Assembly (NCBI RefSeq): GCF_003628145.1
Contig: NZ_RBZV01000015.1
Span: forward strand, 1 to 64,000
Source of the DNA: Trinickia fusca
GTDB lineage: Bacteria > Pseudomonadota > Gammaproteobacteria > Burkholderiales > Burkholderiaceae
Length of the DNA: 64,000 nt
Direction: 5' to 3'
The notes beneath the pieces were generated by a model. It made no database searches. It was not told where the DNA came from and saw only the letters and a program-made list of their open reading frames with translations. Both the position numbers and the translations under genes were made by a program. Positions 1 to 64,000 of this stretch are shown here, one piece after another. Numbering within the stretch: the stretch's first letter is position 1; each line of letters begins with the position of its first letter.

Positions 1-233
1 CGCTCACTCAACGTACTGACAGTTCATATTCATCTCTCGACGAACAAAACCTTCCTCAATACTGTGTGAGACTTGATACTTTCGCTATTTGTCAGACCCG
101 AAGATCCAACTGCGTCCGCCACCAAGTACCCACACTTATCGGCTGTTAATTTTTAAAGATCGTTCGCTCAACCCGCAGCGCAACTTACATCCCGTCGCGC
201 TACCGTCTTGCGTCGCTGCGTCAGCAGCAGAGA
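1..233 (-). other. Leader of an rRNA operon (16S lies off the left edge)
   Basis: Read on the minus strand, this stretch matches the layout of a proteobacterial 16S leader. A boxA-like antitermination element (GATCTTTAAAAA, about 150-161) is followed by the conserved text TAAGTGTGGG and AGTATCAAGTCTCACAC. The leader then runs to the window edge, where the mature 16S should begin within a few tens of bases. No rRNA sequence itself is visible here, so only the leader is called. The recognition rests on known rRNA leaders; the RNase III processing stem cannot be closed because its partner is outside the window. Confidence 0.75.
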
Positions 234-239
234 AACGAG

Positions 240-268
240 ATTATGCAGACTTCGTTTTCATTCGTCAA
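240..268 (-). promoter_or_regulatory. rRNA operon promoter (rrn P1-like)
   Basis: On the minus strand the sequence has TTGACG at 263-268, a 17-base spacer, and CATAAT at 240-245. The upstream side (about 269-300) is A-rich on that strand, as an UP element would be. The predicted start is near 233, about 75 bases before boxA. Its strength and position fit the main promoter of the rRNA operon leaving the window to the left. Confidence 0.75.
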
Positions 269-378
269 CTGTTTTTTTCGCTTCGCTTCGTTTTACTTCA
301 CTCAGCGTTCAAAACCAGTCTTCGATCAAACGTGCCGCGCACTACCACTTCAACACCTGCGCAGCCCTGCTCCCACTT

Positions 379-411
379 CCCTTTCCGCTGCACACTTGGC
401 TGCGGAAAGGG
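379..411. repeat. Inverted repeat between paaF and the rRNA promoter
   Basis: A perfect 10-bp inverted repeat (CCCTTTCCGC / GCGGAAAGGG) has a 13-base loop. It lies 3' of paaF on the minus strand and upstream of the rRNA promoter. It could end the paaF transcript, but no T-run follows on either strand, so a factor-independent terminator is not proven. Confidence 0.35.
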
Positions 412-465
412 CGTGACTTTACGCCCCTTCCTCGACCTGTGCAAGCGAAATTTGAAGAAATTGTG

Positions 466-1242
466 TCAGCGGTGCTTGAACGCTGGTTTGCGCTTCTCCA
501 GGAACGCCGCCATCCCCTCCTTCTGATCTTCCGTAGCAAACAGGGAATGGAACAGGCGGCGCTCGAAATGGATCCCCTCGGCCAGCGTCGTCTCGTAGGC
601 GCGGTTCACCGACTCCTTCACCATCAGCACGGCAGGCAGCGGGAACTCAGCGATCGTCGCGGCGGCCGACATAGCCTCCTCGACCAGCGACGCGGCGGGA
701 ACCACGCGCGACACGAGCCCCGAGCGCTCAGCCTCGGCCGCGTCCATGAAGCGAGCCGTCAGGCACATGTCCATTGCCTTGGCCTTCGACACCGCCCGCG
801 GCAGACGCTGCGTGCCACCCGCACCCGGCATCACGCCCAGTTTGATTTCAGGCTGGCCGAACTTCGCCGTATCGGCGGCAATGACGATGTCGCACATCAT
901 CGCAAGCTCGCAACCACCACCCAGCGCAAACCCTGCCACCGCAGCGATGATCGGCTTGCGGATCGAGCGCACCGTCTCCCAGTTACGGGTGATGTACTCG
1001 CCCATATACACATCCATATAGGTATAGGTCGCCATCATCCCGATGTCCGCGCCCGCCGCGAAGGCCTTCTCGCTACCCGTGATGACGATCGCGCCGACAC
1101 CGTCGTCTGCATCGAACGCCTTGAGCGCCGCGCCGAGTTCATCCATCAGCGCATCGTTGAGCGCATTCAGCGCCTTCGGCCGGTTAAGTGTGACCAAACC
1201 GACCCGGCCACGCGTCTCAACCAGAATGTTTTCGTACACCAT
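466..1242 (-). CDS. paaF: Enoyl-CoA hydratase, probably 2,3-dehydroadipyl-CoA hydratase PaaF
   Basis: Crotonase-fold protein of 258 residues, the usual length for the family. It has the oxyanion-hole segments AFAAGADI (about 60-67) and [11 protein letters not shown] (about 104-114), and the acidic segment [18 protein letters not shown] (about 136-153), typical of a true hydratase with two Glu residues. A strong AGGAGG sits just before the ATG. It is divergent from paaN across a 143-bp intergenic region carrying a PaaR-like operator. Cytoplasmic hydration of an unsaturated CoA ester in phenylacetate degradation fits the context. The family is broad, so the exact substrate is inferred from neighbours; a general fatty-acid crotonase is the alternative. 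Confidence 0.8.
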
Positions 1243-1319
1243 GCATCCTCCTATTCTTTAATGTCGATGAAGCGCGAAAACGCTTCGCGCTCGCGCGCGA
1301 ACAATGCTAACATTCCCCA

Positions 1320-1333
1320 ACCAACCGGTCGGT
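1320..1333. promoter_or_regulatory. PaaR-type operator
   Basis: ACCAACCGGTCGGT is a 14-bp palindrome with a single mismatch from the perfect form ACCGACCGGTCGGT. It lies midway between the divergent paaF and paaN genes, where it could control both. TetR-family PaaR repressors of phenylacetate genes in Betaproteobacteria are known to bind sites of this kind and to be released by phenylacetyl-CoA. No paaR gene is within this window next to the cluster; the TetR gene near 38.3 kb has a different palindrome beside it. Confidence 0.7.
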
Positions 1334-1385
1334 TTATTAATGATCGTCCGGCTTCCTCCAACACAAGGCCTGCCCTGCCTCCGCC

Positions 1386-3095
1386 ATGACACATCCTCTT
1401 TTTGCGAAGCACGAAGACACGCTGAACAAAGCCCTCGCCGCCATTGCAACGCGCGGCTACTGGAGTCCTTTCGTGGAAATGCCGAGCCCCAAAGTGTACG
1501 GGGAAACCGGCAACGCGGACGGAGAAGCTGCGTTCAAAGCTCACACGAATCACACGTTCGAGCTCGACCAGCCGAGCACCGGCGAGACAGTAGGCGCCGA
1601 GTTGTCGCCGTACGGCTTCGCGCTCGGGACACGTTACCCCAAAGCCGACGTCGATACGCTGATCGCAGCCGCCGCTACGGCGCAGCGCAGCTGGCGCGCG
1701 GCCGGTCCGCAAGCATGGATCGGCGTGAGCCTCGAAATTCTGCAGCGCCTGAACCGCGCGAGCTTCGAAATCGCTTATAGCGTCATGCATACGACCGGCC
1801 AGGCATTCATGATGGCCTTCCAGGCCGGTGCCCCCCATGCGCAGGACCGCGCCCTCGAGGCTGTCGCCTATGCCTGGAACGAATTGCGCCGCGTGCCGGC
1901 CGACGCCCACTGGGAAAAGCCCCAGGGCAAGAACCCGCCGCTCGCCATGCACAAGCGCTATACGATCGCGCCGCGCGGCATCGGGCTCGTGCTCGGCTGC
2001 TGCACGTTCCCGACGTGGAACGGCTACCCAGGCCTTTTCGCCGATCTGGCAACGGGCAACGCCGTCATCGTCAAGCCGCACCCGGGCGCGATTCTGCCGC
2101 TCGCCATCACCGTGCGTATCGCACGTGACGTGCTGCGCGAAGCTGGCTTCGACCCGAACGTCGTCACGCTGCTCGCAACCGATCCAAACGATGGCCCGCT
2201 CGTTCAAGACCTCGCGCTGCGCCCCGAAATCAAGCTGATCGACTTCACCGGCAGCACGCAAAACGGCACGTGGCTCGAGCGCAATGCCCATCAGGCTCAC
2301 GTGTTCACGGAGAAAGCCGGCGTCAATCAGATCGTCATCGATTCCGTCGACGACCTCAAAGCGGCGGCCCGCAACATTGCGTTCTCGCTGGCGCTGTACT
2401 CGGGCCAGATGTGCACGGCCCCGCAAAACATCTATGTGCCGCGCACGGGTATTCGAACCGCCGACGGCCAAATGAGCTTCGATGAGGTCGCGCAAGCGCT
2501 TGCCACCGCCGTGCAAAAGCTGTGCGGCGACCCGGCCCGCGCGGTCGAACTGCTCGGCGCGATCCAGAACGATGGCGTGGCCAAACGCATCGACGAAGCC
2601 CGCTCGCTTGGCCGCGTGCTCGTCGACAGCAGCTCGCTCGAGCACCCGGCATTCTCCGGCGCGCGCGTACGCACGCCGCTGCTGCTGCAACTCGACGCCG
2701 CCACTGACCTCGCCAAATTCAGCGGCGAATGGTTCGGCCCGATCTCGTTCGTGATCGCCACGGACTCGACCGAACAGTCGCTCGAACTGGCCGGCTCGCT
2801 CGCCGCGGAGCACGGCGCGCTGACGCTCTCGGTCTACAGCATGGACGAAGGCATCATCGAAGCCGCACACGAAGCATCGATCCGCGGCGGCGTCGCGCTC
2901 TCGATCAACCTGACTGGCGGCGTGTTCGTCAATCAATCCGCGGCGTTCTCGGACTTCCACGGAACCGGCGCCAACCCGGCTGCCAACGCGGCGCTCACCG
3001 ATGCGGCGTTCATCGCCAACCGGTTCCGCGTCGTGCAAAGCCGCATCCATGTTGCGCCGCAAGCCGTGCCCGCGGAAGCTGGCCAGCCGGCATAG
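1386..3095 (+). CDS. paaN: Phenylacetate degradation aldehyde dehydrogenase PaaN/PaaZ (no hydratase domain)
   Basis: ALDH-superfamily protein of 569 residues with a catalytic Cys at residue 343 in the segment SGQMCTAPQN. The aromatic-rich segment GCCTFPTWNGYP (about 203-214) contributes to the NAD(P) site. In phenylacetyl-CoA catabolism this enzyme oxidises the semialdehyde formed after ring opening. Enterobacterial PaaZ is about 680 residues with a C-terminal MaoC-like hydratase that opens the oxepin ring. Here the protein stops after the dehydrogenase, so the hydratase step must come from another gene. It is the first gene of the paaN-J-G-I-K run, in the position called paaZ in Burkholderia. 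No strong ribosome site precedes the ATG. Confidence 0.88.
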   Translation: MTHPLFAKHEDTLNKALAAIATRGYWSPFVEMPSPKVYGETGNADGEAAFKAHTNHTFELDQPSTGETVGAELSPYGFALGTRYPKADVDTLIAAAATAQRSWRAAGPQAWIGVSLEILQRLNRASFEIAYSVMHTTGQAFMMAFQAGAPHAQDRALEAVAYAWNELRRVPADAHWEKPQGKNPPLAMHKRYTIAPRGIGLVLGCCTFPTWNGYPGLFADLATGNAVIVKPHPGAILPLAITVRIARDVLREAGFDPNVVTLLATDPNDGPLVQDLALRPEIKLIDFTGSTQNGTWLERNAHQAHVFTEKAGVNQIVIDSVDDLKAAARNIAFSLALYSGQMCTAPQNIYVPRTGIRTADGQMSFDEVAQALATAVQKLCGDPARAVELLGAIQNDGVAKRIDEARSLGRVLVDSSSLEHPAFSGARVRTPLLLQLDAATDLAKFSGEWFGPISFVIATDSTEQSLELAGSLAAEHGALTLSVYSMDEGIIEAAHEASIRGGVALSINLTGGVFVNQSAAFSDFHGTGANPAANAALTDAAFIANRFRVVQSRIHVAPQAVPAEAGQPA

Positions 3096-3147
3096 GCCGT
3101 TTGGCCGAATGGAGTGCCGCCCCTTCACTCTCTAAGATGATCCGAAA

Positions 3148-3169
3148 GACCCTGCCCTTTCGCAGGGTC
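3148..3169 (+). repeat. Intra-operon hairpin between paaN and paaJ
   Basis: GACCCTGC and GCAGGGTC form a perfect 8-bp stem with a 6-base loop in the 94-base gap between paaN and paaJ. No T-run follows. It may set mRNA stability or partial termination within the operon, but this is inference. Confidence 0.4.
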
Positions 3170-3189
3170 GCCGTTCGCAGGACTTTCCG

Positions 3190-4392
3190 ATGACCGATGC
3201 ATTTATCTGCGATGCGATTCGCACCCCGTTCGGCCGCTACGGCGGCGTCCTCAAAGACGTCCGCCCCGACGATCTGGCAGCGGTGCCGATCAAGGCACTC
3301 GTTGAACGCAACCCTGGCGTCGATTGGCGCGCGCTCGACGACATCATCTACGGTTGCGCCAATCAAGCCGGCGAAGACAATCGCAACGTCGCGCGCATGG
3401 CAGCCCTGCTCGCAGGTCTGCCGACCGATGCGCCGGGCTCGACGGTGAACCGGCTGTGCGGCTCCGGTATGGATGCCGTCGGGTCGGCCGCTCGCGCGAT
3501 CAAGGCGGGAGAAGCCCGCCTGATGATCGCTGGCGGCGTGGAGAGCATGACGCGCGCGCCCTTCGTCATGGGCAAGGCAGCAAGCGCCTTCGCGCGTCAG
3601 GCCGAGATCCACGATACGACCATCGGCTGGCGCTTCGTCAACAAGCGGCTCAAGCAGCAGTACGGTATCGACTCGATGCCCGAGACGGCTGAAAACGTGG
3701 CAGAGCAGTTTTCGGTGAGCCGTGACGATCAGGACGCGTTTGCGCTGCGCAGCCAGCAGAAGGCGTTGCGCGCACAGCAAGACGGGACGCTGGCGGCCGA
3801 AATCGTCGGCGTCGACATCCCCCAGAAGAAAGGCGACGCGATCCATGTGACGCTCGACGAGCATCCACGCGAAACGTCGCTCGAAGCGCTCGCCAAGCTC
3901 AAGGGTGTCGTGCGCCCCGACGGCAGCGTGACGGCCGGCAACGCATCGGGCGTCAACGACGGCGCTTGCGCACTCCTGCTCGCCAATGAAGAAGCCGCCG
4001 CGCAATATGGCTTGCGCCGTCGTGCACGCGTGATCGGCATGGCAACGGCCGGCGTGGAGCCGCGCATCATGGGTATCGGGCCGGCGCCCGCTACGCAGAA
4101 ACTGCTGCAGCGACTGGGCATGTCGCTCGATCAATTCGACGTGATCGAGCTCAATGAGGCGTTTGCTTCGCAGGGCCTCGCGGTGCTACGTCAACTGGGC
4201 CTGCGCGACGACGATCCGCGCGTCAACCCGAATGGCGGTGCAATCGCGCTGGGGCACCCGCTCGGTGCGTCGGGCGCTCGCCTGATTACGACGGCCCTTT
4301 ATCAACTGGAACGAATCGGCGGCCGGTACGCGCTGTGCACGATGTGCATCGGCGTCGGCCAAGGCATTGCGCTCGCCATCGAGCGCGTCTAA
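3190..4392 (+). CDS. paaJ: 3-oxoadipyl-CoA thiolase
   Basis: Thiolase of 400 residues that splits 3-oxoadipyl-CoA into acetyl-CoA and succinyl-CoA, the last step of phenylacetate (and beta-ketoadipate) catabolism. The acyl-accepting Cys is residue 90 in NRLCGSGMDA. The C-terminal GGAIALGHPLGASGAR carries the catalytic His, and CTMCIGVGQG carries the second Cys. It lies between paaN and paaG. The pathway makes paaJ the best symbol, although the same family is called pcaF in the protocatechuate pathway. Confidence 0.9.
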   Translation: MTDAFICDAIRTPFGRYGGVLKDVRPDDLAAVPIKALVERNPGVDWRALDDIIYGCANQAGEDNRNVARMAALLAGLPTDAPGSTVNRLCGSGMDAVGSAARAIKAGEARLMIAGGVESMTRAPFVMGKAASAFARQAEIHDTTIGWRFVNKRLKQQYGIDSMPETAENVAEQFSVSRDDQDAFALRSQQKALRAQQDGTLAAEIVGVDIPQKKGDAIHVTLDEHPRETSLEALAKLKGVVRPDGSVTAGNASGVNDGACALLLANEEAAAQYGLRRRARVIGMATAGVEPRIMGIGPAPATQKLLQRLGMSLDQFDVIELNEAFASQGLAVLRQLGLRDDDPRVNPNGGAIALGHPLGASGARLITTALYQLERIGGRYALCTMCIGVGQGIALAIERV

Positions 4393-4464
4393 ACATCCGA
4401 TCCGATCGACGGTGCGCGCCACCCGCGCGCCCGTCACGGCGGGAAGCGACGGAGGAGACAGTGA

Positions 4465-5256
4465 ATGGCTTATGAAGCGATCCGCATCGATATCGACGCG
4501 TCGACCCACGTTGCCACGGTAACGTTGAACCGGCCCGACAAGCTCAACAGCTTCACGCGCGCGATGCACAGGGAACTGAGTGCCGCACTCGACGAAGCGA
4601 CGTCGGCCGGCGCGCGGGCATTGGTGTTGACGGGTGCCGGCCGGGGCTTCTGCGCCGGCCAGGACCTCGCGGACCTCGATTTCACGCCGGGCGCGATGAC
4701 GGACCTCGGCACCCTGATCGACGAGCACTTCAACCCGCTCGTGCGCAAGCTGCAAGCGATGCCGCTGCCCGTGATCGCGGCCGTCAACGGCATCGCGGCC
4801 GGAGCCGGCGCGAACCTCGCCCTCGCTTGCGACATCACGATCGCCGCGCGCTCGAGCAACTTCATCCAAGCGTTCGTCAAGATCGGCCTCGTGCCCGATT
4901 CGGGCGGCACGGCATGCTTGCCGCAACGCATCGGCATGGCACGCGCGCTGGGGCTCGCCATCACCGGCGACAAGCTCTCGGCCGAGCAAGCCGAACGTTG
5001 GGGGCTGATCTGGCAAGTCGTCGACGATGCCGAGCTGCTCCCCGCGGCCACCAGGCTCGCCACACAACTGGCGCAACAACCGACACGCGCGATCGCCGCG
5101 ATCAAGCAAGCGATGCGTGCCAGCACGACGAACACGCTCGACCAGCAACTCGACCTCGAGCGTGACCTGCAGCGCGAACTCGGCATGTCCCACGATTACG
5201 CCGAAGGCGTCGCCGCATTCATGGAAAAGCGCGCGCCTCGCTTCGAGGGACGCTGA
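4465..5256 (+). CDS. paaG: Epoxyphenylacetyl-CoA isomerase
   Basis: Crotonase-fold protein of 263 residues, close to the 262 of E. coli PaaG. It has GRGFCAGQDL in the oxyanion-hole region and an Asp at residue 145 in VPDSGGT, where hydratases have a Glu. This is the arrangement expected of the isomerase that turns ring-1,2-epoxyphenylacetyl-CoA into the oxepin form. GGAGG stands just before the ATG. It follows paaJ and is separated from paaI by two bases, so the two are probably translationally coupled. Confidence 0.88.
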   Translation: MAYEAIRIDIDASTHVATVTLNRPDKLNSFTRAMHRELSAALDEATSAGARALVLTGAGRGFCAGQDLADLDFTPGAMTDLGTLIDEHFNPLVRKLQAMPLPVIAAVNGIAAGAGANLALACDITIAARSSNFIQAFVKIGLVPDSGGTACLPQRIGMARALGLAITGDKLSAEQAERWGLIWQVVDDAELLPAATRLATQLAQQPTRAIAAIKQAMRASTTNTLDQQLDLERDLQRELGMSHDYAEGVAAFMEKRAPRFEGR

Positions 5257-5258
5257 AG

Positions 5259-5720
5259 ATGTCGACGGATACGCATCACGCGGGCGCCGGCATGGCGCCC
5301 GAAGATCTCGCCAAAGCGGTCGGCGCGACGATGTACGAAGCTGACGCGTGCAGCCGCGCGCTCGGCTTCGAATTGCTCGAAGTGCGCCCCGGCTACGCAC
5401 GCATGAGCATGACCGTACGCCCGGACTTTCTGAACGGCCACCAGATCTGCCACGGCGGCCTCATCTTCACGCTCGCGGATTCGACGTTCGCATTCGCGTG
5501 CAATTCGTACAACATCAATACCGTCGCCTCGGGCTGCTCGATCGAATTCCTGCGTCCCGTCCACGGTGGCGACGTGCTGACCGCCGAGGCCATTGAGCAG
5601 ACGCTAAGCGGCCGCACCGGCATTTACGACATTCGCGTGACCAATCGCGCCGGCCAAACCGTCGCGATGTTTCGCGGCAAATCCGCGCACATCAAAGGCA
5701 CCGTCATTCCCGCTGCCTGA
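5259..5720 (+). CDS. paaI: Hydroxyphenylacetyl-CoA thioesterase PaaI
   Basis: Hot-dog-fold thioesterase of 153 residues. The segment NGHQICHGGLIFTLADSTFA carries the conserved N..CHGG..D active-site pattern of PaaI. These enzymes hydrolyse dead-end or reactive CoA esters arising in the phenylacetate pathway and so recover CoA. The ATG starts two bases after the paaG stop. A 127-base gap follows before paaK. Confidence 0.88.
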   Translation: MSTDTHHAGAGMAPEDLAKAVGATMYEADACSRALGFELLEVRPGYARMSMTVRPDFLNGHQICHGGLIFTLADSTFAFACNSYNINTVASGCSIEFLRPVHGGDVLTAEAIEQTLSGRTGIYDIRVTNRAGQTVAMFRGKSAHIKGTVIPAA

Positions 5721-5847
5721 CACAAAAACAAGAAAACAAGAAGACGCTGTACCGCCGCGACGCGCTGCGAAGTGCGAGGTGCGAGCCCGCGCTCGCCCGT
5801 TGCAAGCCGTTTTTCTTATTTCTTTGTAGATGATGAAGGAGACGCTG

Positions 5848-7152
5848 ATGAAGACCGCGCTGCCGCTCGAGCCGATCGAGACCGCTAGCCGCGATGAACT
5901 CGCCGCTGTCCAGCTCGAGCGATTGAAATGGTCGCTCAAGCACGCCTACGAGAACTCGCCCGTCTATCGGCGCAAATTTGACGAAGCGGGGGTCCATCCC
6001 GACGACCTCAAGACGTTGGCCGATCTATCGCGTTTCCCGTTCACGACGAAGCACGATCTGCGCGACAACTATCCGTTCGGCATGTTCGCCGTGCCGCAAG
6101 AGCGCATTTCGCGGATTCACGCTTCGTCGGGCACGACCGGCAAGCCGACCGTCGTCGGCTACACGGCGCGCGACATCGACACGTGGGCCAACCTGGTCGC
6201 GCGCTCGATCCGGGCCGCGGGAGCACGGCCCGGCGACAAGGTGCACGTGAGCTACGGCTACGGCCTGTTCACAGGCGGCCTCGGTGCCCATTACGGCGCC
6301 GAGCGCGCGGGTCTCACGGTGATCCCGTTCGGCGGCGGGCAAACCGAAAAGCAAGTGCAGCTGATCCAGGATTTCAAGCCCGACATCATCATGGTCACGC
6401 CGAGCTACATGCTCGCCATCGCGGACGAACTCGAACGGCAAGGCGTCGCCCCCGCAACGAGCTCGCTGCGCATCGGCATCTTCGGGGCCGAGCCGTGGAC
6501 CAACGACATGCGCGCGGCGATCGAACAACGGATGGGCATCGATGCAGTCGACATCTATGGACTGTCCGAAGTCATGGGCCCGGGCGTCGCGTCGGAATGC
6601 GTGGAGACGAAGGACGGCCCCACGATCTGGGAAGACCACTTCTACCCCGAGATCATCGACCCCGAGACCGGCGAAGTGCTCCCCGACGGCGAATTCGGCG
6701 AACTCGTGTTCACCTCGCTCACGAAGGAAGCGCTGCCCATCATCCGCTATCGCACGCGTGATCTGACACGTTTGTTGCCCGGCACCACGCGCACGATGCG
6801 GCGCATGGAGAAAATCACCGGCCGCTCGGACGACATGATGATCGTGCGCGGCGTCAACGTCTTCCCGACGCAAATCGAGGAGCTGCTGCTCAAGCAGCAT
6901 GCGCTCGCGCCGCACTATCAGATCGTGCTGACGAAGGAAGGACCGCTCGACGTGTTCACACTCAACGTCGAGCCGTGCCCCGACACACGCGCCGATGTCG
7001 CGACGCTCGATTCAGCCAAGGCGGCACTCGCCTATGACATCAAGGCGTTGATCGGCATCACGGCGATCGTCAATGTGCTCGACGTGAACGGCATCGAGCG
7101 TTCGGTCGGCAAGGCGCGCCGCGTGATCGACAAGCGCAGGACGGGCACCTGA
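5848..7152 (+). CDS. paaK: Phenylacetate-CoA ligase
   Basis: Adenylate-forming ligase that activates phenylacetate with ATP and CoA, the entry step of the pathway. The P-loop-like ASSGTTGKPTVVGYT is at about 93-107 and the adenylate-binding YGLSEVMGPG near 232-241. The C-terminal hinge and lid are present (GRSDDMMIVRGVNVFP). The frame is open from ATGs at 5830 and 5833, but AAGGAG at 5835-5840 sits seven bases before the ATG at 5848. I therefore choose 5848, giving 434 residues, close to the family norm. Confidence 0.9.
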   Translation: MKTALPLEPIETASRDELAAVQLERLKWSLKHAYENSPVYRRKFDEAGVHPDDLKTLADLSRFPFTTKHDLRDNYPFGMFAVPQERISRIHASSGTTGKPTVVGYTARDIDTWANLVARSIRAAGARPGDKVHVSYGYGLFTGGLGAHYGAERAGLTVIPFGGGQTEKQVQLIQDFKPDIIMVTPSYMLAIADELERQGVAPATSSLRIGIFGAEPWTNDMRAAIEQRMGIDAVDIYGLSEVMGPGVASECVETKDGPTIWEDHFYPEIIDPETGEVLPDGEFGELVFTSLTKEALPIIRYRTRDLTRLLPGTTRTMRRMEKITGRSDDMMIVRGVNVFPTQIEELLLKQHALAPHYQIVLTKEGPLDVFTLNVEPCPDTRADVATLDSAKAALAYDIKALIGITAIVNVLDVNGIERSVGKARRVIDKRRTGT

Positions 7153-7187
7153 GCAGGCCTCAGAACAACAGGCCTCGGAACGTCAGC

Positions 7188-8306
7188 TCAGGAATTGGGC
7201 AGCAACAGCCACATGCGGCCGGCCTGCTTCGTCTTGCCGGCCAGGTCACCCGCATCGTCGCCGTGCCCCCAGAAGTAGTCTGCACGCACGCCGCCCTTGA
7301 TCGCGCTACCGGTATCCTGCGCAAAAACGAGCCGATTCATCGGCACGTTCGTCAGTGGACGTGTCGTCTGTAAAAAGACCGGCGTACCGAGCGGAATCGC
7401 GCTCGGATCGACCGCGATCGAGCGCTCCGGCGTCAGCGGCACGCCGAGCGCACCGATCGGACCGTCGCCTCCCGCGCCCGCCTGGGCAGACGGCATCTCC
7501 TTGAAGAACACGAAACGCGGATTCGTATCGAGCAGCGCGTCGACCCGCGCAGGATTGGCGCGCGCCCACCCTTTGATGCCTTGCATCGTCGCCTGCGCGG
7601 GCGTGATCTCCCCATGATCGAGCAGCCAGCGGCCAATCGACTTGTACGGCTGATTGTTCGCCCCGCCGAAACCCACGCGCATCACGCCGCCGTCGTCGAG
7701 TTCGATGCGACCGGAACCCTGCACTTGCAGGAAAAATGCCTCGACCGGATCGTCCACCCAGACTAGTTCGTTGCCCTGAAGAATGCCTGCGCGCTCGAGC
7801 TGCGCGCGCGCCGGCAACGCGGCACCCGCACGATAGCCGGCCGGCCAGCGGTAGAGCGGATATTGGTAGGCGTCATGCCGCGTGCGCGAGCCGCGCAGAA
7901 GCGGCTCGTAGTAGCCTGTAATCAGACCGTCGAGCGAGCCGTCGCCGTTGGCGAATTGAAACGGCGTGAAATACTGCTCGAAGAAGCTGCGCGTCGCACC
8001 GACGTCGAGGTCGTCGAGTTGCGCCGCGGCCGCACAAGCGCGTTGCCAGCCGCGCTGCTGCGCGACGCGCAGACAATTCTCGCGCAACGCGGCGGCCGCG
8101 CCGATCAGCGAATCGTCGTCCCAGCCCGGCACCTGCTGCCACGCCACAGGCGTGAGCCGCGCGCCAGCCAGTTGCCCGGGAATCGATGCCACGCCGCCAG
8201 GCCCGGATGCCACCGGCCGCACCATCGTGCCGCCACCGCAGGCGGCCAGCAACGCCGCAAACACGACGGCCAGCGCGCGGCCGGCCGTTCGCTGATTTAT
8301 CCGCAT
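7188..8306 (-). CDS. mltA: Membrane-bound lytic transglycosylase A (lipoprotein)
   Basis: MltA-type murein transglycosylase of 372 residues that cleaves peptidoglycan glycan strands to 1,6-anhydromuropeptides at the outer membrane. The chosen ATG gives a signal peptide ending in the lipobox LLAAC. The MltA domain follows (TGYYEP, EAFFLQVQGSGR, VGFGGANNQPYKSIGR). The C-terminal 3D domain holds its Asp residues in AVDPSAIPLG, FAQDTGSAIKG and RADYFWGHGDDAG. The frame is open further upstream but that part overlaps the divergent small gene at 8335 and would bury the signal peptide. Confidence 0.92.
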   Translation of the reverse strand: MRINQRTAGRALAVVFAALLAACGGGTMVRPVASGPGGVASIPGQLAGARLTPVAWQQVPGWDDDSLIGAAAALRENCLRVAQQRGWQRACAAAAQLDDLDVGATRSFFEQYFTPFQFANGDGSLDGLITGYYEPLLRGSRTRHDAYQYPLYRWPAGYRAGAALPARAQLERAGILQGNELVWVDDPVEAFFLQVQGSGRIELDDGGVMRVGFGGANNQPYKSIGRWLLDHGEITPAQATMQGIKGWARANPARVDALLDTNPRFVFFKEMPSAQAGAGGDGPIGALGVPLTPERSIAVDPSAIPLGTPVFLQTTRPLTNVPMNRLVFAQDTGSAIKGGVRADYFWGHGDDAGDLAGKTKQAGRMWLLLPNS

Positions 8307-8334
8307 ACAATGCTCGTTCTCGAAGGAAACCGCC

Positions 8335-8487
8335 ATGTCCAACCTGTTCGACGAATACCCGATGCTCATTTTCGCGCTCGAAGCGCTGGTCGCGCTCGTG
8401 CTTCTGATCGTCATCGTCGTATGGACGATGTCGGGCAGAAAGAAGCACGCGCCCAAACCCACGCGCGACGATCGTCAGTCCCGGTAA
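8335..8487 (+). CDS. Small single-span membrane protein (50 residues)
   Basis: A 50-residue frame begins MSNLFDEYPMLIFALEAL and runs into one strongly hydrophobic helix (about residues 11-31, rich in Leu, Val, Ile). A basic tail follows (SGRKKHAPKPTRDDRQSR). A GAAGGA ribosome site lies seven to eight bases before the ATG. It is divergent from mltA (28-base gap) and convergent with apaG. The amphipathic order acidic N-terminus, helix, basic C-terminus looks like a genuine small protein, perhaps one acting at the inner membrane. I do not recognise a family. Confidence 0.6.
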   Translation: MSNLFDEYPMLIFALEALVALVLLIVIVVWTMSGRKKHAPKPTRDDRQSR

Positions 8488-8506
8488 GCCGCGCCACCCA
8501 GCCCTC

Positions 8507-8881
8507 TCAATGCAGCGTGCGCGGCATTTGCAACGTGAACTCGGGCACCGGTGCCTCGAAACGCTCGCCGTCTTCCGCCACGCAGAAATACTCCCCGCGC
8601 ATCGTCCCGACCGGCGTCGCGATCACGGCCCAACTCGTGTATTCGAATTGCTCGCCCGGCTGCAGCAGCGGCTGATGGCCGACGACACCTAGCCCTTTGA
8701 CTTCCTGCACGTGATCATCGCTGTCGGTGATGATCCAATGACGCGCGATCAGTTGGGCCGGCACCTGGCCGGTATTGCGGATCGTCAACGTATAGGCGAA
8801 CGCGTATTGACGGCGCTCCGGGTCAGACTGATCGGGCAAGTAACGCGTCTGCGCCGACACGCTGAATTGATACTGATTCAT
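8507..8881 (-). CDS. apaG: ApaG domain protein
   Basis: Protein of 124 residues covering one complete ApaG domain, an immunoglobulin-like beta sandwich. Family signatures are the segment YTLTIRNTGQVPAQLIARHW and the GVVGHQPLLQPGEQFEYTS stretch with its conserved Gly-Pro-rich turn. E. coli ApaG has been linked to cobalt and magnesium tolerance, but its molecular role is unsettled. It is divergent from rpe across about 200 bases. Confidence 0.9.
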   Translation of the reverse strand: MNQYQFSVSAQTRYLPDQSDPERRQYAFAYTLTIRNTGQVPAQLIARHWIITDSDDHVQEVKGLGVVGHQPLLQPGEQFEYTSWAVIATPVGTMRGEYFCVAEDGERFEAPVPEFTLQMPRTLH

Positions 8882-9087
8882 CGTGATTCCGTTCTGGTAA
8901 GCCTGTCATGGCCGCCCGCCTCGCTGGACGCGGGCGGGCGCATGCCGTTCGGTTTGGCATTCTGCGGGATGCGGCCCCCGCCCGCAACCGCACGGTGTGC
9001 CGCAGACCACGCAGCGAGGCACGCAGCATAAGACGGTAAAATGACGTTTTTTCCGCCCGCCGCCAGCTTGCTGGCCATGTCCGCGCC

Positions 9088-9774
9088 ATGACGCAATTCC
9101 GTATCGCCCCCAGTATCCTGTCCGCCGACTTCGCCCGCCTTGGCGAAGAGGTCCGCAACGTAGTCGCTGCCGGCGCCGACTGGATTCACTTCGACGTGAT
9201 GGACAACCATTACGTGCCGAACCTTACGATTGGCCCGCTCGTCTGCGAAGCGATCCGGCCGCACGTGCAAGTGCCGATCGACGTGCATCTGATGGTACGT
9301 CCGGTCGACCGCATCGTGCCGGATTTCGCCAAGGCCGGCGCGAACCTGATCAGTTTTCACCCCGAAGCGTCGGACCACATCGACCGTACGCTGACGCTGA
9401 TCCGCGATCACGGCTGCAAAGCCGGCCTCGTGTTCAATCCCGCCACGCCGCTCAGCTACCTCGATCACGTGATGGACCGCGTCGATCTCGTGCTGATCAT
9501 GTCGGTGAACCCGGGCTTCGGCGGCCAGTCGTTCATCCCCGAAGCGCTCAACAAGCTGCGCGATGCGCGCGCACGCATCGATGCGTATCGCGACAAGACG
9601 GGCCGCGAGATCGCGCTCCAAGTCGATGGCGGCGTGAAGGTCGACAACATCGCGCAGATCGCGGCTGCCGGCGCCGATACGTTCGTCGCGGGCTCGGCGA
9701 TCTTCGGCAAGCCTGACTATCGCAGCGTCATCGACGAAATGCGCCGCGAGCTCGCGTCGGTCGCGCGCGCGTAA
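9088..9774 (+). CDS. rpe: Ribulose-phosphate 3-epimerase
   Basis: TIM-barrel enzyme of 228 residues that interconverts D-ribulose 5-phosphate and D-xylulose 5-phosphate in the pentose phosphate and Calvin cycles. Visible family segments are [30 protein letters not shown] and [15 protein letters not shown]-like text ([11 protein letters not shown]), with the catalytic Asp in QVDGGVK. The gap to gph is only four bases, so rpe and gph are co-transcribed. Gph removes 2-phosphoglycolate, and this pairing is common in Proteobacteria. Confidence 0.95.
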
Positions 9775-9778
9775 CGCC

Positions 9779-10531
9779 ATGACGGCCGCCCCCCACGTAT
9801 TCGAGGCGCCGCGCTTCGCGCAATTTCGCTTGAAAGCCGCCGTCATCGACCTCGACGGTACGATGGTCGACACGGCCGACGACTTCACGGCAAGCATCAA
9901 CGGCATGCTTGCGCGACTGGGCGAGCGGCCGGCGACACGCGACGAGGTGATCGGCTATGTCGGCAAGGGCTCGGAGCATCTCGTGCGCAGCGTGCTCGCC
10001 GCGCGTTTCTCTTCCGACGAAGCGCAAGCGCACTACGACGAAGCGCTCGCCGCCTACCAAGCCGAATACGCCAGCATCAACGGCCGTCATACGCAGCTCT
10101 ATCCCGACGTCGAACCGGGCCTTGCGGCCCTGCGCGACGCGGGTCTCGGGCTCGCGTGCGTCACGAACAAGCCGCATCGCTTCGCTTGTGCGCTACTTGA
10201 ACAGTACGGGCTCGCCCGTTACTTCGCGCTCGTACTCGGTGGCGACAGCCTGCCGCGCAAGAAGCCCGATCCCCAGCCGATGCTGGCCGCCTGCGCTGCG
10301 CTCGGTGTCGCGCCGCATGAGGCCGTGGCAATCGGCGACTCGGAGAACGACGCGCTGGCCGGGCGCGCGGCCGGCATGGCGACGCTGACCGTGCCATATG
10401 GGTACAACCATGGCAAAGCTATACAAACGATAAATTCGGATGGTATAGTCGGCACGTTGCTCGCAGCCGCCACGTGCATTACACGGCATCATGCGAGTCT
10501 CGAAGCAACATTCCAATCGCCGACTACTTAG
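9779..10531 (+). CDS. gph: Phosphoglycolate phosphatase
   Basis: HAD-superfamily hydrolase of 250 residues that dephosphorylates 2-phosphoglycolate. Motif I is VIDLDGTMVDT (about 21-31), motif II TNKPH, motif III the Lys in LPRKKPDPQP, and motif IV GDSENDALAG. It starts four bases after rpe. The last 20 or so residues extend past the usual end and run into the region just before the trp leader peptide, so the trp promoter may sit inside the 3' end of this gene. Confidence 0.92.
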   Translation: MTAAPHVFEAPRFAQFRLKAAVIDLDGTMVDTADDFTASINGMLARLGERPATRDEVIGYVGKGSEHLVRSVLAARFSSDEAQAHYDEALAAYQAEYASINGRHTQLYPDVEPGLAALRDAGLGLACVTNKPHRFACALLEQYGLARYFALVLGGDSLPRKKPDPQPMLAACAALGVAPHEAVAIGDSENDALAGRAAGMATLTVPYGYNHGKAIQTINSDGIVGTLLAAATCITRHHASLEATFQSPTT

Positions 10532-10539
10532 TCACCTTC

Positions 10540-10614
10540 ATGTTTCTGAACAAAAAACGGAGTCCGAGCAGTATCGACCGGGGAGCTTGGCCCTGGCGTC
10601 GCTCGTCGCGCTAA
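10540..10614 (+). CDS. trpL: Tryptophan operon leader peptide (TrpL-like, 24 residues)
   Basis: A 24-codon frame just before trpE translates to MFLNKKRSPSSIDRG followed by AWPWRRSSR and a stop. Two Trp codons at 10588-10590 and 10594-10596 are separated only by a Pro codon, which is very unlikely by chance in so short a frame. The stop falls at 10612-10614, in the 5' arm of the anti-terminator pairing, where ribosome stalling would be sensed. A terminator hairpin follows 14 bases later. I infer a classical Trp-responsive leader peptide. Confidence 0.75.
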   Translation: MFLNKKRSPSSIDRGAWPWRRSSR

Positions 10615-10631
10615 CCTCTCACGAGGTGCGC
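10608..10631 (+). promoter_or_regulatory. Predicted trp anti-terminator pairing
   Basis: GCGC (10608-10611) plus ACCTC (10614-10618) can pair with GAGGT (10623-10627) plus GCGC (10628-10631), with TA bulged and a 4-base loop. The 3' part shares 10628-10631 with the 5' arm of the terminator stem, so the two hairpins exclude each other. This is what an attenuator needs. The pairing is read by eye and not folded computationally. Confidence 0.6.
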
Positions 10632-10659
10632 TGGTACACCCTATCCAGCGCCGTTTTTT
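10628..10659 (+). terminator. trp attenuator terminator
   Basis: GCGCTGG (10628-10634) and CCAGCGC (10645-10651) form a 7-bp GC-rich stem around a 10-base loop, followed by CG and six T (10654-10659). It lies between the Trp-Pro-Trp leader peptide and trpE, about 170 bases before the trpE start. It is expected to stop transcription when tryptophan is plentiful. Confidence 0.8.
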
Positions 10660-10827
10660 GATTTCGCCGCGCATTCGCGCCACACTCGCCGCATCGACCG
10701 AACCGTCCACCGGATGACGTGACCATTGGGTCGCCCTCCGGGTTCGCGCTCATACGGCTTGCCGCACGCTTCGCTTCGCATTCGTCAGTCGATGGCCAAG
10801 CGCGCGACCACACGACAGGATCGGAAC
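10660..10827 (+). other. Untranslated leader between attenuator and trpE
   Basis: This 168-base stretch contains no convincing gene. The trpE frame is open through its second half from 10726, but that part has no ribosome site and no resemblance to the conserved trpE N-terminus. It is treated as 5' untranslated RNA. Confidence 0.5.
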
Positions 10828-12321
10828 ATGACCGAACTCGAATTCCAATCCCTCGCCAACGAGGGCTATAACCGCATTCCGTTGATCGCCGAAGCCCTGG
10901 CCGACCTCGAAACGCCGCTGTCCCTGTATCTGAAGCTCGCGCAGTCCGAGCGCAACGGCGCCAATTCGTTCCTGCTCGAGTCGGTCGTGGGCGGCGAGCG
11001 CTTCGGCCGCTATTCGTTCATCGGCCTGCCGGCGCGCACGCTCGTGCGCACCAAGGATGGCGTAACCGAAGTCGTGCGCGACGGGCAAGTCGTCGAGACG
11101 CACGAAGGTGATCCGTTCGATTTCATCGCGCAGTTCCAGGCGCGTTTCAAGGTCGCGCAGCGCGCCGGCCTGCCGCGCTTTTGCGGCGGTCTGGCCGGCT
11201 ACTTCGGCTACGACGCCGTGCGGTACATCGAGAAAAAGCTCGCCGACACGACGCCGCCCGACGACCTCGAACTGCCCGACATCCAGTTGATCCTGTCGGA
11301 AGAAGTCGCCGTCATCGACAATCTCGCCGGCAAGCTCTACCTGATCGTCTATGCCGATCCGGCGGTGCCCGAAGCGCACGCGCGCGCCAAGCAGCGACTG
11401 CGTGAACTGCGTCAGCGGTTGCGCACGACGGTGCAGCCGCCCGTGACCTCGCCGAGCGTGCGTACCGAGATCTATCGCGAATTCGCGCGCGACGACTATC
11501 TGAACGCGGTGCGCCGCGCAAAGGAATACATCGCAGCAGGCGAGTTCATGCAGATCCAGGTCGGTCAGCGTTTGATCAAACCGTATCGCGACAACCCGCT
11601 GTCGCTGTATCGGGCGCTGCGTTCGCTGAACCCGTCGCCGTACATGTACTACTACAACTTCGGCGAATTCCAGGTGGTCGGCGCGTCGCCTGAAATTCTC
11701 GTGCGCCAGGAAAAGCGCGGCGAGGATCGCATGGTGACGATCCGTCCGCTCGCCGGCACGCGTCCGCGCGGCAATACGCCCGAGCGCGACGCCGAACTGG
11801 CGACCGAGCTGCTGAACGATCCGAAGGAAATCGCCGAGCACGTGATGCTGATCGACCTCGCGCGCAACGATGTGGGCCGTATCGCGCAAACGGGCACGGT
11901 CGTCGTGACCGACAAGATGGTCATCGAAAAGTACTCGCACGTGCAGCACATCGTGAGCTCGGTCGAAGGCAAGCTCAAACCCGACATGACGAACTTCGAC
12001 GTGCTGCGCGCCACCTTCCCGGCCGGCACGCTCTCGGGTGCGCCGAAGGTGCGCGCAATGGAAATCATCGACGAACTCGAGCCCGTCAAACGCGGTCTTT
12101 ACGGCGGTGCCGTCGGGTACCTGTCGTTCACGGGCGAGATGGATCTGGCCATCGCGATCCGCACGGGACTCATTCATAACGGCAATCTGTATGTGCAGGC
12201 AGCGGCGGGCGTGGTCGCCGACTCGGTCCCCGAAGCCGAATGGCAGGAGACCGAAAACAAGGCGCGCGCGGTGCTGCGCGCGGCCGAGCAGGTGCAAGAC
12301 GGCCTCGACAGCGACTTCTGA
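10828..12321 (+). CDS. trpE: Anthranilate synthase component I
   Basis: Chorismate-using enzyme of 497 residues that, with TrpG, makes anthranilate in the first committed step of tryptophan synthesis. The N-terminal SFLLESVVGGERFGRYSF includes the LLES segment known to form the tryptophan feedback site. The catalytic domain shows QIQVGQRLIKPYR, the SPEILVR segment, TIRPLAGTRPRG, DLARNDVGRIA and FPAGTLSGAPKVRAMEII. The ATG at 10828 is chosen because family similarity begins there. TrpG starts 15 bases after the stop. Regulation should combine feedback inhibition with the attenuator upstream. Confidence 0.95.
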   Translation: MTELEFQSLANEGYNRIPLIAEALADLETPLSLYLKLAQSERNGANSFLLESVVGGERFGRYSFIGLPARTLVRTKDGVTEVVRDGQVVETHEGDPFDFIAQFQARFKVAQRAGLPRFCGGLAGYFGYDAVRYIEKKLADTTPPDDLELPDIQLILSEEVAVIDNLAGKLYLIVYADPAVPEAHARAKQRLRELRQRLRTTVQPPVTSPSVRTEIYREFARDDYLNAVRRAKEYIAAGEFMQIQVGQRLIKPYRDNPLSLYRALRSLNPSPYMYYYNFGEFQVVGASPEILVRQEKRGEDRMVTIRPLAGTRPRGNTPERDAELATELLNDPKEIAEHVMLIDLARNDVGRIAQTGTVVVTDKMVIEKYSHVQHIVSSVEGKLKPDMTNFDVLRATFPAGTLSGAPKVRAMEIIDELEPVKRGLYGGAVGYLSFTGEMDLAIAIRTGLIHNGNLYVQAAAGVVADSVPEAEWQETENKARAVLRAAEQVQDGLDSDF

Positions 12322-12336
12322 CCGGAGGATACGACC

Positions 12337-12933
12337 ATGTTGCTGATGATCGACAACTACGATTCGTTCACTTACAACCTCGTTCAGTACTTCGGCGAAC
12401 TCGGCGAAGACGTGCGCACCTATCGCAACGACGAGATCACGATCGAGCAAATCGCGGCGCTGAACCCCGCGCGCATCTGCCTCTCGCCGGGCCCGAGCAA
12501 CCCGCAGCATGCCGGCATCACGCTCGACGTGCTGCGCCACTTCGCGGGCAAGACGCCGATTCTGGGCGTATGCCTCGGCCATCAGGCGATCGGCGAAGCG
12601 TTCGGCGGACGCACGGTGCGTGCCAAGACGATCATGCACGGCAAGGTGAGCCAGATCGAAACGGACTGCAAAGGCGTATTCGCCGATCTGCCCAAGCATT
12701 TCAACGTGACGCGCTATCACTCGCTCGCGATCGAGCGCGATACGCTGCCCGATTGTCTCGAGATCTCCGCCTGGACCGAGGACGGCGAGATCATGGGCGT
12801 ACGCCACAAGGAATTGCTCGTCGAGGGCGTCCAGTTCCATCCTGAATCGATCCTCTCGGAGTATGGCCACGCGCTGCTCGACAACTTCATCAAAGAAGCT
12901 GAGACGACCGCCGGCGCGCAGCGTCGCGTCTGA
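12337..12933 (+). CDS. trpG: Anthranilate synthase component II (glutamine amidotransferase)
   Basis: Class I glutamine amidotransferase of 198 residues that supplies ammonia to TrpE. It has the oxyanion segment [12 protein letters not shown], the nucleophile Cys in [11 protein letters not shown], and the His-Glu pair in [16 protein letters not shown] precedes the ATG. It lies between trpE and trpD. The same protein may serve p-aminobenzoate synthase, as is known in some bacteria, but nothing here tests that. Confidence 0.94.
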
Positions 12934-12986
12934 CGCGCTTCGCTGCCTCAGCCGAGATAACCGTGCAGCAAAAAAGGGACGAGATC

Positions 12987-14018
12987 ATGAGCATCACTCC
13001 GCAAGAAGCGCTGCAACGCACGATCGAGCATCGCGAGATCTTTCACGACGAAATGCTGCATCTGATGCGGCTCATCATGCGTGGCGACCTTTCGCCCGTG
13101 ATGACGGCAGCCATCATCACGGGTCTGCGCGTGAAGAAGGAGACGATCGGCGAGATCGCGGCCGCCGCAACGGTCATGCGTGAGTTCGCGAACCATGTCG
13201 AGGTCGAAGACGGCGATAACTTCGTCGACATCGTCGGCACGGGCGGCGACGGCTCCCATACGTTCAACATCTCGACCGCTTCGATGTTCGTCGCGGCCGC
13301 CGCAGGCGCGAAGGTCGCCAAGCACGGCAATCGCGGCGTGTCGAGCAAGTCGGGCAGCGCGGATGTGCTCGAGGCGCTTGGCGTGAACATCGACCTGCAG
13401 CCTGACCAAGTCGCGGCCTCGATTGCCGAGACGGGCATGGGCTTCATGTTCGCGCCCAACCATCATCCGGCGATGAAAAACGTCGCCGCAGTGCGTCGCG
13501 AACTCGGCGTGCGCACGATCTTCAACATCCTCGGTCCGCTCACGAATCCGGCCGGCGCGCCCAATCAGTTGATGGGCGTGTTCCACCCGGACCTCGTCGG
13601 CATTCAGGTGCGCGTCATGCAACGGCTCGGCGCCAAGCATGTGCTCGTCGTGTACGGCAAGGACGGCATGGATGAGGTGTCGCTCGGCGCGGCTACGCTC
13701 GTCGGCGAGCTGCGCGACGGCAAGGTGCACGAGTACGAGATCCATCCCGAAGACTTCGGCTTGCAGATGGTGTCGAACCGCTCGCTGAAGGTGAACGACG
13801 CGCTCGAATCGAAGAAGATGTTGCTCGAGGCGCTCGGCAATCAGCCCGGCGTCGCACGCGAGATCGTCACGCTCAACGCGGGCACGGCGCTTTACGCAGC
13901 CAATGTCGCCGCCTCGATCGCCGACGGCATCGCGCTCGCACGCGAAGCGATCGCGAGCGGGCGCGCACGCGAGAAAGTCGACGCGCTCGCGCGCTTCACC
14001 CAGCAATTCAAGCACTGA
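12987..14018 (+). CDS. trpD: Anthranilate phosphoribosyltransferase
   Basis: Enzyme of 343 residues that transfers phosphoribosyl from PRPP to anthranilate. The phosphate-binding [14 protein letters not shown] (about 80-93) and [21 protein letters not shown] are plain, and the anthranilate-side segment [20 protein letters not shown] is present. The frame is open from a GTG at 12963, but AGGGA at about 12973 positions the ATG at 12987. It lies 53 bases after trpG and 29 before trpC. Confidence 0.95.
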
Positions 14019-14047
14019 CCCGCATTCAGCAAAAGGCATCGATCACT

Positions 14048-14833
14048 ATGAGCGACATTCTGGAACGCATCCTTGCGGTCAAACGCGAAGAAGTCCGCGC
14101 AGCCCAATCGAGCGTGTCGCTCGACGCGTTGCGCCTCGAAGCGTCGGCGCGCGATCGGCGCGATTTTGTCGGCGCGCTGCGCGCCAAGCATGCGGCCGGC
14201 CAGCCTGCCGTCATCGCGGAAGTGAAGAAAGCGAGCCCCTCCAAGGGCGTGCTGCGCGAGCACTTCGTGCCGGCCGAGATCGCACGCTCGTACGCGCGCG
14301 GCGGTGCAGCGTGCCTGTCGGTGCTGACCGACGTGCAATTCTTCCAAGGCGGCACCGCTTACCTCGAGCAGGCCCGTGCCGCGTGCGATCTGCCCGTGCT
14401 GCGCAAGGACTTCATCGTCGATCCCTATCAGATCGTCGAGGCGCGCGCGATGGGCGCCGATGCGATCCTGCTGATCGCAGCCGCCCTGTCGACGCCGCAG
14501 ATGCAGGAATTCGAAGCGCTCGCGCATTCGCTGGGGCTTGCCGTGCTCGTCGAAGTGCATGACCGCGCCGAGCTCGACGAAGCGCTGACACTGCAGACGC
14601 CGCTGATCGGCATCAACAACCGCAACCTGCGCACGTTCGAGACCTCGCTGCAAACGACGCTCGGCATGCTCGATGCGATCCCGCAGGAGCGCATCGTCGT
14701 CACCGAATCGGGCATCCTCACGCGCGCCGACGTCGAGCACATGCGCGAACATGCCGTGCACACGTTTCTGGTCGGCGAGGCGTTCATGCGCGCCGACGAT
14801 CCGGGCACTGAGCTCGCCGCGATGTTCTTCTGA
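14048..14833 (+). CDS. trpC: Indole-3-glycerol phosphate synthase
   Basis: TIM-barrel enzyme of 261 residues that closes the indole ring from carboxyphenylamino-deoxyribulose phosphate. Diagnostic segments are [15 protein letters not shown] (catalytic Glu and Lys), [35 protein letters not shown] and [15 protein letters not shown]. This is the stand-alone TrpC; no TrpF is fused or adjacent. It is the last pathway gene of the trpEGDC run. Confidence 0.95.
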
Positions 14834-14907
14834 CGCCGCGGGTTGCCGCCATGCAATCTGCGGCAGCCTCGGCGCCCTCCTTCAACGTTTCCCCGCATCA
14901 CGACCGC

Positions 14908-15534
14908 ATGGGCATCGAACGCGAAATCAAACTGGCACTGCCGTCCGAGCAGGCACACACGGCCATGCACTACTTCGTCGAGCACACCGGCGAGCAAGCG
15001 CTCGACGTGCCGCTTGCCAACATCTATTTCGACACGCCCTCGCTCGCGCTGACGCAAGCGAAAGTCGCGCTGCGCCTGCGCAAGGCGCCCGGCGGTTGGT
15101 TACAGACGGTAAAGCTGGCCGGCACGGCCGAAGGCGGGCTGCACAGCCGCCATGAATGGGAGACGCCCGTTGCGGGCGAAGCGCTCGAGCTCGACGTGCT
15201 GCTCGCCGCCTGCAGCGATGCGCAAGCGGCCGACGTGCTGCGTCGCGCGGCGCCGCAGTTGGTGGCGCTGTTCCGCACCGACTTCACGCGCAAGCTGTGG
15301 CGCTTTGCCTATCAAGGCGCCCGAGTCGAAGCGGCGATCGACATCGGCGAGGTGACGGCCGAAGTGGATGGCGTGCTGCGCCGCGCGCCGATCAGCGAGA
15401 TCGAACTGGAGCTCATGGACGGGGACGAGTCGGCCTTGCACGCGTTGGCCGCTGAATTGTCGGCATGCGTGCCGGGGCTGGCCCCCGACAACACGAACAA
15501 AGCGCAGCGCGGCTACCGCCTGCGCACGCAATGA
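14908..15534 (+). CDS. CYTH domain protein, probable inorganic triphosphatase
   Basis: CYTH (triphosphate tunnel) protein of 208 residues. The ExExK signature is present at the start ([11 protein letters not shown]) and acidic and basic tunnel residues recur along the strands ([29 protein letters not shown]). The fold is known to hydrolyse inorganic triphosphate in a metal-dependent way. The frame is open from an ATG at 14851, but those 19 residues have no family likeness and no better ribosome site. No CHAD domain follows. The stop overlaps the ung start by four bases. Confidence 0.8.
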
Positions 15535-16310
15535 CGATGGCGCGCCCTCGCCAATCGGCTGCTAGCCAGGCGTCGCTGTTCGACGCGCCGCTCGCCGATG
15601 CGCCGCTCGTCGAATCGCTCGACGCGCAATTCGATGCGTTGCCGCCCGCGTGGCGCGAGCATCTGCGTCCGTTCATCGACAGCGACACGTATGTGCCACT
15701 GTGCCGCTTCGTGGACGGTGAGCGCGCGACCGGCAAGACGATCTATCCGGCCGACGTGTTTCGCGCGCTGCGCCTGACCAGCCCCGACGACGTGAAAGTC
15801 GTCATCGTCGGACAGGACCCTTACCATGGCGAGGACCGTGGTCATCCACAAGCGCACGGCCTGGCATTTTCGGTGCCGCCGGCGGTGCGGCCGCCGCCCT
15901 CGCTGCGCAACATCTTCAAGGAAATCGCCGCAGACCTCGGCCATGCACTGCCGCGCCACGGCTGTCTCGATGCCTGGGCAAAACAAGGCGTGCTACTGCT
16001 GAACACCGTGCTGACCGTGGAGCGCGGCAAGGCGGCCAGCCACGCCAAGCAAGGCTGGGAGCGCTGCACCGACACGCTGATTCACGAGCTCGCGCATCGG
16101 CACGAGCATCTGGTCTTCATGCTGTGGGGCTCGCACGCGCAGGCCAAGCGCACGCTGCTCGACGCGCGGCCGCACTGCGTGCTCGAGGCGCCGCATCCGT
16201 CGCCGCTGTCGGCGCATCGCGGCTTTCTCGGCTGCCGCCACTTCACGCTCGCCAACGAGTACCTCGTCGAGAACGGGCGTACGCCGATCGATTGGCGTCT
16301 GCCCGATTGA
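15531..16310 (+). CDS. ung: Uracil-DNA glycosylase
   Basis: Family 1 UDG of 259 residues that removes uracil from DNA for base-excision repair. The water-activating motif VGQDPYHG has its Asp at residue 96. The uracil pocket segment [17 protein letters not shown], and the Leu-loop [14 protein letters not shown] are all present. The ATG overlaps the CYTH stop in ATGA. A longer frame from 15465 only duplicates CYTH coding sequence. The N-terminal 30 residues are Ala/Gln-rich and probably disordered. Confidence 0.95.
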
Positions 16311-16339
16311 CACCGGCGAGCTCGAGCTCAAATAAAAAA

Positions 16340-16364
16340 ACACACGAGGCGATGCCTCGTGTGT
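16340..16364 (-). terminator. Rho-independent terminator of azoR
   Basis: ACACACGAGGC and GCCTCGTGTGT form a perfect 11-bp stem around a GAT loop. On the minus strand the stem is followed by seven T, A, then three T. It therefore ends the leftward azoR transcript, 41 bases after its stop codon. The plus side has no clear T-run for ung. Confidence 0.85.
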
Positions 16365-16404
16365 TCCTCTCAGACTACCTACGACGTGACCGCCTGGGAT
16401 AGCG

Positions 16405-17001
16405 TCAGGCGGCCGCGATCGCTTCGCGCGCGTTCGCCATGCCGGCGCTCGCCGCGTCCGGGCCCATGTTCAGGCCTTCCGCGAAAATGAAGTTCACGTC
16501 GGTGATGCCGATGAAGGCGAGGAACGTCTTCAGGAACGGCGTCTGGGTGTCGTTCGGCGTGCCGGCATGCTTGCCCCCGCGCGCCGAGACCACGAAGGCC
16601 TTCTTGCCCTTCACGAGCCCTTCGGGGCCGTTCGCCGTGTAGCGGAACGTGACGCCGGCGCGGGCGACCCAGTCGAAGTACGCCTTCAGCTGCGACGACA
16701 CACCAAAGTTGTACATCGGTGCGCCGATCACGATCATGTCGGCGGCTTGCAACTCGGCGATCAGCGCGTCGCTGCGCGCGGCGATCGCGGCCTGCTCGGG
16801 CGTCCGATCGTCGGCCGGCGTGAAGAACGCGCCGAGCACGGATTCGTCGAGATGCGGCAGCGGATCGGCGAGCAGGTCGCGCACCACGACCTTGGCACCC
16901 GGGTTCGCTTGTTGCAGCTTCGTGGTCAGTTCGTTGGAAAGCAGCGTCGAGTTTGCACCTTGCGAACGTGCTGCCGAGTTCAGTTGAAGGATCGTCGTCA
17001 T
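16405..17001 (-). CDS. azoR: FMN-dependent NADH-azoreductase
   Basis: Flavodoxin-like quinone/azo reductase of 198 residues that uses FMN and NADH. The FMN phosphate loop is near the N-terminus ([17 protein letters not shown]), and the isoalloxazine segment is [19 protein letters not shown]. The ATG at MTTILQLN is taken; the longer frame to 17103 adds unrelated residues. It stands alone between ung and the M61 peptidase, with its own terminator. The physiological substrate is probably quinones; azo dyes are the assay substrate. Confidence 0.9.
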
Positions 17002-17159
17002 GTCTGGCTCCAGGTCAGGTAGCGCATCGGTTGCGCGAGTGAAGCCATTGTCTGGTTTCGGACCTACGGGAAAAAGTAGGCTGCCGACGACGGATTGTTG
17101 CAAAGATAGAACAATGGGCGACTTGAAACGTCCGATCGTTGCCCCAGTGAACCGAAAGG

Positions 17160-17185
17160 GGCACGCCGCCGGGCGGCAGCGTGCC
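17160..17185 (-). terminator. Possible terminator of the M61 peptidase gene
   Basis: GGCACGC and GCGTGCC form a 7-bp stem with a further CGCC/GGCG pairing inside the loop. It lies about 50 bases past the M61 stop on the minus strand, where CCTTT follows. The T-run is weak. Confidence 0.4.
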
Positions 17186-17234
17186 GTGATGGATTCCGCC
17201 GCTCGCCCGGCTGGCGGACGAGGGCTGACCTCGA

Positions 17235-19043
17235 TCAGCCGCGCAGCCAGCGCTCGCGCGCCTTGCGCGCCGTGCCGCGCTTGTCGTCGGCAGCGGCGAG
17301 CTTGTAGCGCGTCACGTCGGGACCGTCGAGCCGTACGCGCGCCACACGCAGTTCATCGCGACGGAACGCGTGAATTTCGACGGTCGAGCCGGGCAAATAG
17401 CGCGACAGCAGCGTGTCGAGGTTCGAGCCCGTCACGCGCAGACCGTCAACGGCGATCAGCACGTCGCCGGCCGAGAGACCCGCCTTCTGCGCCGCGCTGC
17501 CGTCGTGCACGGCCGCCAGCGTGCATTCGGCTCCGCCGCGCACGCGCGCACCCAGCGAAGGCTTGTCGCCGTCGCCCCCCGGATTGCCGAGGTCAGGTGA
17601 AAGCGTGACGGCGAACGGCGAGAACAACGCCTCGAGCGGCAGATCGCGTGTCCCGTGGACGGCGTCCGTGAACAGCGCCCCGAGCTCGACGCCGGTCGCT
17701 TCGGCGATCAGTGCGGGCACATCCGCCTCTTCGACGCCCGTGGCCTTGCCACGATAGAAGTCGCGCCCGTAACGCTGCCACAGCAGGCGCATGACGTCGT
17801 CGAGCGACTTGCGTTGGTCGGTACGCGCGCGAATCGCCAAGTCGAACGCCAGCGCGACGAGCGAGCCCTTCTGGTAGTAGCTGACGATCGCATTCGGCGA
17901 GTTCTCGTCCTGACGGTAGTACTTGATCCACGCATCGAACGAGCTCTCGGCCACGCTTTGCTTCAGACGCCCGCTGCCGCGCAGCACGCCGCCCACGGTC
18001 TTGCCGAGCATGCCGAAATAATCGGCCTCGGTGATCGTCTTGGCACGCACGAGCATCAGATCGTCGTAGTACGACGTGAAGCCCTCGAACAGCCACAGCA
18101 GCGACGTATAGTTCTCGCGCGACAGGTCATAGGGAGCGAACGCGGCCGGCTTGATGCGCTTGACGTTCCACGTATGGAAGTACTCGTGGCTGCACAGACC
18201 CAGGTACGTGCGATAGCCCTCGGTCATCTGCGGACGGCCGACGACGGGCAGGTCGGTGCGATTGCAGATCAGCGCCGTCGACGCGCGATGCTCAAGGCCG
18301 CCGTACCCGTCGCTGACAGCCTGCGTCATGAACACGTAACGATCGACGGGCGCCTTCTTCGTGCGCGGTTCGAACAGCGCGATCTGCGCTTCGCAGATGC
18401 GCTTGAGATCTGCGGCCAGCCGATCCATGTCGACCGATACGGTGCGCCCGGCGATGACGATGTCGTGCGGTACACCATGCGCCTTGAACGTCGCGAGCGC
18501 GAACTGTCCGAGCGTGACCGGATGGTCGATGAGCTCGTCGTAGTTCTGCGCTTCGTAAAGGCCGAAGCCGTAGCGCTTGGTGCCGCGCGCCTCGCTCAGC
18601 GCCGTGGCCACGCGCCAGTCGCGATACGTAGCGCCCGCGGGCTTCTGGATATCGACGACGCACGGAGCGTTCTCGTGACCGAGCGCCGCGAGAAAGACGC
18701 TCGAGCCGTTGAAGAAGCCTGTCGTATCGTCCAGATGAGCCGCGCGCACCGAGAGGTCCCACGCATAGACTTCGTAGCGCAACGTCAGCGCCCCACCCTT
18801 GACGGGCGCGGCCTGCCAGGTCTGCTTGTCGGCCTTCTCGATGCGCACCTTGCGGCCCGCGTCGTTGAACGCCTTCAGCGTGACGATGTTGCGCGCGAAC
18901 TCGCGCACCATGTAGCTGCCGGGAATCCATGTCGGCAACGCGAAGCGCTGGCCCTCTGGATCGGGGTCCTGGATCGTCAACGTGACTTCGAACAGATGGG
19001 CGGCGGGCTGCTTCGGAACGATGGTGTAGCGAATCGGCTTCAT
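17235..19043 (-). CDS. M61 glycyl aminopeptidase with PDZ domain
   Basis: Zinc peptidase of 602 residues. The N-terminal beta domain (1-160) is followed by the M61 catalytic domain with the zinc motif HEYFH (about 285-289) and the downstream Glu in [13 protein letters not shown] domain (about 495-580) closes the protein, with the binding loop in [20 protein letters not shown]. No signal peptide is seen at [10 protein letters not shown], so it should be cytoplasmic. The family cleaves N-terminal glycine, with other small residues less well. It is in the same direction as dsbC about 110 bases upstream but may be transcribed alone. Confidence 0.88.
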
Positions 19044-19154
19044 CGGCGGGGTAAGGGAACGGGGGAAGGAATGAGGTTGCGGCGGCGCGGCGCAAAGTCG
19101 GCCAGGCGGTGCACGACGTGCACCGCCTACTGTGACTTCGCGCTCACGTACGAA

Positions 19155-19883
19155 TCAATGCACGGCGCTGAGCGCCTTTTCGAGCTCGGTGGCCGACACG
19201 GCACCAGGCAGACGGCGGCCGTCGGCCAGGAAGATCGTCGGCGTGCCGGTCACGTTCATGCCGTGACCCAGCGCGAGGTTCTTGTCGAGCACGCTCGTAT
19301 CGCAGGTGCCCTTCGCCGCGTCCGGCGCATGGCGGTCGAGCATCCATGCTTCCCACGTCTTCGCGCGGTCGGACGAGCACCAGATCGCCTTCGACTTGGC
19401 CAGCGAATCCGGCGACAACACCGGATACAGGAACGTGTAGACGGTCACGTTGTCGATGGACTTCAACGTCGATTCGAGCTGCTTGCAGTACGGGCAGTTC
19501 GGGTCCGAGAACACGGCCATCTTGCGGCTGCCGTCGCCCTTGACCACCTTGACCGCATCGCCGAGCGGCAGGGTCGCGAAGTCGACCTTGTTCAATTCGG
19601 AGAGGCGCGCTTCGGTGAGGTTCGTATGCGTTTTGGTATTGAGCATATCGCCGGCGATCACATAGTCGCCGCTGGCATCGCTGTAGAGGATCTGCGAGCC
19701 CAGATTGATCTCGTACAGACCCGCGATCGGGGACTTCGCGATGCCCTTGATCGGCAACTCGGGCAGACGCGCTTGCAGCGTCGTCTTCAGCTTGTCGGTT
19801 GCCTGGTCGGCGCGGGCGCTGCAGCCGAGCGTCAACGCGGCCGCAACAGCCGCCGCAGCGGCAAGACGCATGACGGTTTGCAT
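19155..19883 (-). CDS. dsbC: Thiol:disulfide interchange protein DsbC
   Basis: Periplasmic disulfide isomerase of 242 residues. An N-terminal signal peptide (MQTVMRLAAAAAVAAALTLG) is cut near SARA-DQ. A dimerisation domain (about 25-90) precedes the thioredoxin fold with the active site SDPNCPYCK (about 126-134) and the cis-Pro in VTGTPTIFLADG. A second Cys pair (WCSSDRA, GTCDTS) is in the helical insert, as in E. coli DsbC. AAGGA precedes the ATG. The longer frame to 19964 would bury the signal peptide. Confidence 0.92.
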   Translation of the reverse strand: MQTVMRLAAAAAVAAALTLGCSARADQATDKLKTTLQARLPELPIKGIAKSPIAGLYEINLGSQILYSDASGDYVIAGDMLNTKTHTNLTEARLSELNKVDFATLPLGDAVKVVKGDGSRKMAVFSDPNCPYCKQLESTLKSIDNVTVYTFLYPVLSPDSLAKSKAIWCSSDRAKTWEAWMLDRHAPDAAKGTCDTSVLDKNLALGHGMNVTGTPTIFLADGRRLPGAVSATELEKALSAVH

Positions 19884-19976
19884 GGTGGGAATCCTTTTGG
19901 GCAAATGTGCCGCGCGGCTCCTCGCGCGCGGCACGTGGAAATATGAAGTATGCGGCACGGGCACGCCGGCCGCGCG

Positions 19977-21149
19977 TCAGCCGAGTGCGGCCGTCACGAG
20001 CCAGCGCTTGACGAGCGGCTGCGCGCCGACCAGCGACATGCCGAAGTTGCGCACGCTGCGCGCCAGCGTGCCCGGCACCGAAAACAGACGTTGCAGGCCG
20101 TCGGTGGCCAGCATGAGCGCGCCGATATCCTCCCGGCGCGCGCGCTCGTAGCGGCGCAGCAGCACCGGATCGCCGAGATCGCGGAACGGCTCCTTGCGTG
20201 CGATCACGTCGGCGAGCGTAGCCACATCGCGCAAGCCCAGGTTCATGCCCTGCCCCGCGAGCGGGTGAATCAGATGCGCGGCATCGCCGATGAGCGCCAC
20301 GCGCGGTGCGATCAGGCGGTCGACCGTTTGCAACGCAAGCGGGAAGCCGTGCGCGGGCCCTACGCATTCGAGCTCGCCGAGGCGCCCGTGCGTCGTGCGC
20401 TCGACGGCCGCCGCGAGCTGCGCCGGCTCGAGCGCGAGCAACTCACGCGCATGCTCGGTTTCAGCCGACCACACGAGCGAAACGTGCCCGTCCGGCAACG
20501 GCAGCAGCGCCAGGATCTCGCCGTCCTTGAACCACTGATAGGCGGTCTCGCCGTGCGGCCGGGCCGCCTTGAAATTGGCGACGACTCCTGTCTGACGATA
20601 ATCGCGGCGTTTCACCTGCGCTTCTGTCTGCGCGCGCACCCAGGAATGCGCGCCGTCCGCGCCGACGACGAGATCCGCTTCGAGCACTTGCCCGCTCGTC
20701 AGCGCCACGTGGGCCACATCGGGCTTCACGTCGAGGCCTTGTGCACGGGCGTCGAACCACGTCACCTGCGGCGAGAAACGCAGCGCCGCATCGAGCGCAT
20801 GCTCGATCAACGACGACTCGACGATCCACGCGAGCTGCGGAACCGTGGCCTGGAAGGCGGAAAAATGGAGTTCGGCTTCGGCATCGCCGTACACGCGCAT
20901 GTCGTAGACAGGCGAGAGACGGTCGTGATCGAGCGCTTGCCAGACGCGCAAACGCTCGAGCAGCGCTTGCGAACTGGCCGAGAGCGCGTAGATACGCGCG
21001 TCGAAGGGCACGTCGGCCGGGCGCGGCGCGGCAGGCTGCGCGATCAGGGCGACGCGCTGGCCGGCTTGGGCGAGCGCAAGCGCTGCACTCTTGCCGACGA
21101 GCCCGCCGCCGACAATGGCGACATGAAACGTCAGATGGTTGGCGGTCAT
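19977..21149 (-). CDS. UbiH/UbiF/VisC-family FAD monooxygenase
   Basis: Class A flavoprotein hydroxylase of 390 residues, probably one of the ubiquinone ring hydroxylases. The FAD dinucleotide fold is VAIVGGGLVGKSAALALAQ (about 9-27). The conserved EADLVVGADGAHSWVR stretch has the DG motif. The second FAD motif is ALIGDAAHLIHPLAGQGMNLGLRD. A TATAAT-like element ends seven bases before the ATG, suggesting little or no 5' leader. Which ring carbon it hydroxylates cannot be read from the sequence. Confidence 0.85.
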   Translation of the reverse strand: MTANHLTFHVAIVGGGLVGKSAALALAQAGQRVALIAQPAAPRPADVPFDARIYALSASSQALLERLRVWQALDHDRLSPVYDMRVYGDAEAELHFSAFQATVPQLAWIVESSLIEHALDAALRFSPQVTWFDARAQGLDVKPDVAHVALTSGQVLEADLVVGADGAHSWVRAQTEAQVKRRDYRQTGVVANFKAARPHGETAYQWFKDGEILALLPLPDGHVSLVWSAETEHARELLALEPAQLAAAVERTTHGRLGELECVGPAHGFPLALQTVDRLIAPRVALIGDAAHLIHPLAGQGMNLGLRDVATLADVIARKEPFRDLGDPVLLRRYERARREDIGALMLATDGLQRLFSVPGTLARSVRNFGMSLVGAQPLVKRWLVTAALG

Positions 21150-21457
21150 GAACGGAATTATAGCCGCGCGGCACCTGCGCTCCGGGCTCGCCAGCCGGGG
21201 CTGCGGCAAAGCGCGGCAGCGATTGCGCCCATGTCGGCCTCGTCCGCGCGCCGGCGCGGCCTTCGGGGGAGCGCGAACGCGTTACAATGCCCGTTTTTGA
21301 GCCTGAGCCGGCACGAACTCGTCGAGCGCGAGCCCCGATTCGCCCGTCCGGTCAGCGTTCGGATTCTTCCTGCGGCTGTTCCTCGCGTCGCGAGCGCGCA
21401 TCCTGCGCCCTGCCGGTTTGCGCGGCAGCCGTGAGCCACTGATTCAAAAGGTTTCCC
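21150..21457. other. Intergenic region with divergent promoters
   Basis: This 308-base gap separates the UbiH-type gene (minus) from ychF (plus). TATAAT on the minus strand is at 21157-21162. On the plus strand TACAAT is at 21283-21288, which would leave a 5' leader of about 160 bases before ychF. No matching -35 is convincing for either. I see no gene in it. Confidence 0.5.
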
Positions 21458-22552
21458 ATGAGCCTCAAATGCGGCATCGTCGGCTTGCCCAACGTCGGCA
21501 AGTCCACCCTCTTTAACGCGTTGACGAAGGCAGGCATCGCCGCCGAAAACTACCCGTTCTGCACGATCGAGCCGAACGTCGGCGTCGTCGAAGTGCCCGA
21601 TGCGCGTCTGAAGGCGCTCTCGACCATCGTGAAGCCTGAGCGCGTCGTGCCGGCCGTCGTCGAGTTCGTCGACATCGCCGGGCTCGTAGCAGGTGCGAGC
21701 AAGGGCGAAGGCCTCGGCAACCAGTTCCTCGCCAACATCCGCGAAACCGACGCCATCACGCACGTCGTGCGCTGCTTCGAAGACGAGAACGTGATTCACG
21801 TTGCCGGCAAGGTCGACCCGATCTCCGACATCGAGGTCATCAACACCGAACTCGCGCTGGCCGACCTCGGCACGGTCGAGAAGTCGCTCGCGCGCTATGC
21901 GAAGGCGGCCAAGTCGGGCAACGACAAGGAAGCCATCAAGCTCGTCGCCGTGCTCGAGAAAGTACGCGCGCAGCTCGATGCAGCCAAGGCCGTGCGCGGG
22001 CTCGACCTGTCCGACGACGAGCAGGCGCTCATCAAGCCGCTGTGCCTGATCACGGCCAAGCCGACGATGTACGTCGCGAACGTGAAGGACGACGGTTTCG
22101 AGAACAATCCGTACCTCGATGCCGTGCGCAAGCACGCCGAGGCCGAGAAGGCGCCCGTCGTGGCCGTCTGCGCGGCCATCGAAGCCGAGATCGCCGATCT
22201 GGCCGACGAGGACAAGGAAGTGTTCCTCGCCGACATGGGCATGGACGAACCCGGCCTGAACCGCGTGATCCGCGCGGGCTTCAAGCTGCTCGGCTTGCAG
22301 ACGTACTTCACGGCCGGCGTGAAGGAAGTGCGCGCGTGGACGATCCACATCGGCGACACGGCGCCGCAAGCCGCCGGCGTGATCCACACCGATTTCGAAC
22401 GCGGCTTCATCCGCGCGCAGACGATCTCGTTCGACGACTTCGTGACCTTCAAGGGCGAGCAAGGCGCCAAGGAAGCCGGCAAGATGCGCGCCGAAGGCAA
22501 GGAGTACGTCGTGCACGATGGCGACGTGATGAACTTCCTGTTCAACGTCTGA
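21458..22552 (+). CDS. ychF: Ribosome-binding ATPase YchF (OLA1)
   Basis: Obg-family P-loop ATPase of 364 residues. The N-terminal G domain has [14 protein letters not shown] (G1), [20 protein letters not shown] (G3) and an NVKD segment in place of the NKxD that would select GTP, consistent with ATP use. The C-terminal TGS domain carries [22 protein letters not shown]. It is known to bind ribosomes and respond to oxidative stress. It is followed by ettA in the same direction after 73 bases, so two translation-linked ATPases may share a transcript. Confidence 0.95.
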
Positions 22553-22625
22553 GCCCGGCCTCGCCGGCTCGGGCAAGCGCCTGCTCGTTCAGGACCACGA
22601 CCTCAACCTTCCGCTTCTTACGCAC

Positions 22626-24293
<1,668 letters not shown>

Positions 24294-24320
24294 GCACGGC
24301 CAAGCGCCGCTTACCGCTCG

Positions 24321-24358
24321 ATTCGGGCCGGCTCGCCACTGAGGCAGCCGGCCCGAAT
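24321..24358. terminator. Terminator hairpin between ettA and the isochorismatase-like gene
   Basis: A perfect 13-bp inverted repeat (ATTCGGGCCGGCT / AGCCGGCCCGAAT) with a 12-base loop lies between two convergent genes. No long T-run follows on either side, but the stem is very stable, and its place 28 bases after the ettA stop suits a bidirectional terminator. Confidence 0.6.
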
Positions 24359-24419
24359 TGCATTCAGGCTTGCACGCACACGGCGGCGCAATCGAACACG
24401 ACGGCCTTTACATTTACAC

Positions 24420-24977
24420 TCACGTGAACTCAGTCCGCAACACGTCGTCGAGCGTGCGTACGGCGATGCGGTTGCCGGCCAACGAACTCGTCATCCACAC
24501 ATGGTTGTGATGCGCGACGATGAGCTCGGCAGATAGCGAAGGTTGCGCCTGCGTCGTGTGCAGATCGGAGACGACGGTCGTCTCATAGCCGATCGATACG
24601 GCGCGCCGCGCGGCCGTGTTGACGCAGTACTCGGTGGCATAGCCGCACAAGATCAGACGCTCGACGCCGCGCCCGGCAAGCTCATCGCGCAGCGGCGTTT
24701 CGTGGAACGAATCGCCGTGGCGCTTGCCGATCATGAGATCGCGCGCGTCGCGCTCGAGCCCCTCGTCCAGCGACCAGGCCGGCGAATTCAGAACCAGCTC
24801 TTCGTCTTCGTGCTGCACGAACGAGACGAGCGCTCCGCTGGCCCGCGCGGCGCGCGTCAAACGGTTGATGCCCGCAACGACCTCGGGCACGCGATGCGCC
24901 TCGGGATAGGCCGGCGTGCCGTCGCCGGCCAGCAAGCCCTGCTGCATATCGATGACGATGACGGCAACGCCTGGCAT
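24420..24977 (-). CDS. Isochorismatase-like cysteine hydrolase
   Basis: Isochorismatase-fold hydrolase of 185 residues. The triad is visible as the Asp in VIVIDMQQGLL, a Lys in MIGKRHGDSF and the Cys in CGYATEYCVNTAARRA. The family includes nicotinamidases and biuret, peroxyureidoacrylate and other amide hydrolases; no metal-site pattern marks it as a nicotinamidase. AGGGAGC lies eight bases before the chosen ATG. It stands 90 bases downstream of the aminopeptidase P gene on the same strand. Confidence 0.85.
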   Translation of the reverse strand: MPGVAVIVIDMQQGLLAGDGTPAYPEAHRVPEVVAGINRLTRAARASGALVSFVQHEDEELVLNSPAWSLDEGLERDARDLMIGKRHGDSFHETPLRDELAGRGVERLILCGYATEYCVNTAARRAVSIGYETTVVSDLHTTQAQPSLSAELIVAHHNHVWMTSSLAGNRIAVRTLDDVLRTEFT

Positions 24978-25067
24978 GGTCACATGCTCCCTCGTAGGGT
25001 TCGTCCAGCTGGAGAAACGCGCGGCGCCGCGCCGGGAGGCGCGGGCTCGCAACAAAACCACACCGAA

Positions 25068-26897
25068 TCAGATCGGCTGGGTGCGCGTGTGCAACCACGC
25101 TTTCGCGTCGCCCGACACATGCGGGTCGAGCCGCGTGCGCACGGTCTCGTGATACGCGTTGAGCCACGCGCGCTCGTCCTCGCGCAACAGTTCGCGTGCG
25201 ATGCAGCGCGTATCGATCGGACACAACGTCAGCGTCTCGAACGCGAGGAAAGCGCCGAACTCGGTCTCGGCCTCGAGCCGCGCGAGCACGAGGTTTTCGA
25301 TGCGCACGCCCCATTGGCCAGGCCGGTAGATGCCGGGCTCGACCGACGTGATCATCCCCGCTTCCATCGCCGTGAAAGGCTCGGCCGGCGCATAGTGCGA
25401 GATCACCTGCGGACCTTCGTGCACGTTCAGGAAGTAACCCACGCCGTGACCGGTGCCGTGTCCATAGTCGACGCCTGCCTCCCAGATCGGCGCGCGTGCG
25501 ATCGCATCGAGCATCGGCGCACGAATGCCGCGTGGAAATTGTGTGCGCGATAGCGCAATCATGCCCTTGAGCACGAGCGTGAAATCGCGCTGGTGGGCCT
25601 CGGTGATCGACCCGACCGGCACTACGCGCGTGATGTCGGTCGTACCGCTCAGATACTGGCCACCCGAGTCGATCAGCAGCAACCCGTTGCCGGCGATCGA
25701 CGCGTGCGAGGCCTGCGTCGCGCGATAGTGCGGCATCGCGCCGTTCGCGTTGAAGCCCGCGATCGTGGCGAAGCTCGGTGACACGAAACCGGGCCGGCGC
25801 GCACGCAGCGCCGTGATGCGTTCGTCGATCGTGAGCTCGGTAATGGCCTCGCCGCGGCCCAGCGCCGTTTCGAACCACGCGAAAAATTCGGCTAGCGCCG
25901 CGCCGTCCTGCTCCATCGTCGCGCGCACTTGCTCGGCCTGCTCCGACGTTTTACGCGACTTCGCGAACGTCGACGGATTCACCGCTTCGACGATCCTCAC
26001 CCCGTCCGCCACTGCTTCGCGCAACCCCAACGTAATGCGGCGCGGATCGATGAGAAGCGTCGCGCCGGCCGGCAACGCAGCCAGTGCTGCGCCTGCCTGC
26101 TCGTAAGGCGCAATCTGCACGCCGTCGCGCGCGAGGGCATCCGCGAGCTCGCGTGACACCTTACCCGCGCCGACGAAGAGCCGCGCCTCCTCGAGTCCGA
26201 TCAGCGCATGCGCGACGAACACGGGATTGAAATTGACATCGGCACCACGCAGGTTGAACAACCAGGCCAGATCGTCCAGCGTCGAGACGAAATGCCACTG
26301 CGCGCCCTTCTCACCCATCACGCGGCGAATCTGCGCGAGCTTGTCGGCGCGCGCGGCGCTCGCGTACGGCAACGCATGCTCGAACACGGCATTGGCCGGC
26401 AGCGCGGGCCGCTCGGGCCAAACCGCGTCCAGCAGATCCTCGTCGGTGCGCAGGGGGATGCCGGCTGCCTCGAGCCCGTCGGACAGCGCGCGTGCTTGAG
26501 CGAGCCCGAGCACCGCGCCATCGACGCCGACGCACGCGCCCGGCGCCAGATGTTGCGCGAGCCATTCGACGTGCGGCTGCGATTGCTGGCCGGCCATCAT
26601 TTTCATGAGCTGGATACCCGTGCCGGCGAGCTGCGCCTCGGCCTGCACCCAATAGCGGCTATCGACCCATACGCCGGCAAAATCGGCGGTGACCACGAGC
26701 GTGCCGACCGAGCCGGTAAAGCCCGACAGCCATTGCCGGCCTTGCCAGCGCTCGGGCAGATATTCGGAAAGATGCGGATCGGAAGACGGCACGACATACG
26801 CGGCGAGGCCCAGTCGCGCCATTTCGTCGCGCAGGCGCGCGATGCGCGCGCTAACAGGACCGGCTGCGCCGGCGTGTTCGGGAAGTCGGTCATTCAT
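25068..26897 (-). CDS. Aminopeptidase P family protein (Xaa-Pro aminopeptidase)
   Basis: M24B metallopeptidase of 609 residues, the three-domain long type seen in eukaryotic cytosolic aminopeptidase P, longer than E. coli PepP (441). Two creatinase-type N-terminal domains (about 18-310) precede the pita-bread catalytic domain. Metal ligands show as LLIDSGGQYLSGTTDITR (two Asp), GHGTGHGVGYFLNVHEGP (His), TSVEPGIY (Glu) and the C-terminal ENLV region. It removes N-terminal residues ahead of proline. AGGTG precedes the ATG. Confidence 0.92.
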   Translation of the reverse strand: MNDRLPEHAGAAGPVSARIARLRDEMARLGLAAYVVPSSDPHLSEYLPERWQGRQWLSGFTGSVGTLVVTADFAGVWVDSRYWVQAEAQLAGTGIQLMKMMAGQQSQPHVEWLAQHLAPGACVGVDGAVLGLAQARALSDGLEAAGIPLRTDEDLLDAVWPERPALPANAVFEHALPYASAARADKLAQIRRVMGEKGAQWHFVSTLDDLAWLFNLRGADVNFNPVFVAHALIGLEEARLFVGAGKVSRELADALARDGVQIAPYEQAGAALAALPAGATLLIDPRRITLGLREAVADGVRIVEAVNPSTFAKSRKTSEQAEQVRATMEQDGAALAEFFAWFETALGRGEAITELTIDERITALRARRPGFVSPSFATIAGFNANGAMPHYRATQASHASIAGNGLLLIDSGGQYLSGTTDITRVVPVGSITEAHQRDFTLVLKGMIALSRTQFPRGIRAPMLDAIARAPIWEAGVDYGHGTGHGVGYFLNVHEGPQVISHYAPAEPFTAMEAGMITSVEPGIYRPGQWGVRIENLVLARLEAETEFGAFLAFETLTLCPIDTRCIARELLREDERAWLNAYHETVRTRLDPHVSGDAKAWLHTRTQPI

Positions 26898-26911
26898 AAA
26901 TTCACCTGAAT

Positions 26912-27166
26912 TCAACGACGGGCAGCCAAGCCGACCGTCAGCGCCACGAGGGCGAGTGCGCAAGCTGTACAGACGGGCCACTCGAGTGTGCCGCCGTCAT
27001 AAAAAAGTCCGGTGACGCTGCCGGCCATCTTGGCCGCACTGGCGGCGACCGCACCGAGAACGATGGCAAGCGCCACCCCAATCCGGCTGGCGCGGCGCAG
27101 CGGATGCAACCACCAGCCGAACAGGCCGACGGCCACGCCGAGAAACACGATGCCCGGCCACCCCAT
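26912..27166 (-). CDS. Small inner-membrane protein (84 residues)
   Basis: The chosen ATG gives MGWPGIVFLGVAVGLFGWWL as a first membrane helix. A second follows at about 30-52 (IGVALAIVLGAVAASAAKMAG), and a third at about 63-82. The layout resembles the GlsB/YeaQ transglycosylase-associated membrane proteins, but the sequence is too short for me to be sure. GGCGGGG precedes the start. Its stop is 14 bases before the aminopeptidase P start, so the two genes are likely one transcript. Confidence 0.7.
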   Translation of the reverse strand: MGWPGIVFLGVAVGLFGWWLHPLRRASRIGVALAIVLGAVAASAAKMAGSVTGLFYDGGTLEWPVCTACALALVALTVGLAARR

Positions 27167-27480
27167 CAGCGACACCCCGCCGAGTTCATGTGCCGATCGA
27201 TCGAACCTGATCCGGGGGATAAGCCACGAAATCGCATGGTTAGTCTCTGTCTCTATATAGCAGGGAAGACCGAATGGTGCTCGGCTTGCGAAGCGCACGA
27301 GTTTAGGGACGCGCTCGATGCAAGGCAAGCGCGCTTGCCTGTGCCCAGACGGTCGCGGGCTGCGGGCCTTGCGGCACCGCGACGCGGGCCGCGCAGCAAG
27401 CATGCCGGAAGCGGGGAAACGCTATAATACCCGGCTGGAATGTCAGAGCCGCCTTACGAGCGGCCACGCAGCCTGAGCCT
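27167..27480. other. Intergenic region upstream of hemA
   Basis: This 314-base gap separates the divergent small membrane protein and hemA. TATAAT at 27423-27428 on the plus strand is a strong -10 with a weak -35, and would start hemA mRNA about 46 bases before its ATG. Nothing else is recognised. Confidence 0.5.
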
Positions 27481-28767
27481 ATGCAACTCCTCACGATCGG
27501 AATCAACCACCACACGGCGCCCGTCGCATTGCGCGAGCGCGTGGCGTTTCCGCTCGAACAGCTCAAGCCTGCGCTCGCCGCCTTTACCGATCTATGGCGT
27601 GGCCGGGCCGCGGGCGACTCGCCCGAAGCAGCCATCCTGTCCACCTGCAACCGCACCGAGCTCTACTGCGCCACCGACGATCGCGCGGCGCGCGAAGCGG
27701 CCCTCGCCTGGTTGTCGAGCTATCACGGCATTTCGGCCGAGGAGCTGACGCCGCACGTCTACGCGCTGCCGCAATCCGAAGCCGTGCGCCACGCGTTTCG
27801 CGTCGCGTCGGGGCTCGATTCGATGGTGCTCGGCGAGACGCAAATCCTCGGACAAATGAAAGATGCCGTGCGCACCGCCTCGGAGGCAGGCGCACTCGGC
27901 ACTTATCTGAACCAGCTGTTTCAGCGCACCTTCGCGGTCGCGAAGGAAGTGCGCGGCACGACGGCCGTCGGCGCGCAATCGGTGTCGATGGCTGCGGCGT
28001 CGGTGCGGCTCGCCCAGCGCATCTTCGACAAGATCTCGAACCAGCGCGTGTTGTTCATCGGCGCGGGCGAGATGATCGAGCTGTGCGCGACGCACTTTGC
28101 CGCGCAGGAGCCGCGCGAACTCGTCGTCGCGAACCGCACTGCCGAGCGCGGCGCCAGGCTCGCCGAGCGCTTCAACGGACGCTCGATTCCGCTTTCCGAG
28201 CTGCCCGCACGGATGCACGAGTTCGACATCATCGTCTCGTGCACGGCTTCGACGCTGCCGATCATCGGCCTCGGCGCCGTCGAGCGCGCCGTCAAGGCGC
28301 GCCGCCATCGCCCGATCTTCATGGTCGACCTGGCCGTGCCGCGCGACATCGAGCCCGAAGTGGCCGATCTGCAGGACGTCTTTCTCTATACCGTCGACGA
28401 TCTCGGCGCGATCGTACGCGAAGGCAATGCCTCGCGGCAGGCCGCCGTCGGGCAAGCCGAAGCGATCATCGAAACGCGCGTGCAGAACTTCATGCAATGG
28501 ATCGAAGCACGCAGCGTCGTGCCGGTGATCCGCCACATGCACTCGCAGGCCGACGTGCTGCGCCGCGCCGAACTCGAGCGCGCGCTGAAGATGCTCGCGC
28601 GCGGCACGGATCCAGCCGAGGTGCTCGAAGCGATGTCGCAGTCGCTGACCAACAAGCTGATCCACGGTCCGACCCACGCGCTGAACCGCGCCAGCAGCGA
28701 AGACCGGGCCGCGCTCGTCGAGCTGCTCGGCGGCGTCTACCGTCACTCGAAGTCCTCGGAACATTAG
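27481..28767 (+). CDS. hemA: Glutamyl-tRNA reductase
   Basis: NADPH-dependent enzyme of 428 residues that reduces glutamyl-tRNA to glutamate-1-semialdehyde at the start of C5 haem synthesis. The catalytic Cys is residue 56 in [10 protein letters not shown]. The [11 protein letters not shown]-type segment (here [18 protein letters not shown]) and the NADPH fold [14 protein letters not shown] are clear, and the C-terminal dimerisation helix region ends at the SKSSEH tail. It heads the hemA-prfA-prmC order common in Proteobacteria. Confidence 0.95.
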
Positions 28768-28857
28768 CGGCCGCGGCCTTGCGCCGCGCGGCGCCGACTT
28801 GCTCGGCCGCATCCCGCCCCTCCGATTCCTCTTCTTTCGGGAGCCTCGCTCCACACC

Positions 28858-29940
28858 ATGAAAACGAGCATGCAACACAAGCTCGACCAGCTCACGACCC
28901 GGCTGGCCGAACTGAACGACCTGCTGAGCCGCGCGGACGTGACCGCCAATATCGATCAATATCGCAAGCTCACGCGCGAGCATGCCGAGATCGGCCCGGT
29001 CGTCGAGCAATACACGCGCTGGCGCCAGGCGCGCAACGACAGCGCGACGGCCCAGGAGCTGCTGACGGACGCGTCGATGCGCGAATTCGCCGAAGAGGAA
29101 GTGCGCGCCGCGCGCGATCGCATGGCGCAGCTCGAAACGGAGCTGCGCATGATGCTGCTGCCGAAGGACCCCAACGACGAGCGCAACATCTTCCTCGAAA
29201 TCCGCGCGGGCACCGGGGGCGACGAGTCGGCGCTGTTCGCCGGCGATCTGCTGCGTATGTACCTGCGCTATGCCGAGCGGCAGCGCTGGCAAGTCGAGAT
29301 GATGTCGGAGAGCGGCTCCGATCTCGGCGGCTACAAGGAAGTGATCGTGCGCATTGCGGGCCAGGGCGCCTATTCGAAGCTCAAATTCGAATCGGGCGGC
29401 CATCGTGTGCAGCGCGTGCCGGCCACCGAAACGCAGGGCCGCATCCACACGTCGGCCTGCACGGTCGCAGTGATGCCCGAAGCCGACGAGATCGGCGAAG
29501 TCGAGATCAACCCGGCCGATCTGCGCATCGACACGTTCCGCGCGTCGGGCGCCGGCGGTCAGCACATCAACAAGACCGATTCGGCCGTGCGCGTGACGCA
29601 CCTGCCGACAGGCATCGTCGTCGAGTGCCAGGACGACCGCTCGCAGCACAAGAACAAGGATCGCGCGCTGAAGGTGCTCGCGGCGCGCATCAAGGACAAG
29701 CAATATCACGAGCAGCACGCGAAGGAAGCGGCCACGCGCAAGAGCCTGATCGGCTCGGGCGACCGGTCGGAGCGCATCCGCACCTACAACTTCCCGCAAG
29801 GCCGGCTCACCGATCACCGCATCAACCTGACGCTGTATAAGCTCGATGCGATCGTCGACGGCGATCTCAACGAGCTGATTGCCGCACTCGTCAGCGAGCA
29901 TCAGGCGGAACTGCTCGCCTCGCTCGGCGACGCCGATTGA
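28858..29940 (+). CDS. prfA: Peptide chain release factor 1
   Basis: Class I release factor of 360 residues that reads UAA and UAG. The stop-codon recognition segment contains a PAT tripeptide ([15 protein letters not shown]), diagnostic of RF1 over RF2. The hydrolysis motif GGQ is in [12 protein letters not shown]. An ATG at 28870 is also possible. The next gene, prmC, methylates the Gln of this GGQ motif, which fits the 14-base spacing and shared transcript. Confidence 0.96.
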
Positions 29941-29954
29941 GCACGCGAGCCGCC

Positions 29955-30845
29955 ATGTCCGCCCGTTCCGACGACGCCTCGCCCGCCACGGCCAGCGCGC
30001 TGCTGCGCGTTTCGCCACTGCCTGCGCTCGAAGCGCGCATCCTGCTCGGGCACGCGCTCGGCTGGCGGCGCACCGAACTGATCACGCGAGGCGACGAGCC
30101 GCTCGCCGAAGCGGCGCTTGCACACTATCGTGCACTCGAAGCGCGCCGCGTGGCGGGCGAACCGATCGCCCAGATCGTCGGCACACGCGAGTTCTACGGG
30201 CTCGAATTCGACGTCACGCCGCATGTCCTGATTCCGCGTCCAGAAACGGAGTTGCTGGTCGAACAAGCGCTGGCTGCAATCGAATCGATCGCGCGGCCGC
30301 GCGTGCTCGATCTGGGTACCGGCAGCGGCGCGATCGCGATCGCGATCGCGGCATCGCGCCCCGATGCGCACGTTTGCGCACTCGATCGCTCACCGGAGGC
30401 ACTGGCCACCGCTGAACGCAACGCCGCCCGGCTACTCGACGCGCAGCGCCCCGGCGGCCCGCTGCAGGTCATGCAAAGCGACTGGTACGCAGCGCTGGAG
30501 CGGACGGCGCGCTTCGACCTCATCGTCAGCAACCCGCCCTACATCGCCTGTGACGATCCGCACCTGACGCTCGGCGACTTGCGCTTCGAGCCGCGCGGCG
30601 CCCTGACCGACGAAGCCGACGGCTTGAGCGCGATCCGTGCGATCGTCGCCGCGGCCCCCGCGTTCCTCGTGCCGGGCGGATCGCTGTGGATCGAGCATGG
30701 CTACGATCAGGCCGCCGCCGTCCGCGTTTTGCTCACCGAGCGCGGCTTGACCGACGTGCACTCGCTGACGGACCTGGCCGGCATCGAGCGCGCCACGGGC
30801 GGAGCAGTCGCCGCGATCGGTGCAAGCGACCCGACAGCGCACTGA
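29955..30845 (+). CDS. prmC: Peptide chain release factor N5-glutamine methyltransferase
   Basis: SAM-dependent methyltransferase of 296 residues. The SAM loop is [16 protein letters not shown], and the substrate-Gln motif NPPY is in [16 protein letters not shown]. The N-terminal helical domain (about 1-80) binds the release factor. An open TTG start at 29937 overlaps the prfA stop, but the ATG at 29955 is preferred. It modifies the GGQ glutamine of RF1 and RF2. Confidence 0.93.
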
Positions 30846-30960
30846 CCGATCCGTCAGACCGCCGCGTCAAGCGGGCGTGCGGCTCAGGAAGCCGAAATCC
30901 GCTATCATTTCGCTCTATCTCCCCACCCTTCCGTGCTTTGTCACGGAATCAAGGTCAGTC

Positions 30961-31272
30961 ATGGACACGCAACAACGCATCAAGCAAATCATCGACGAAA
31001 ACGCCGTCGTCCTCTTCATGAAGGGCAATGCCCAATTTCCGATGTGCGGTTTCTCGGGCCGCGCCGTGCAGATCCTCAAGGCATGCGGCGTCGATCAGTT
31101 CAAGACCGTGAACGTGCTCGACGACGAGGGCATTCGCCAGGGCATCAAGGAATTCTCGAACTGGCCGACGATCCCTCAGCTCTACGTGAAGGGCGAATTC
31201 ATCGGCGGCTCGGACATCATGATGGAGATGTATCAGTCGGGCGAGCTGCAGCAACTGTTCGCCGCGGCATAA
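30961..31272 (+). CDS. grxD: Monothiol glutaredoxin GrxD
   Basis: CGFS-type monothiol glutaredoxin of 103 residues that carries and transfers [2Fe-2S] clusters with glutathione, usually with BolA partners. The CGFS site has its Cys at residue 29 ([12 protein letters not shown]). The glutathione-binding [14 protein letters not shown] stretch is present in the C-terminal half. The start is the ATG at 30961; the longer frame from 30820 lacks similarity. It follows prmC by 115 bases and may have its own promoter (a TATCAT element near 30903). Confidence 0.94.
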
Positions 31273-31315
31273 CGCGCGCGCTCGTCGCTCGCCTCTCCCA
31301 CCGGTTCCGCACGTC

Positions 31316-31915
31316 ATGCAGATGCGCAGCGCCCCGCCGCACCGGTTGATCGTCGCGATCACCGGGGCGACCGGCGCCGTCTACGGCGTGCGGCTCCTCG
31401 AAACGCTCAAACGGCTCGGTGGTGTGCAAACGCACCTGCTGGTCTCGAGCGCGGGCTGGCTCAACATCCAGCACGAACTTCAGCTCTCGAAAGACGACGT
31501 CCATCCGCTCGCCGATGTCGTGCATTCGGTGCGCGACGTGGGCGCGAGCATCGCGTCGGGCTCGTTCGCGACCGACGGCATGGTCATCGCGCCGTGCTCG
31601 ATGAAGACGCTCGCGAGCATTGCACACGGCTTTGCCGACAACCTCATCGCGCGCGCGGCCGACGTGACGCTCAAGGAGCGCCGCCGTCTCGTGCTGCTCG
31701 TGCGCGAGACGCCGTTCAACCTCGCGCATCTGCGCAACATGACGGCCGTCACCGAAATGGGCGGCATCGTCTTTCCACCATTGCCGGCGTTCTACAATCG
31801 GCCCGCCTCGATCGACGAGTTGGTCGACGACACCGTCGCACGCGTGATCGATATGTTCGCGCTGGGCGCGTCGCTCGCGCCATCATGGCCCGGCCTGCGC
31901 GGCATGGGCGATTAA
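31316..31915 (+). CDS. ubiX: Flavin prenyltransferase UbiX
   Basis: Enzyme of 199 residues that prenylates FMN to make the prenyl-FMN cofactor of UbiD decarboxylases, including that of ubiquinone synthesis. The FMN-binding AITGATGAVYGVRLLE opens the protein. The SxTxC-like ASGSFATDGMVIAPCSMKTL, the LVLLVRETPFNLAHLRNM helix and the conserved PAFYNRP follow. No ubiD is present in this window. It comes 43 bases after grxD. Confidence 0.93.
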   Translation: MQMRSAPPHRLIVAITGATGAVYGVRLLETLKRLGGVQTHLLVSSAGWLNIQHELQLSKDDVHPLADVVHSVRDVGASIASGSFATDGMVIAPCSMKTLASIAHGFADNLIARAADVTLKERRRLVLLVRETPFNLAHLRNMTAVTEMGGIVFPPLPAFYNRPASIDELVDDTVARVIDMFALGASLAPSWPGLRGMGD

Positions 31916-32114
31916 TCCGCGGCGTGTCGCGCCCGGAGGACGTGAAGCGCGAGCGTGGCGCGCTACGCTGCCCAGTCGGCTGACGCTAGCCCCGCCCTCA
32001 TCGACAACCGGCACGACACGATGCGTTTCGCGCAGACGGGTTTATCGCGGCGCACCGGCTGCTTATAGTCATGGCAGATATTTTTCTCGCCGCGCACGAC
32101 GCGGTCTCACTGCC

Positions 32115-32912
32115 ATGTCCCGTCTGCCCACGCTATTTCTGTCTCACGGCGCACCGACGCTGCCGATCGACCCGACGCTCCCCTCCGGCGAATTCGCCGA
32201 GCTTGCTGCGCGGCTGCCGCGCCCACGTGCGATCCTGATGCTTTCGGCACACTGGTGCACCGAAGCGCCGGTCGCGAGCACGGCCGGCACCCCGGAGACG
32301 ATTCACGACTTCTACGGCTTTCCGCGCGCGCTCTACGAGATCCGTTATCCGGCGCCCGGTGCGCCCGAGGTCGCGCAGGAAGCCGTCTCACGGCTTCAGG
32401 CGCAAGGCATCGCCGCGACGACGCAAGCGCACGGGCTCGACCACGGCGCCTGGGTACCGATGCTGCTGATGTATCCGCAAGCCGACGTGCCCATCGCACA
32501 GCTGTCGATCCAGCCGCACCGCGATCCCGCGCATCACTACCAGCTCGGCCGCGCGCTGCGCCCACTCGCCGAGGCAGGCGTGATGGTGATCGGCTCGGGC
32601 CAGATCACGCACAACCTGCGCGCGGCCGACTTCAGCGCCCGGCCCGAAGACGCCGACCCGCGCGTGGCCGAGTTCACCGGCTGGTTCGAGGAAAAGCTCG
32701 CGGCCCGCGACATCGATGCGCTGCTCGACTACCGTCGCCAGGCGCCGCATGCGCTACTGATGCACCCGAGCGACGAGCACCTGTTGCCCGTGTTCAGCGC
32801 GATCGGCGCGGCCGTCGACGACTACGCGCTCGAGATCCAGTCGCTCGGCACCTATCAGCGCGCGCTCGCGATGACGAACTACGTCTTCACCGCAGGCGGC
32901 AGCCCGGCGTAA
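32115..32912 (+). CDS. ygiD: Class III extradiol ring-cleavage dioxygenase, DODA/YgiD type
   Basis: LigB-superfamily non-haem metal dioxygenase of 265 residues. Metal ligands appear as the His residues in LFLSHGAPTLP, in MLSAHWC and in GLDHGAWVPML. A catalytic His is found in HPSDEHLLPVF. The family includes DOPA 4,5-dioxygenase. E. coli YgiD has that activity, but the natural substrate here is unknown. It is followed directly by a strong bidirectional terminator. Confidence 0.88.
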   Translation: MSRLPTLFLSHGAPTLPIDPTLPSGEFAELAARLPRPRAILMLSAHWCTEAPVASTAGTPETIHDFYGFPRALYEIRYPAPGAPEVAQEAVSRLQAQGIAATTQAHGLDHGAWVPMLLMYPQADVPIAQLSIQPHRDPAHHYQLGRALRPLAEAGVMVIGSGQITHNLRAADFSARPEDADPRVAEFTGWFEEKLAARDIDALLDYRRQAPHALLMHPSDEHLLPVFSAIGAAVDDYALEIQSLGTYQRALAMTNYVFTAGGSPA

Positions 32913-32947
32913 CGTAAGTAAGCGCGCAGCGGCGCCGTACCAAAAAG

Positions 32948-32977
32948 AAAGCCCGCCTGATCGCTCAGGCGGGCTTT
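32948..32977. terminator. Bidirectional Rho-independent terminator
   Basis: A 13-bp inverted repeat (AAAGCCCGCCTGA / TCAGGCGGGCTTT) around a TCGC loop ends in four T on the plus strand; on the minus strand the stem ends in TTTCTTTTTG. It separates the convergent dioxygenase and APC permease genes. Confidence 0.88.
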
Positions 32978-33010
32978 TCGTTCGACGAAAGGGTCGGTGT
33001 CGGGTGATGC

Positions 33011-34609
33011 TTAGGCGCCGACGCCCTCGCGGAGGTCCTCTTCGGACTCACGCTCGTCGAGGTAATTCGAGCGATAGCCGGACCTGACGCCCCAGTGGTA
33101 GAACACGAGCGCAAACACGGCGATGGCCAGCATGTCCCAGCCGTACGGCAGCACACCCAGACCGCCGAACTGCTTCGAGCCGATCAGCGAAAACACGGCC
33201 ATCGACGGCAGGTACGCGACGAGCCACCAGGCGGCCTTCAGGTCGCGGCCCCAGCCGCTCCAGCCTGCCTTGCCCTGGTAGTAGAAGTAGACGGGCAGCG
33301 CGACGACCATCAGCAGGATGATTTCGCCGGTCAGCGGCCACTTCGCCCAGTACAGCACGAGCGAGGCGCAGACGAACGCGAACGGCGCGATCACGTTCAT
33401 CAGCGGCAGACGCAGCGGACGCTCGATATCGGTCGCAGCACGACGCAGCGCCATCAAGCTGATCGGGCCGGTCAGGTACGAGATCACCGTGGCGACCGAA
33501 ATCACCGCCGCGAGCGAGCTCCAGCCGCGGAAGAAGAACAGGAAGATGAACGACACGAGCAGGTTGAACCACATCGCGTTGCGCGGCACGCCGTAGAACG
33601 GGTGCACGTTGCCGAACATCTTGGGCAGCGTATTGTTGCGCTCCATCGCGTAGATCATGCGCGTGGTCGTCGCCATGTAAGTCGTGCCGGTGCCGCTCGG
33701 GCTCACGAACGCGTCGACGTACAGCAGGATCGCGAGCCAGTTCAGATTCAGCGCGATGGCGAGTTCGGCGAACGGCGAAGCGAAGCTGAAGTGGCTCCAG
33801 CCCTTGGCGACGTCGGCCGGGTTGACGGCGCCGATGTAGGCGATCTGCAGCAGCACGTAGATCACGAGCGCGAGCAGGATCGAGCCGATCACGGCGAACG
33901 GCACGCTGCGCGACGGATTGCGCGCCTCACCAGCCAGGTTCACAGGGCTCTGGAAGCCGTTGAAGCTAAACACGATACCGCTCGTCGCCACCGCCGTGAA
34001 CACGGCCGACCAGCCGTTGGGCGCGAAAGTGCCGGCTGCGACCGAGCCGAAGTTCGCCGGATGGAAGCTCGACAGCAGCAGGCCGAGGATCGTCAGACCC
34101 GGGATCACGAACTTGAACACCGTGATGGCCGTGTTGGCACGCGCGAATACCTTGACGCCCCAGTAGTTGAGCATGAAGTACACGATCACGAGCAGCGCCG
34201 ACAAGAAGATCCCCATCGGCGTGAGTGATCCGTTCACGAACAAGTCGTGCGCCCATTGATAGGGCCAGGTGCTCATATATTGGATCGACGCTTCGGCCTC
34301 GATCGGGATCACCGAAACGATCGCGATCCAGTTGGCCCAGGCGCTGATGAAGCCGACGAGCGCGCCGTGCGAATAGCGTGCGTAGCGAACCATGCCGCCC
34401 GACTCGGGGAACATGGCACCGAGTTCGGCATAGGTGAGCGCGATGGCCAGGATCACGACAGCGCCGATGATCCAAGCGCAAATGGCCGCCGGGCCAGCGA
34501 TCTTAGCCGCCTTCCAAGCGCCGAACAGCCACCCGGACCCGATGATCGAGCCCAGACCGGTCAACATCAGCGCGAATGGCCCGATGTTCCGTTGAATAGA
34601 ACTTTTCAC
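33011..34609 (-). CDS. APC-family amino acid/polyamine permease
   Basis: Twelve-helix-type transporter of 532 residues. The first helix has the substrate-loop motif GSIIGSGWLFG, seen in APC permeases, and helix 6 has the motif IVFSFNGFQSPVNLAGEARNP in the position of the substrate-gating region. GTG at 34609 is chosen because AAGGAGAGG lies just before it; translation from an upstream GTG at 34630 would overlap that site. The C-terminus is charged (YLDERESEEDLREG). The substrate cannot be told from sequence; similar Burkholderia proteins are simply annotated as APC permeases. Confidence 0.87.
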   Translation of the reverse strand: MKSSIQRNIGPFALMLTGLGSIIGSGWLFGAWKAAKIAGPAAICAWIIGAVVILAIALTYAELGAMFPESGGMVRYARYSHGALVGFISAWANWIAIVSVIPIEAEASIQYMSTWPYQWAHDLFVNGSLTPMGIFLSALLVIVYFMLNYWGVKVFARANTAITVFKFVIPGLTILGLLLSSFHPANFGSVAAGTFAPNGWSAVFTAVATSGIVFSFNGFQSPVNLAGEARNPSRSVPFAVIGSILLALVIYVLLQIAYIGAVNPADVAKGWSHFSFASPFAELAIALNLNWLAILLYVDAFVSPSGTGTTYMATTTRMIYAMERNNTLPKMFGNVHPFYGVPRNAMWFNLLVSFIFLFFFRGWSSLAAVISVATVISYLTGPISLMALRRAATDIERPLRLPLMNVIAPFAFVCASLVLYWAKWPLTGEIILLMVVALPVYFYYQGKAGWSGWGRDLKAAWWLVAYLPSMAVFSLIGSKQFGGLGVLPYGWDMLAIAVFALVFYHWGVRSGYRSNYLDERESEEDLREGVGA

Positions 34610-34873
34610 AACCTCTCCTTGGGGATACACAAACTACGCGAGACAGGCGTCCCAGCACTCGATCGGTCGAATGCTCGCCTCCAACGCCTCGCGCGATGGC
34701 GGGTTGCGCCGCAACCAGGCGCAACCCGCCGCAAGGCGCGTAGTTTAACGGTTGCACTCACTTAGATGGTGCAATTTGATCCGGCACTAGCAAAAATATC
34801 GGGTTAGACGAAAGAGTTGTAAGCAGATGCACCAAATTCGCCCCAATGCCCCTTGTTGCGCCGCGGAATTAAG
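34610..34873. other. Upstream region of the APC permease with inverted repeat
   Basis: No gene is seen. TTGCAC (34752-34757) and GTGCAA (34769-34774) form an inverted repeat with an 11-base centre, about 145 bases before the permease start. A related half-site TGCACCAAATT lies near 34830. This could be an operator for the permease, but I cannot name a regulator. Confidence 0.35.
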
Positions 34874-34902
34874 TTGACCTTTACCAAGATTCGCCGTATA
34901 AA
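34874..34902 (+). promoter_or_regulatory. Promoter of the cold-shock gene
   Basis: TTGACC (34874-34879), a 17-base spacer, and TATAAA (34897-34902) make a near-consensus sigma-70 promoter. The start would be near 34909, leaving a 5' untranslated region of about 148 bases before the cold-shock gene, similar in length to the thermosensing leader of E. coli cspA. Confidence 0.75.
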
Positions 34903-35010
34903 GGTCGGGCAGGATTTCAAGTGGCGAGTGTGAATTGGTCTTTTCGTGATCGCCCATCAGGTACTCCGGTTGGTCCTATTACCCCCTTCCTTGATTTTTT
35001 GCACCCATCC

Positions 35011-35031
35011 GGGCTTCGGCCCATGTTTTTT
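35011..35031 (+). terminator. Terminator-like hairpin inside the cold-shock gene leader
   Basis: GGGC-TTCG-GCCC is a short stem with the extra-stable UUCG loop, followed by ATG and six T, 25 bases before the coding region. It may act as a temperature-sensitive attenuator or RNA stability element; the 4-bp stem is short for a full terminator. Confidence 0.45.
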
Positions 35032-35056
35032 CTCGTTTTTAGGTTAGGAACGTAAT

Positions 35057-35260
35057 ATGGAAACCGGTACCGTCAAGTGGTTCAATGACGCGAAGGGCTT
35101 TGGCTTCATCACTCCCGATGCAGGTGGCGAAGATCTGTTCGCTCACTTCTCCGAAATCAAGGTCGATGGCTTCAAGACCCTGCAGGAAAACCAAAAGGTC
35201 ACGTACGAAGTGCGTACGGGCCCGAAGGGCAAGCAAGCTGCGAACATCAAGCCGGTGTAA
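35057..35260 (+). CDS. cspA: Cold-shock protein, CspA family
   Basis: Single cold-shock domain of 67 residues. RNP1 is KGFGFI (residues 13-18) and RNP2 is DLFAHF (26-31), with the conserved KWFN near the start. It binds single-stranded RNA and DNA as a chaperone. TAGGAACG precedes the ATG. A strong promoter with a 148-base leader lies upstream and a perfect terminator downstream. Whether it is induced by cold or constitutive cannot be decided from the sequence. Confidence 0.95.
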
Positions 35261-35282
35261 GCAGTCTTGGCCTTGTGCCGAA

Positions 35283-35313
35283 TGAAAAAGCCCCGCGATG
35301 CGGGGCTTTTTCA
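35283..35313. terminator. Bidirectional terminator after cspA
   Basis: TGAAAAAGCCCCGC and GCGGGGCTTTTTCA form a perfect 14-bp stem around GAT, giving a T5 run on each strand. It ends cspA on the plus strand and the Hsp70-like gene on the minus strand. Confidence 0.92.
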
Positions 35314-35360
35314 TTGGTGCGGCGCAAGACAGCCGTATCGGCGGCTACGCGTGGCCGGAG

Positions 35361-36620
35361 CTATTGGAACACGCGTCGCGCGTGAATACCGAGCCCCGTC
35401 GCCACACTCGCCAGCCGGTCGCCGAAGACGGCGCGCGCCTCGGGAAACGCGTCGCGCAGGGCGTTCGAGAGGAACGCGAGCCCCGTCGAGCCGCCCGTGA
35501 AATAAAGGGCGTCGACCGCGCCCGGCGCGATGCCGGCCGCTCGCACCGTCTCGCGCGCGGCGTCGACGATCCGCAGCGTATCCTCGGCGCCGGCAGCCAC
35601 CAATTGCACGTCGTCGAACGCGAGACGCAGGTCCATTTCGACGTCGTCGAGGTCGATCATCGTCTGCCCGCCTGCCGCCACACCGATCTTGGCCTCTTCG
35701 GCTCGCGCCGTCAGCGCATGGCCGAGCCGTCGCTCGACGACGCGCATGAGCCGCTCGTGATGCCGCACATCGCGATATAGGTGCTTCGTGAGTTTCAGCT
35801 CGCCGATGCGCTTGCCGGTGTAGACCGTGTTGATAAGGTGCCAGGTCGCGAGATCGAAGTAGATGCGGTTCGGTACCTCGCGCCCCTGCGGATCGAGCGA
35901 TTGATAGCCGAGCTCGCGCAAGATCGTGGCCATTTCGACGCGACGGTCGAAATCGGTGCCGGCGACGTGCACGCCGTGATGCGCGAGCACGTCATCCTTG
36001 CGCTCGAGACGGGACATGCGCTCTGGCCCCACTCGCACGAGCGAGAAGTCCGACGTACCGCCGCCGATGTCGGCGACGAGCACGAGCGACTCATTGGTGA
36101 GACGCGACTCGTAGTCGAATGCCGCCGCGATCGGCTCGTACTGGAAGTGGATCTCGGCAAGGCCCACGCTCCTGGCCGCCGTCTCGAGCTGTTGCTCGGC
36201 GAGGCGGTCGGCCTTCGGATCATCGTCGACGAAGAACACCGGGCGCCCCAGCACCGCGCGTTCGATCGACGCTTGCGCGCTCACTTCGGCACAGCGCTTC
36301 AGGTATGCGACGAAGATCGCGATCACTTCGGAGTACTTGATGCCGGAACCGTCGCCGAGCTCGGTCACGCTGTCGGCCAGGGCCGAGCCCAGGATGCTCT
36401 TGAGCGAGCGCATCAGGCGGCCGTCGAAGCCGTCGATGTATTCGGCGAGTGCGGCGCGGCCGTAGGCTCGCGTGTGCTCGTCGCTATTGAAGAAGACGGC
36501 GGTCGGCAGCGTCGTGTGGCTGCCCTCGACGGGCGCCAGCCGCACCGTATCGCCGTCCGGCAAGGCCACCGCGGAATTCGAGGTGCCGAAGTCCATCGCG
36601 CAGTAAGTCATCGCTTGCAT
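35361..36620 (-). CDS. Hsp70-like ATPase (YegD type)
   Basis: Hsp70/actin-fold ATPase of 419 residues. Phosphate 1 is AMDFGTSNSAVAL near residue 8-20, phosphate 2 VLVADIGGGTSDFSLV, and the adenosine segment ALYFTGGSTGLAFLSNAL. The protein stops after the ATPase domain and lacks the peptide-binding half of DnaK, as does E. coli YegD (about 450 residues). The role of this family is poorly known. The ATG at 36620 (MQAMTYCAMDFG) is used; 36611 is possible. Confidence 0.87.
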   Translation of the reverse strand: MQAMTYCAMDFGTSNSAVALPDGDTVRLAPVEGSHTTLPTAVFFNSDEHTRAYGRAALAEYIDGFDGRLMRSLKSILGSALADSVTELGDGSGIKYSEVIAIFVAYLKRCAEVSAQASIERAVLGRPVFFVDDDPKADRLAEQQLETAARSVGLAEIHFQYEPIAAAFDYESRLTNESLVLVADIGGGTSDFSLVRVGPERMSRLERKDDVLAHHGVHVAGTDFDRRVEMATILRELGYQSLDPQGREVPNRIYFDLATWHLINTVYTGKRIGELKLTKHLYRDVRHHERLMRVVERRLGHALTARAEEAKIGVAAGGQTMIDLDDVEMDLRLAFDDVQLVAAGAEDTLRIVDAARETVRAAGIAPGAVDALYFTGGSTGLAFLSNALRDAFPEARAVFGDRLASVATGLGIHARRVFQ

Positions 36621-36756
36621 CGCAGCTCGCTTCAGGCAGACCAGTAAGGAGCGGCTTTGTATCACGAACGCGCACCGGCCGGCAACCGGCTTCGCAAGTC
36701 CGTTGCGAGAATGAGATCGGCGCGGCGCCGTCGTCGGGCGCCGCGAATCCGCTTAC

Positions 36757-38046
36757 TTAAGCCGCGCTCGCGGCAAGGGGCCGCACGGCGCCGCTGCGGT
36801 GGATGCGCAGCACGATGACCGATGCGACGAGGCACAGGCCACCCGCGATCATCGACGCGATCGTATAGGTGCCGAGGCTCGCGCGCAGCACGCCCGCCCC
36901 GAACGCGGCGAACGCCGCACCGAGCTGGTGTCCAGCCACGACCCAGCCGAACACGACGGGCGCGGCTTCCTTGCCGTAGACATCGGTGGTCAAGCGCACA
37001 GTCGGCGGCACGGTCGCGATCCAGTCGAGCCCGTAGAACATCGCGAACAGCGGCAGGCCGAAAAAGTCGATACCGAACGCGTGCGGCAGGTAGAGCAGCG
37101 ACAAGCCGCGCAATCCGTAGTACCAGAACAGCAGCAAGCGGCTGTTGAAACGATCCGACAGCCAGCCCGACAACGTCGTGCCGAACAAGTCGAAGACGCC
37201 CATCGCGGCCAGCAGCGATGCACCCTGCACTTCGGACATGCCGTAGTCACCGCACATCGCGATCAGGTGCGTGCCGACATAACCGTTCGTGCTCGCGCCG
37301 CAGATGAAAAAGCTGAAGAAAAGCAGCCAGAAGTCGCGTGTCCTGGCCGCCGAGAACAGCGTGCCGAACGCGAGCTTGAGGGGGTTCTGCGCGGGGCCGG
37401 CAGCCGCAACCGGTGCACCGTCGGGCTCGCCGTAGGGTCGCAGGCCGAGATCGGCCGGACGCTCGGGCAGAAACAGCGCGACGAGCGGCAGCACGACGGC
37501 CGCGGCGATCGCGACGATCAGCACGACCGGACGCCAGCCGTGGTGCTCGGCGACGGCCGCGAGCATCGGCAGGAACACGAGCTGGCCGGTGGCCGAGCTC
37601 GCCGTCAGCATGCCCATCACGAGGCCGCGGCGCTCGCTGAACCAGCGGTTCACGACGGTGGCCGACAACGTCAGCGCGGCGACGCCCGTCGCGCCGCCCA
37701 CCATCACGCCCCAGACCAGCACCATCTGCCACGTTGCCGTCATCAGCGACGACAGCGCCACGCCGCCCGCCATCATGCCGAGCGCCGTCAGCACCGTGGG
37801 CCGCACGCCGAAACGCTGCATCGCGGCAGCCGCGAACGGCCCCATCAGGCCATACAGCGCGATGTTGACCGAGATGGCGAGCGAAATCGTCGCACGGCTC
37901 CAGCCGAACTCGTGCTCGAGCGGCACCATCATCACGCTGGGCGTCGCCCGCGTGCCTGCCGCCGCAAGCAAGACAAAAAACACGACAGCGGCCGCCAGCC
38001 AACCATAGTGGAACCGTCCGCCAATCCTTCTCGCCGCCCAATTCAT
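36757..38046 (-). CDS. MFS transporter
   Basis: Twelve-helix major facilitator of 429 residues. The N-terminal half opens with RIGGRFHYGWLAAAVVFFVLL. The loop between helices 2 and 3 carries GPFAAAAMQRFGVRP, the usual motif A region. The second half has its counterpart GTTLSGWLSDRFNSR. It resembles the oxalate/monocarboxylate-like MFS branch. It is divergent from a TetR gene with a 16-bp perfect palindrome between them, so it is probably the target of that repressor. The substrate is unknown. Confidence 0.87.
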   Translation of the reverse strand: MNWAARRIGGRFHYGWLAAAVVFFVLLAAAGTRATPSVMMVPLEHEFGWSRATISLAISVNIALYGLMGPFAAAAMQRFGVRPTVLTALGMMAGGVALSSLMTATWQMVLVWGVMVGGATGVAALTLSATVVNRWFSERRGLVMGMLTASSATGQLVFLPMLAAVAEHHGWRPVVLIVAIAAAVVLPLVALFLPERPADLGLRPYGEPDGAPVAAAGPAQNPLKLAFGTLFSAARTRDFWLLFFSFFICGASTNGYVGTHLIAMCGDYGMSEVQGASLLAAMGVFDLFGTTLSGWLSDRFNSRLLLFWYYGLRGLSLLYLPHAFGIDFFGLPLFAMFYGLDWIATVPPTVRLTTDVYGKEAAPVVFGWVVAGHQLGAAFAAFGAGVLRASLGTYTIASMIAGGLCLVASVIVLRIHRSGAVRPLAASAA

Positions 38047-38156
38047 ACCCACTCCCGGTTGTGCGCGGTCTGCCGCCAGCCTTCGCCGCGCCTGATTGTC
38101 GATTGATTGCTTCCCTGCTTGCGTGGTCCGGGGCGCTTGCGCGCTTCGCCGATCAC

Positions 38157-38174
38157 TGTGACCGACCTGTCACA
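38157..38174. promoter_or_regulatory. Second inverted repeat in the MFS/TetR intergenic region
   Basis: TGTGAC (38157-38162) and GTCACA (38169-38174) flank a 6-base centre. It lies 20 bases from the perfect TetR-type palindrome. It could be a second operator, or a site for a CRP-like regulator, whose half-site is TGTGA. Confidence 0.4.
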
Positions 38175-38193
38175 TTTGTGAGTTGCCATGCTA

Positions 38194-38209
38194 GTTACCG
38201 ATCGGTAAC
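38194..38209. promoter_or_regulatory. Palindromic operator for the adjacent TetR repressor
   Basis: GTTACCGATCGGTAAC is a perfect 16-bp palindrome between the divergent MFS and TetR genes. Size, symmetry and position are those of a TetR-family operator controlling both genes. Confidence 0.72.
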
Positions 38210-38279
38210 ATGTCAAGCACGTGACCTCGTAGATTTCAGACACCCTTGTCTGTCAGTGACCCGCATCGGGAGCCTCACC

Positions 38280-38924
38280 ATGACTCGACCCGCCGACAAA
38301 CCCGCTGCTGCCCGCCCGCGCGCCCATCTGGCCGGGCCGGCCGCGCAACAGCTGCTGCTGGATGCCGCCGGCGAGCTGTTCTATCGTGAAGGCGTACGTG
38401 CCGTCGGCGTCGACGCTGTCGTCGAGCGGGCGGGCGTGAACAAGATGAGCCTGTATCGGCAGTTTTCGTCGAAGGACGATCTCGTCGTCGCCTATCTGGA
38501 GCGGGCCAGCGACCTGTTCTTCGAGCGCTTCGAGGAGAGCCTCGCCAAGCACCCAGGCAAACCCGCGCGACAGATTGCGCAGTATTTCGAAGATCTGGCG
38601 CAGCGCGCGTCGCGCGAGGGCTATCGCGGCTGCCCGTTCGTGAACGTATCGGCGGAATTTCCCGATGCCTCGCACCCGGCGCGGCTCTGCGTCGCCCGCA
38701 ACAAGGTCGAGCTGATGGCCCGCCTCACGGCGCTCACGACGGCCGCAGGCGCGCTTGACCCCACCGCGCTGGCCAACGCGTTGGCCTTGCTGATCGAAGG
38801 CATCTACGCCGCGAGTCAGACTTACGGCCCGGGATGCGGGCCGATCCTGGTCGCGCCGCAAGTGGCTGCGGCACTGATGGCAGCTGCATGCGACGCATCC
38901 GCCACCAAGCCGCCGGCGCTTTGA
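38280..38924 (+). CDS. TetR/AcrR-family transcriptional regulator
   Basis: Protein of 214 residues. The N-terminal HTH is intact (about 22-67: AAGELFYREGVRAVGVDAV, then VERAGVNKMSLYRQFSSKDD). The ligand domain follows, with a Cys-containing segment (YRGCPFVNVSAEF) found in a subgroup of TetR proteins. It is divergent from the MFS transporter, which it most likely represses through the palindrome at 38194-38209. Confidence 0.88.
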   Translation: MTRPADKPAAARPRAHLAGPAAQQLLLDAAGELFYREGVRAVGVDAVVERAGVNKMSLYRQFSSKDDLVVAYLERASDLFFERFEESLAKHPGKPARQIAQYFEDLAQRASREGYRGCPFVNVSAEFPDASHPARLCVARNKVELMARLTALTTAAGALDPTALANALALLIEGIYAASQTYGPGCGPILVAPQVAAALMAAACDASATKPPAL

Positions 38925-39005
38925 TCTGGTACGCCAAAACGCCAAAGATGCGCGCGTACAATGCGCGCTCTGCTCAGCTTTGCTATCGAACTTGTCGAAC
39001 ACCCG

Positions 39006-39581
39006 ATGTCCGCGCCAGCCGATTCCCCCGACACCGCCCCTGACACCCAGGCCGTGATCGCCGCCACGCAGCACTGGCTCACACGCGCCGTCATCGGACT
39101 CAACCTGTGCCCGTTCGCCAAGGCGGTGCATGTCAAACAGCAGATTCGCTATGTCGTCAGCGACGCACGCGACCTCGAAGGGGTGCTAACGATTCTCGAG
39201 GCGGAGCTGAAGACGCTTGCAGAGGCTGACCCCGAACGCATCGACACGACGCTGCTGATCTTTCCGCACGCACTCGTCGACTTTCTCGAATTCAACGACA
39301 CGCTGTTCTTCGCCGAGCGTCTGCTTGGGCAGTTGCGCCTCGACGGCACGCTGCAGATCGCGAGCTTTCACCCGCAGTACCGCTTCGAAGGCACCGAGCC
39401 GGAAGACATCGAAAACTATACGAACCGAGCGCCGTACCCGATTCTGCATCTGCTGCGCGAAGCGAGCATCGAGCGCGCCGTGGCCGCCGTCCCCGACGCG
39501 GCCGATATCTACGAGCGCAATCAGGAGACGCTGCGCCGCCTCGGCCACGAAGGCTGGCGCAAGTGGATGAGTGAGGACTAG
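39006..39581 (+). CDS. DUF1415 family protein
   Basis: Protein of 191 residues matching the DUF1415 pattern. The signature is near the N-terminus: TRAVIGLNLCPFAKAV, with a conserved Cys followed by Pro-Phe-Ala-Lys. ASFHPQYRFEG, then the ENYTNRAPYPILHLLRE segment, follow. No function is established for the family. The ATG at 39006 is chosen; an open frame from 38961 lacks similarity. It is in the same direction as the TetR gene but 82 bases later. Confidence 0.85.
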   Translation: MSAPADSPDTAPDTQAVIAATQHWLTRAVIGLNLCPFAKAVHVKQQIRYVVSDARDLEGVLTILEAELKTLAEADPERIDTTLLIFPHALVDFLEFNDTLFFAERLLGQLRLDGTLQIASFHPQYRFEGTEPEDIENYTNRAPYPILHLLREASIERAVAAVPDAADIYERNQETLRRLGHEGWRKWMSED

Positions 39582-39604
39582 CGCGACGGCGCCTGCGCAG
39601 CCGC

Positions 39605-40441
39605 TCAGGCCAGCGTGAAGAACCGCTCGCGCAGGGACTCGAGGCCGAACGTGTCCAGCAATTGCGCGAGCCGCTCGGTGGGCCGGCGACGCGGCAAGTC
39701 CTTGTATTGGGCGATGATGAGCTCGTTCTTCATCGAGTGCTCCCAGCCGACGAGCTCCGTCACGCTGATCTGATACCCGTGTGCCTCGAGTTGCAGACAG
39801 CGCAGCACATTCGTGATCTGGCTGCCGAACTCGCGCGTATGCAGCGGATGGCGCCACACCTCCGTCAACGCATCGCCGAGCGACTTGCTCTTGTTCCGAC
39901 GCAACACGCCAGCCACCTCGGCCTGGCAGCACGGTACGAGCACGATGTGGCGGGCCCGCTTGTGCAGGGCGAAGCGGATCGCATCGTCGGTCGCCGTATC
40001 GCATGCATGCAGCGCCGTGACGACGTCGATGGTCTCCGGCAGTTGCGCAGACTCGATCGAATCGGCCACCGACAAGTTCAGAAACGACATCTCCGTAAAG
40101 CCGAGCCGCGCGGCGAGTTCGGCCGACTTCTCGACGAGCTCGGCACGCGTCTCGATCCCGTAGATATGCGACCCATCCCCTTTCGGCAATGCTTTGAAAA
40201 AAAGATCGTAGAGGATGAAGCCCAGATAGGACTTGCCGGCGCCGTGATCGACGAGCGAGACGCATCCCTGCGTGCGCCGCACGTCTTCGAGCAGCGGTTC
40301 GATGAACTGGAACAGGTGATAGACCTGCTTCAGCTTGCGACGGCTGTCTTGGTTCATCTTGCCGTCGCGCGTCAGGATATGTAGCGCTTTGAGCAGCTCG
40401 ATCGACTGATCTGGACGGACTTCGTAGGTTTTAGTGGACAT
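39605..40441 (-). CDS. Class I SAM-dependent methyltransferase (Methyltransf_32-like)
   Basis: Protein of 278 residues. The SAM-binding loop appears as VSLVDHGAGKSYLGF (about 63-77). A downstream segment TALHACDTATDDAIRFA leads into IVLVPCCQAEV, the Pro-Cys-Cys-Gln motif of the Methyltransf_32 family related to tRNA methyltransferase Trm13 and GSTCD. This suggests an RNA substrate, but that is inference. A GTG at 40450 would add three residues. It is convergent with the DUF1415 gene. Confidence 0.75.
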   Translation of the reverse strand: MSTKTYEVRPDQSIELLKALHILTRDGKMNQDSRRKLKQVYHLFQFIEPLLEDVRRTQGCVSLVDHGAGKSYLGFILYDLFFKALPKGDGSHIYGIETRAELVEKSAELAARLGFTEMSFLNLSVADSIESAQLPETIDVVTALHACDTATDDAIRFALHKRARHIVLVPCCQAEVAGVLRRNKSKSLGDALTEVWRHPLHTREFGSQITNVLRCLQLEAHGYQISVTELVGWEHSMKNELIIAQYKDLPRRRPTERLAQLLDTFGLESLRERFFTLA

Positions 40442-40818
40442 CGTGGACACAAAAGCGCGGCAAGTCGCCCGAAAACGTGCGACAGCCTACAGAACGAGCG
40501 GAGCAATCGCGTCAGTTTACCGAAAAGCACGCAAGCCGATACCCCGTTGCGCCGCATACCGTGTTGGAACGGTTTATGCGTTGGCCCTGTCTGCTCGGTT
40601 CTCGTCACGCCGTTCGTCACGAAGAACCTGGGCAGCCGAGCCCGCATCGGCGCACAATGGCGCGGTGCCTTGAAGCAACGCCGGTCGTTGGCAAGATGCG
40701 CGATGCCTAAGCGCACGCGAGGAACACCGCGCGCTGCGTACGTAACTCGGACGTGTGTGAACCGACCTTTCCGGTCGAGCCACACTCGAAGGACCAAGTT
40801 GACGAAAGGACGACAGCG
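40442..40818. other. Intergenic region without a recognised gene
   Basis: About 377 bases separate the divergent methyltransferase and hypothetical gene. Several frames are open but none has a ribosome site, hydrophobic core or family likeness. I see no strong promoter or palindrome. Confidence 0.4.
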
Positions 40819-41142
40819 ATGGCTACGATACCTAACGGAGACGCGGAACAGAAGTTTCAGGCCATGCTCGCCACGCTCCTGGCGACACCTACCGGCTGGT
40901 CGGAAAAGCAGCAGATCGAACTCGAGATGGCGCGCGACATTTCCGTCGAAATGCTACGCCTCGCGGAGACCATGCGCGACACCGATGCCGGCCTCGAGAC
41001 GCTGCTGACGCTGCTCAAATACGCGAAAGTGATGGACTTCATCCTGACGACGCTGGCGTCGCGCCGCGACATTCGTCCGCAGACGCTACGCGTGATCTTC
41101 AAGCTCGCGGGCTTGAAGGTCGACGAAGCGTACCCGGGCTAA
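40819..41142 (+). CDS. Conserved-looking hypothetical protein (107 residues)
   Basis: AAAGGAC lies nine to ten bases before the ATG. The protein is predicted to be all helical and has no membrane segment. It is rich in Leu and acidic residues in the middle (LEMARDISVEMLRLAETM, LETLLTLLKYAKVMDFIL). It does not match a domain I know. It is convergent with the methyltransferase gene ending at 41164. Confidence 0.65.
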   Translation: MATIPNGDAEQKFQAMLATLLATPTGWSEKQQIELEMARDISVEMLRLAETMRDTDAGLETLLTLLKYAKVMDFILTTLASRRDIRPQTLRVIFKLAGLKVDEAYPG

Positions 41143-41163
41143 GGCGCACCGCGCTCGCTTTTG

Positions 41164-42339
41164 TCAGCGTGCCGCGAGCCGCCACAGCGACGTGACTTCA
41201 GCCACCCGCGCGCGATGGAGCGGATCGTTCGGATCCGACGCCTTCGGATGCTGCGGCTTGATGTCTTCTTTACCCACTATTTGAAGACCGGCCGCCTCGA
41301 TCATCGATAGCAGCGCCTCGCGGGTACGCAGGCCCAGATGCTCAGCGAAGTCCGATACGATCAGCCACCCCTCGCCGCCGGGCGCCAGATGTGCGGCAAG
41401 CCCATCGAGAAAACCTCGCAGCATGCGGTTGTCGGGATCGTAGACAGCACGTTCGATCGGTGAGCTCGGCCGCGCCGGCAACCACGGCGGGTTGCAGACG
41501 ACGAGCGGCGCGCGCCCCGGCGGAAACAGGTCCGCCTCCATCACTTCCACGTCGGCGGCCAGACCGAGCCGTTCGATGTTCTCGCGCGCGCAGGCAAGCG
41601 CGCGCGGATCGCTGTCGGTCGCGACGATACGTTTGATGCCGCGTTTGGCCAGCAACGCCGCGAGCACACCCGTGCCCGTGCCGATGTCGAAGGCGAGGTC
41701 GACAGAAGGCGAAGGGAGCGGCACGCGTGCGACGAGATCGACATACTCGCCGCGTACCGGTGAAAACACGCCGTAATGCGGATGAATCCGCGCGCCGAGC
41801 GCAGCGATCTCCACGCCCTTCTTGCGCCACTCGTACGCCCCGACGAGCCCCTGCAATTCGCGCAGCGACACCACCGACGGCCCATCGGCGGGCCCGTAGG
41901 CCTCGCGGCACGCCTCGCGCATGTCGGGCGCGCGGCGCAGCGCGATCGAGTAATCGGCTTCGAGCGGAATCAACACCATGCCCAGCGTGCGCGCGCGTTG
42001 CGCTTGGGCCTGCCGATGCTGGTTGAAGGCGTCGAGGGGGGAGGCTGCCGGCTTGCGCGGCGCCTTGCGGTCGATGCGGCGCGCCATCGCCTGCAGCAGT
42101 TGGCGCGCGTTGTGAAAATCACCGTGCCACATCAGCGCAACGCCTTCGCAGGCTTGGCGATAGGCCGCATCGGCGGTCATCCGGTCATCGGCGACGACCA
42201 CGCGCTTGGGCGGGGCGACACCCGCTTCGGAGCGCCAGCGCGCCGTGTGCGTCGTGCCGGCGTCGGTCCAGGTGATCGTGGGAAAGGGGGAAAGGGAGTC
42301 GGCGGTCACAAAGAAAAAGCGCGGTAAGGTGCGTGGCAC
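41164..42339 (-). CDS. SAM-dependent methyltransferase with NPPW motif
   Basis: Protein of 391 residues. The C-terminal half is a PrmC/RsmC-like methyltransferase: the SAM loop DLAFDIGTGTGVLAALLAKRG (Gly-rich core only), then an acidic turn VEVMEADLFPPG, then VCNPPWLPA, the NPPY-type motif used for methylating exocyclic nitrogen of Gln or bases. The N-terminal 180 residues are family-specific. The start is uncertain: GTG at 42339 is taken because the frame upstream is the shadow of the chemoreceptor gene. Target unknown. Confidence 0.8.
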   Translation of the reverse strand: MPRTLPRFFFVTADSLSPFPTITWTDAGTTHTARWRSEAGVAPPKRVVVADDRMTADAAYRQACEGVALMWHGDFHNARQLLQAMARRIDRKAPRKPAASPLDAFNQHRQAQAQRARTLGMVLIPLEADYSIALRRAPDMREACREAYGPADGPSVVSLRELQGLVGAYEWRKKGVEIAALGARIHPHYGVFSPVRGEYVDLVARVPLPSPSVDLAFDIGTGTGVLAALLAKRGIKRIVATDSDPRALACARENIERLGLAADVEVMEADLFPPGRAPLVVCNPPWLPARPSSPIERAVYDPDNRMLRGFLDGLAAHLAPGGEGWLIVSDFAEHLGLRTREALLSMIEAAGLQIVGKEDIKPQHPKASDPNDPLHRARVAEVTSLWRLAAR

Positions 42340-42415
42340 ACGGCGAGCATACTGCGTTGCTCGCCGCGCAAAACGACACGATACCGCGCTTCGGTATACC
42401 TGCGAAAGCCGGTCG

Positions 42416-44338
42416 TCAGACCTTGAAGGCGCCGACCACCTCCGACAACGCCCCCGTCTGATCCTGCATCGAACGCGCCGAGGCCGCCACCTGCTCGACG
42501 AGCGCGGCATTCTGCTGCGTCGTCGTATCGAGCTGCGTGATGGCCTGGTTGACCTGCTCGATGCCGCGGCTTTGTTCATGGCTCGCGGCCATGATCTCGC
42601 CCAGGATCGCGGTGACGTTGTTGGTGCTCGAGATGATGTCGTTCATCGTCTCACCCGCCTGGGCGACGAGCACGCTGCCCGATTCGATACGCGAGGCCGA
42701 ATCGGCGATCAGTGCCTTGATGTCCTTGGCCGACGACGCCGCGCGCTGCGCAAGGTTGCGCACCTCGTTAGCGACGACGGCGAAGCCGCGGCCCTGCTCG
42801 CCGGCACGCGCCGCCTCAACCGCCGCATTGAGCGCAAGGATGTTGGTCTGGAACGCAATGCTGTCGATCACGCTGATGATCGCGACGACCTTTTGCGAGG
42901 ACTCGTTGATCGAGTCCATCGTCTTCACGAACTCGCCGATCACCTCGCCGCCGCGCGATGCGGCGCTCGACGCCTCGGTGGCGAGCTGGTTGGCCTGATT
43001 GGCGTTGTCGGCGTTCTGCTTGACGGTGCCGGTGATCTCTTCCATCGAGGCTGCCGTCTGCTGCAACGAGGCAGCCTGCGCCTCGGTGCGTGCCGACAGG
43101 TCCTGGTTGCCGCTCGAGATCTCGCGCGACGCGGCCGACAGCGACGACGATCCGTGCACGACCTGACGCACGACGTCCTGCAGACGCGCAACGAACGCGT
43201 TGAGGCTGTGCGCGACATCGGCGAACTCCTTGCCGCCGGTCTCGGGCAAGCGGCGCGTGAGGTCCGCCTCACCCGTCGACAGCTCGTCGATGTTCTTCTT
43301 GAGCATCGCGAGGCGCTGCATGAACGTGCGAATGCCCCAGATCATCATCGCGAGCAGCGCGATCGCCATCGGCACCTGCACCGACGCAAGCCCACCCAGG
43401 ATGCGGTTACTGTTGGCCATCAACATCGACGAAGGCACGCTCGTCGCGATGAGCCACGGGCTGCCGGGAATCGGCTTCAGGAACAGCGTCTGTTCGCCGC
43501 CCTCACCCGCGTATTGGCCACTCGCTTCACCACCGCCTTGCGCGCTCGGCAGCAGGCGCTGGATCTCGGCCGCCATCGACGAGCTCTGCGCGATGTCCGA
43601 CACGTTCTTGAGGACGATGTTGCCCTGGATCTTCGAGCTGTTGCTGACGATCTTGCCGTCCGCCTCGACGATGAGGATCTGGCCGTGGATCTTGTCTTCC
43701 ATGTCGGCCACGAGATGGTTGAAGAAGCCGAGCGTCACGTCGATCGTCGCCACGCCGTACAGCTCGTCGCCCTTATAGATCGCCATCGCGCAGTTCGTGC
43801 GCGGCTGCGGGCTCGCATCGTCCTGATAGGCCTTGGCCCACTTGCAATGCCCCTTGGGTGCGGTCTTGCCGTTTTCGTACCACGGCTGCTCCCAGTACTT
43901 GAGCGACTCGGGCGAATTCCAGTGCGTGTTGACCGCGAGCTGACCGGTCGAGGCATCGCGCGCGTAGAACGTGCTGAACTTGTCGCGGCCCGCCTCACGC
44001 TTGCCCGGCAGAGGCCAGATGCCGCCGCCGAAGACGTTTTGGTCTCCGTATTGATCGACAAGGCTCGGCAGCAGCTTGTCGATCTGATCGCTCTCGAGCA
44101 TTGCGACCGTCTGCGTGATGCTGCGCTGCTGCGCCTCCACCTGACGCAGCTGCTCGCTGATGCGGATCGAGATCTGGTCCACGTTGCTCGCGATCACCTT
44201 GCCTTCGAGCGTGGCGAGGTCAGGCGTCACGAAGAGGCGGATGATGGCGAAGGTCGCGACCAGTAGGACGACAAAGGCTAAACAAGCGCCGAGAGTGAAT
44301 CGGGTCTGGGTCGAAGCGGGAGCGGTAGGGGCATTCAT
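42416..44338 (-). CDS. Methyl-accepting chemotaxis protein
   Basis: Chemoreceptor of 640 residues. TM1 is at about 15-37, and a long periplasmic dCache-like sensor (40-320) contains [18 protein letters not shown] and [18 protein letters not shown]2 is near 330-350, then HAMP (about 352-405). The cytoplasmic signalling hairpin has the invariant tip [20 protein letters not shown]. There is no C-terminal NWETF-type CheR tether. A sigma-28-like promoter lies just upstream. Ligand unknown. Confidence 0.93.
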
Positions 44339-44383
44339 TGATTTGTTTTTCCCGGGGGGACGGATTTATGGCCTGCTTCGTGT

Positions 44384-44410
44384 GTTACGGCACAAGTCTT
44401 AAGGTCTTGA
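44384..44410 (-). promoter_or_regulatory. Possible flagellar sigma-28 (FliA) promoter of the chemoreceptor
   Basis: On the minus strand TCAA (44407-44410), exactly 15 bases, then GCCGTAAC (44384-44391) resembles the FliA consensus TAAA-N15-GCCGATAA. It would start transcription about 40 bases before the chemoreceptor ATG at 44338, which fits co-regulation with motility genes. Confidence 0.4.
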
Positions 44411-44476
44411 TAAGCAAAGACCCTCTGGGCACTAGAGGAATCTCTCCAATTTCTCCAACACCTTGACACGAAAGGC

Positions 44477-46360
44477 TCATAGTGCGATTCGCTGAGGACT
44501 GCTTGGCGCTTGCCGCCGCGACAGCACGGCGCCTTGCTCGAGCAGGCGCGTTGCCGCGTCAGGGTCGAGCGGTTCGCTGTATAGATACCCCTGTGCATCC
44601 ACGCAGCCCAGTGAAAGGAGAAAGTCCTGCTGAGTGATCGTCTCGACCCCTTCGGCGATGACCGCGAGACCCAGCGTATTGGCGAGCGTGACGATGGCCG
44701 TCGCGATGGCCCCCGTGTCGCCGTGACCGATGCCGCGCACGAAGGCGCGATCGATCTTGATGCGATCGACGGGCAGCGCACTCAGCTGACCGAGGCTCGA
44801 ATAGCCGACGCCGAAATCGTCGATGGCCACGCGGACGCCGCAACGACGAAACTCGTCGAGCTGCCGCACGGCCGCTTCGGGGTTCTTCATCAGCGCGGTT
44901 TCGGTCACTTCGAGTTCGAGCAGCGTCGGGGCCATCCCCGTTTCGTGCAGCACGCGCTGGAACGTCGTCACGATGTTCGTGCGCTGCAACTGAACTGGCG
45001 AGAGGTTGATCGAGATCGGCATGGGCGCCAGGCCCTGCGCACGCCACTTGGCAGCTTGCTCGCAGGCCGCGCGCAACACCCATTCGCCGAGCGCCGAGAC
45101 GAAGCCCGAGGCTTCGGCAACCGAAACGAAATCGACGGGACTAACGTCGCCGTATTCCTCGTCGTACCAGCGCACGAGCGCCTCGAGGGCGCGCACCTGA
45201 CCGCTACGCATGTCCACTTGCGGTTGATAGTGCAGATGCAGCTTGCCGGATTCGATAGCCTTGCGCAGCCGCGCCGATAGCTTGAGCCGGGCGTCGGCGG
45301 CCACGCGCATGCTGGGCCGGTAGAACGCGTGACAGTTGCGGCCGCGATTCTTGGCGGTGTACATGGCGATGTCGGCCGCGCGCAGCAGCGTGGGCGCGTC
45401 GGTACCGTCGGTCGGAAACATACTGACGCCGATGCTCGCGCCGATGACGAGCTCATGCCCGGCCGCGTACACCGGCTGTGCAAGCGCCGTCAGCACTGCT
45501 TCGGGCAAGCTGTGCGCGTTCACGTGGCGCTCCCGCGCGACCATGACGAACTCGTCGCCGCCATAGCGGGCCACGATATCGCTCGGGCCGGCGCAATTCA
45601 TGAGGCGCTCGGCCACCTCGATCAGCAGCACATCGCCGATGTTGTGACCTAGCGCGTCGTTGATCGTCTTGAAGCCGTCGAGGTCGATGAACAGCACGGC
45701 CACGTCGCGATGCGCGTGGCGCGCCCACTCGAGCACGCCCTCGAGTTTGTCGCCGATCGTGGCGCGATTGGCCAGGCCGGTCAGGCTGTCGCGCTCGCTG
45801 AGCTCACGCAGGCGCCGCGAGCGCACGATCAGCTTGGTCGATACATCGTGTGTCGTCTTCGCGAGCACGAGCGGGTAGACGACGATCACAGGCAGCCACG
45901 TGACCACGATCGATGCATCGGCAGCCGGCGCCGGCGTCGCACCGAACACGGCCACGCCAATCGCAAGCCCGACACAACTCGCAGCGGCCCCTGCCCCGAA
46001 CAACCGCCAGCCGCCGACGGACATATTGTCGATGCCGAACATCATCAGCACGACGAGCGTCGCGACCGGCTCGAAATGTACGGCCGAGACCAGCCACCCG
46101 CCCCACGCCGCGTCGGCGATCATGTTCCACCGCTCGCACGCCAGCGGATTGGCGGCGCGCCGCGCCCGCTTGAATGCGACATGGGGCCAGACCAAACAGA
46201 CGCCGACGACCGCGGCAATGAACCACGGCGACATCTGCTCTTCACGCATCAGCAGCATGAGCGGCAGGCACCCCATGCCGAACCCGAGGAGGCGCAGCAA
46301 AAAGATGCGTCGCACGAAGCCTATACCGGGACCGATTTCGCGACTGGTTGACCTGAGCAC
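44477..46360 (-). CDS. MASE2-GGDEF-EAL cyclic-di-GMP signalling protein
   Basis: Membrane protein of 627 residues. A MASE2-like sensor (about 12-175, with the FVRRIFLLRLLGFGMG start) is followed by a GGDEF domain with intact RYGGDEF, and an EAL domain with EALVRW, NLSP, ELEVTE, DDFGVGYSSLG and KIDRAFV. Both catalytic centres look complete. The inhibitory I-site RxxD is absent: the four residues before the spacer are GPSD. So cyclase activity, if any, should not be curbed at that site. It lies beside the chemoreceptor. Confidence 0.9.
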   Translation of the reverse strand: MLRSTSREIGPGIGFVRRIFLLRLLGFGMGCLPLMLLMREEQMSPWFIAAVVGVCLVWPHVAFKRARRAANPLACERWNMIADAAWGGWLVSAVHFEPVATLVVLMMFGIDNMSVGGWRLFGAGAAASCVGLAIGVAVFGATPAPAADASIVVTWLPVIVVYPLVLAKTTHDVSTKLIVRSRRLRELSERDSLTGLANRATIGDKLEGVLEWARHAHRDVAVLFIDLDGFKTINDALGHNIGDVLLIEVAERLMNCAGPSDIVARYGGDEFVMVARERHVNAHSLPEAVLTALAQPVYAAGHELVIGASIGVSMFPTDGTDAPTLLRAADIAMYTAKNRGRNCHAFYRPSMRVAADARLKLSARLRKAIESGKLHLHYQPQVDMRSGQVRALEALVRWYDEEYGDVSPVDFVSVAEASGFVSALGEWVLRAACEQAAKWRAQGLAPMPISINLSPVQLQRTNIVTTFQRVLHETGMAPTLLELEVTETALMKNPEAAVRQLDEFRRCGVRVAIDDFGVGYSSLGQLSALPVDRIKIDRAFVRGIGHGDTGAIATAIVTLANTLGLAVIAEGVETITQQDFLLSLGCVDAQGYLYSEPLDPDAATRLLEQGAVLSRRQAPSSPQRIAL

Positions 46361-46666
46361 ACTTTCCTCACGACGTGGATCACCGTTGGCGGGACGTGTG
46401 GAGCAGCAAATTTCTCACCCGAAAACGCAAGCGGTTGTGGTCAGCCGATTTGCGAATCGATTAGGAAAGCGAATCTCTTTAGATTCCCCAGCGGCATTTT
46501 CCCGCTCACCGAGAAAACAATCGCTTTAATCGATCGACGACGAATGAATAAAAATCGACTGCCTCGAAAACGGTAGGATAGATACCAATTCGCCGCGTGC
46601 TGCCATTGGTGGCCGAGCACGTGTGCGCGAATCTCAGACCCTCCCTAAAAATCAAATAGAAAAATT
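46361..46666. other. Intergenic region, lower GC
   Basis: This 306-base gap between the divergent GGDEF-EAL gene and the secreted-protein gene is visibly more AT-rich than its surroundings. No gene, terminator or clear operator was found. It presumably holds promoters for both flanking genes. Confidence 0.4.
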
Positions 46667-47998
46667 ATGAGCGCTTTCAAAGAGATAGTAGCAACTGCGG
46701 CGCTGGGCATCGGATTAATGGCCATCCATACAGCGAGTTTCGCGGCAGGCCCCGAGTCAACCTATACGCAATTGCCGAATGACTTATCGGTGGGCTCGAG
46801 CAATGCCACGATATTGACGACGACGGTCACTCTGCCGACGGCCTCGTATGTCTATGTTCAATCGGACGGTCGGGTGTTTCCGGCCGGCGCGGCGATTGCC
46901 GCCTTGTCGATCTGGGCCGATGGTGGCGAGATCTCCAACGACAGCGTGATCGACTGGTCCAAGACGACCAACGCCCAGCAGCACTCGTACAACGTCATCG
47001 GCGCCACCTATCTGGCAGCGGGCACGCACGTGCTGCGGGTCAATGCTTCGACGCTGAACGGCGCATCGTTCGTGGTCGGCGCCGGCAGCAACCTGTCGGT
47101 CATGACTTCGCCGGCCGATACGGTGATGGTGTCGCGAGTCGCGCAGGATACGGCGCCGCTGAGCTTCGCCACGGCCGGGCTCAAGCGGGGCTCGCCGTTG
47201 CCGCACCAGCCGCTGGTGTCGCAGATGATCAATACGGGCGGCCGCGCGACCGTTGCGTTGGCGTCGGGCCGCGCCTTTCTGGGGGGTGCGCCCGGCGATC
47301 CGTTGACGGCCATTTATCTGAACGGGCAGGAGCCTGCCAACAACGTCGGAACGTGGGCCGACAACGACACTTGGAAAGGCGCCGAGAACCAGTCGCCGTT
47401 TTTCAATCACGCGTTCTATGCGCAGCCCGGCAATCAGGCGACCGTGAGCTGGGACGCATCAGCCCTGCCCTACTGCGAGGACGACAGCTGCTCGGGCCTG
47501 GTCAACATAGTGAATTACAAAGTGGGTGCTGGTTCGACACTCGTGACGCTCTCGGGCATGACCGTCGCAGGCTCGGCGCCGACCGCATACACCGCGTACA
47601 ACCGCACGAACTACATCGACATCGGCAGCAGCTCCGGCGTGCCGCCGACAGGCACCAACGTCGTTCTGGCTCAGGCTGACATCGTCATTCCGCAAGGGCA
47701 CAACGGCGTGGTGCTGTTCACGGGCAAGTCGCGCGTGCAAGGCGATGGCGCCGATGCGGGCGGCACGGTCAGCATGTGGCTCGCGATCGACGGCGTGCAG
47801 CGCGGGTCGACGGGCATCCAGCAGCTCAGGCTTCCCGACTGCGTGAGCACGAGAACCATCGGCACGAGCTATCTATCGGCTGCCCCCGGCGAACGGCTCG
47901 CACCGGGCACGCATCATGTCACGCTGTATGGGCGCGCGGATGGCAGTTTCAAGCATATGTCGATGACGCGTGATCTGCCGCTGCTTTGGTTCGATTGA
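46667..47998 (+). CDS. Secreted protein with duplicated beta-rich module, function unknown
   Basis: Protein of 443 residues with a signal peptide (about 1-26, ending HTASFAA). The mature part is rich in Thr, Ser, Val and Gly and predicted to be beta sandwich. Two related modules are visible: residues about 45-135, containing YLAAGTHVLRVNAS, and about 325-435, containing RLAPGTHHVTLYGRADG. Each has an IWADGG- or MWLAIDG-type strand before that hairpin. A Cys pair lies in LPYCEDDSCSG. There is no membrane anchor. I do not recognise a family; adhesion or carbohydrate binding is possible. Confidence 0.7.
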   Translation: MSAFKEIVATAALGIGLMAIHTASFAAGPESTYTQLPNDLSVGSSNATILTTTVTLPTASYVYVQSDGRVFPAGAAIAALSIWADGGEISNDSVIDWSKTTNAQQHSYNVIGATYLAAGTHVLRVNASTLNGASFVVGAGSNLSVMTSPADTVMVSRVAQDTAPLSFATAGLKRGSPLPHQPLVSQMINTGGRATVALASGRAFLGGAPGDPLTAIYLNGQEPANNVGTWADNDTWKGAENQSPFFNHAFYAQPGNQATVSWDASALPYCEDDSCSGLVNIVNYKVGAGSTLVTLSGMTVAGSAPTAYTAYNRTNYIDIGSSSGVPPTGTNVVLAQADIVIPQGHNGVVLFTGKSRVQGDGADAGGTVSMWLAIDGVQRGSTGIQQLRLPDCVSTRTIGTSYLSAAPGERLAPGTHHVTLYGRADGSFKHMSMTRDLPLLWFD

Positions 47999-48032
47999 GA
48001 TAGCCAGACCCAACCGGGAAGCCGAAGAACTG

Positions 48033-48479
48033 CTAACCGGCTTCCCCTTGATCAAGATTGGCCCGCAACGCCATCAGCGCATCGATCAGCTTGCCGATCT
48101 CTTCGTCTGGGGCTTTGCACGCACTGGCGATGGAATCGCGAATCTCGCAAGACTTGTCGCGCAAGGCTTCGCCTGCTGGCGTCAGCGTGACGATCAGGTT
48201 GCGCTCATTTTTCGGGTCGCGGTTGCGCGCGACATAGCCGAGGTGTTCCAGTCGTTGTACCAGCGGCGTAATCGAGCCCGGGTCCTGGTGCAGCCGGGCT
48301 GCGATTTCCTTGATGCCCAGGCGCTGCTGGTTCCACAGTACGACCAGCACGAGGTATTGCGGGTAAGTGACGCCGATCTCCTGCAGCAGCGGCTTGTAGC
48401 GCTGCGTCATGCTGAGCGACGTGGAGTAGAGCGCGAAGCACAGGAAGGCGTCGACGCCAGGATTGTTCGTGTTGGCCAT
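48033..48479 (-). CDS. ohrR: MarR-family organic hydroperoxide regulator (OhrR-like)
   Basis: Winged-helix regulator of 148 residues. The N-terminal segment DAFLCFALYSTS carries the single redox Cys (residue 14) in the position used by OhrR to sense organic peroxides. The DNA helix is LGIKEIAARLHQDPGSITPLVQRLE and the wing RDPKNERNLIV. AAGGG precedes the ATG. It is the third gene of a minus-strand set ohr-esterase-ohrR. Each of these genes has an AT-rich TTAGC-type site upstream, so it is probably autoregulated. Confidence 0.85.
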   Translation of the reverse strand: MANTNNPGVDAFLCFALYSTSLSMTQRYKPLLQEIGVTYPQYLVLVVLWNQQRLGIKEIAARLHQDPGSITPLVQRLEHLGYVARNRDPKNERNLIVTLTPAGEALRDKSCEIRDSIASACKAPDEEIGKLIDALMALRANLDQGEAG

Positions 48480-48512
48480 GATGATTTTCCCTTCACGCGG
48501 GAATTGCCGTGG

Positions 48513-48536
48513 TTAGCGTGCGTAAATTTAGCGTGC
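48513..48536 (-). promoter_or_regulatory. Possible OhrR site upstream of ohrR
   Basis: TTAGCGTGC occurs twice as a direct repeat (48513-48521 and 48528-48536), 15 bases apart, about 35 bases before the ohrR start. The half-site resembles those upstream of the esterase and ohr genes. Confidence 0.5.
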
Positions 48537-48612
48537 AAACCAGGCGCTGGCAAATGGCCCGCCAGCGCGCGGCACTGCTGCGGGGGCGTGACCGCCCCCG
48601 CAGCCCACTGGC

Positions 48613-49632
48613 TTATTGCAAATGAGCCTTCAGTTCGCTCGCTCCCTGCTGCACGGCCGAGCGTACGGCAGGCACTTGGCTGAGGGGATTGAGCAGCCCG
48701 AAGTCATGAATCATGCCGTTGTAGCGAGTAACGGTGACGTCGTCCCCCGCGGCGTCCAACTTGCGGCCGTAGGCTTCTGCTTCATCCCGCAGCACATCGT
48801 TCTCCGCCGTGATGATGAGGGCTGGCGGCAGGCCCTTGAGCTGGTCGACAGTCGCACGCAGCGGTGAAGCGTAAATGCTGGCGCGCTCGGCCGGATTCGT
48901 CGTGTAGGCGTCCCAGAACCACTTCATCATGTTCTTGGTCAGAAAGTGGCCTTCGGCGAACTGGTTATACGAGGCCGTTTCGAAGTTCGCGTCGGTCACC
49001 GGCCACAGCAACAGCTGGAAGCGAATCTTGGGCCCTCCCTTGTCCTTGGCCATCAGGCTGACCGCTGCGCTCATGTCGCCCCCGACGCTATTGCCGGCCA
49101 CGGCAAGGCGAGAGCCGTCCACCCCGATCTCCTTGCCATGCGCGGCCACCCACTTGGTCGCCGCGTAGATCTGGTTGATGGCGACGGGGTAATGGGCTTC
49201 GGGCGAAGGCGAGTAATTGACGAACACGGCCGTGGCGCCGGAGCCGGCCACCAGATCACGCACCAGACGCTCGTGGGTGGGGAAGTCGCCGAGGATCCAG
49301 CCGCCGCCATGGATGAACATGAAGACAGGTGTCAGCCCGTTGGCATCGGCCGGACGCACGATGGTCAGCGACACCTTCTGGCCGTCCTGCTCGATGGTCT
49401 TTTGCATCACATTGGCCTTGGGCAACACGACCTTGGCCGAAGCCTGAGCACCGACCAGCACCGCGCGAGCATCCTTGGGCGACAGCGTTTCGAGCGGCTT
49501 GCCGCCGCCAGCTTCCAGCGTATTGAGAAACTGCTGGGTTTGATGTTCGACATTCGGATTGCCGGCGGCGAACACCTGGCCCACAGCAAGGCTCAGGGCG
49601 ACGGTGGTGAAGAGCTTCGAGATTTTGTGCAT
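48613..49632 (-). CDS. Secreted alpha/beta hydrolase (HSL-type esterase)
   Basis: Hormone-sensitive-lipase family esterase of 339 residues with a signal peptide (MHKISKLFTTVALSLAVGQV). The oxyanion HGGGW is in MFIHGGGWILGD. The nucleophile Ser is in AGNSVGGDMS (GxSxG), the acid Asp is in TAENDVLRDEAE, and the His is in GMIHDFGLLNP. The ATG at 49632 is chosen for the signal peptide. It sits between ohr and ohrR, with an OhrR-like site at its start. It may hydrolyse esters formed or released under peroxide stress. Confidence 0.85.
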   Translation of the reverse strand: MHKISKLFTTVALSLAVGQVFAAGNPNVEHQTQQFLNTLEAGGGKPLETLSPKDARAVLVGAQASAKVVLPKANVMQKTIEQDGQKVSLTIVRPADANGLTPVFMFIHGGGWILGDFPTHERLVRDLVAGSGATAVFVNYSPSPEAHYPVAINQIYAATKWVAAHGKEIGVDGSRLAVAGNSVGGDMSAAVSLMAKDKGGPKIRFQLLLWPVTDANFETASYNQFAEGHFLTKNMMKWFWDAYTTNPAERASIYASPLRATVDQLKGLPPALIITAENDVLRDEAEAYGRKLDAAGDDVTVTRYNGMIHDFGLLNPLSQVPAVRSAVQQGASELKAHLQ

Positions 49633-49650
49633 GATGGCCTTCTCTAGTTT

Positions 49651-49679
49651 TAGCACTAATTGTTAGTACGCTAATTTAG
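49651..49679 (-). promoter_or_regulatory. Possible OhrR operator upstream of the esterase
   Basis: The AT-rich stretch TAGCACTAATTGTTAG (49651-49666) followed by TACGCTAATTTAG contains the near-palindrome CTAATTGTTAG at 49656-49666. It lies about 20-45 bases before the esterase start, where it would block its promoter. Confidence 0.55.
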
Positions 49680-49741
49680 TACCCTGTTTAAGCGGAGCGA
49701 GCTACCGCGATAGCCGGCTCCGCGCCGATGCCTGCGCCGTC

Positions 49742-50167
49742 TCAGGCCAGGCTGATCTGCACATCCACGTTGCCGCGCGTCGCATGGGAATACGGGCAGA
49801 TATCGCTGTGGGCGGTCTCGATCAGTTCCTGGGCAATGGCGCGATCGATGCCGGGCAAGGAAACGCTCAAAGCTGCCGTGATGCCGAAGCCGCCCGCAGC
49901 ACGCGGTCCGACGCCGATGCGGGCCGTGACGGAAGCGTGCTCAATTTTCACGCCCTTCTGGCGGGCGACGAAGCGCACAGCGCCTTCGAAGCAGGCGGCA
50001 TAGCCGGCGGCGAATAGTTGCTCGGGGTTGGTGGCGGCACCGCCTGCCCCGCCCATTTCCTTGGGCAGAGCGAGTTTGGCTTGCAGTACGCCGTCAGACG
50101 ACTTGATCTCACCTTCGCGGCCGCCAACAGCGGTGGCTTCGGCGGTATATAGAACGTTCACAGACAT
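49742..50167 (-). CDS. ohr: Organic hydroperoxide resistance protein Ohr
   Basis: OsmC/Ohr-family thiol peroxidase of 141 residues that reduces organic hydroperoxides with dihydrolipoyl proteins as electron donor. The peroxidatic Cys is in GYAACFEGAVRFVA and the resolving Cys in ICPYSHATRGN, both in the Ohr, not OsmC, pattern. AGGAGCC lies six to eleven bases before the ATG. It is separated from the divergent region at 50.2 kb by an AT-rich palindrome. Confidence 0.92.
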   Translation of the reverse strand: MSVNVLYTAEATAVGGREGEIKSSDGVLQAKLALPKEMGGAGGAATNPEQLFAAGYAACFEGAVRFVARQKGVKIEHASVTARIGVGPRAAGGFGITAALSVSLPGIDRAIAQELIETAHSDICPYSHATRGNVDVQISLA

Positions 50168-50215
50168 GATGGGCTCCTTGGTGTGATGACCGATGTTTCC
50201 GGCCGACGAACAAAG

Positions 50216-50248
50216 ATTAGCGCACTAATTATTAGCATGGTAATTGTA
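50216..50248 (-). promoter_or_regulatory. OhrR operator upstream of ohr
   Basis: The stretch contains the perfect 11-base palindrome CTAATTATTAG (50225-50235) inside TTAGCGCAC..TTAGCATGG, followed by TAATTGTA. It lies about 50-80 bases before the ohr start. Its half-sites resemble those before the esterase and ohrR genes. The composition is that of OhrR boxes known from other Proteobacteria. Confidence 0.65.
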
Positions 50249-50447
50249 TTTGGCTATGCGGCTAATCGCAGATACCTATCGATCCCGTGGACGCCATCCG
50301 CCCGGCGATCGGATGCTCATCCGGCCCGAAGGAGTGAAACGATTTCGACGCGCCAAGACGCAGAGCCAGTCTGAATGTTCACCTGACGGATCCGAACAGC
50401 AGCGCAAAGGGGCAGACTGCCCCTCCACTGTAACGATCGGGGATGCA

Positions 50448-50630
50448 ATGGCAACAGACAAGGAAAAGCCGGCTCACCAGCCGCGTCGGTCTCCACCCCG
50501 GGACGGCAACCACAAAGTGCCGCTCGGGAAGAACATTCCAAGCCACGACTCCGGGCAGCGGCAGGACTACGTCATCATGCCTCGCGACCAATACGTGCCC
50601 GCCCCACCACCCAAGAACCCGGGCAAGTAA
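50448..50630 (+). CDS. Small Pro-rich protein (60 residues), partner of the next gene?
   Basis: Short hydrophilic protein rich in Pro, Lys, Arg and Asp (PAHQPRRSPPRDGNH, then PRDQYVPAPPPKNPGK). It has no membrane helix, Cys or HTH and is probably disordered. GGGG stands ahead of the ATG. The frame is open for 200 bases upstream but only this part has a ribosome site. It ends 20 bases before the two-helix membrane protein, so the two look like one operon. Confidence 0.5.
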   Translation: MATDKEKPAHQPRRSPPRDGNHKVPLGKNIPSHDSGQRQDYVIMPRDQYVPAPPPKNPGK

Positions 50631-50650
50631 CAACGACATCTGGAGCCGCT

Positions 50651-51178
50651 ATGGACTGGGATACGGAGGTATGGGGCAAGCGATACGCGGTACTCTACCG
50701 TTGCTGGCTCTCCCGCATTTATCACCAGAAGCGCGAACGTTTCTTCGACGTTTGCGACAACGTTACGAAGGCTGTCGCCGTCGTCGGCGGCGCGGCCAGT
50801 ATTGCCGAAATCGCCGCGCCGAATCAGTTCATCGTCACTGCGGCAGCCATCACCGTCATGTCAGCCCTTAGCCTGGTGGTTGGATATGCCAAGAAGGCGC
50901 GCAGCCATGCCGATCTGGCGAAGGCGTTCACGGAGCTCGAGGCCCGGGTCGTAGCGAAGGGCGTCTTCGACGAGCAACAGGTCAATGCCTTTGAAGCCGA
51001 GATCCTGCGGTTGGAAATGAATGAATCGAGGTCGCTTGGCGCGCTCGTCCGGATTTGTCAAAACGAGATCGCGGTCGCGCGCGGTAACCTGCAGGACGTT
51101 CGTCCGGTATCGCTTTGGCGACGGATTTGGGCGCACCTCTACGACTTCGATATGTCGCCGGAGCCTACGAGCCGATAG
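50651..51178 (+). CDS. Two-helix membrane protein resembling SLATT-type effectors
   Basis: Protein of 175 residues. A cytoplasmic N-terminal helix (1-38, with SRIYHQKRERFFDVC) leads into two membrane helices at about 40-56 and 59-79, separated only by a Pro-Asn turn. A long cytoplasmic helical part (80-175) follows. This order (amphipathic helix, tight helical hairpin, helix with an alternating DLAKAFTELEARV pattern) is that of SLATT domains, known as predicted pore-forming effectors in nucleotide-based defence systems. No SMODS, TIR or other sensor gene is next to it. GGAG precedes the ATG. The assignment is by architecture only. Confidence 0.6.
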   Translation: MDWDTEVWGKRYAVLYRCWLSRIYHQKRERFFDVCDNVTKAVAVVGGAASIAEIAAPNQFIVTAAAITVMSALSLVVGYAKKARSHADLAKAFTELEARVVAKGVFDEQQVNAFEAEILRLEMNESRSLGALVRICQNEIAVARGNLQDVRPVSLWRRIWAHLYDFDMSPEPTSR

Positions 51179-51485
51179 GCAACTCGGCCATTGCCGACGA
51201 GGACGGAGCGTGAATTAGAATGGCGCGTGTCGCGTAGCGGCCGCATGTCAGTCTCGCATTACCTTCGTCCATCCGATCCGATGTCCGCTCTAGCACCCAA
51301 TCGCCGTAACCGGTCTACCCCTTCAGAAATTGGTCGGCTTGCCGAAAAAGCGCGTAGCTCCATATTTGAACGGCCTGCAATCCACTCGCTATGTGCCGTT
51401 CGTCGGCAGAGCTTTCCAGTTGAAATAGATGAAACCGGAGCGAGATTGCTCGAATCACATTGTGGCCATTGACCAGGAGACCTCG
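51179..51485. other. Intergenic region without a recognised gene
   Basis: About 307 bases between the two-helix protein and the MASE1 gene. Short frames exist but none with a ribosome site or family likeness. It is lower in GC than the core genome. I see no strong promoter. Confidence 0.4.
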
Positions 51486-52781
51486 ATGGAAATCTCACGT
51501 TCGAAGTCCCTGTTCGTTGCGGCGCTACTTTGGGCCGCGTCCTATCTCGCGAGCGGCCTGCTGTCTCACCAGCTCAACGGCCCAGTCCAGATGACGGGTT
51601 ATATCTGGCTGCCGGCCGGCGTCACGGTTGGCGCTTTCCTGCTGCGCCCGTTCGGCGAATGGCTCGCGCTCGCGGGCGCGTTTCTCGTCGCGCAGCTCGT
51701 GCTCGTCGGTATCGAGCATGGCAACTATTTCAACGGGCTGCTGTTCACGATCGACGAGGTCGGCGCAGCCGCGCTCGCGGTCTGGCTCGTGCGCCGCGTG
51801 CGATTCTCGCTCGAAGGACTCTATTTTCTGCGCTCGGTGATTCTGGCCGGACTGCTCGCTGGCGTGATCGGCGCGATCGGTGGCGCAGCGTGGTTCGCGA
51901 TCGTCAAGGGCGCGTCGTTTTGGGAAGTCGGTGCCATATGGGCTGCCTCCGATTTTGTCGGGGTGTTACTCATCGCGCCCGTGCTTGCGTCGTGGTCGCG
52001 TTTTCGCGCGCATCGCTCGGGTGACCACGAACGCGTCGATATCGTGCTTGGCATCGTGTCGTTCGTCCTGCTCGTCGTGGTCGCGTTCGTCATCTTCGAT
52101 GGCGACGGCGACGAATTCGGCGGTGGCGTCGACTACGCACTGACCTACATACCGCTGTTCCTGACAGTGGTCGTGACCGTGCTGCTCGGCGGACGCGCGG
52201 GTTCATTGTCGGTGTTGTTGCTCGCGGTCGAGGTCATCCTCAAAACTGCGCAAGGCGAGGGACCGTTCTCAGTACTCGAAGCGCGCCGCGGCCACTCGCT
52301 GCTGGAGGCGCAGCTTTATTTGGCGATCGCATCACTGCTCGTGCTGACGGTCAGCACGCTCAAGACCACCCGGGAAAGGACACGCGCGCGCGCAGCCATG
52401 GTGGAGAACAACATCGAGCTTGCGCTCGCGAGCGCCGACCAAATCGCGTACGTGCTTGATCCGACGACAGGCGTGCTCGAATGGAGCGGCGACGTACAGC
52501 GCGTGTTTGGTCAGGACGTCGACGCAGCGCAGCTTGCGGACGTCACGCGCGTGGCCGAACGGCTGCATCCGAGTGACCGGGAAACGCTTCGCGCCTATTG
52601 GGGCGCGGAGGCAGCCGGCGAGGATCGCGACGAGGTGACACTGCGCATCATGCTGCCGGGCGGGAAAATCCGCCAAGTGACCGATTACGGCGCGCCGCTC
52701 TTCGACGCGAACGCTGACGTCACAGTTGTGGCGGGAGTCTGGCAGATCGTGCGCGAACCCGTCGAGGCGATCAATGCATAA
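51486..52781 (+). CDS. MASE1-PAS protein without an output domain
   Basis: Membrane protein of 431 residues. The N-terminal MASE1 sensor (about 1-285) has eight predicted helices and the typical early motif QMTGYIWLPAGVTVGAFLL. A short coiled stretch (TTRERTRARAAMVENN) links to one PAS domain (about 310-425: SADQIAYVLDPTTGVLEWSG, then LHPSDRE). The protein then stops. MASE1 is known from diguanylate cyclases and histidine kinases, but no GGDEF, EAL or kinase domain follows here. AGGAGA precedes the ATG. The hydrolase at 52803 starts 21 bases later. Confidence 0.82.
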   Translation: MEISRSKSLFVAALLWAASYLASGLLSHQLNGPVQMTGYIWLPAGVTVGAFLLRPFGEWLALAGAFLVAQLVLVGIEHGNYFNGLLFTIDEVGAAALAVWLVRRVRFSLEGLYFLRSVILAGLLAGVIGAIGGAAWFAIVKGASFWEVGAIWAASDFVGVLLIAPVLASWSRFRAHRSGDHERVDIVLGIVSFVLLVVVAFVIFDGDGDEFGGGVDYALTYIPLFLTVVVTVLLGGRAGSLSVLLLAVEVILKTAQGEGPFSVLEARRGHSLLEAQLYLAIASLLVLTVSTLKTTRERTRARAAMVENNIELALASADQIAYVLDPTTGVLEWSGDVQRVFGQDVDAAQLADVTRVAERLHPSDRETLRAYWGAEAAGEDRDEVTLRIMLPGGKIRQVTDYGAPLFDANADVTVVAGVWQIVREPVEAINA

Positions 52782-52802
52782 CTGGCGGAACGCGCGACTA
52801 TC

Positions 52803-53621
52803 ATGACCGGCCGCAATGGCGTCCTGCTGATCCACGGGCTCGGTGGCACGCAATACGACCTCGGCGTGCTGCACAAGGCGATTCGACGTGCGGGCGGCGA
52901 CACGCACGTCATCACGCTGCCGGGACACGGCACACGTCCGGAGGACCTGGTCGGGGTACGCGCTGAAGCGTGGCTCGACGCAGTCACCGAACAGTACCGC
53001 GTGCTGGCGCGCGAATATGACACGCTTCACGTCGCGGGCATGTGCATGGGTGCGCTCGTCGCGTTGCTGCTGTGCCATCGTGTGGAGCACTCACAGGGAC
53101 GGCTGGCACTGCTCGCGGCTCCCGTCTACATCGATGGCTGGTCAACGCCGTGGTATCGCGCGCTTCGTCATGTGCTATACCGGGTGCCGGGGATGACGGA
53201 ACGGATGCGCGTCGAAGAGGGCGAGCCGTTCGGGATCAAGAATCCGCTCGTGCGCGCGCTCGTGAAGAAGAAATTCGAGCGCCAGGACAACTTCCATTAT
53301 CCCTGGGTGCCACTTGCGACAATCTGCCAGGTCGACCGGATGCGTAACTGGGTCCGCGCCGCGGCGCCGGACACGCGCTGCCAGACACTGATCTTGCACG
53401 CGCGCGAAGACGAGCTGACAAGTCTGCGTTCGGCGCGCTTCCTCGAGGCGGCGCTGCCGGATGCAAGGAGCGTCGTGCTGGAGAACAGTTATCACATGAT
53501 CTGCGCGGATAACGACCGCGAAGACGTCGCGCGTCACGTCCTCTCATTCTTCGGCTTCGATCCCGCGCATGCGGTAAGCCCTGCGCTCGCACGCCGGCAG
53601 CAGGCCCACCAGAGCGGCTAG
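52803..53621 (+). CDS. Alpha/beta hydrolase with a Cys in the nucleophile position
   Basis: Protein of 272 residues with an Est30/monoacylglycerol-lipase-like fold. The oxyanion segment is LLIHGLGGTQYDL. The nucleophile elbow reads GMCMG with Cys at residue 81, where esterases have Ser. The acid is Asp 203 in HAREDEL and the base His 231 in NSYHMI. Cys nucleophiles occur in dienelactone hydrolases and PHA synthases, so an acyl-transfer or thioester role is possible. The gene is 21 bases after the MASE1-PAS gene and is likely co-transcribed with it. Confidence 0.82.
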   Translation: MTGRNGVLLIHGLGGTQYDLGVLHKAIRRAGGDTHVITLPGHGTRPEDLVGVRAEAWLDAVTEQYRVLAREYDTLHVAGMCMGALVALLLCHRVEHSQGRLALLAAPVYIDGWSTPWYRALRHVLYRVPGMTERMRVEEGEPFGIKNPLVRALVKKKFERQDNFHYPWVPLATICQVDRMRNWVRAAAPDTRCQTLILHAREDELTSLRSARFLEAALPDARSVVLENSYHMICADNDREDVARHVLSFFGFDPAHAVSPALARRQQAHQSG

Positions 53622-53723
53622 TGAGTCCGGGCTATGGTTAGGGCGGACCGTCTGACAGTAACGGCCGCGCCCACCCTGCCGCCCTGTCATGCACGAATGC
53701 TGGTGGCGACCCTTCGTAATCCA

Positions 53724-54020
53724 TCACGCGGGCAGTGGCTCAGGATGCAAATGCAATCCGAGTGCGCGCATAACCTTCAGGATGGTGGAGAAGTCGGGGC
53801 TTCGTTCGCCGGATAGCGCCTTGTACAAGCTCTCCCGGGAAAGGCCCGCGTCACGGGCGACCTGTGTCATGCCGCGCGCACGGGCCACGTCGCCGAGCGC
53901 CCTAGCGATGAACGCCGCATCGTCGCCCGCCTCTTCGAACGCAGCTTCGATGTACAGACGCATTTCCTCTTCGGTGCGCAGGTGTTCGGCAACGTCGTAT
54001 CGAGTCGTAGTCGTAGCCAT
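53724..54020 (-). CDS. HI1420-type addiction module antidote (lone)
   Basis: HTH protein of 98 residues. The N-terminal strand-helix region (DVAEHLRTEEEMRLYIEAAF) and an Xre-like HTH (ALGDVARARGMTQVARDAG, then SRESLYKALSGERSP) match the putative addiction module antidote family. Such antitoxins normally follow a RelE/Gp49-like toxin gene. Here the upstream side has only a 19-codon open tail (54024-54083), so the toxin is missing or degraded. It may act as an orphan regulator. Confidence 0.8.
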   Translation of the reverse strand: MATTTTRYDVAEHLRTEEEMRLYIEAAFEEAGDDAAFIARALGDVARARGMTQVARDAGLSRESLYKALSGERSPDFSTILKVMRALGLHLHPEPLPA

Positions 54021-54023
54021 GTG

Positions 54024-54083
54024 TCAAATCTCCAGTTCGCGAGCCATGCGAAGCGCCTGTTTGCGCCAAGCGTAGCCAACAGG
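54024..54083 (-). pseudogene. Possible 3' tail of a lost toxin gene
   Basis: Just before the antidote gene a frame reads PVGYAWRKQALRMARELEI and stops three bases before the antidote ATG. It has an in-frame TAG at its other end and no start. The Arg/Leu/Glu-rich end resembles RelE-type toxin C-termini. The likeness is weak, so this is a suggestion only. Confidence 0.3.
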
Positions 54084-54267
54084 CTACAGTCGGTCAATCC
54101 CACGAGTGCCCCCTGTCGTCATCCGCCAGAGACCTTCACCAGTCTTGACGGCTTTGTACGCGCTTCAGGACAAAATCCTCTCGCGGCGACGCACGCCATG
54201 ACGAATTATTGGCCGCGTTGCTTAAGGGGGCAGCCGTACTGGATACGCCTAAGCTCTCCGGGTCGCA

Positions 54268-54432
54268 TTAATTGCGCGCGGCCGGGGGCTCTGTGCCCGC
54301 GTCCGCATTGATCAAGTACGGTACGAACTGCACGACTTCCTCCCCCGCCCACTCGTTGAGCGCACGAAACCGCGCTTGCAGCGGCTCGATTCTGTTGCGC
54401 CCGAGCACCTTCGCTGCCGTGCTCCTTGCCAT
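54268..54432 (-). CDS. Small hypothetical protein (54 residues)
   Basis: A 54-residue frame starts MARSTAAKVLGRNRI and has AAGGG about nine bases before its ATG. It contains the segment LQARFRALNEWAGEEVV and a Pro/Ala-rich end. I recognise no family. It sits between two damaged toxin-antitoxin loci and could itself be a fragment. It is divergent from the mqsR remnant. Confidence 0.35.
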   Translation of the reverse strand: MARSTAAKVLGRNRIEPLQARFRALNEWAGEEVVQFVPYLINADAGTEPPAARN

Positions 54433-54450
54433 CACCACCCTTAAAGGGTA

Positions 54451-54582
54451 ATGATAGCAAGGATAAGAGCACGCCACATTACAAGCTCGCCACCATTCAA
54501 GCCACCGTCGCTCGGCTGGGCCTACATCAAGATTACCGAGCGAAGCGACGGTGCGCCGGTCATCCAGTTCAAGGAGAAGTGA
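54451..54582 (+). pseudogene. mqsR: 3' remnant of the mqsR toxin gene
   Basis: The frame ends GWAYIKITERSDGAPV followed by IQFKEK and a stop. This matches the C-terminal strand of MqsR (in E. coli VYLKLTVIHDVLIVSFKEK). Only about 30 of the usual 98-100 residues remain; the N-terminal two thirds, with the ribonuclease core, are gone. The stop is one base before the mqsA ATG, the usual mqsR-mqsA arrangement. An ATG at 54451 keeps a 43-codon frame open, but a working toxin is not expected. Confidence 0.7.
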
Positions 54583-54583
54583 C

Positions 54584-55021
54584 ATGAAACATCGCAACTG
54601 CGCGAACTGCGGCACCCGTAATGGCATGACGCGGTTCGAAAACGAATCCTTTACGATCCGGCACGAGGAATTTACCGCGCAAGTTCAAGGGTTGTCGGGC
54701 TGGCGTTGCCGGACGTGCGAGGAAGTCGAGTTCGACCAGCAAAGCGCATTGCAATACGCAGAGGCCAGCGACGCGCTGGTGCTGAAGGCGCGCGAGCACA
54801 CGCAGCATGAAATCCGCCGCATCCGCAAGAAACTGCACTTGAGTCAGGCGCAGGCGGCCCGCCTGACGGGGGGTGGGCACAACGCGTTCTCGCGTTACGA
54901 GAGCGGCGAAGCCACGCCTGTGGCAGCCGTAGTCAATCTGCTGAAACTACTGGACCGTCAGCCGGAACTCCTGAATGTGCTGGTGGCCCCGCAGAACGTC
55001 GAGTTGCAATTGCACCAATGA
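54584..55021 (+). CDS. mqsA: MqsA-type antitoxin
   Basis: Antitoxin of 145 residues. The N-terminal zinc domain has CxxC pairs at Cys 6/9 and 42/45. The C-terminal Xre-type HTH shows IRKKLHLSQAQAARLTGGG and NAFSRYESGEATP. In E. coli MqsA neutralises MqsR and represses its own and other promoters. Here the toxin partner is a stump, so MqsA could only serve as a regulator or an antidote to incoming mqsR elements. AAGGAGAAG precedes the ATG, inside the remnant of mqsR. Confidence 0.88.
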   Translation: MKHRNCANCGTRNGMTRFENESFTIRHEEFTAQVQGLSGWRCRTCEEVEFDQQSALQYAEASDALVLKAREHTQHEIRRIRKKLHLSQAQAARLTGGGHNAFSRYESGEATPVAAVVNLLKLLDRQPELLNVLVAPQNVELQLHQ

Positions 55022-55147
55022 GTGCAGCCCCGAACGGGAAGCCTGTCCAGCTTCGTGTGGACGCATCCACCGATCAGAATGGCTGACTGATTGGCCGCGG
55101 CCGGCCAAACCGTCTTGCTGATGAGTTTGGAAACGCGGAGGACGCTT

Positions 55148-55265
55148 TGGAAACGACAAGGGGCACAGGCGCATCGAAGCCTGGATGCTCAAAGAGGCTG
55201 GTATCGACTTCGAGCCGGAGCAGGCTTCGGATTCATTTTCCGAATATGGCCCTGATTACATATGA
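55148..55265 (+). pseudogene. Possible C-terminal gene fragment
   Basis: A frame without a start reads KGHRRIEAWMLKEAGIDFEP then EQASDSFSEYGPDYI and stops at 55265. Its balanced composition and acidic tail look like real coding sequence, unlike chance frames in this region. Similarity to a known protein is not evident to me. It may be the tail of a gene broken by earlier rearrangement. Confidence 0.3.
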
Positions 55266-55310
55266 TGCTCAGACCATATGACATTGAATACATATTGATT
55301 TTGATACATA
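55256..55310 (+). promoter_or_regulatory. AT-rich operator/promoter of the higBA-like pair
   Basis: Four ACAT/CATAT repeats (ACATATGATG, ACCATATGAC, ATACATATTG, ATACATAATG) lie just upstream of the toxin gene. This is by far the most AT-rich stretch nearby. TTGAAT (55284-55289) and TACATA (55305-55310) could serve as promoter elements with a short 15-base spacer. Toxin-antitoxin operons are usually autoregulated through such repeats. Confidence 0.5.
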
Positions 55311-55712
55311 ATGGCTAACATGAACTGGACGGTGCTGTTTCACGACGCATTCGACGCAGAGTTCCAAGCACTGTCAGAGAGTTTGCAGGATGAACTGCTA
55401 GCCCACGCAAGGTTGCTTGGTGAGTTTGGCCCGAATCTTGGCCGACCGACCGTTGATAGCCTCAAAGGCTCTCAACACGCCAACATGAAGGAGCTGCGCT
55501 TCGGTTGGGACAACGGCGTCTGGCGCGTTGCCTTCGCTTTCGACCCAAAACGACAGGCGATTTTATTGGTAGGTGGCGACAAGGGCGGCGCTGACCAGAA
55601 GCGGTTTTACAAGCGGCTGATTGCCGTGGCCGATGGCCGGTTCAATGAGCATCTAGCCTCGCTCGCAGCAGAGAAAGGAACGGAGAGCAAGCATGGCAAA
55701 AAAACTCGATGA
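55311..55712 (+). CDS. higB: RelE/HigB-family toxin (phage Gp49-like)
   Basis: Toxin of 133 residues with the Gp49-like RelE fold: VLFHDAFDAEFQALSESLQD at the start and the core strands MKELRFGWDNGVWRVAFAFD and AILLVGGDKGGADQKRFYKR. The basic residues in the last helix are those expected of an mRNA interferase. The stop overlaps the antitoxin start by 20 bases. Starts at 55311 or 55320 are both possible; neither has a clear ribosome site, and the -10-like sequence abuts the start, so the message may be leaderless. Confidence 0.87.
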   Translation: MANMNWTVLFHDAFDAEFQALSESLQDELLAHARLLGEFGPNLGRPTVDSLKGSQHANMKELRFGWDNGVWRVAFAFDPKRQAILLVGGDKGGADQKRFYKRLIAVADGRFNEHLASLAAEKGTESKHGKKTR

Positions 55713-56058
55713 TGTGATGGCAGCGCTGCCCGCAGCACGTCGCGCGAAAATCGAGCGACGTGCGCAGGAACTCGCCTCCTTGAAGGACTTGCGACAGGCG
55801 GTCGAGAAAACCCAGGTCGAGTTGGCCCAGGCCCTAGGCGTCGGGCAGGACACCATTTCGCGCCTCGAACAACGTAGCGACATGCTACTTTCGACCCTAC
55901 GGCGCTACATCGAAGGCATGGGTGGGAAACTGGAGCTGGTGGCGCAGTTTCCGAATCGTCCGCCAGTGGTTATTGACCATCTGGCCGAAGAAAAAGCGCC
56001 AGCCCGTTCTGCCGCTAGGGCGCAGCGCTCACCTCGGGCGAGCAGGGCAACAGCGTAA
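55693..56058 (+). CDS. higA: HigA-like Xre antitoxin
   Basis: Antitoxin of 121 residues that overlaps the end of the toxin gene. The HTH is KTQVELAQALGVGQDTISRL with recognition text EQRSDMLLSTLRRYIEGMGG. N-terminal Lys/Arg-rich helices (PAARRAKIERRAQELASLKD) probably bind the toxin. The Ala/Arg tail looks disordered. This is the one toxin-antitoxin pair of the region that seems complete. Confidence 0.87.
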   Translation: MAKKLDDVMAALPAARRAKIERRAQELASLKDLRQAVEKTQVELAQALGVGQDTISRLEQRSDMLLSTLRRYIEGMGGKLELVAQFPNRPPVVIDHLAEEKAPARSAARAQRSPRASRATA

Positions 56059-56151
56059 TCGCGGCACACTCGCCGAACGAGGACGCGCATGTTGGCCAAC
56101 CTAGACACCGTGACAAGCTTCGCTTCGGTCCACAACTGTCAGGCGGGTATA

Positions 56152-59100
56152 TCAGGCGGTTACCCAATCCGCCGACAGCGTTTCCGCCTGCGCCAGCACC
56201 GTATCGGTCGCCTCCTCCTGCCGGTCGGGCGGATACTTATAGCGCTTGAGTAGCGTTTTGACCATCACGCGCAGCTTCGCGCGCACGGTTTCTCGCTTCG
56301 CCCAATCGACCGTAACCGTGCCGCGCAGCCTCACGACCAACTCGACCGCGATTTTCTTGAGCGTATCGTCGCCGAGTTCGCGCACCGCCGCCTCATTGGT
56401 TGCCAGCGCATCGTAAAAGGCCATTTCGTCGCTGTTCAATCCCAAGCGCTCGCCGCGCTCGGCGGCCTCCTGGAACTGTTTGGCCATCGCGATAAGCTCT
56501 TCGATGACCTGCGAAGTCTGCACCGCTCGATTGTTGTAGCGCGTCAGGCTCTGCTGCAGCAGTTCCGAGAACTTCGCGCTCTGCACTACGTTGGTTTTGA
56601 AGCGCGACTTGATTTGGTCTTTCAGCAGACGCTCCAGGAGTTCTACCGCCAAGTTGCGCTGCTTCATATGCCGCACATCATCCAGGAAGGCGTCGGACAG
56701 CACTCCAATGTCCGGCCGCTTCAACCCTGCCGCCGAGAAGATGTCGATAACCTCGTCGCTGACCACCACGCTGCTGATGATTTGCCGCAACGCGTGTTCC
56801 TTCTGCTCGTCGGTCAGCGTTTTGTTGACGTTCTCGCTCTTGGCGATGGCGGCCTTGACCGCCTGAAGAAAGGCCAGCTCGTCCCGGTACTGGAGCGCTG
56901 CATCGAGCGTGCAGCAAAGCGCGAACGCCTGGCCCGCAGCCAGGACGGCATCCGCGAAGCGTTTCTTACCGTCCTTCTGTCCGAGCACGTGGTCAGCTAC
57001 AGCCGGCAACAGTTGCCATGCCTGGGTGCGGAACGCCGCGTAATCGACGCCGTGCAGCAAGTCGTGCAGCACATCCATCTTTTCCATCAACACGGCCAGC
57101 GCTTCGCGCGCGTCGATGGTAGGCCGGCCGCGTCCGTTGGCCTGCGTGTAAGTCGCCAGCGCCGCTTTCAGCTCGTTCGCAATGCCGATGTAATCGACCA
57201 CCAAGCCACCCGGCTTGTCTTTGAAGACCCGGTTGACGCGCGCGATGGCCTGCATCAGGTTATGGCCCTTCATCGGCTTGTCGATGTACATGGTGTGCAT
57301 GCACGGCGCATCAAAGCCCGTGAGCCACATATCGCGCACGATAACAAGCTTGAACGGGTCGGACGTGTCCTTGTACCGGAGTTCGAGCTTTTTACGAATG
57401 TCCTTCGGGTAGATGTGCGGCTTGAGCAACGCCTTGTCGGACGCCGAGCCTGTCATCACGACTTTGATAACGCCCTGCATCGGGTCGTCGCTATGCCACT
57501 CGGGACGCAGCGCAACGATAGCGTTATACAGATGCACGCAGATGTCGCGACTCATCGCGACCACCATCGCCTTGCCGTCCAGCGCGGCCAAGCGATTCTC
57601 GAAGTGGGCCACAATATCAGCAGCGATTATTTGGACACGCGGCGGCGCACCGACAATCTTCTCCAGAGCGGCCCATCGGCGCAGCGTGGCGACCTTCGAT
57701 TCGTCGTTGGCCTCGTCTTCGGTCAGTTCGTCCACCTGGTCGTCGAGGTCGTCGGTGTCGGCCTCTTTCAGCTCCAGCTCAGCCAAGCGGCTTTCGTAGT
57801 AAATCGGCACTGTCGCGCCATCCTTCACGGCCTGCTCGATGTCGTACACATGGACGTAATCGCCGAACACGGCGCGCGTATCGCGGTCGTCGAGCGAAAC
57901 CGGCGTGCCAGTGAACGCAACGAACGTGGCACCGGGGAGCGCATCACGCAGATACTGCGCATAGCCGTAGCGCACAGCCGAATTGGCCGGTGACGCACCG
58001 TCCTTGCCCGCATCCGTCAGGCGCGCATCGAAACCATACTGGCTGCGGTGCGCTTCGTCGCAGATAACGACGATATTGTGCCGTTCGGAGAGCACCGGGA
58101 ATGTGTCCTCGTCCTCGCCGGGCGTGAACTTCTGAATGGTCGTGAAAATGATGCCACCGGACGGGCGATTGGCGAGCAGGCGGCGCAGTTCGGTACGCGT
58201 ATCAGCCTGCACCGGCGTTTCACGAAGCAACTCGCTGGCTCCGGCGAACACACCGAAGAGCTGGTTGTCCAGGTCGTTGCGGTCAGTGACGACCAAGAGA
58301 GTCGGGTTCTGCATCTCCGCACTGGCCATTAGTGCACCGGCCAGGCAGGTCATTTCGATGCTCTTGCCCGCGCCCTGCGTATGCCAGACGACGCCGCCCT
58401 TGCGCGAACCGCCGGGGGCCGAGGCGTGCAACACGCTATCGACCACTGCGCGCACCGCGTGGAACTGGTGGTACGCGGCAATCTTTTTGACGAGCGCGCC
58501 TTCGTCCTCGAACAGGATGAAGTGGTGCAGGTAGTCGAGCAGGTAGTCGCGGCGGAACAGACCGCGCGTGAGTGTTTCGAGTTCGCGCATCGCGCCAAGC
58601 GGGTCGGTTTCTCGGCCGTCGATGGTACGCCAAGCTAGGAAGCGTTCCTTGCTCGACGTGAGCGAACCCATGCGGGCCGTGGTGCCGTCCGAGATAACCT
58701 GTATCGCATTGGTGTGGAACAGCTCGGGAATGTCTTCCTGGTAAGCCTGAAGCTGATTCCATGCGCCCCAGATGTCTGCATTCTGGTCGCCGGGGTTCTT
58801 CAGTTCGACCACGACAATCGGTAGACCGTTGAGGAACAGCACGACATCGGGACGGCGGGTTTTCTTCGCGCCCTGGATGCTGAACTGGTTGACGGCCAGC
58901 CAGTCGTTCGCGGCCGCGTCGGAGAAATCGGCGAGGCGTACGCGGTCGCCGCGCGTCTCGCCATCCTTCTGGAACTCGACCGGCACGCCATCGACCAGCC
59001 AGCGGTAGAGCTGGCGATTGGCATTGACGAGGCCGGGGACGTTCGGGTTCAGCACATGGCGCAGCGCGTCGTCGCGAGCGCCGGGCGGGATATGAGGGTT

Positions 59101-59283
59101 GAGCTTCGCAACGGCGGCAGCCAGGCGATGACGCAGGACGACATCGCGGTACGTGTCGCGTTCGGTGCCGGGCGTCTTACTGTCGGGCGGGGAAATGTCG
59201 GGGCCGTGGGCGGTTTGCCAGCCGAGGTCGACCAGCCAGCCGAGCATGGCCTGTTCGACTGCATCCTCGCTGATGACGCTCAT
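56152..59283 (-). CDS. hsdR: Type I restriction enzyme, R subunit
   Basis: Motor-nuclease subunit of 1043 residues. The PD-(D/E)xK nuclease is near the N-terminus (Asp 146 in RRPDVVLF, then VVELK with Glu 160 and Lys 162). Walker A is GAGKS at 304-308, the DEAH box at 409-412 and motif III FTGTPV after it, in a full SF2 translocase. The C-terminal helical region binds the methylase core. The frame is intact. It overlaps hsdS by four bases and is the last gene of hsdM-S-R on the minus strand. Confidence 0.95.
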
Positions 59284-60617
59284 GCAAGTGCCTCGTTCAA
59301 TTGCGCCTCGGCTTCGGGGAGACGGAGTTTGCCGGAAATTAGGCGGGGCAATAGCGCATCACGTAATGCCGCAAGCGCTTTCGCCTGATTGTCGTTTGCT
59401 GCGATACGGGCTTGTATATTACCGAACACCGTTTCAGTAGCAACGGCGATACGCTCATCAGGGGGGGCAGCCAGTGGGAATTGCATAAGGCGTGACAGGT
59501 CGATACGTTGACGGCCACTCGTTCCCGTCATCGCCTGAATGGCAAACTGCCGAAATGGCTCGTGTCTGGCCAGCAAATATGCGCAGTATGTCGGAAATTT
59601 CAGTCGCGAATGCAACACGATAAATTCCGTTGAACCCCAACCTATTTCGTTTTCCCCAAGAAAATCGACAAACGCTGATTTTCCATTTTCGAGGCATGGG
59701 GTAATTTTTGCCAGCAGCGCATCCCCATTTCTAAATTTGCAACCGGAGCCAAACGGTCGAAAACCAACATGCCCCAATGGTCGGTGACCAGTCGTTGGAG
59801 CATTAGCCATTTCCAAATAGGCGGCGTCTCCCCCTTTTTTCAGCGAGCGAGATGGATTCAACTCGAATGCCTCGCCCAGAGTAATGGCATGCCATCCCTT
59901 CGGAATCTCACCCAACACCGAATTCTCAAACGAATCAGGAAACAGCGCAGCCGTATCGGCATCCAAACCTTCCGGCTCGCGGCCTGCGGCCTTCGCGCGC
60001 ACCGGGTCGAAGTCGATGAACCAGCTTTTGAACAGGGCTTGGGCGATGGATTCGAGGGTGGCGTTGGTCTGGCGCAGGAGGTCGATGCGGTCGTCGAGGT
60101 TCTCAAGTATCTCGGCACATTGCTGCTGGACCGGCATGGAAGGAACGGGAATCCGCAGTTCCGCCAAGTCACTGCCCGTAATTCCCGACACTGCCACTTG
60201 CCGAAGAATCGTCCGCATTAATTCCCGACCTTGTGGCGACGCGAAGTAGTAATAAAGATAGTCGCTGCTCGCCTTTGACGGGTCTGGACGCGCTCGAATG
60301 ATGGAACTTTCAAATGTAGTAGGCTCAAACACTTCCTTTACGACGCTACACCTCCCAGCTCCTTCGGCCACAAGGGAGCGTCTAGCAAAGAGCAAATCTC
60401 CTTGTCGAAGCGACGACTTACGGATTTCGTTGTCTGTGAGTTCAAGCCTTTTCATCGGCACATCGCGAAGTCGCGGATGACCGAAGAGTTCCCCCATATT
60501 AACGACCTTAGCTCCTCGGCCATGGTGCTCTTTCGACTTGTAGACGCCGTTTCGCAGAGGTTCAGCTAGCAAGTCGGCAAACTGAACAAGCGGATACTCT
60601 TCAGACCGCATATCCAA
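59280..60617 (-). CDS. hsdS: Type I restriction-modification specificity subunit
   Basis: Subunit of 445 residues with two target-recognition domains. TRD1 covers about 8-160 and ends with the conserved region [23 protein letters not shown]2 covers about 235-385, followed by the C-terminal conserved helix [20 protein letters not shown]. The recognition domains are lower in GC than the rest of the operon, as expected of recombining TRDs. The bipartite target cannot be read from the sequence. It overlaps hsdM by 17 bases and hsdR by four. Confidence 0.93.
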
Positions 60618-62187
60618 TTCCCCCGAGCTTCTCCCGAATCACCGCATCTAGTTCCGCGCCCTTCGCCATCTGCTCGGCAAGCTGCGCGGTCAGCCGCTCC
60701 ATCTTCTCGCCGAAGGCTTCGTCATCGTCTTCTGTTTCTTCCGCGCCGACATAGCGCCCTGGCGTGAGCATATACCCGTGTTCCGCAATCTCGGCCACCG
60801 ACACCGACCGGCAGAATCCCGGCACATCGGCATAAGACACATCAGCCCCATCCTCGCCATCCGCGCGCCAGGCATGTACGGTCGAGGCGATGCGCGCGAT
60901 GTCCTCGTCATCGAACACACGCACCACGCGCGACGCCATCCGCCCGAGCTTGCGCGCGTCGATGAACAGCACCTCGCCGCGCCGGTCACGGCCGACCTGA
61001 CGGCCAGGGGACGGCGTACCGCTCTTGTCCCTGGCGAGGAACCACAGGCACGCTGGAATCTGGGTGTTGAAGAAAAGCTGCGGCGGCAGCGCGACCATCA
61101 CATCGACCACGGCAGCCTCGACCATCGCGCGGCGAATCTCGCCTTCGCTATTCTGCGAACTGGACATGCTGCCATTGGCCAGCACCACGCCCGCCTGCCC
61201 GCGCGGACTCAGGTGATGCAGGATATGTTGCAGCCACGCATAGTTCGCGTTGCCTGCCGGCGGCACGCCATACGTCCAGCGTCGGTCGTCGGCCAGCCGC
61301 TCGCCGCCCCAATCGCTGATATTGAATGGCGGATTGGCGAGCACGTAGTCGGCGCGCAAGTCGGGGTGCTGGTCGCGGTGGAAGGTATCGGCCGGCTCCT
61401 TGCCGAGGTCGGCCGAGAAACCGCGAATCGCCAGGTTCATCGCCACCAGCCGCCATGTGGTCGGGTTCGCTTCCTGGCCGTAGATGCTGATGTCATCCGC
61501 CTTGCCGCCGTGCGACTCGATGAATTTCTCGGACTGCACGAACATCCCGCCCGAACCGCAGCAGGGGTCGTACACGCGCCCCTCGTGCGGAGCCAGCACT
61601 TCGACGAGCACGCGCACCACCGAGGCCGGCGTGTAGAACTGGCCGCCTTTCTTGCCTTCGGCCGTCGCGAACTGACCGAGAAAATATTCATAGACCTCGC
61701 CGAGCAGGTCTTTGGCGTGGTGGCCCTCGCCGAAACCGACCGTCGAAATCAAGTCCACCAGTTCGCCGAGCTTGCCCGGTTCGAGCTGCGTGCGACCGAA
61801 ACGCTTGTCGAGGATGCCTTTAAGGCTCTTGTTATCGGCCTCGATAGCTTCCAGTGCCGAATCAATCCGCACGCCGATGTCCGGCTGCTTGGCTTGCGCG
61901 CGGATGGATTCCCAACGCGCGGACGCCGGCACCCAGAACACGTTCGCCATCGTGTAGTAATCGCGTTCTTCCAGCGCTTCAGCATGGTCGGTCGCGTCGG
62001 GCAGATACAGGTCGTCTTCCTGGTTGCCGAACGCCGCCGCGAGCTGCGCGCGGCGCTCGTCGAACGCATCGGAGATGTATTTCAGGAAAATCAGGCCGAG
62101 CACGATGTGCTTGTACTCAGCGGCATCCATCGATGAGCGCAGCTTGTCGGCGGCGGCCCAGAGGGTTTTCTTCAGGTCTTGGTTCAC
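60601..62187 (-). CDS. hsdM: Type I restriction-modification DNA methyltransferase subunit
   Basis: N6-adenine methyltransferase of 528 residues. The N-terminal helical domain is [20 protein letters not shown]. The SAM motif I region is [18 protein letters not shown], motif IV is [13 protein letters not shown], and the QFYTP segment lies in [18 protein letters not shown]. It methylates adenine in the HsdS target and is the first gene of the operon. No clear promoter is seen in the 62188-62433 gap. Confidence 0.95.
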
Positions 62188-62433
62188 TGGTAGGACGGAA
62201 TATGGGAATCGTCCAGGATGATAGTCTCATCGCATTGGACTCGTCATGCTGATACCGCATCGAGGCGCACGGCCCGGACCTCTGTAATGCCCAATGGCAA
62301 CGAGGCTTCACGAAATGCGGGTATCTGCCGATATAGGACTTCTTGGCCATATCGGCCAACTTGTCCAAGCTGCCGAAGCTGGTCATGCTGGCCAAGTTCA
62401 AACGGATTATACAAAGCAGGATGAGAGGAAAAC
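62188..62433. other. Intergenic region at the head of the hsd operon
   Basis: This 246-base gap lies between the divergent hsdM and island protein genes. It contains several GGCCA/TGGCC and CAAGCTG-type short repeats but no gene. Promoters for both sides should be here; none is obvious by eye. Confidence 0.4.
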
Positions 62434-63411
62434 GTGCGTGACGCGGAAAACCGGTCGAAAGACAGCGGGCAATTCATCAGTTTGTGGGAGCTATTCGGGC
62501 AAATCGGCCAGGCGGAAACGGCCATAGTGTACGAGGCGGCTGGTTATCTAGTTTCGGCCCCAGAAGCCGACTTGACTGGCATCAACGACATCCGCTCCCG
62601 TGACGCATCGGGCGTCATACTTCCCTTGGACATGGGTGCGCGCTTGCAGCTGCTCAGTCAGCTTCGTCTCTTTGCTGACCAGGGAACGCTGTTCGACGCG
62701 GACGGCACGCCGAACGACGACGCGCAGCCCCTGTTCGAGCGTATCGGCTTCTACGTGGAGGACATCTATCCCTTTCTGTTGCGCCACGATGTCGCCGTCG
62801 TGCGGCCGGACGAGATGGATTCGGACTCGCGGCGGTTTCCAGACGGGCGGCATGTGCCGGGTTGGATACGCGCTTACGACGGTAAAGCGTGGATTTCGCA
62901 CTACCGCGCCACCACCATCCTTATCGCCGGCACGAGTGATGCCGGGGTTCAATCGCCTGCATACGATGACGTGTTCTGGAAATGGAAGGCTGCCGTGACC
63001 GATGGCGTCGAGCGCACGGAGATTGCAGCGACCACGATTTCCGGCAAGCAGATGCTCTTGCATACCGATATTCGCTCTTGGTGCGCGCGGCACGGCTATG
63101 CGTGGCCTCTTGAAGCGCCCGCCGCCGAACTCGTCGCGGTCGCTGCCGACGAGACTAGCGCAGGAGGTGCTCGGGCATCGGAGCCGGGCATTACGCCCCG
63201 CCCCTTGCAGCAACAAGCCTTCCAGGAACAGGAAATTCTGAGGGTTCTAGCGGAACTCGGACATGACCCACTGAGCTTGCGTAAATCCCCCGCCGGGCAG
63301 CCAGGTGTGAAGGCCGAGGTTCGCAAAACCCTGAACTGGCAAGGCTCCACGACGTTCGACAAGGCGTGGGAGCGGTTGAGGCGCAACAAGGAAATCGCCG
63401 ACGCCCGGTAA
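62434..63411 (+). CDS. Hypothetical island protein (325 residues)
   Basis: Soluble protein with no signal peptide or membrane helix. The N-terminal 200 residues have an alpha/beta look (IVYEAAGYLVSAPEADLTG, FERIGFYVEDIYPFLLRHDV). The C-terminal 75 residues look like a winged helix: EILRVLAELGHDPLSLRKSP, then GVKAEVRKTLN and FDKAWERLRRNKEIAD. Proteins of this general layout are found beside AlpA and RepA genes in integrated elements, and here it is followed by just those. I know no function. A DNA-binding role is likely from the C-terminus. Confidence 0.65.
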   Translation: MRDAENRSKDSGQFISLWELFGQIGQAETAIVYEAAGYLVSAPEADLTGINDIRSRDASGVILPLDMGARLQLLSQLRLFADQGTLFDADGTPNDDAQPLFERIGFYVEDIYPFLLRHDVAVVRPDEMDSDSRRFPDGRHVPGWIRAYDGKAWISHYRATTILIAGTSDAGVQSPAYDDVFWKWKAAVTDGVERTEIAATTISGKQMLLHTDIRSWCARHGYAWPLEAPAAELVAVAADETSAGGARASEPGITPRPLQQQAFQEQEILRVLAELGHDPLSLRKSPAGQPGVKAEVRKTLNWQGSTTFDKAWERLRRNKEIADAR

Positions 63412-63412
63412 T

Positions 63413-63466
63413 GTCCCCCGTGCCCGTCTCCCCCAAGTTGGGGGAACGGGGACGCTTGTGGGGGAC
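63413..63466. repeat. G/C-run inverted repeats ahead of the alpA-repA genes
   Basis: A perfect inverted repeat TCCCCCAA-G-TTGGGGGA is at 63429-63445. It is nested in outer arms GTCCCCC (63413-63419) and GGGGGAC (63460-63466). The nested symmetry is unlike the flanking DNA. It could be a terminator stem for the upstream gene, an operator of the HTH protein, or part of a replication or excision site. Confidence 0.5.
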
Positions 63467-63530
63467 GGTATAGGGGTAAATCTAATGCGTATCACCCTAA
63501 CGAAACGCCAAACGGCGAAAGGTGATACAG

Positions 63531-63731
63531 ATGAATCTCCAGCATACCCTCCGCCCGTTCCTCACGACCGAGGAACTCGCCTCGATGATGGCCGTGCGTC
63601 CGCAGTCCATCCGCAAGCGCTACATGGAAACCGGCAGCTATCACGGCGTGCGCCCGGTGAAACTCCCGAACCGCTTTCTCGCCTGGCCGAGTAATGCTCT
63701 GGAACAACTTATGGGCGGGGTGGCGGCATGA
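63531..63731 (+). CDS. AlpA-like helix-turn-helix protein
   Basis: Small DNA-binding protein of 66 residues. The HTH reads FLTTEELASMMAVRPQSIRK followed by RYMETGSYHGVRPVKLPNR, the MerR/AlpA-type pattern of phage and island excision and activation factors. AAAGGTG lies six to twelve bases before the ATG. Its stop overlaps the start of the AAA ATPase gene in ATGA. Confidence 0.75.
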   Translation: MNLQHTLRPFLTTEELASMMAVRPQSIRKRYMETGSYHGVRPVKLPNRFLAWPSNALEQLMGGVAA

Positions 63732-64000
63732 ATCTCGTCACGTCCACCGCACAAACGCAAGCCGACGCAACTATCCTGCCGCTCGCCAAACCGGCACCGA
63801 CCAGCAAGCCCGAACCCGCGAGCGATGGCGTCATCGTCGTCAACGGTGCTTCGATGCACCCGCAACCCATGAACTGGCTCTGGGACGGCTATTTCGCCCG
63901 CGGCAAGATGACCCTGCTGGCCGGCGAGCCGGGTACCGGCAAAACGACGATTGCCATGTCCATCGGTGCCACGGTCACGCAAGGCGGCATCTGGCCTGAC
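63728..64000 (+). CDS. RepA-like AAA ATPase, 5' part (runs off the window)
   Basis: The first 91 codons are visible. After a Pro/Ala-rich N-terminus comes the segment MNWLWDGYFARGKMTLLAG and then the Walker A motif GEPGTGKTT. This is the pattern of AAA_25/RepA-type helicase-like ATPases of plasmids, prophages and islands, which drive replication of the element. The gene starts in a four-base overlap with the AlpA-like gene and is cut by the window edge. Confidence 0.8.
   Translation, partial: MNLVTSTAQTQADATILPLAKPAPTSKPEPASDGVIVVNGASMHPQPMNWLWDGYFARGKMTLLAGEPGTGKTTIAMSIGATVTQGGIWPD

Follow-up and report, generated by a model that had tools for sequence, protein, structure and literature searches.

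A conserved Trp-codon leader upstream of trpEGDC in Trinickia fusca and a long-range RNA helix with a possible role in its attenuation

The leader locus and its relatives

The window analysed here, a stretch of 64,000 nucleotides of Trinickia fusca DNA, carries rpe, gph, a short leader, trpE, trpG, trpD and trpC in this order, the genes having been identified by profile. An earlier note on this DNA had proposed a Trp attenuator that consists of a 24-codon frame with two Trp codons one codon apart, a 7-bp GC stem and six T in front of trpEGDC, and each of these elements is indeed present. The promoter-like element, the leader and the first structural gene are located as follows.

10444..10449, + strand: TATAGT, an extended -10-like element (TG before) in the 3' end of gph; TATACA from 10420, spacer 18
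10540..10614, + strand: trp leader open reading frame of 24 codons, MFLNKKRSPSSIDRGAWPWRRSSR and stop; ATG at 10540, TAA at 10612-10614; translation predicted
10828..12321, + strand: trpE, first gene of trpEGDC (TIGR00564, E 5.3e-164, above cut-off)

The Trp codons of the leader are codon 17 (10588-10590) and codon 19 (10594-10596), and the trpE start (10828) lies about 170 nt beyond the 7-bp hairpin and its six T. The TrpE protein of the window matches those of the named Trinickia loci at 91-94%, and a trpE tree puts the window among Trinickia. A TATAGT box recurs in every one of the 123 f1-set loci (one of them from f8), at most 250 nt in front of the leader, and transcription therefore probably begins some 80 nt ahead of the leader. 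In the printed rows of this set the box uses the Ile codon ATA, which makes up 3% of the Ile codons of six window genes.

The earlier note had suggested examining the Trp codons in relatives, and there they are kept. Among the closest 80 of 580 relatives a leader with W-P-W accompanies all 80 named loci (63 within 420 nt of trpE, 17 farther upstream) and no named locus lacks these codons; a DNA match is present in all 11 genomes of the genus, that of the window among them. All 121 scored f1 leaders have Trp at codon 17, as do 29 of the 38 from the second family, f49. Most relatives read WPWRRW, with a third Trp at codon 22 in 111 of the 121 scored f1 leaders, a codon which the earlier note had overlooked along with the hairpin-to-T-run gap and the long-range helix described below. 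Codon 22 is Ser in 8 of the 121, seven from the Trinickia clade and one from Paraburkholderia (L030), and it is Ser in the window too; apparently the sensor codon was lost on separate occasions.

Beyond these loci, 16 of 26 further trpE loci from 21 genera of the family are preceded by a W-rich leader (15 with AWPW, L135 with WRQW) and ten are not; in four of the leaderless loci (L130, L131, L142 and L143) trpE follows directly on the apparent end of rpe. In f49, where 55 genomes have a trpE locus, AWPW occurs at 28 of the 30 best-scoring loci and the other two read WLW or WSW. A search of a 399-genome sample of the order with the leader profile gave 26 matches, of which 13 lie beside trpE. 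All of these trpE-linked matches belong to f1 or f49, and the AWPW form is thus restricted to part of the order. The other 13 (L160, L161, L163-L173) have no trpE in the fetched stretch and were taken as chance.

Conservation is not confined to the Trp codons. The pattern MF.N.K....DR.AWPWR runs far past them in 14 diverse peptides of the family, and RGAWPWR is also present in most f49 leaders. The core moreover keeps rare codons, namely Arg CGG in 124 of 126 rows, Gly GGA in 94 of 126 (35 of 38 in f49) and Pro CCC in 124 of 126, while in six window genes CGG accounts for 7% of the Arg codons and GGA for 1% of the Gly codons. These 126 rows, like the 127 rows of the helix set, include four repeats of one place (L148-L151) and were not thinned for repeated strains, some of which occur twice, by name and by handle. 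Because rare synonymous codons are conserved across two families, the simplest reading is a constraint on the core at the nucleotide level, perhaps a pause hairpin (P1, below). An accidental origin of the leader is ruled out by the 80 of 80 loci, the f49 leaders and the conserved rare codons, and on these comparisons the predicted Trp-sensing leader is a real gene and an old one in the bacterial family.

A side observation concerns the f49 leaders. In the printed sequences of ten of them (L154-L159, L162, L204, L211, L213) the leader ATG is preceded at a distance of only about 6-10 nt by a -10-like box, TACACT, which suggests that the putative leader mRNA of this family is nearly leaderless.

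Local hairpins, the long-range helix P0 and its partners

Three local hairpins and a pair of distant strands can be recognised between the leader start and the end of the T-run.

10551..10560, + strand: 5' strand of helix P0, CAAAAAACGG, running from codon 4 (its third base) through codon 7 (covariation; minimum-energy fold)
10578..10596, + strand: P1, CCGGGG/CCCTGG hairpin over the conserved core with both Trp codons (99.8% of cells paired)
10614..10627, + strand: P2, hairpin of ACCTC with GAGGT at the leader stop, centre of a possible antiterminator (fold, structure counting)
10628..10651, + strand: P3, GCGCTGG (10628-10634) with CCAGCGC (10645-10651), 10-nt loop, T-run 2 nt away
10651..10660, + strand: 3' strand of helix P0, CCGTTTTTTG, which holds the six T of 10654-10659 (covariation)

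P1 is almost invariant and therefore does not permit a covariation test. The 4-pair helix of P2 is paired in 86% of cells, with changes on both sides in three of its four pairs, and the leader stop sits in the 5' arm of a possible larger hairpin, GCGC-TAA-CCTC with GAGG-T-GCGC (10608-10631). P3 is the GC stem of the earlier note, and covariation of this hairpin is borne out by both-side changes in five of six counted pairs, one of the six being mostly unpaired on that alignment. It is followed by CG and then by the T-run at 10654-10659. This gap of 2 nt in the window ranges from 2 to 10 nt with a median of 5 in 34 rows and is 0 in E. coli. Compared with dinucleotide shuffles the fold of 10530-10668 scores z -2.46 (3 of 200 as good) and that of 10590-10668 alone z -1.78 (11 of 200). 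A promoter and terminator scan of 10300-10900 reported no terminator (0.5 in shuffles), its loop limit being 8 and the loop of P3 10.

The minimum-energy fold of 10530-10668 also pairs CAAAAAACGG with CCGTTTTTTG around the inner hairpins, so that the start of the leader reading frame is joined to the T-run. The first C of the 3' strand doubles as the last base of P3. This helix, P0, abuts the T-run without a gap, whereas P3 stands 2-10 nt off. The two strands change together: AAT goes with a T-run followed by A, and AAC with a T-run followed by G. In 103 anchored rows leader base 12 and the base after the T-run are C-G in 34, T-A in 65, T-G in 2, T-C in 2 and C-A in none, two rows anchored at the wrong place (L140, L237) falling in the T-G and T-C counts; 20 of the 123 rows have no anchor, 19 for want of such a T-run and L174 because the pattern missed it. 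Mapped on the trpE tree there are 10 and 8 changes on the two sides of this pair, and independent pairs move in the same direction in six cases, in opposite directions in none and are unchanged in two (sign test p 0.031). Further compensation is seen in four rows with CAAGAAACGG/CCGTTTCTTG and, in a genus that lacks a T-run of this kind, in eight rows with GCAAACGC/GCGTTTGC. L137 carries a longer form of the latter pairing, and L140 forms a perfect helix of 13 bp, AATCGCAAGAAAC/GTTTCTTGCGATT.

Structure counting on 75 rows finds 96.9% of P0 cells paired and both-side changes in three of ten pairs, on an alignment where several Trinickia rows have the base after the T-run one column out of place, to the detriment of pair 12. 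When the partners are slid against each other the whole-structure score for these rows drops from 0.114 to at most 0.037. Native partners also pair better than permuted ones (z 5.5, 0 of 2000, for 28 representatives), and with 14 rows, one per genus, the result is again 0 of 2000; three other leader segments gave z 0.5, -0.2 and -1.9 against permuted partners in the 28 rows. RNAduplex with long loops did not single out P0, reaching p <=0.05 in 15 of 69 rows and z -0.32 in the window (74 of 200 shuffles as good). Its long-internal-loop scores are too permissive for the window's family, and gapless helices with permuted partners were used instead. Taken together, covariation and permutation strongly support P0 as a conserved RNA helix, whose role in control we infer. 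A pair of protein-binding sites in the DNA is an unlikely explanation, since the partner begins anywhere from 1 to 122 nt past the leader stop.

In three genera leader and P0 are kept in the absence of a T-run comparable to that of the window (g3: L134, L242, L243, L246-L251, L253; g25: L136, L252, L254-L259; g5: L137). P0 contains a single A-C mismatch in each of the ten g3 rows, and L242 also shows a compensated change from C-G to T-A; in these loci the conserved block stops just past the P0 partner, which adjoins the leader stop. Between leader and trpE, T-runs reach a length of 3 in the ten g3 rows and in g5, of 4 in seven of the eight g25 rows and of 5 in L257. A hairpin followed, after a gap of at most 2 nt, by eight bases of which five or more are T occurs in 1 of 10 g3 rows (L253), 0 of 8 g25 rows and 0 of 1 g5 row as against 9 of 12 controls with a T-run, and when the gap may extend to 10 nt these figures become 2 of 10, 8 of 8, 0 of 1 and 12 of 12. 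As g3, g25 and g5 keep P0 without a comparable T-run, P0 is not tied to termination everywhere. That termination in these genera is Rho-dependent is a guess.

Other families of the order also have a short leader upstream of trpE, often ending in WRWRR or similar. With the f8 and f49 rows and doubtful reading frames included, a candidate leader precedes trpE in 49 of 90 loci and none is found in 41. In the 49 rows complementarity between the leader start and the 40 nt in front of trpE is well above expectation (native 1005, permuted 756 with sd 22, z 11.1, 0 of 2000), and removing the other family class, the leaders far from trpE and the doubtful reading frames leaves 32 rows with z 10.9. Controls on the 49 rows gave z 1.5 for the spacer, 0.6 for an upstream stretch and 2.8 for the leader end (7 of 2000). 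Examples are L283, where GCCTCCTGTA of the leader pairs with TACAGGAGT before trpE, as well as L270 and L203. The pairing suggests that control in those families may be translational rather than transcriptional. Complementarity of this kind was noted in L181, L184-L186, L189-L191, L200, L203, L268, L270, L279, L283, L290, L320 and others. In L185, whose leader lies at -132 relative to trpE, leader start and pre-trpE region form a 26-bp gapless inverted repeat, the longest of the rows compared, which looks like a recent insertion or duplication. The same pairing is at chance level in the f1 set (z 1.2, 237 of 2000 as high, 28 rows) and in f49 (z 0.8), where scoring the leader start on everything downstream gives a borderline result (63 of 2000). 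With targets that differ by family, the same end of the leader therefore seems to have been re-aimed.

How the leader may report tryptophan

We read the locus as a Trp-codon attenuator of trpEGDC whose output structure takes one of its arms from the start of the leader reading frame, a reading that we rate slightly below an even chance. The textbook scheme is probably incomplete here because the leader start pairs with the terminator region. In an intrinsic terminator the T-run has to follow the stem almost immediately. Since it is P0 that is adjacent, we take P0 to complete the terminator and translating ribosomes to hold it open. With charged tRNA-Trp, ribosomes would clear the leader and leave codons 4-7 free, and P0 would nucleate on CGG/CCG beside the T-run and together with P3 release the transcript. 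When Trp is short a ribosome would stall at codons 17-22, and a second one, held up in a queue roughly ten codons upstream, on codons 4-8, would help it to keep P0 open so that polymerase continues into trpE. The GC-rich core round the Trp codons could act as a pause hairpin that times polymerase and ribosome. In the other families the leader end would act on the 40 nt before trpE and exert translational control with the same sign.

This proposal makes demands of its own. If the 5' edge of a ribosome at codon 17 is assumed to lie near nt 31, codons 4-7 are left uncovered, and the P0 model therefore needs either the queued ribosome or steric exclusion. CGG/CCG alone would be a weak closure. The gap after the hairpin is just 2 nt in the window, where the classical switch is visible, and this counts against the model. 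A role of P0 as antiterminator was set aside by reasoning, because the leader start is free both with a ribosome at codon 17 and after its departure and the sign would not follow Trp.

But would P0 form in time to decide anything? The T-run is inside polymerase while it is being made, and P0 may thus form only after the decision. In the first alternative, which we regard as rather unlikely, P2/P3 or pausing would decide, and P0 would close the leader start once the T-run has been made, so that the leader is translated no further and the terminated RNA is shielded at its 3' end. That the helix requires the T-run to be outside polymerase fits such a late role, as does its retention in genera without such a T-run, where the partner directly follows the leader stop. 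Codons 4-7 moreover lie within the footprint of an initiating ribosome, and the E. coli leader start is closed by distal leader RNA. However, a post-decision P0 leaves unexplained both the 2-10 nt between P3 and the T-run and the aiming of the same strand at the trpE start in other families.

A second alternative, also unlikely in our estimation, is an attenuator of the E. coli type, in which a stall at the Trp codons favours GCGCTAACCTC/GAGGTGCGC and so blocks the 5' arm of P3, and a ribosome at the stop codon prevents this. We calculated how far the 5' arm of P3 is sequestered while the 3' arm has yet to be transcribed, comparing a ribosome at W17 or W19 with one at the stop. The E. coli control passes (0.44/0.86 versus 0.09). 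The window gives 0.88 at W17, 0.86 at W19, 0.51 at the stop and 0.88 without ribosome, and L017 gives 0.73 and 0.64 versus 0.00. Sequestration falls by at least 0.25 from W17 to the stop in 9 of 34 rows, the window included (L002, L017, L028, L024, L021, L042, L076, L125, L139), and these nine span Trinickia, Burkholderia, Caballeronia and others; P2, too, covaries. The means over the 34 rows, on the other hand, are only 0.62/0.59 versus 0.53, and three rows (L088, L079, L065) rise by at least 0.25, the opposite of what such a switch would do. P2 and P3 furthermore coexist in the minimum-energy folds, and in some genera the letters of P2 do not pair. Equilibrium folding of transcripts that end before the T-run formed P3 in nearly all ribosome states; this test was discarded because the E. 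coli control behaved alike. Thus, of the scheme proposed in the earlier note, the Trp-codon leader, hairpin and T-run before trpEGDC stand, and its antiterminator is seen in the window and eight other rows and not in most of the 34. The Trp-attenuator interpretation is in this sense partly supported: it names the right kind of regulator but leaves the mechanism incomplete. In some species, that of the window among them, the classical switch may supplement control by P0.

A trans-acting leader peptide or terminated leader RNA, or ribosome arrest by the sequence RGAWPWR, on the pattern of peTrpL/rnTrpL of Sinorhizobium or TnaC, would account for the conserved MF.N.K....DR.AWPWR of 14 peptides and for RGAWPWR in most f49 leaders, but the conservation of rare synonymous codons as well points to the nucleotide level and makes this very improbable.

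Returning to the reading in which the leader start is an arm of the output structure, it can be extended to the order. We suggest, tentatively and with somewhat more doubt than hope, that the Burkholderiales (GTDB) have a widespread and perhaps ancestral class of amino-acid attenuators whose leaders are antisense at their 5' end to an output signal and in which ribosome occupancy or queueing, not a 2:3 antiterminator alone, reports Trp. The outputs of this class would be the T-run in the Burkholderia lineage, where the coding sequence would provide the 5' arm of the terminator helix, the pre-trpE region in many other families, and a site past the leader stop in g3, g25 and g5. In the genome of the window no match to the Trp repressor (PF01371) was found, the controls in E. 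coli and B. subtilis being positive, and the leader may therefore be the main Trp-specific control here. Attenuation of trp, one of the founding cases of regulation by RNA, is normally explained with the E. coli scheme. If the switch strand is the leader's own 5' end, this would represent a second solution to attenuation, coupled to ribosome queueing, and one leader gene would have been re-aimed between terminating transcription and concealing a translation start.

Comparison with known leaders and attenuators

The Rfam model RF00513 (Trp_leader) has no match at gathering score in the 64 kb and none at E <=5 in 10400-10850. In the parts of the literature consulted, Rfam Trp leaders are among the motifs listed in one paper (PMC3766115), TrpR regulons are described for gammaproteobacterial lineages (PMC5343134), and the open-licence texts seen contain no description of a trp leader of Burkholderia, Ralstonia or Bordetella and no trace of P0. 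An earlier prediction of the leader itself is possible.

In its layout the locus resembles the trpL attenuator of E. coli, as it combines a short reading frame with clustered Trp codons, a hairpin and a T-run before trpE, and trp genes downstream. It differs in that P0 joins codons 4-7 to the T-run, in that P3 is set off from the T-run, in that the 5' arm of P3 changes with the stall in just 9 of 34 rows, and in the arrangement of the Trp codons, which are W-P-W(-R-R-W) at 17/19/22 here and an adjacent WW at 10/11 in E. coli.

In some intrinsic terminators an A-tract extends the stem into the U-tract. The A-tract of the leader is similarly complementary to the U-tract, but here it lies about 90 nt upstream, within coding sequence, and three possible hairpins stand between the two. 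In translational attenuators such as the erm leaders, a ribosome on the leader frame frees a downstream ribosome-binding site. These resemble the arrangement in the other families, where the leader start faces the 40 nt before trpE, and are unlike the window's family, whose leader start targets the T-run region and pairs with the pre-trpE region at chance (z 1.2).

The trpL (rnTrpL, peTrpL) of Sinorhizobium meliloti is, like the present one, a Trp leader of trpE(G), and according to the parts of its description that we consulted (PMC7298713) attenuation there releases a small leader RNA that starts at the trpL ATG; those parts do not mention a pairing like P0, and the peptide is unrelated to the leader peptide here. 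The leader RNA of f49, with TACACT a few nt before the ATG, may likewise start at the ATG, as does S. meliloti trpL.
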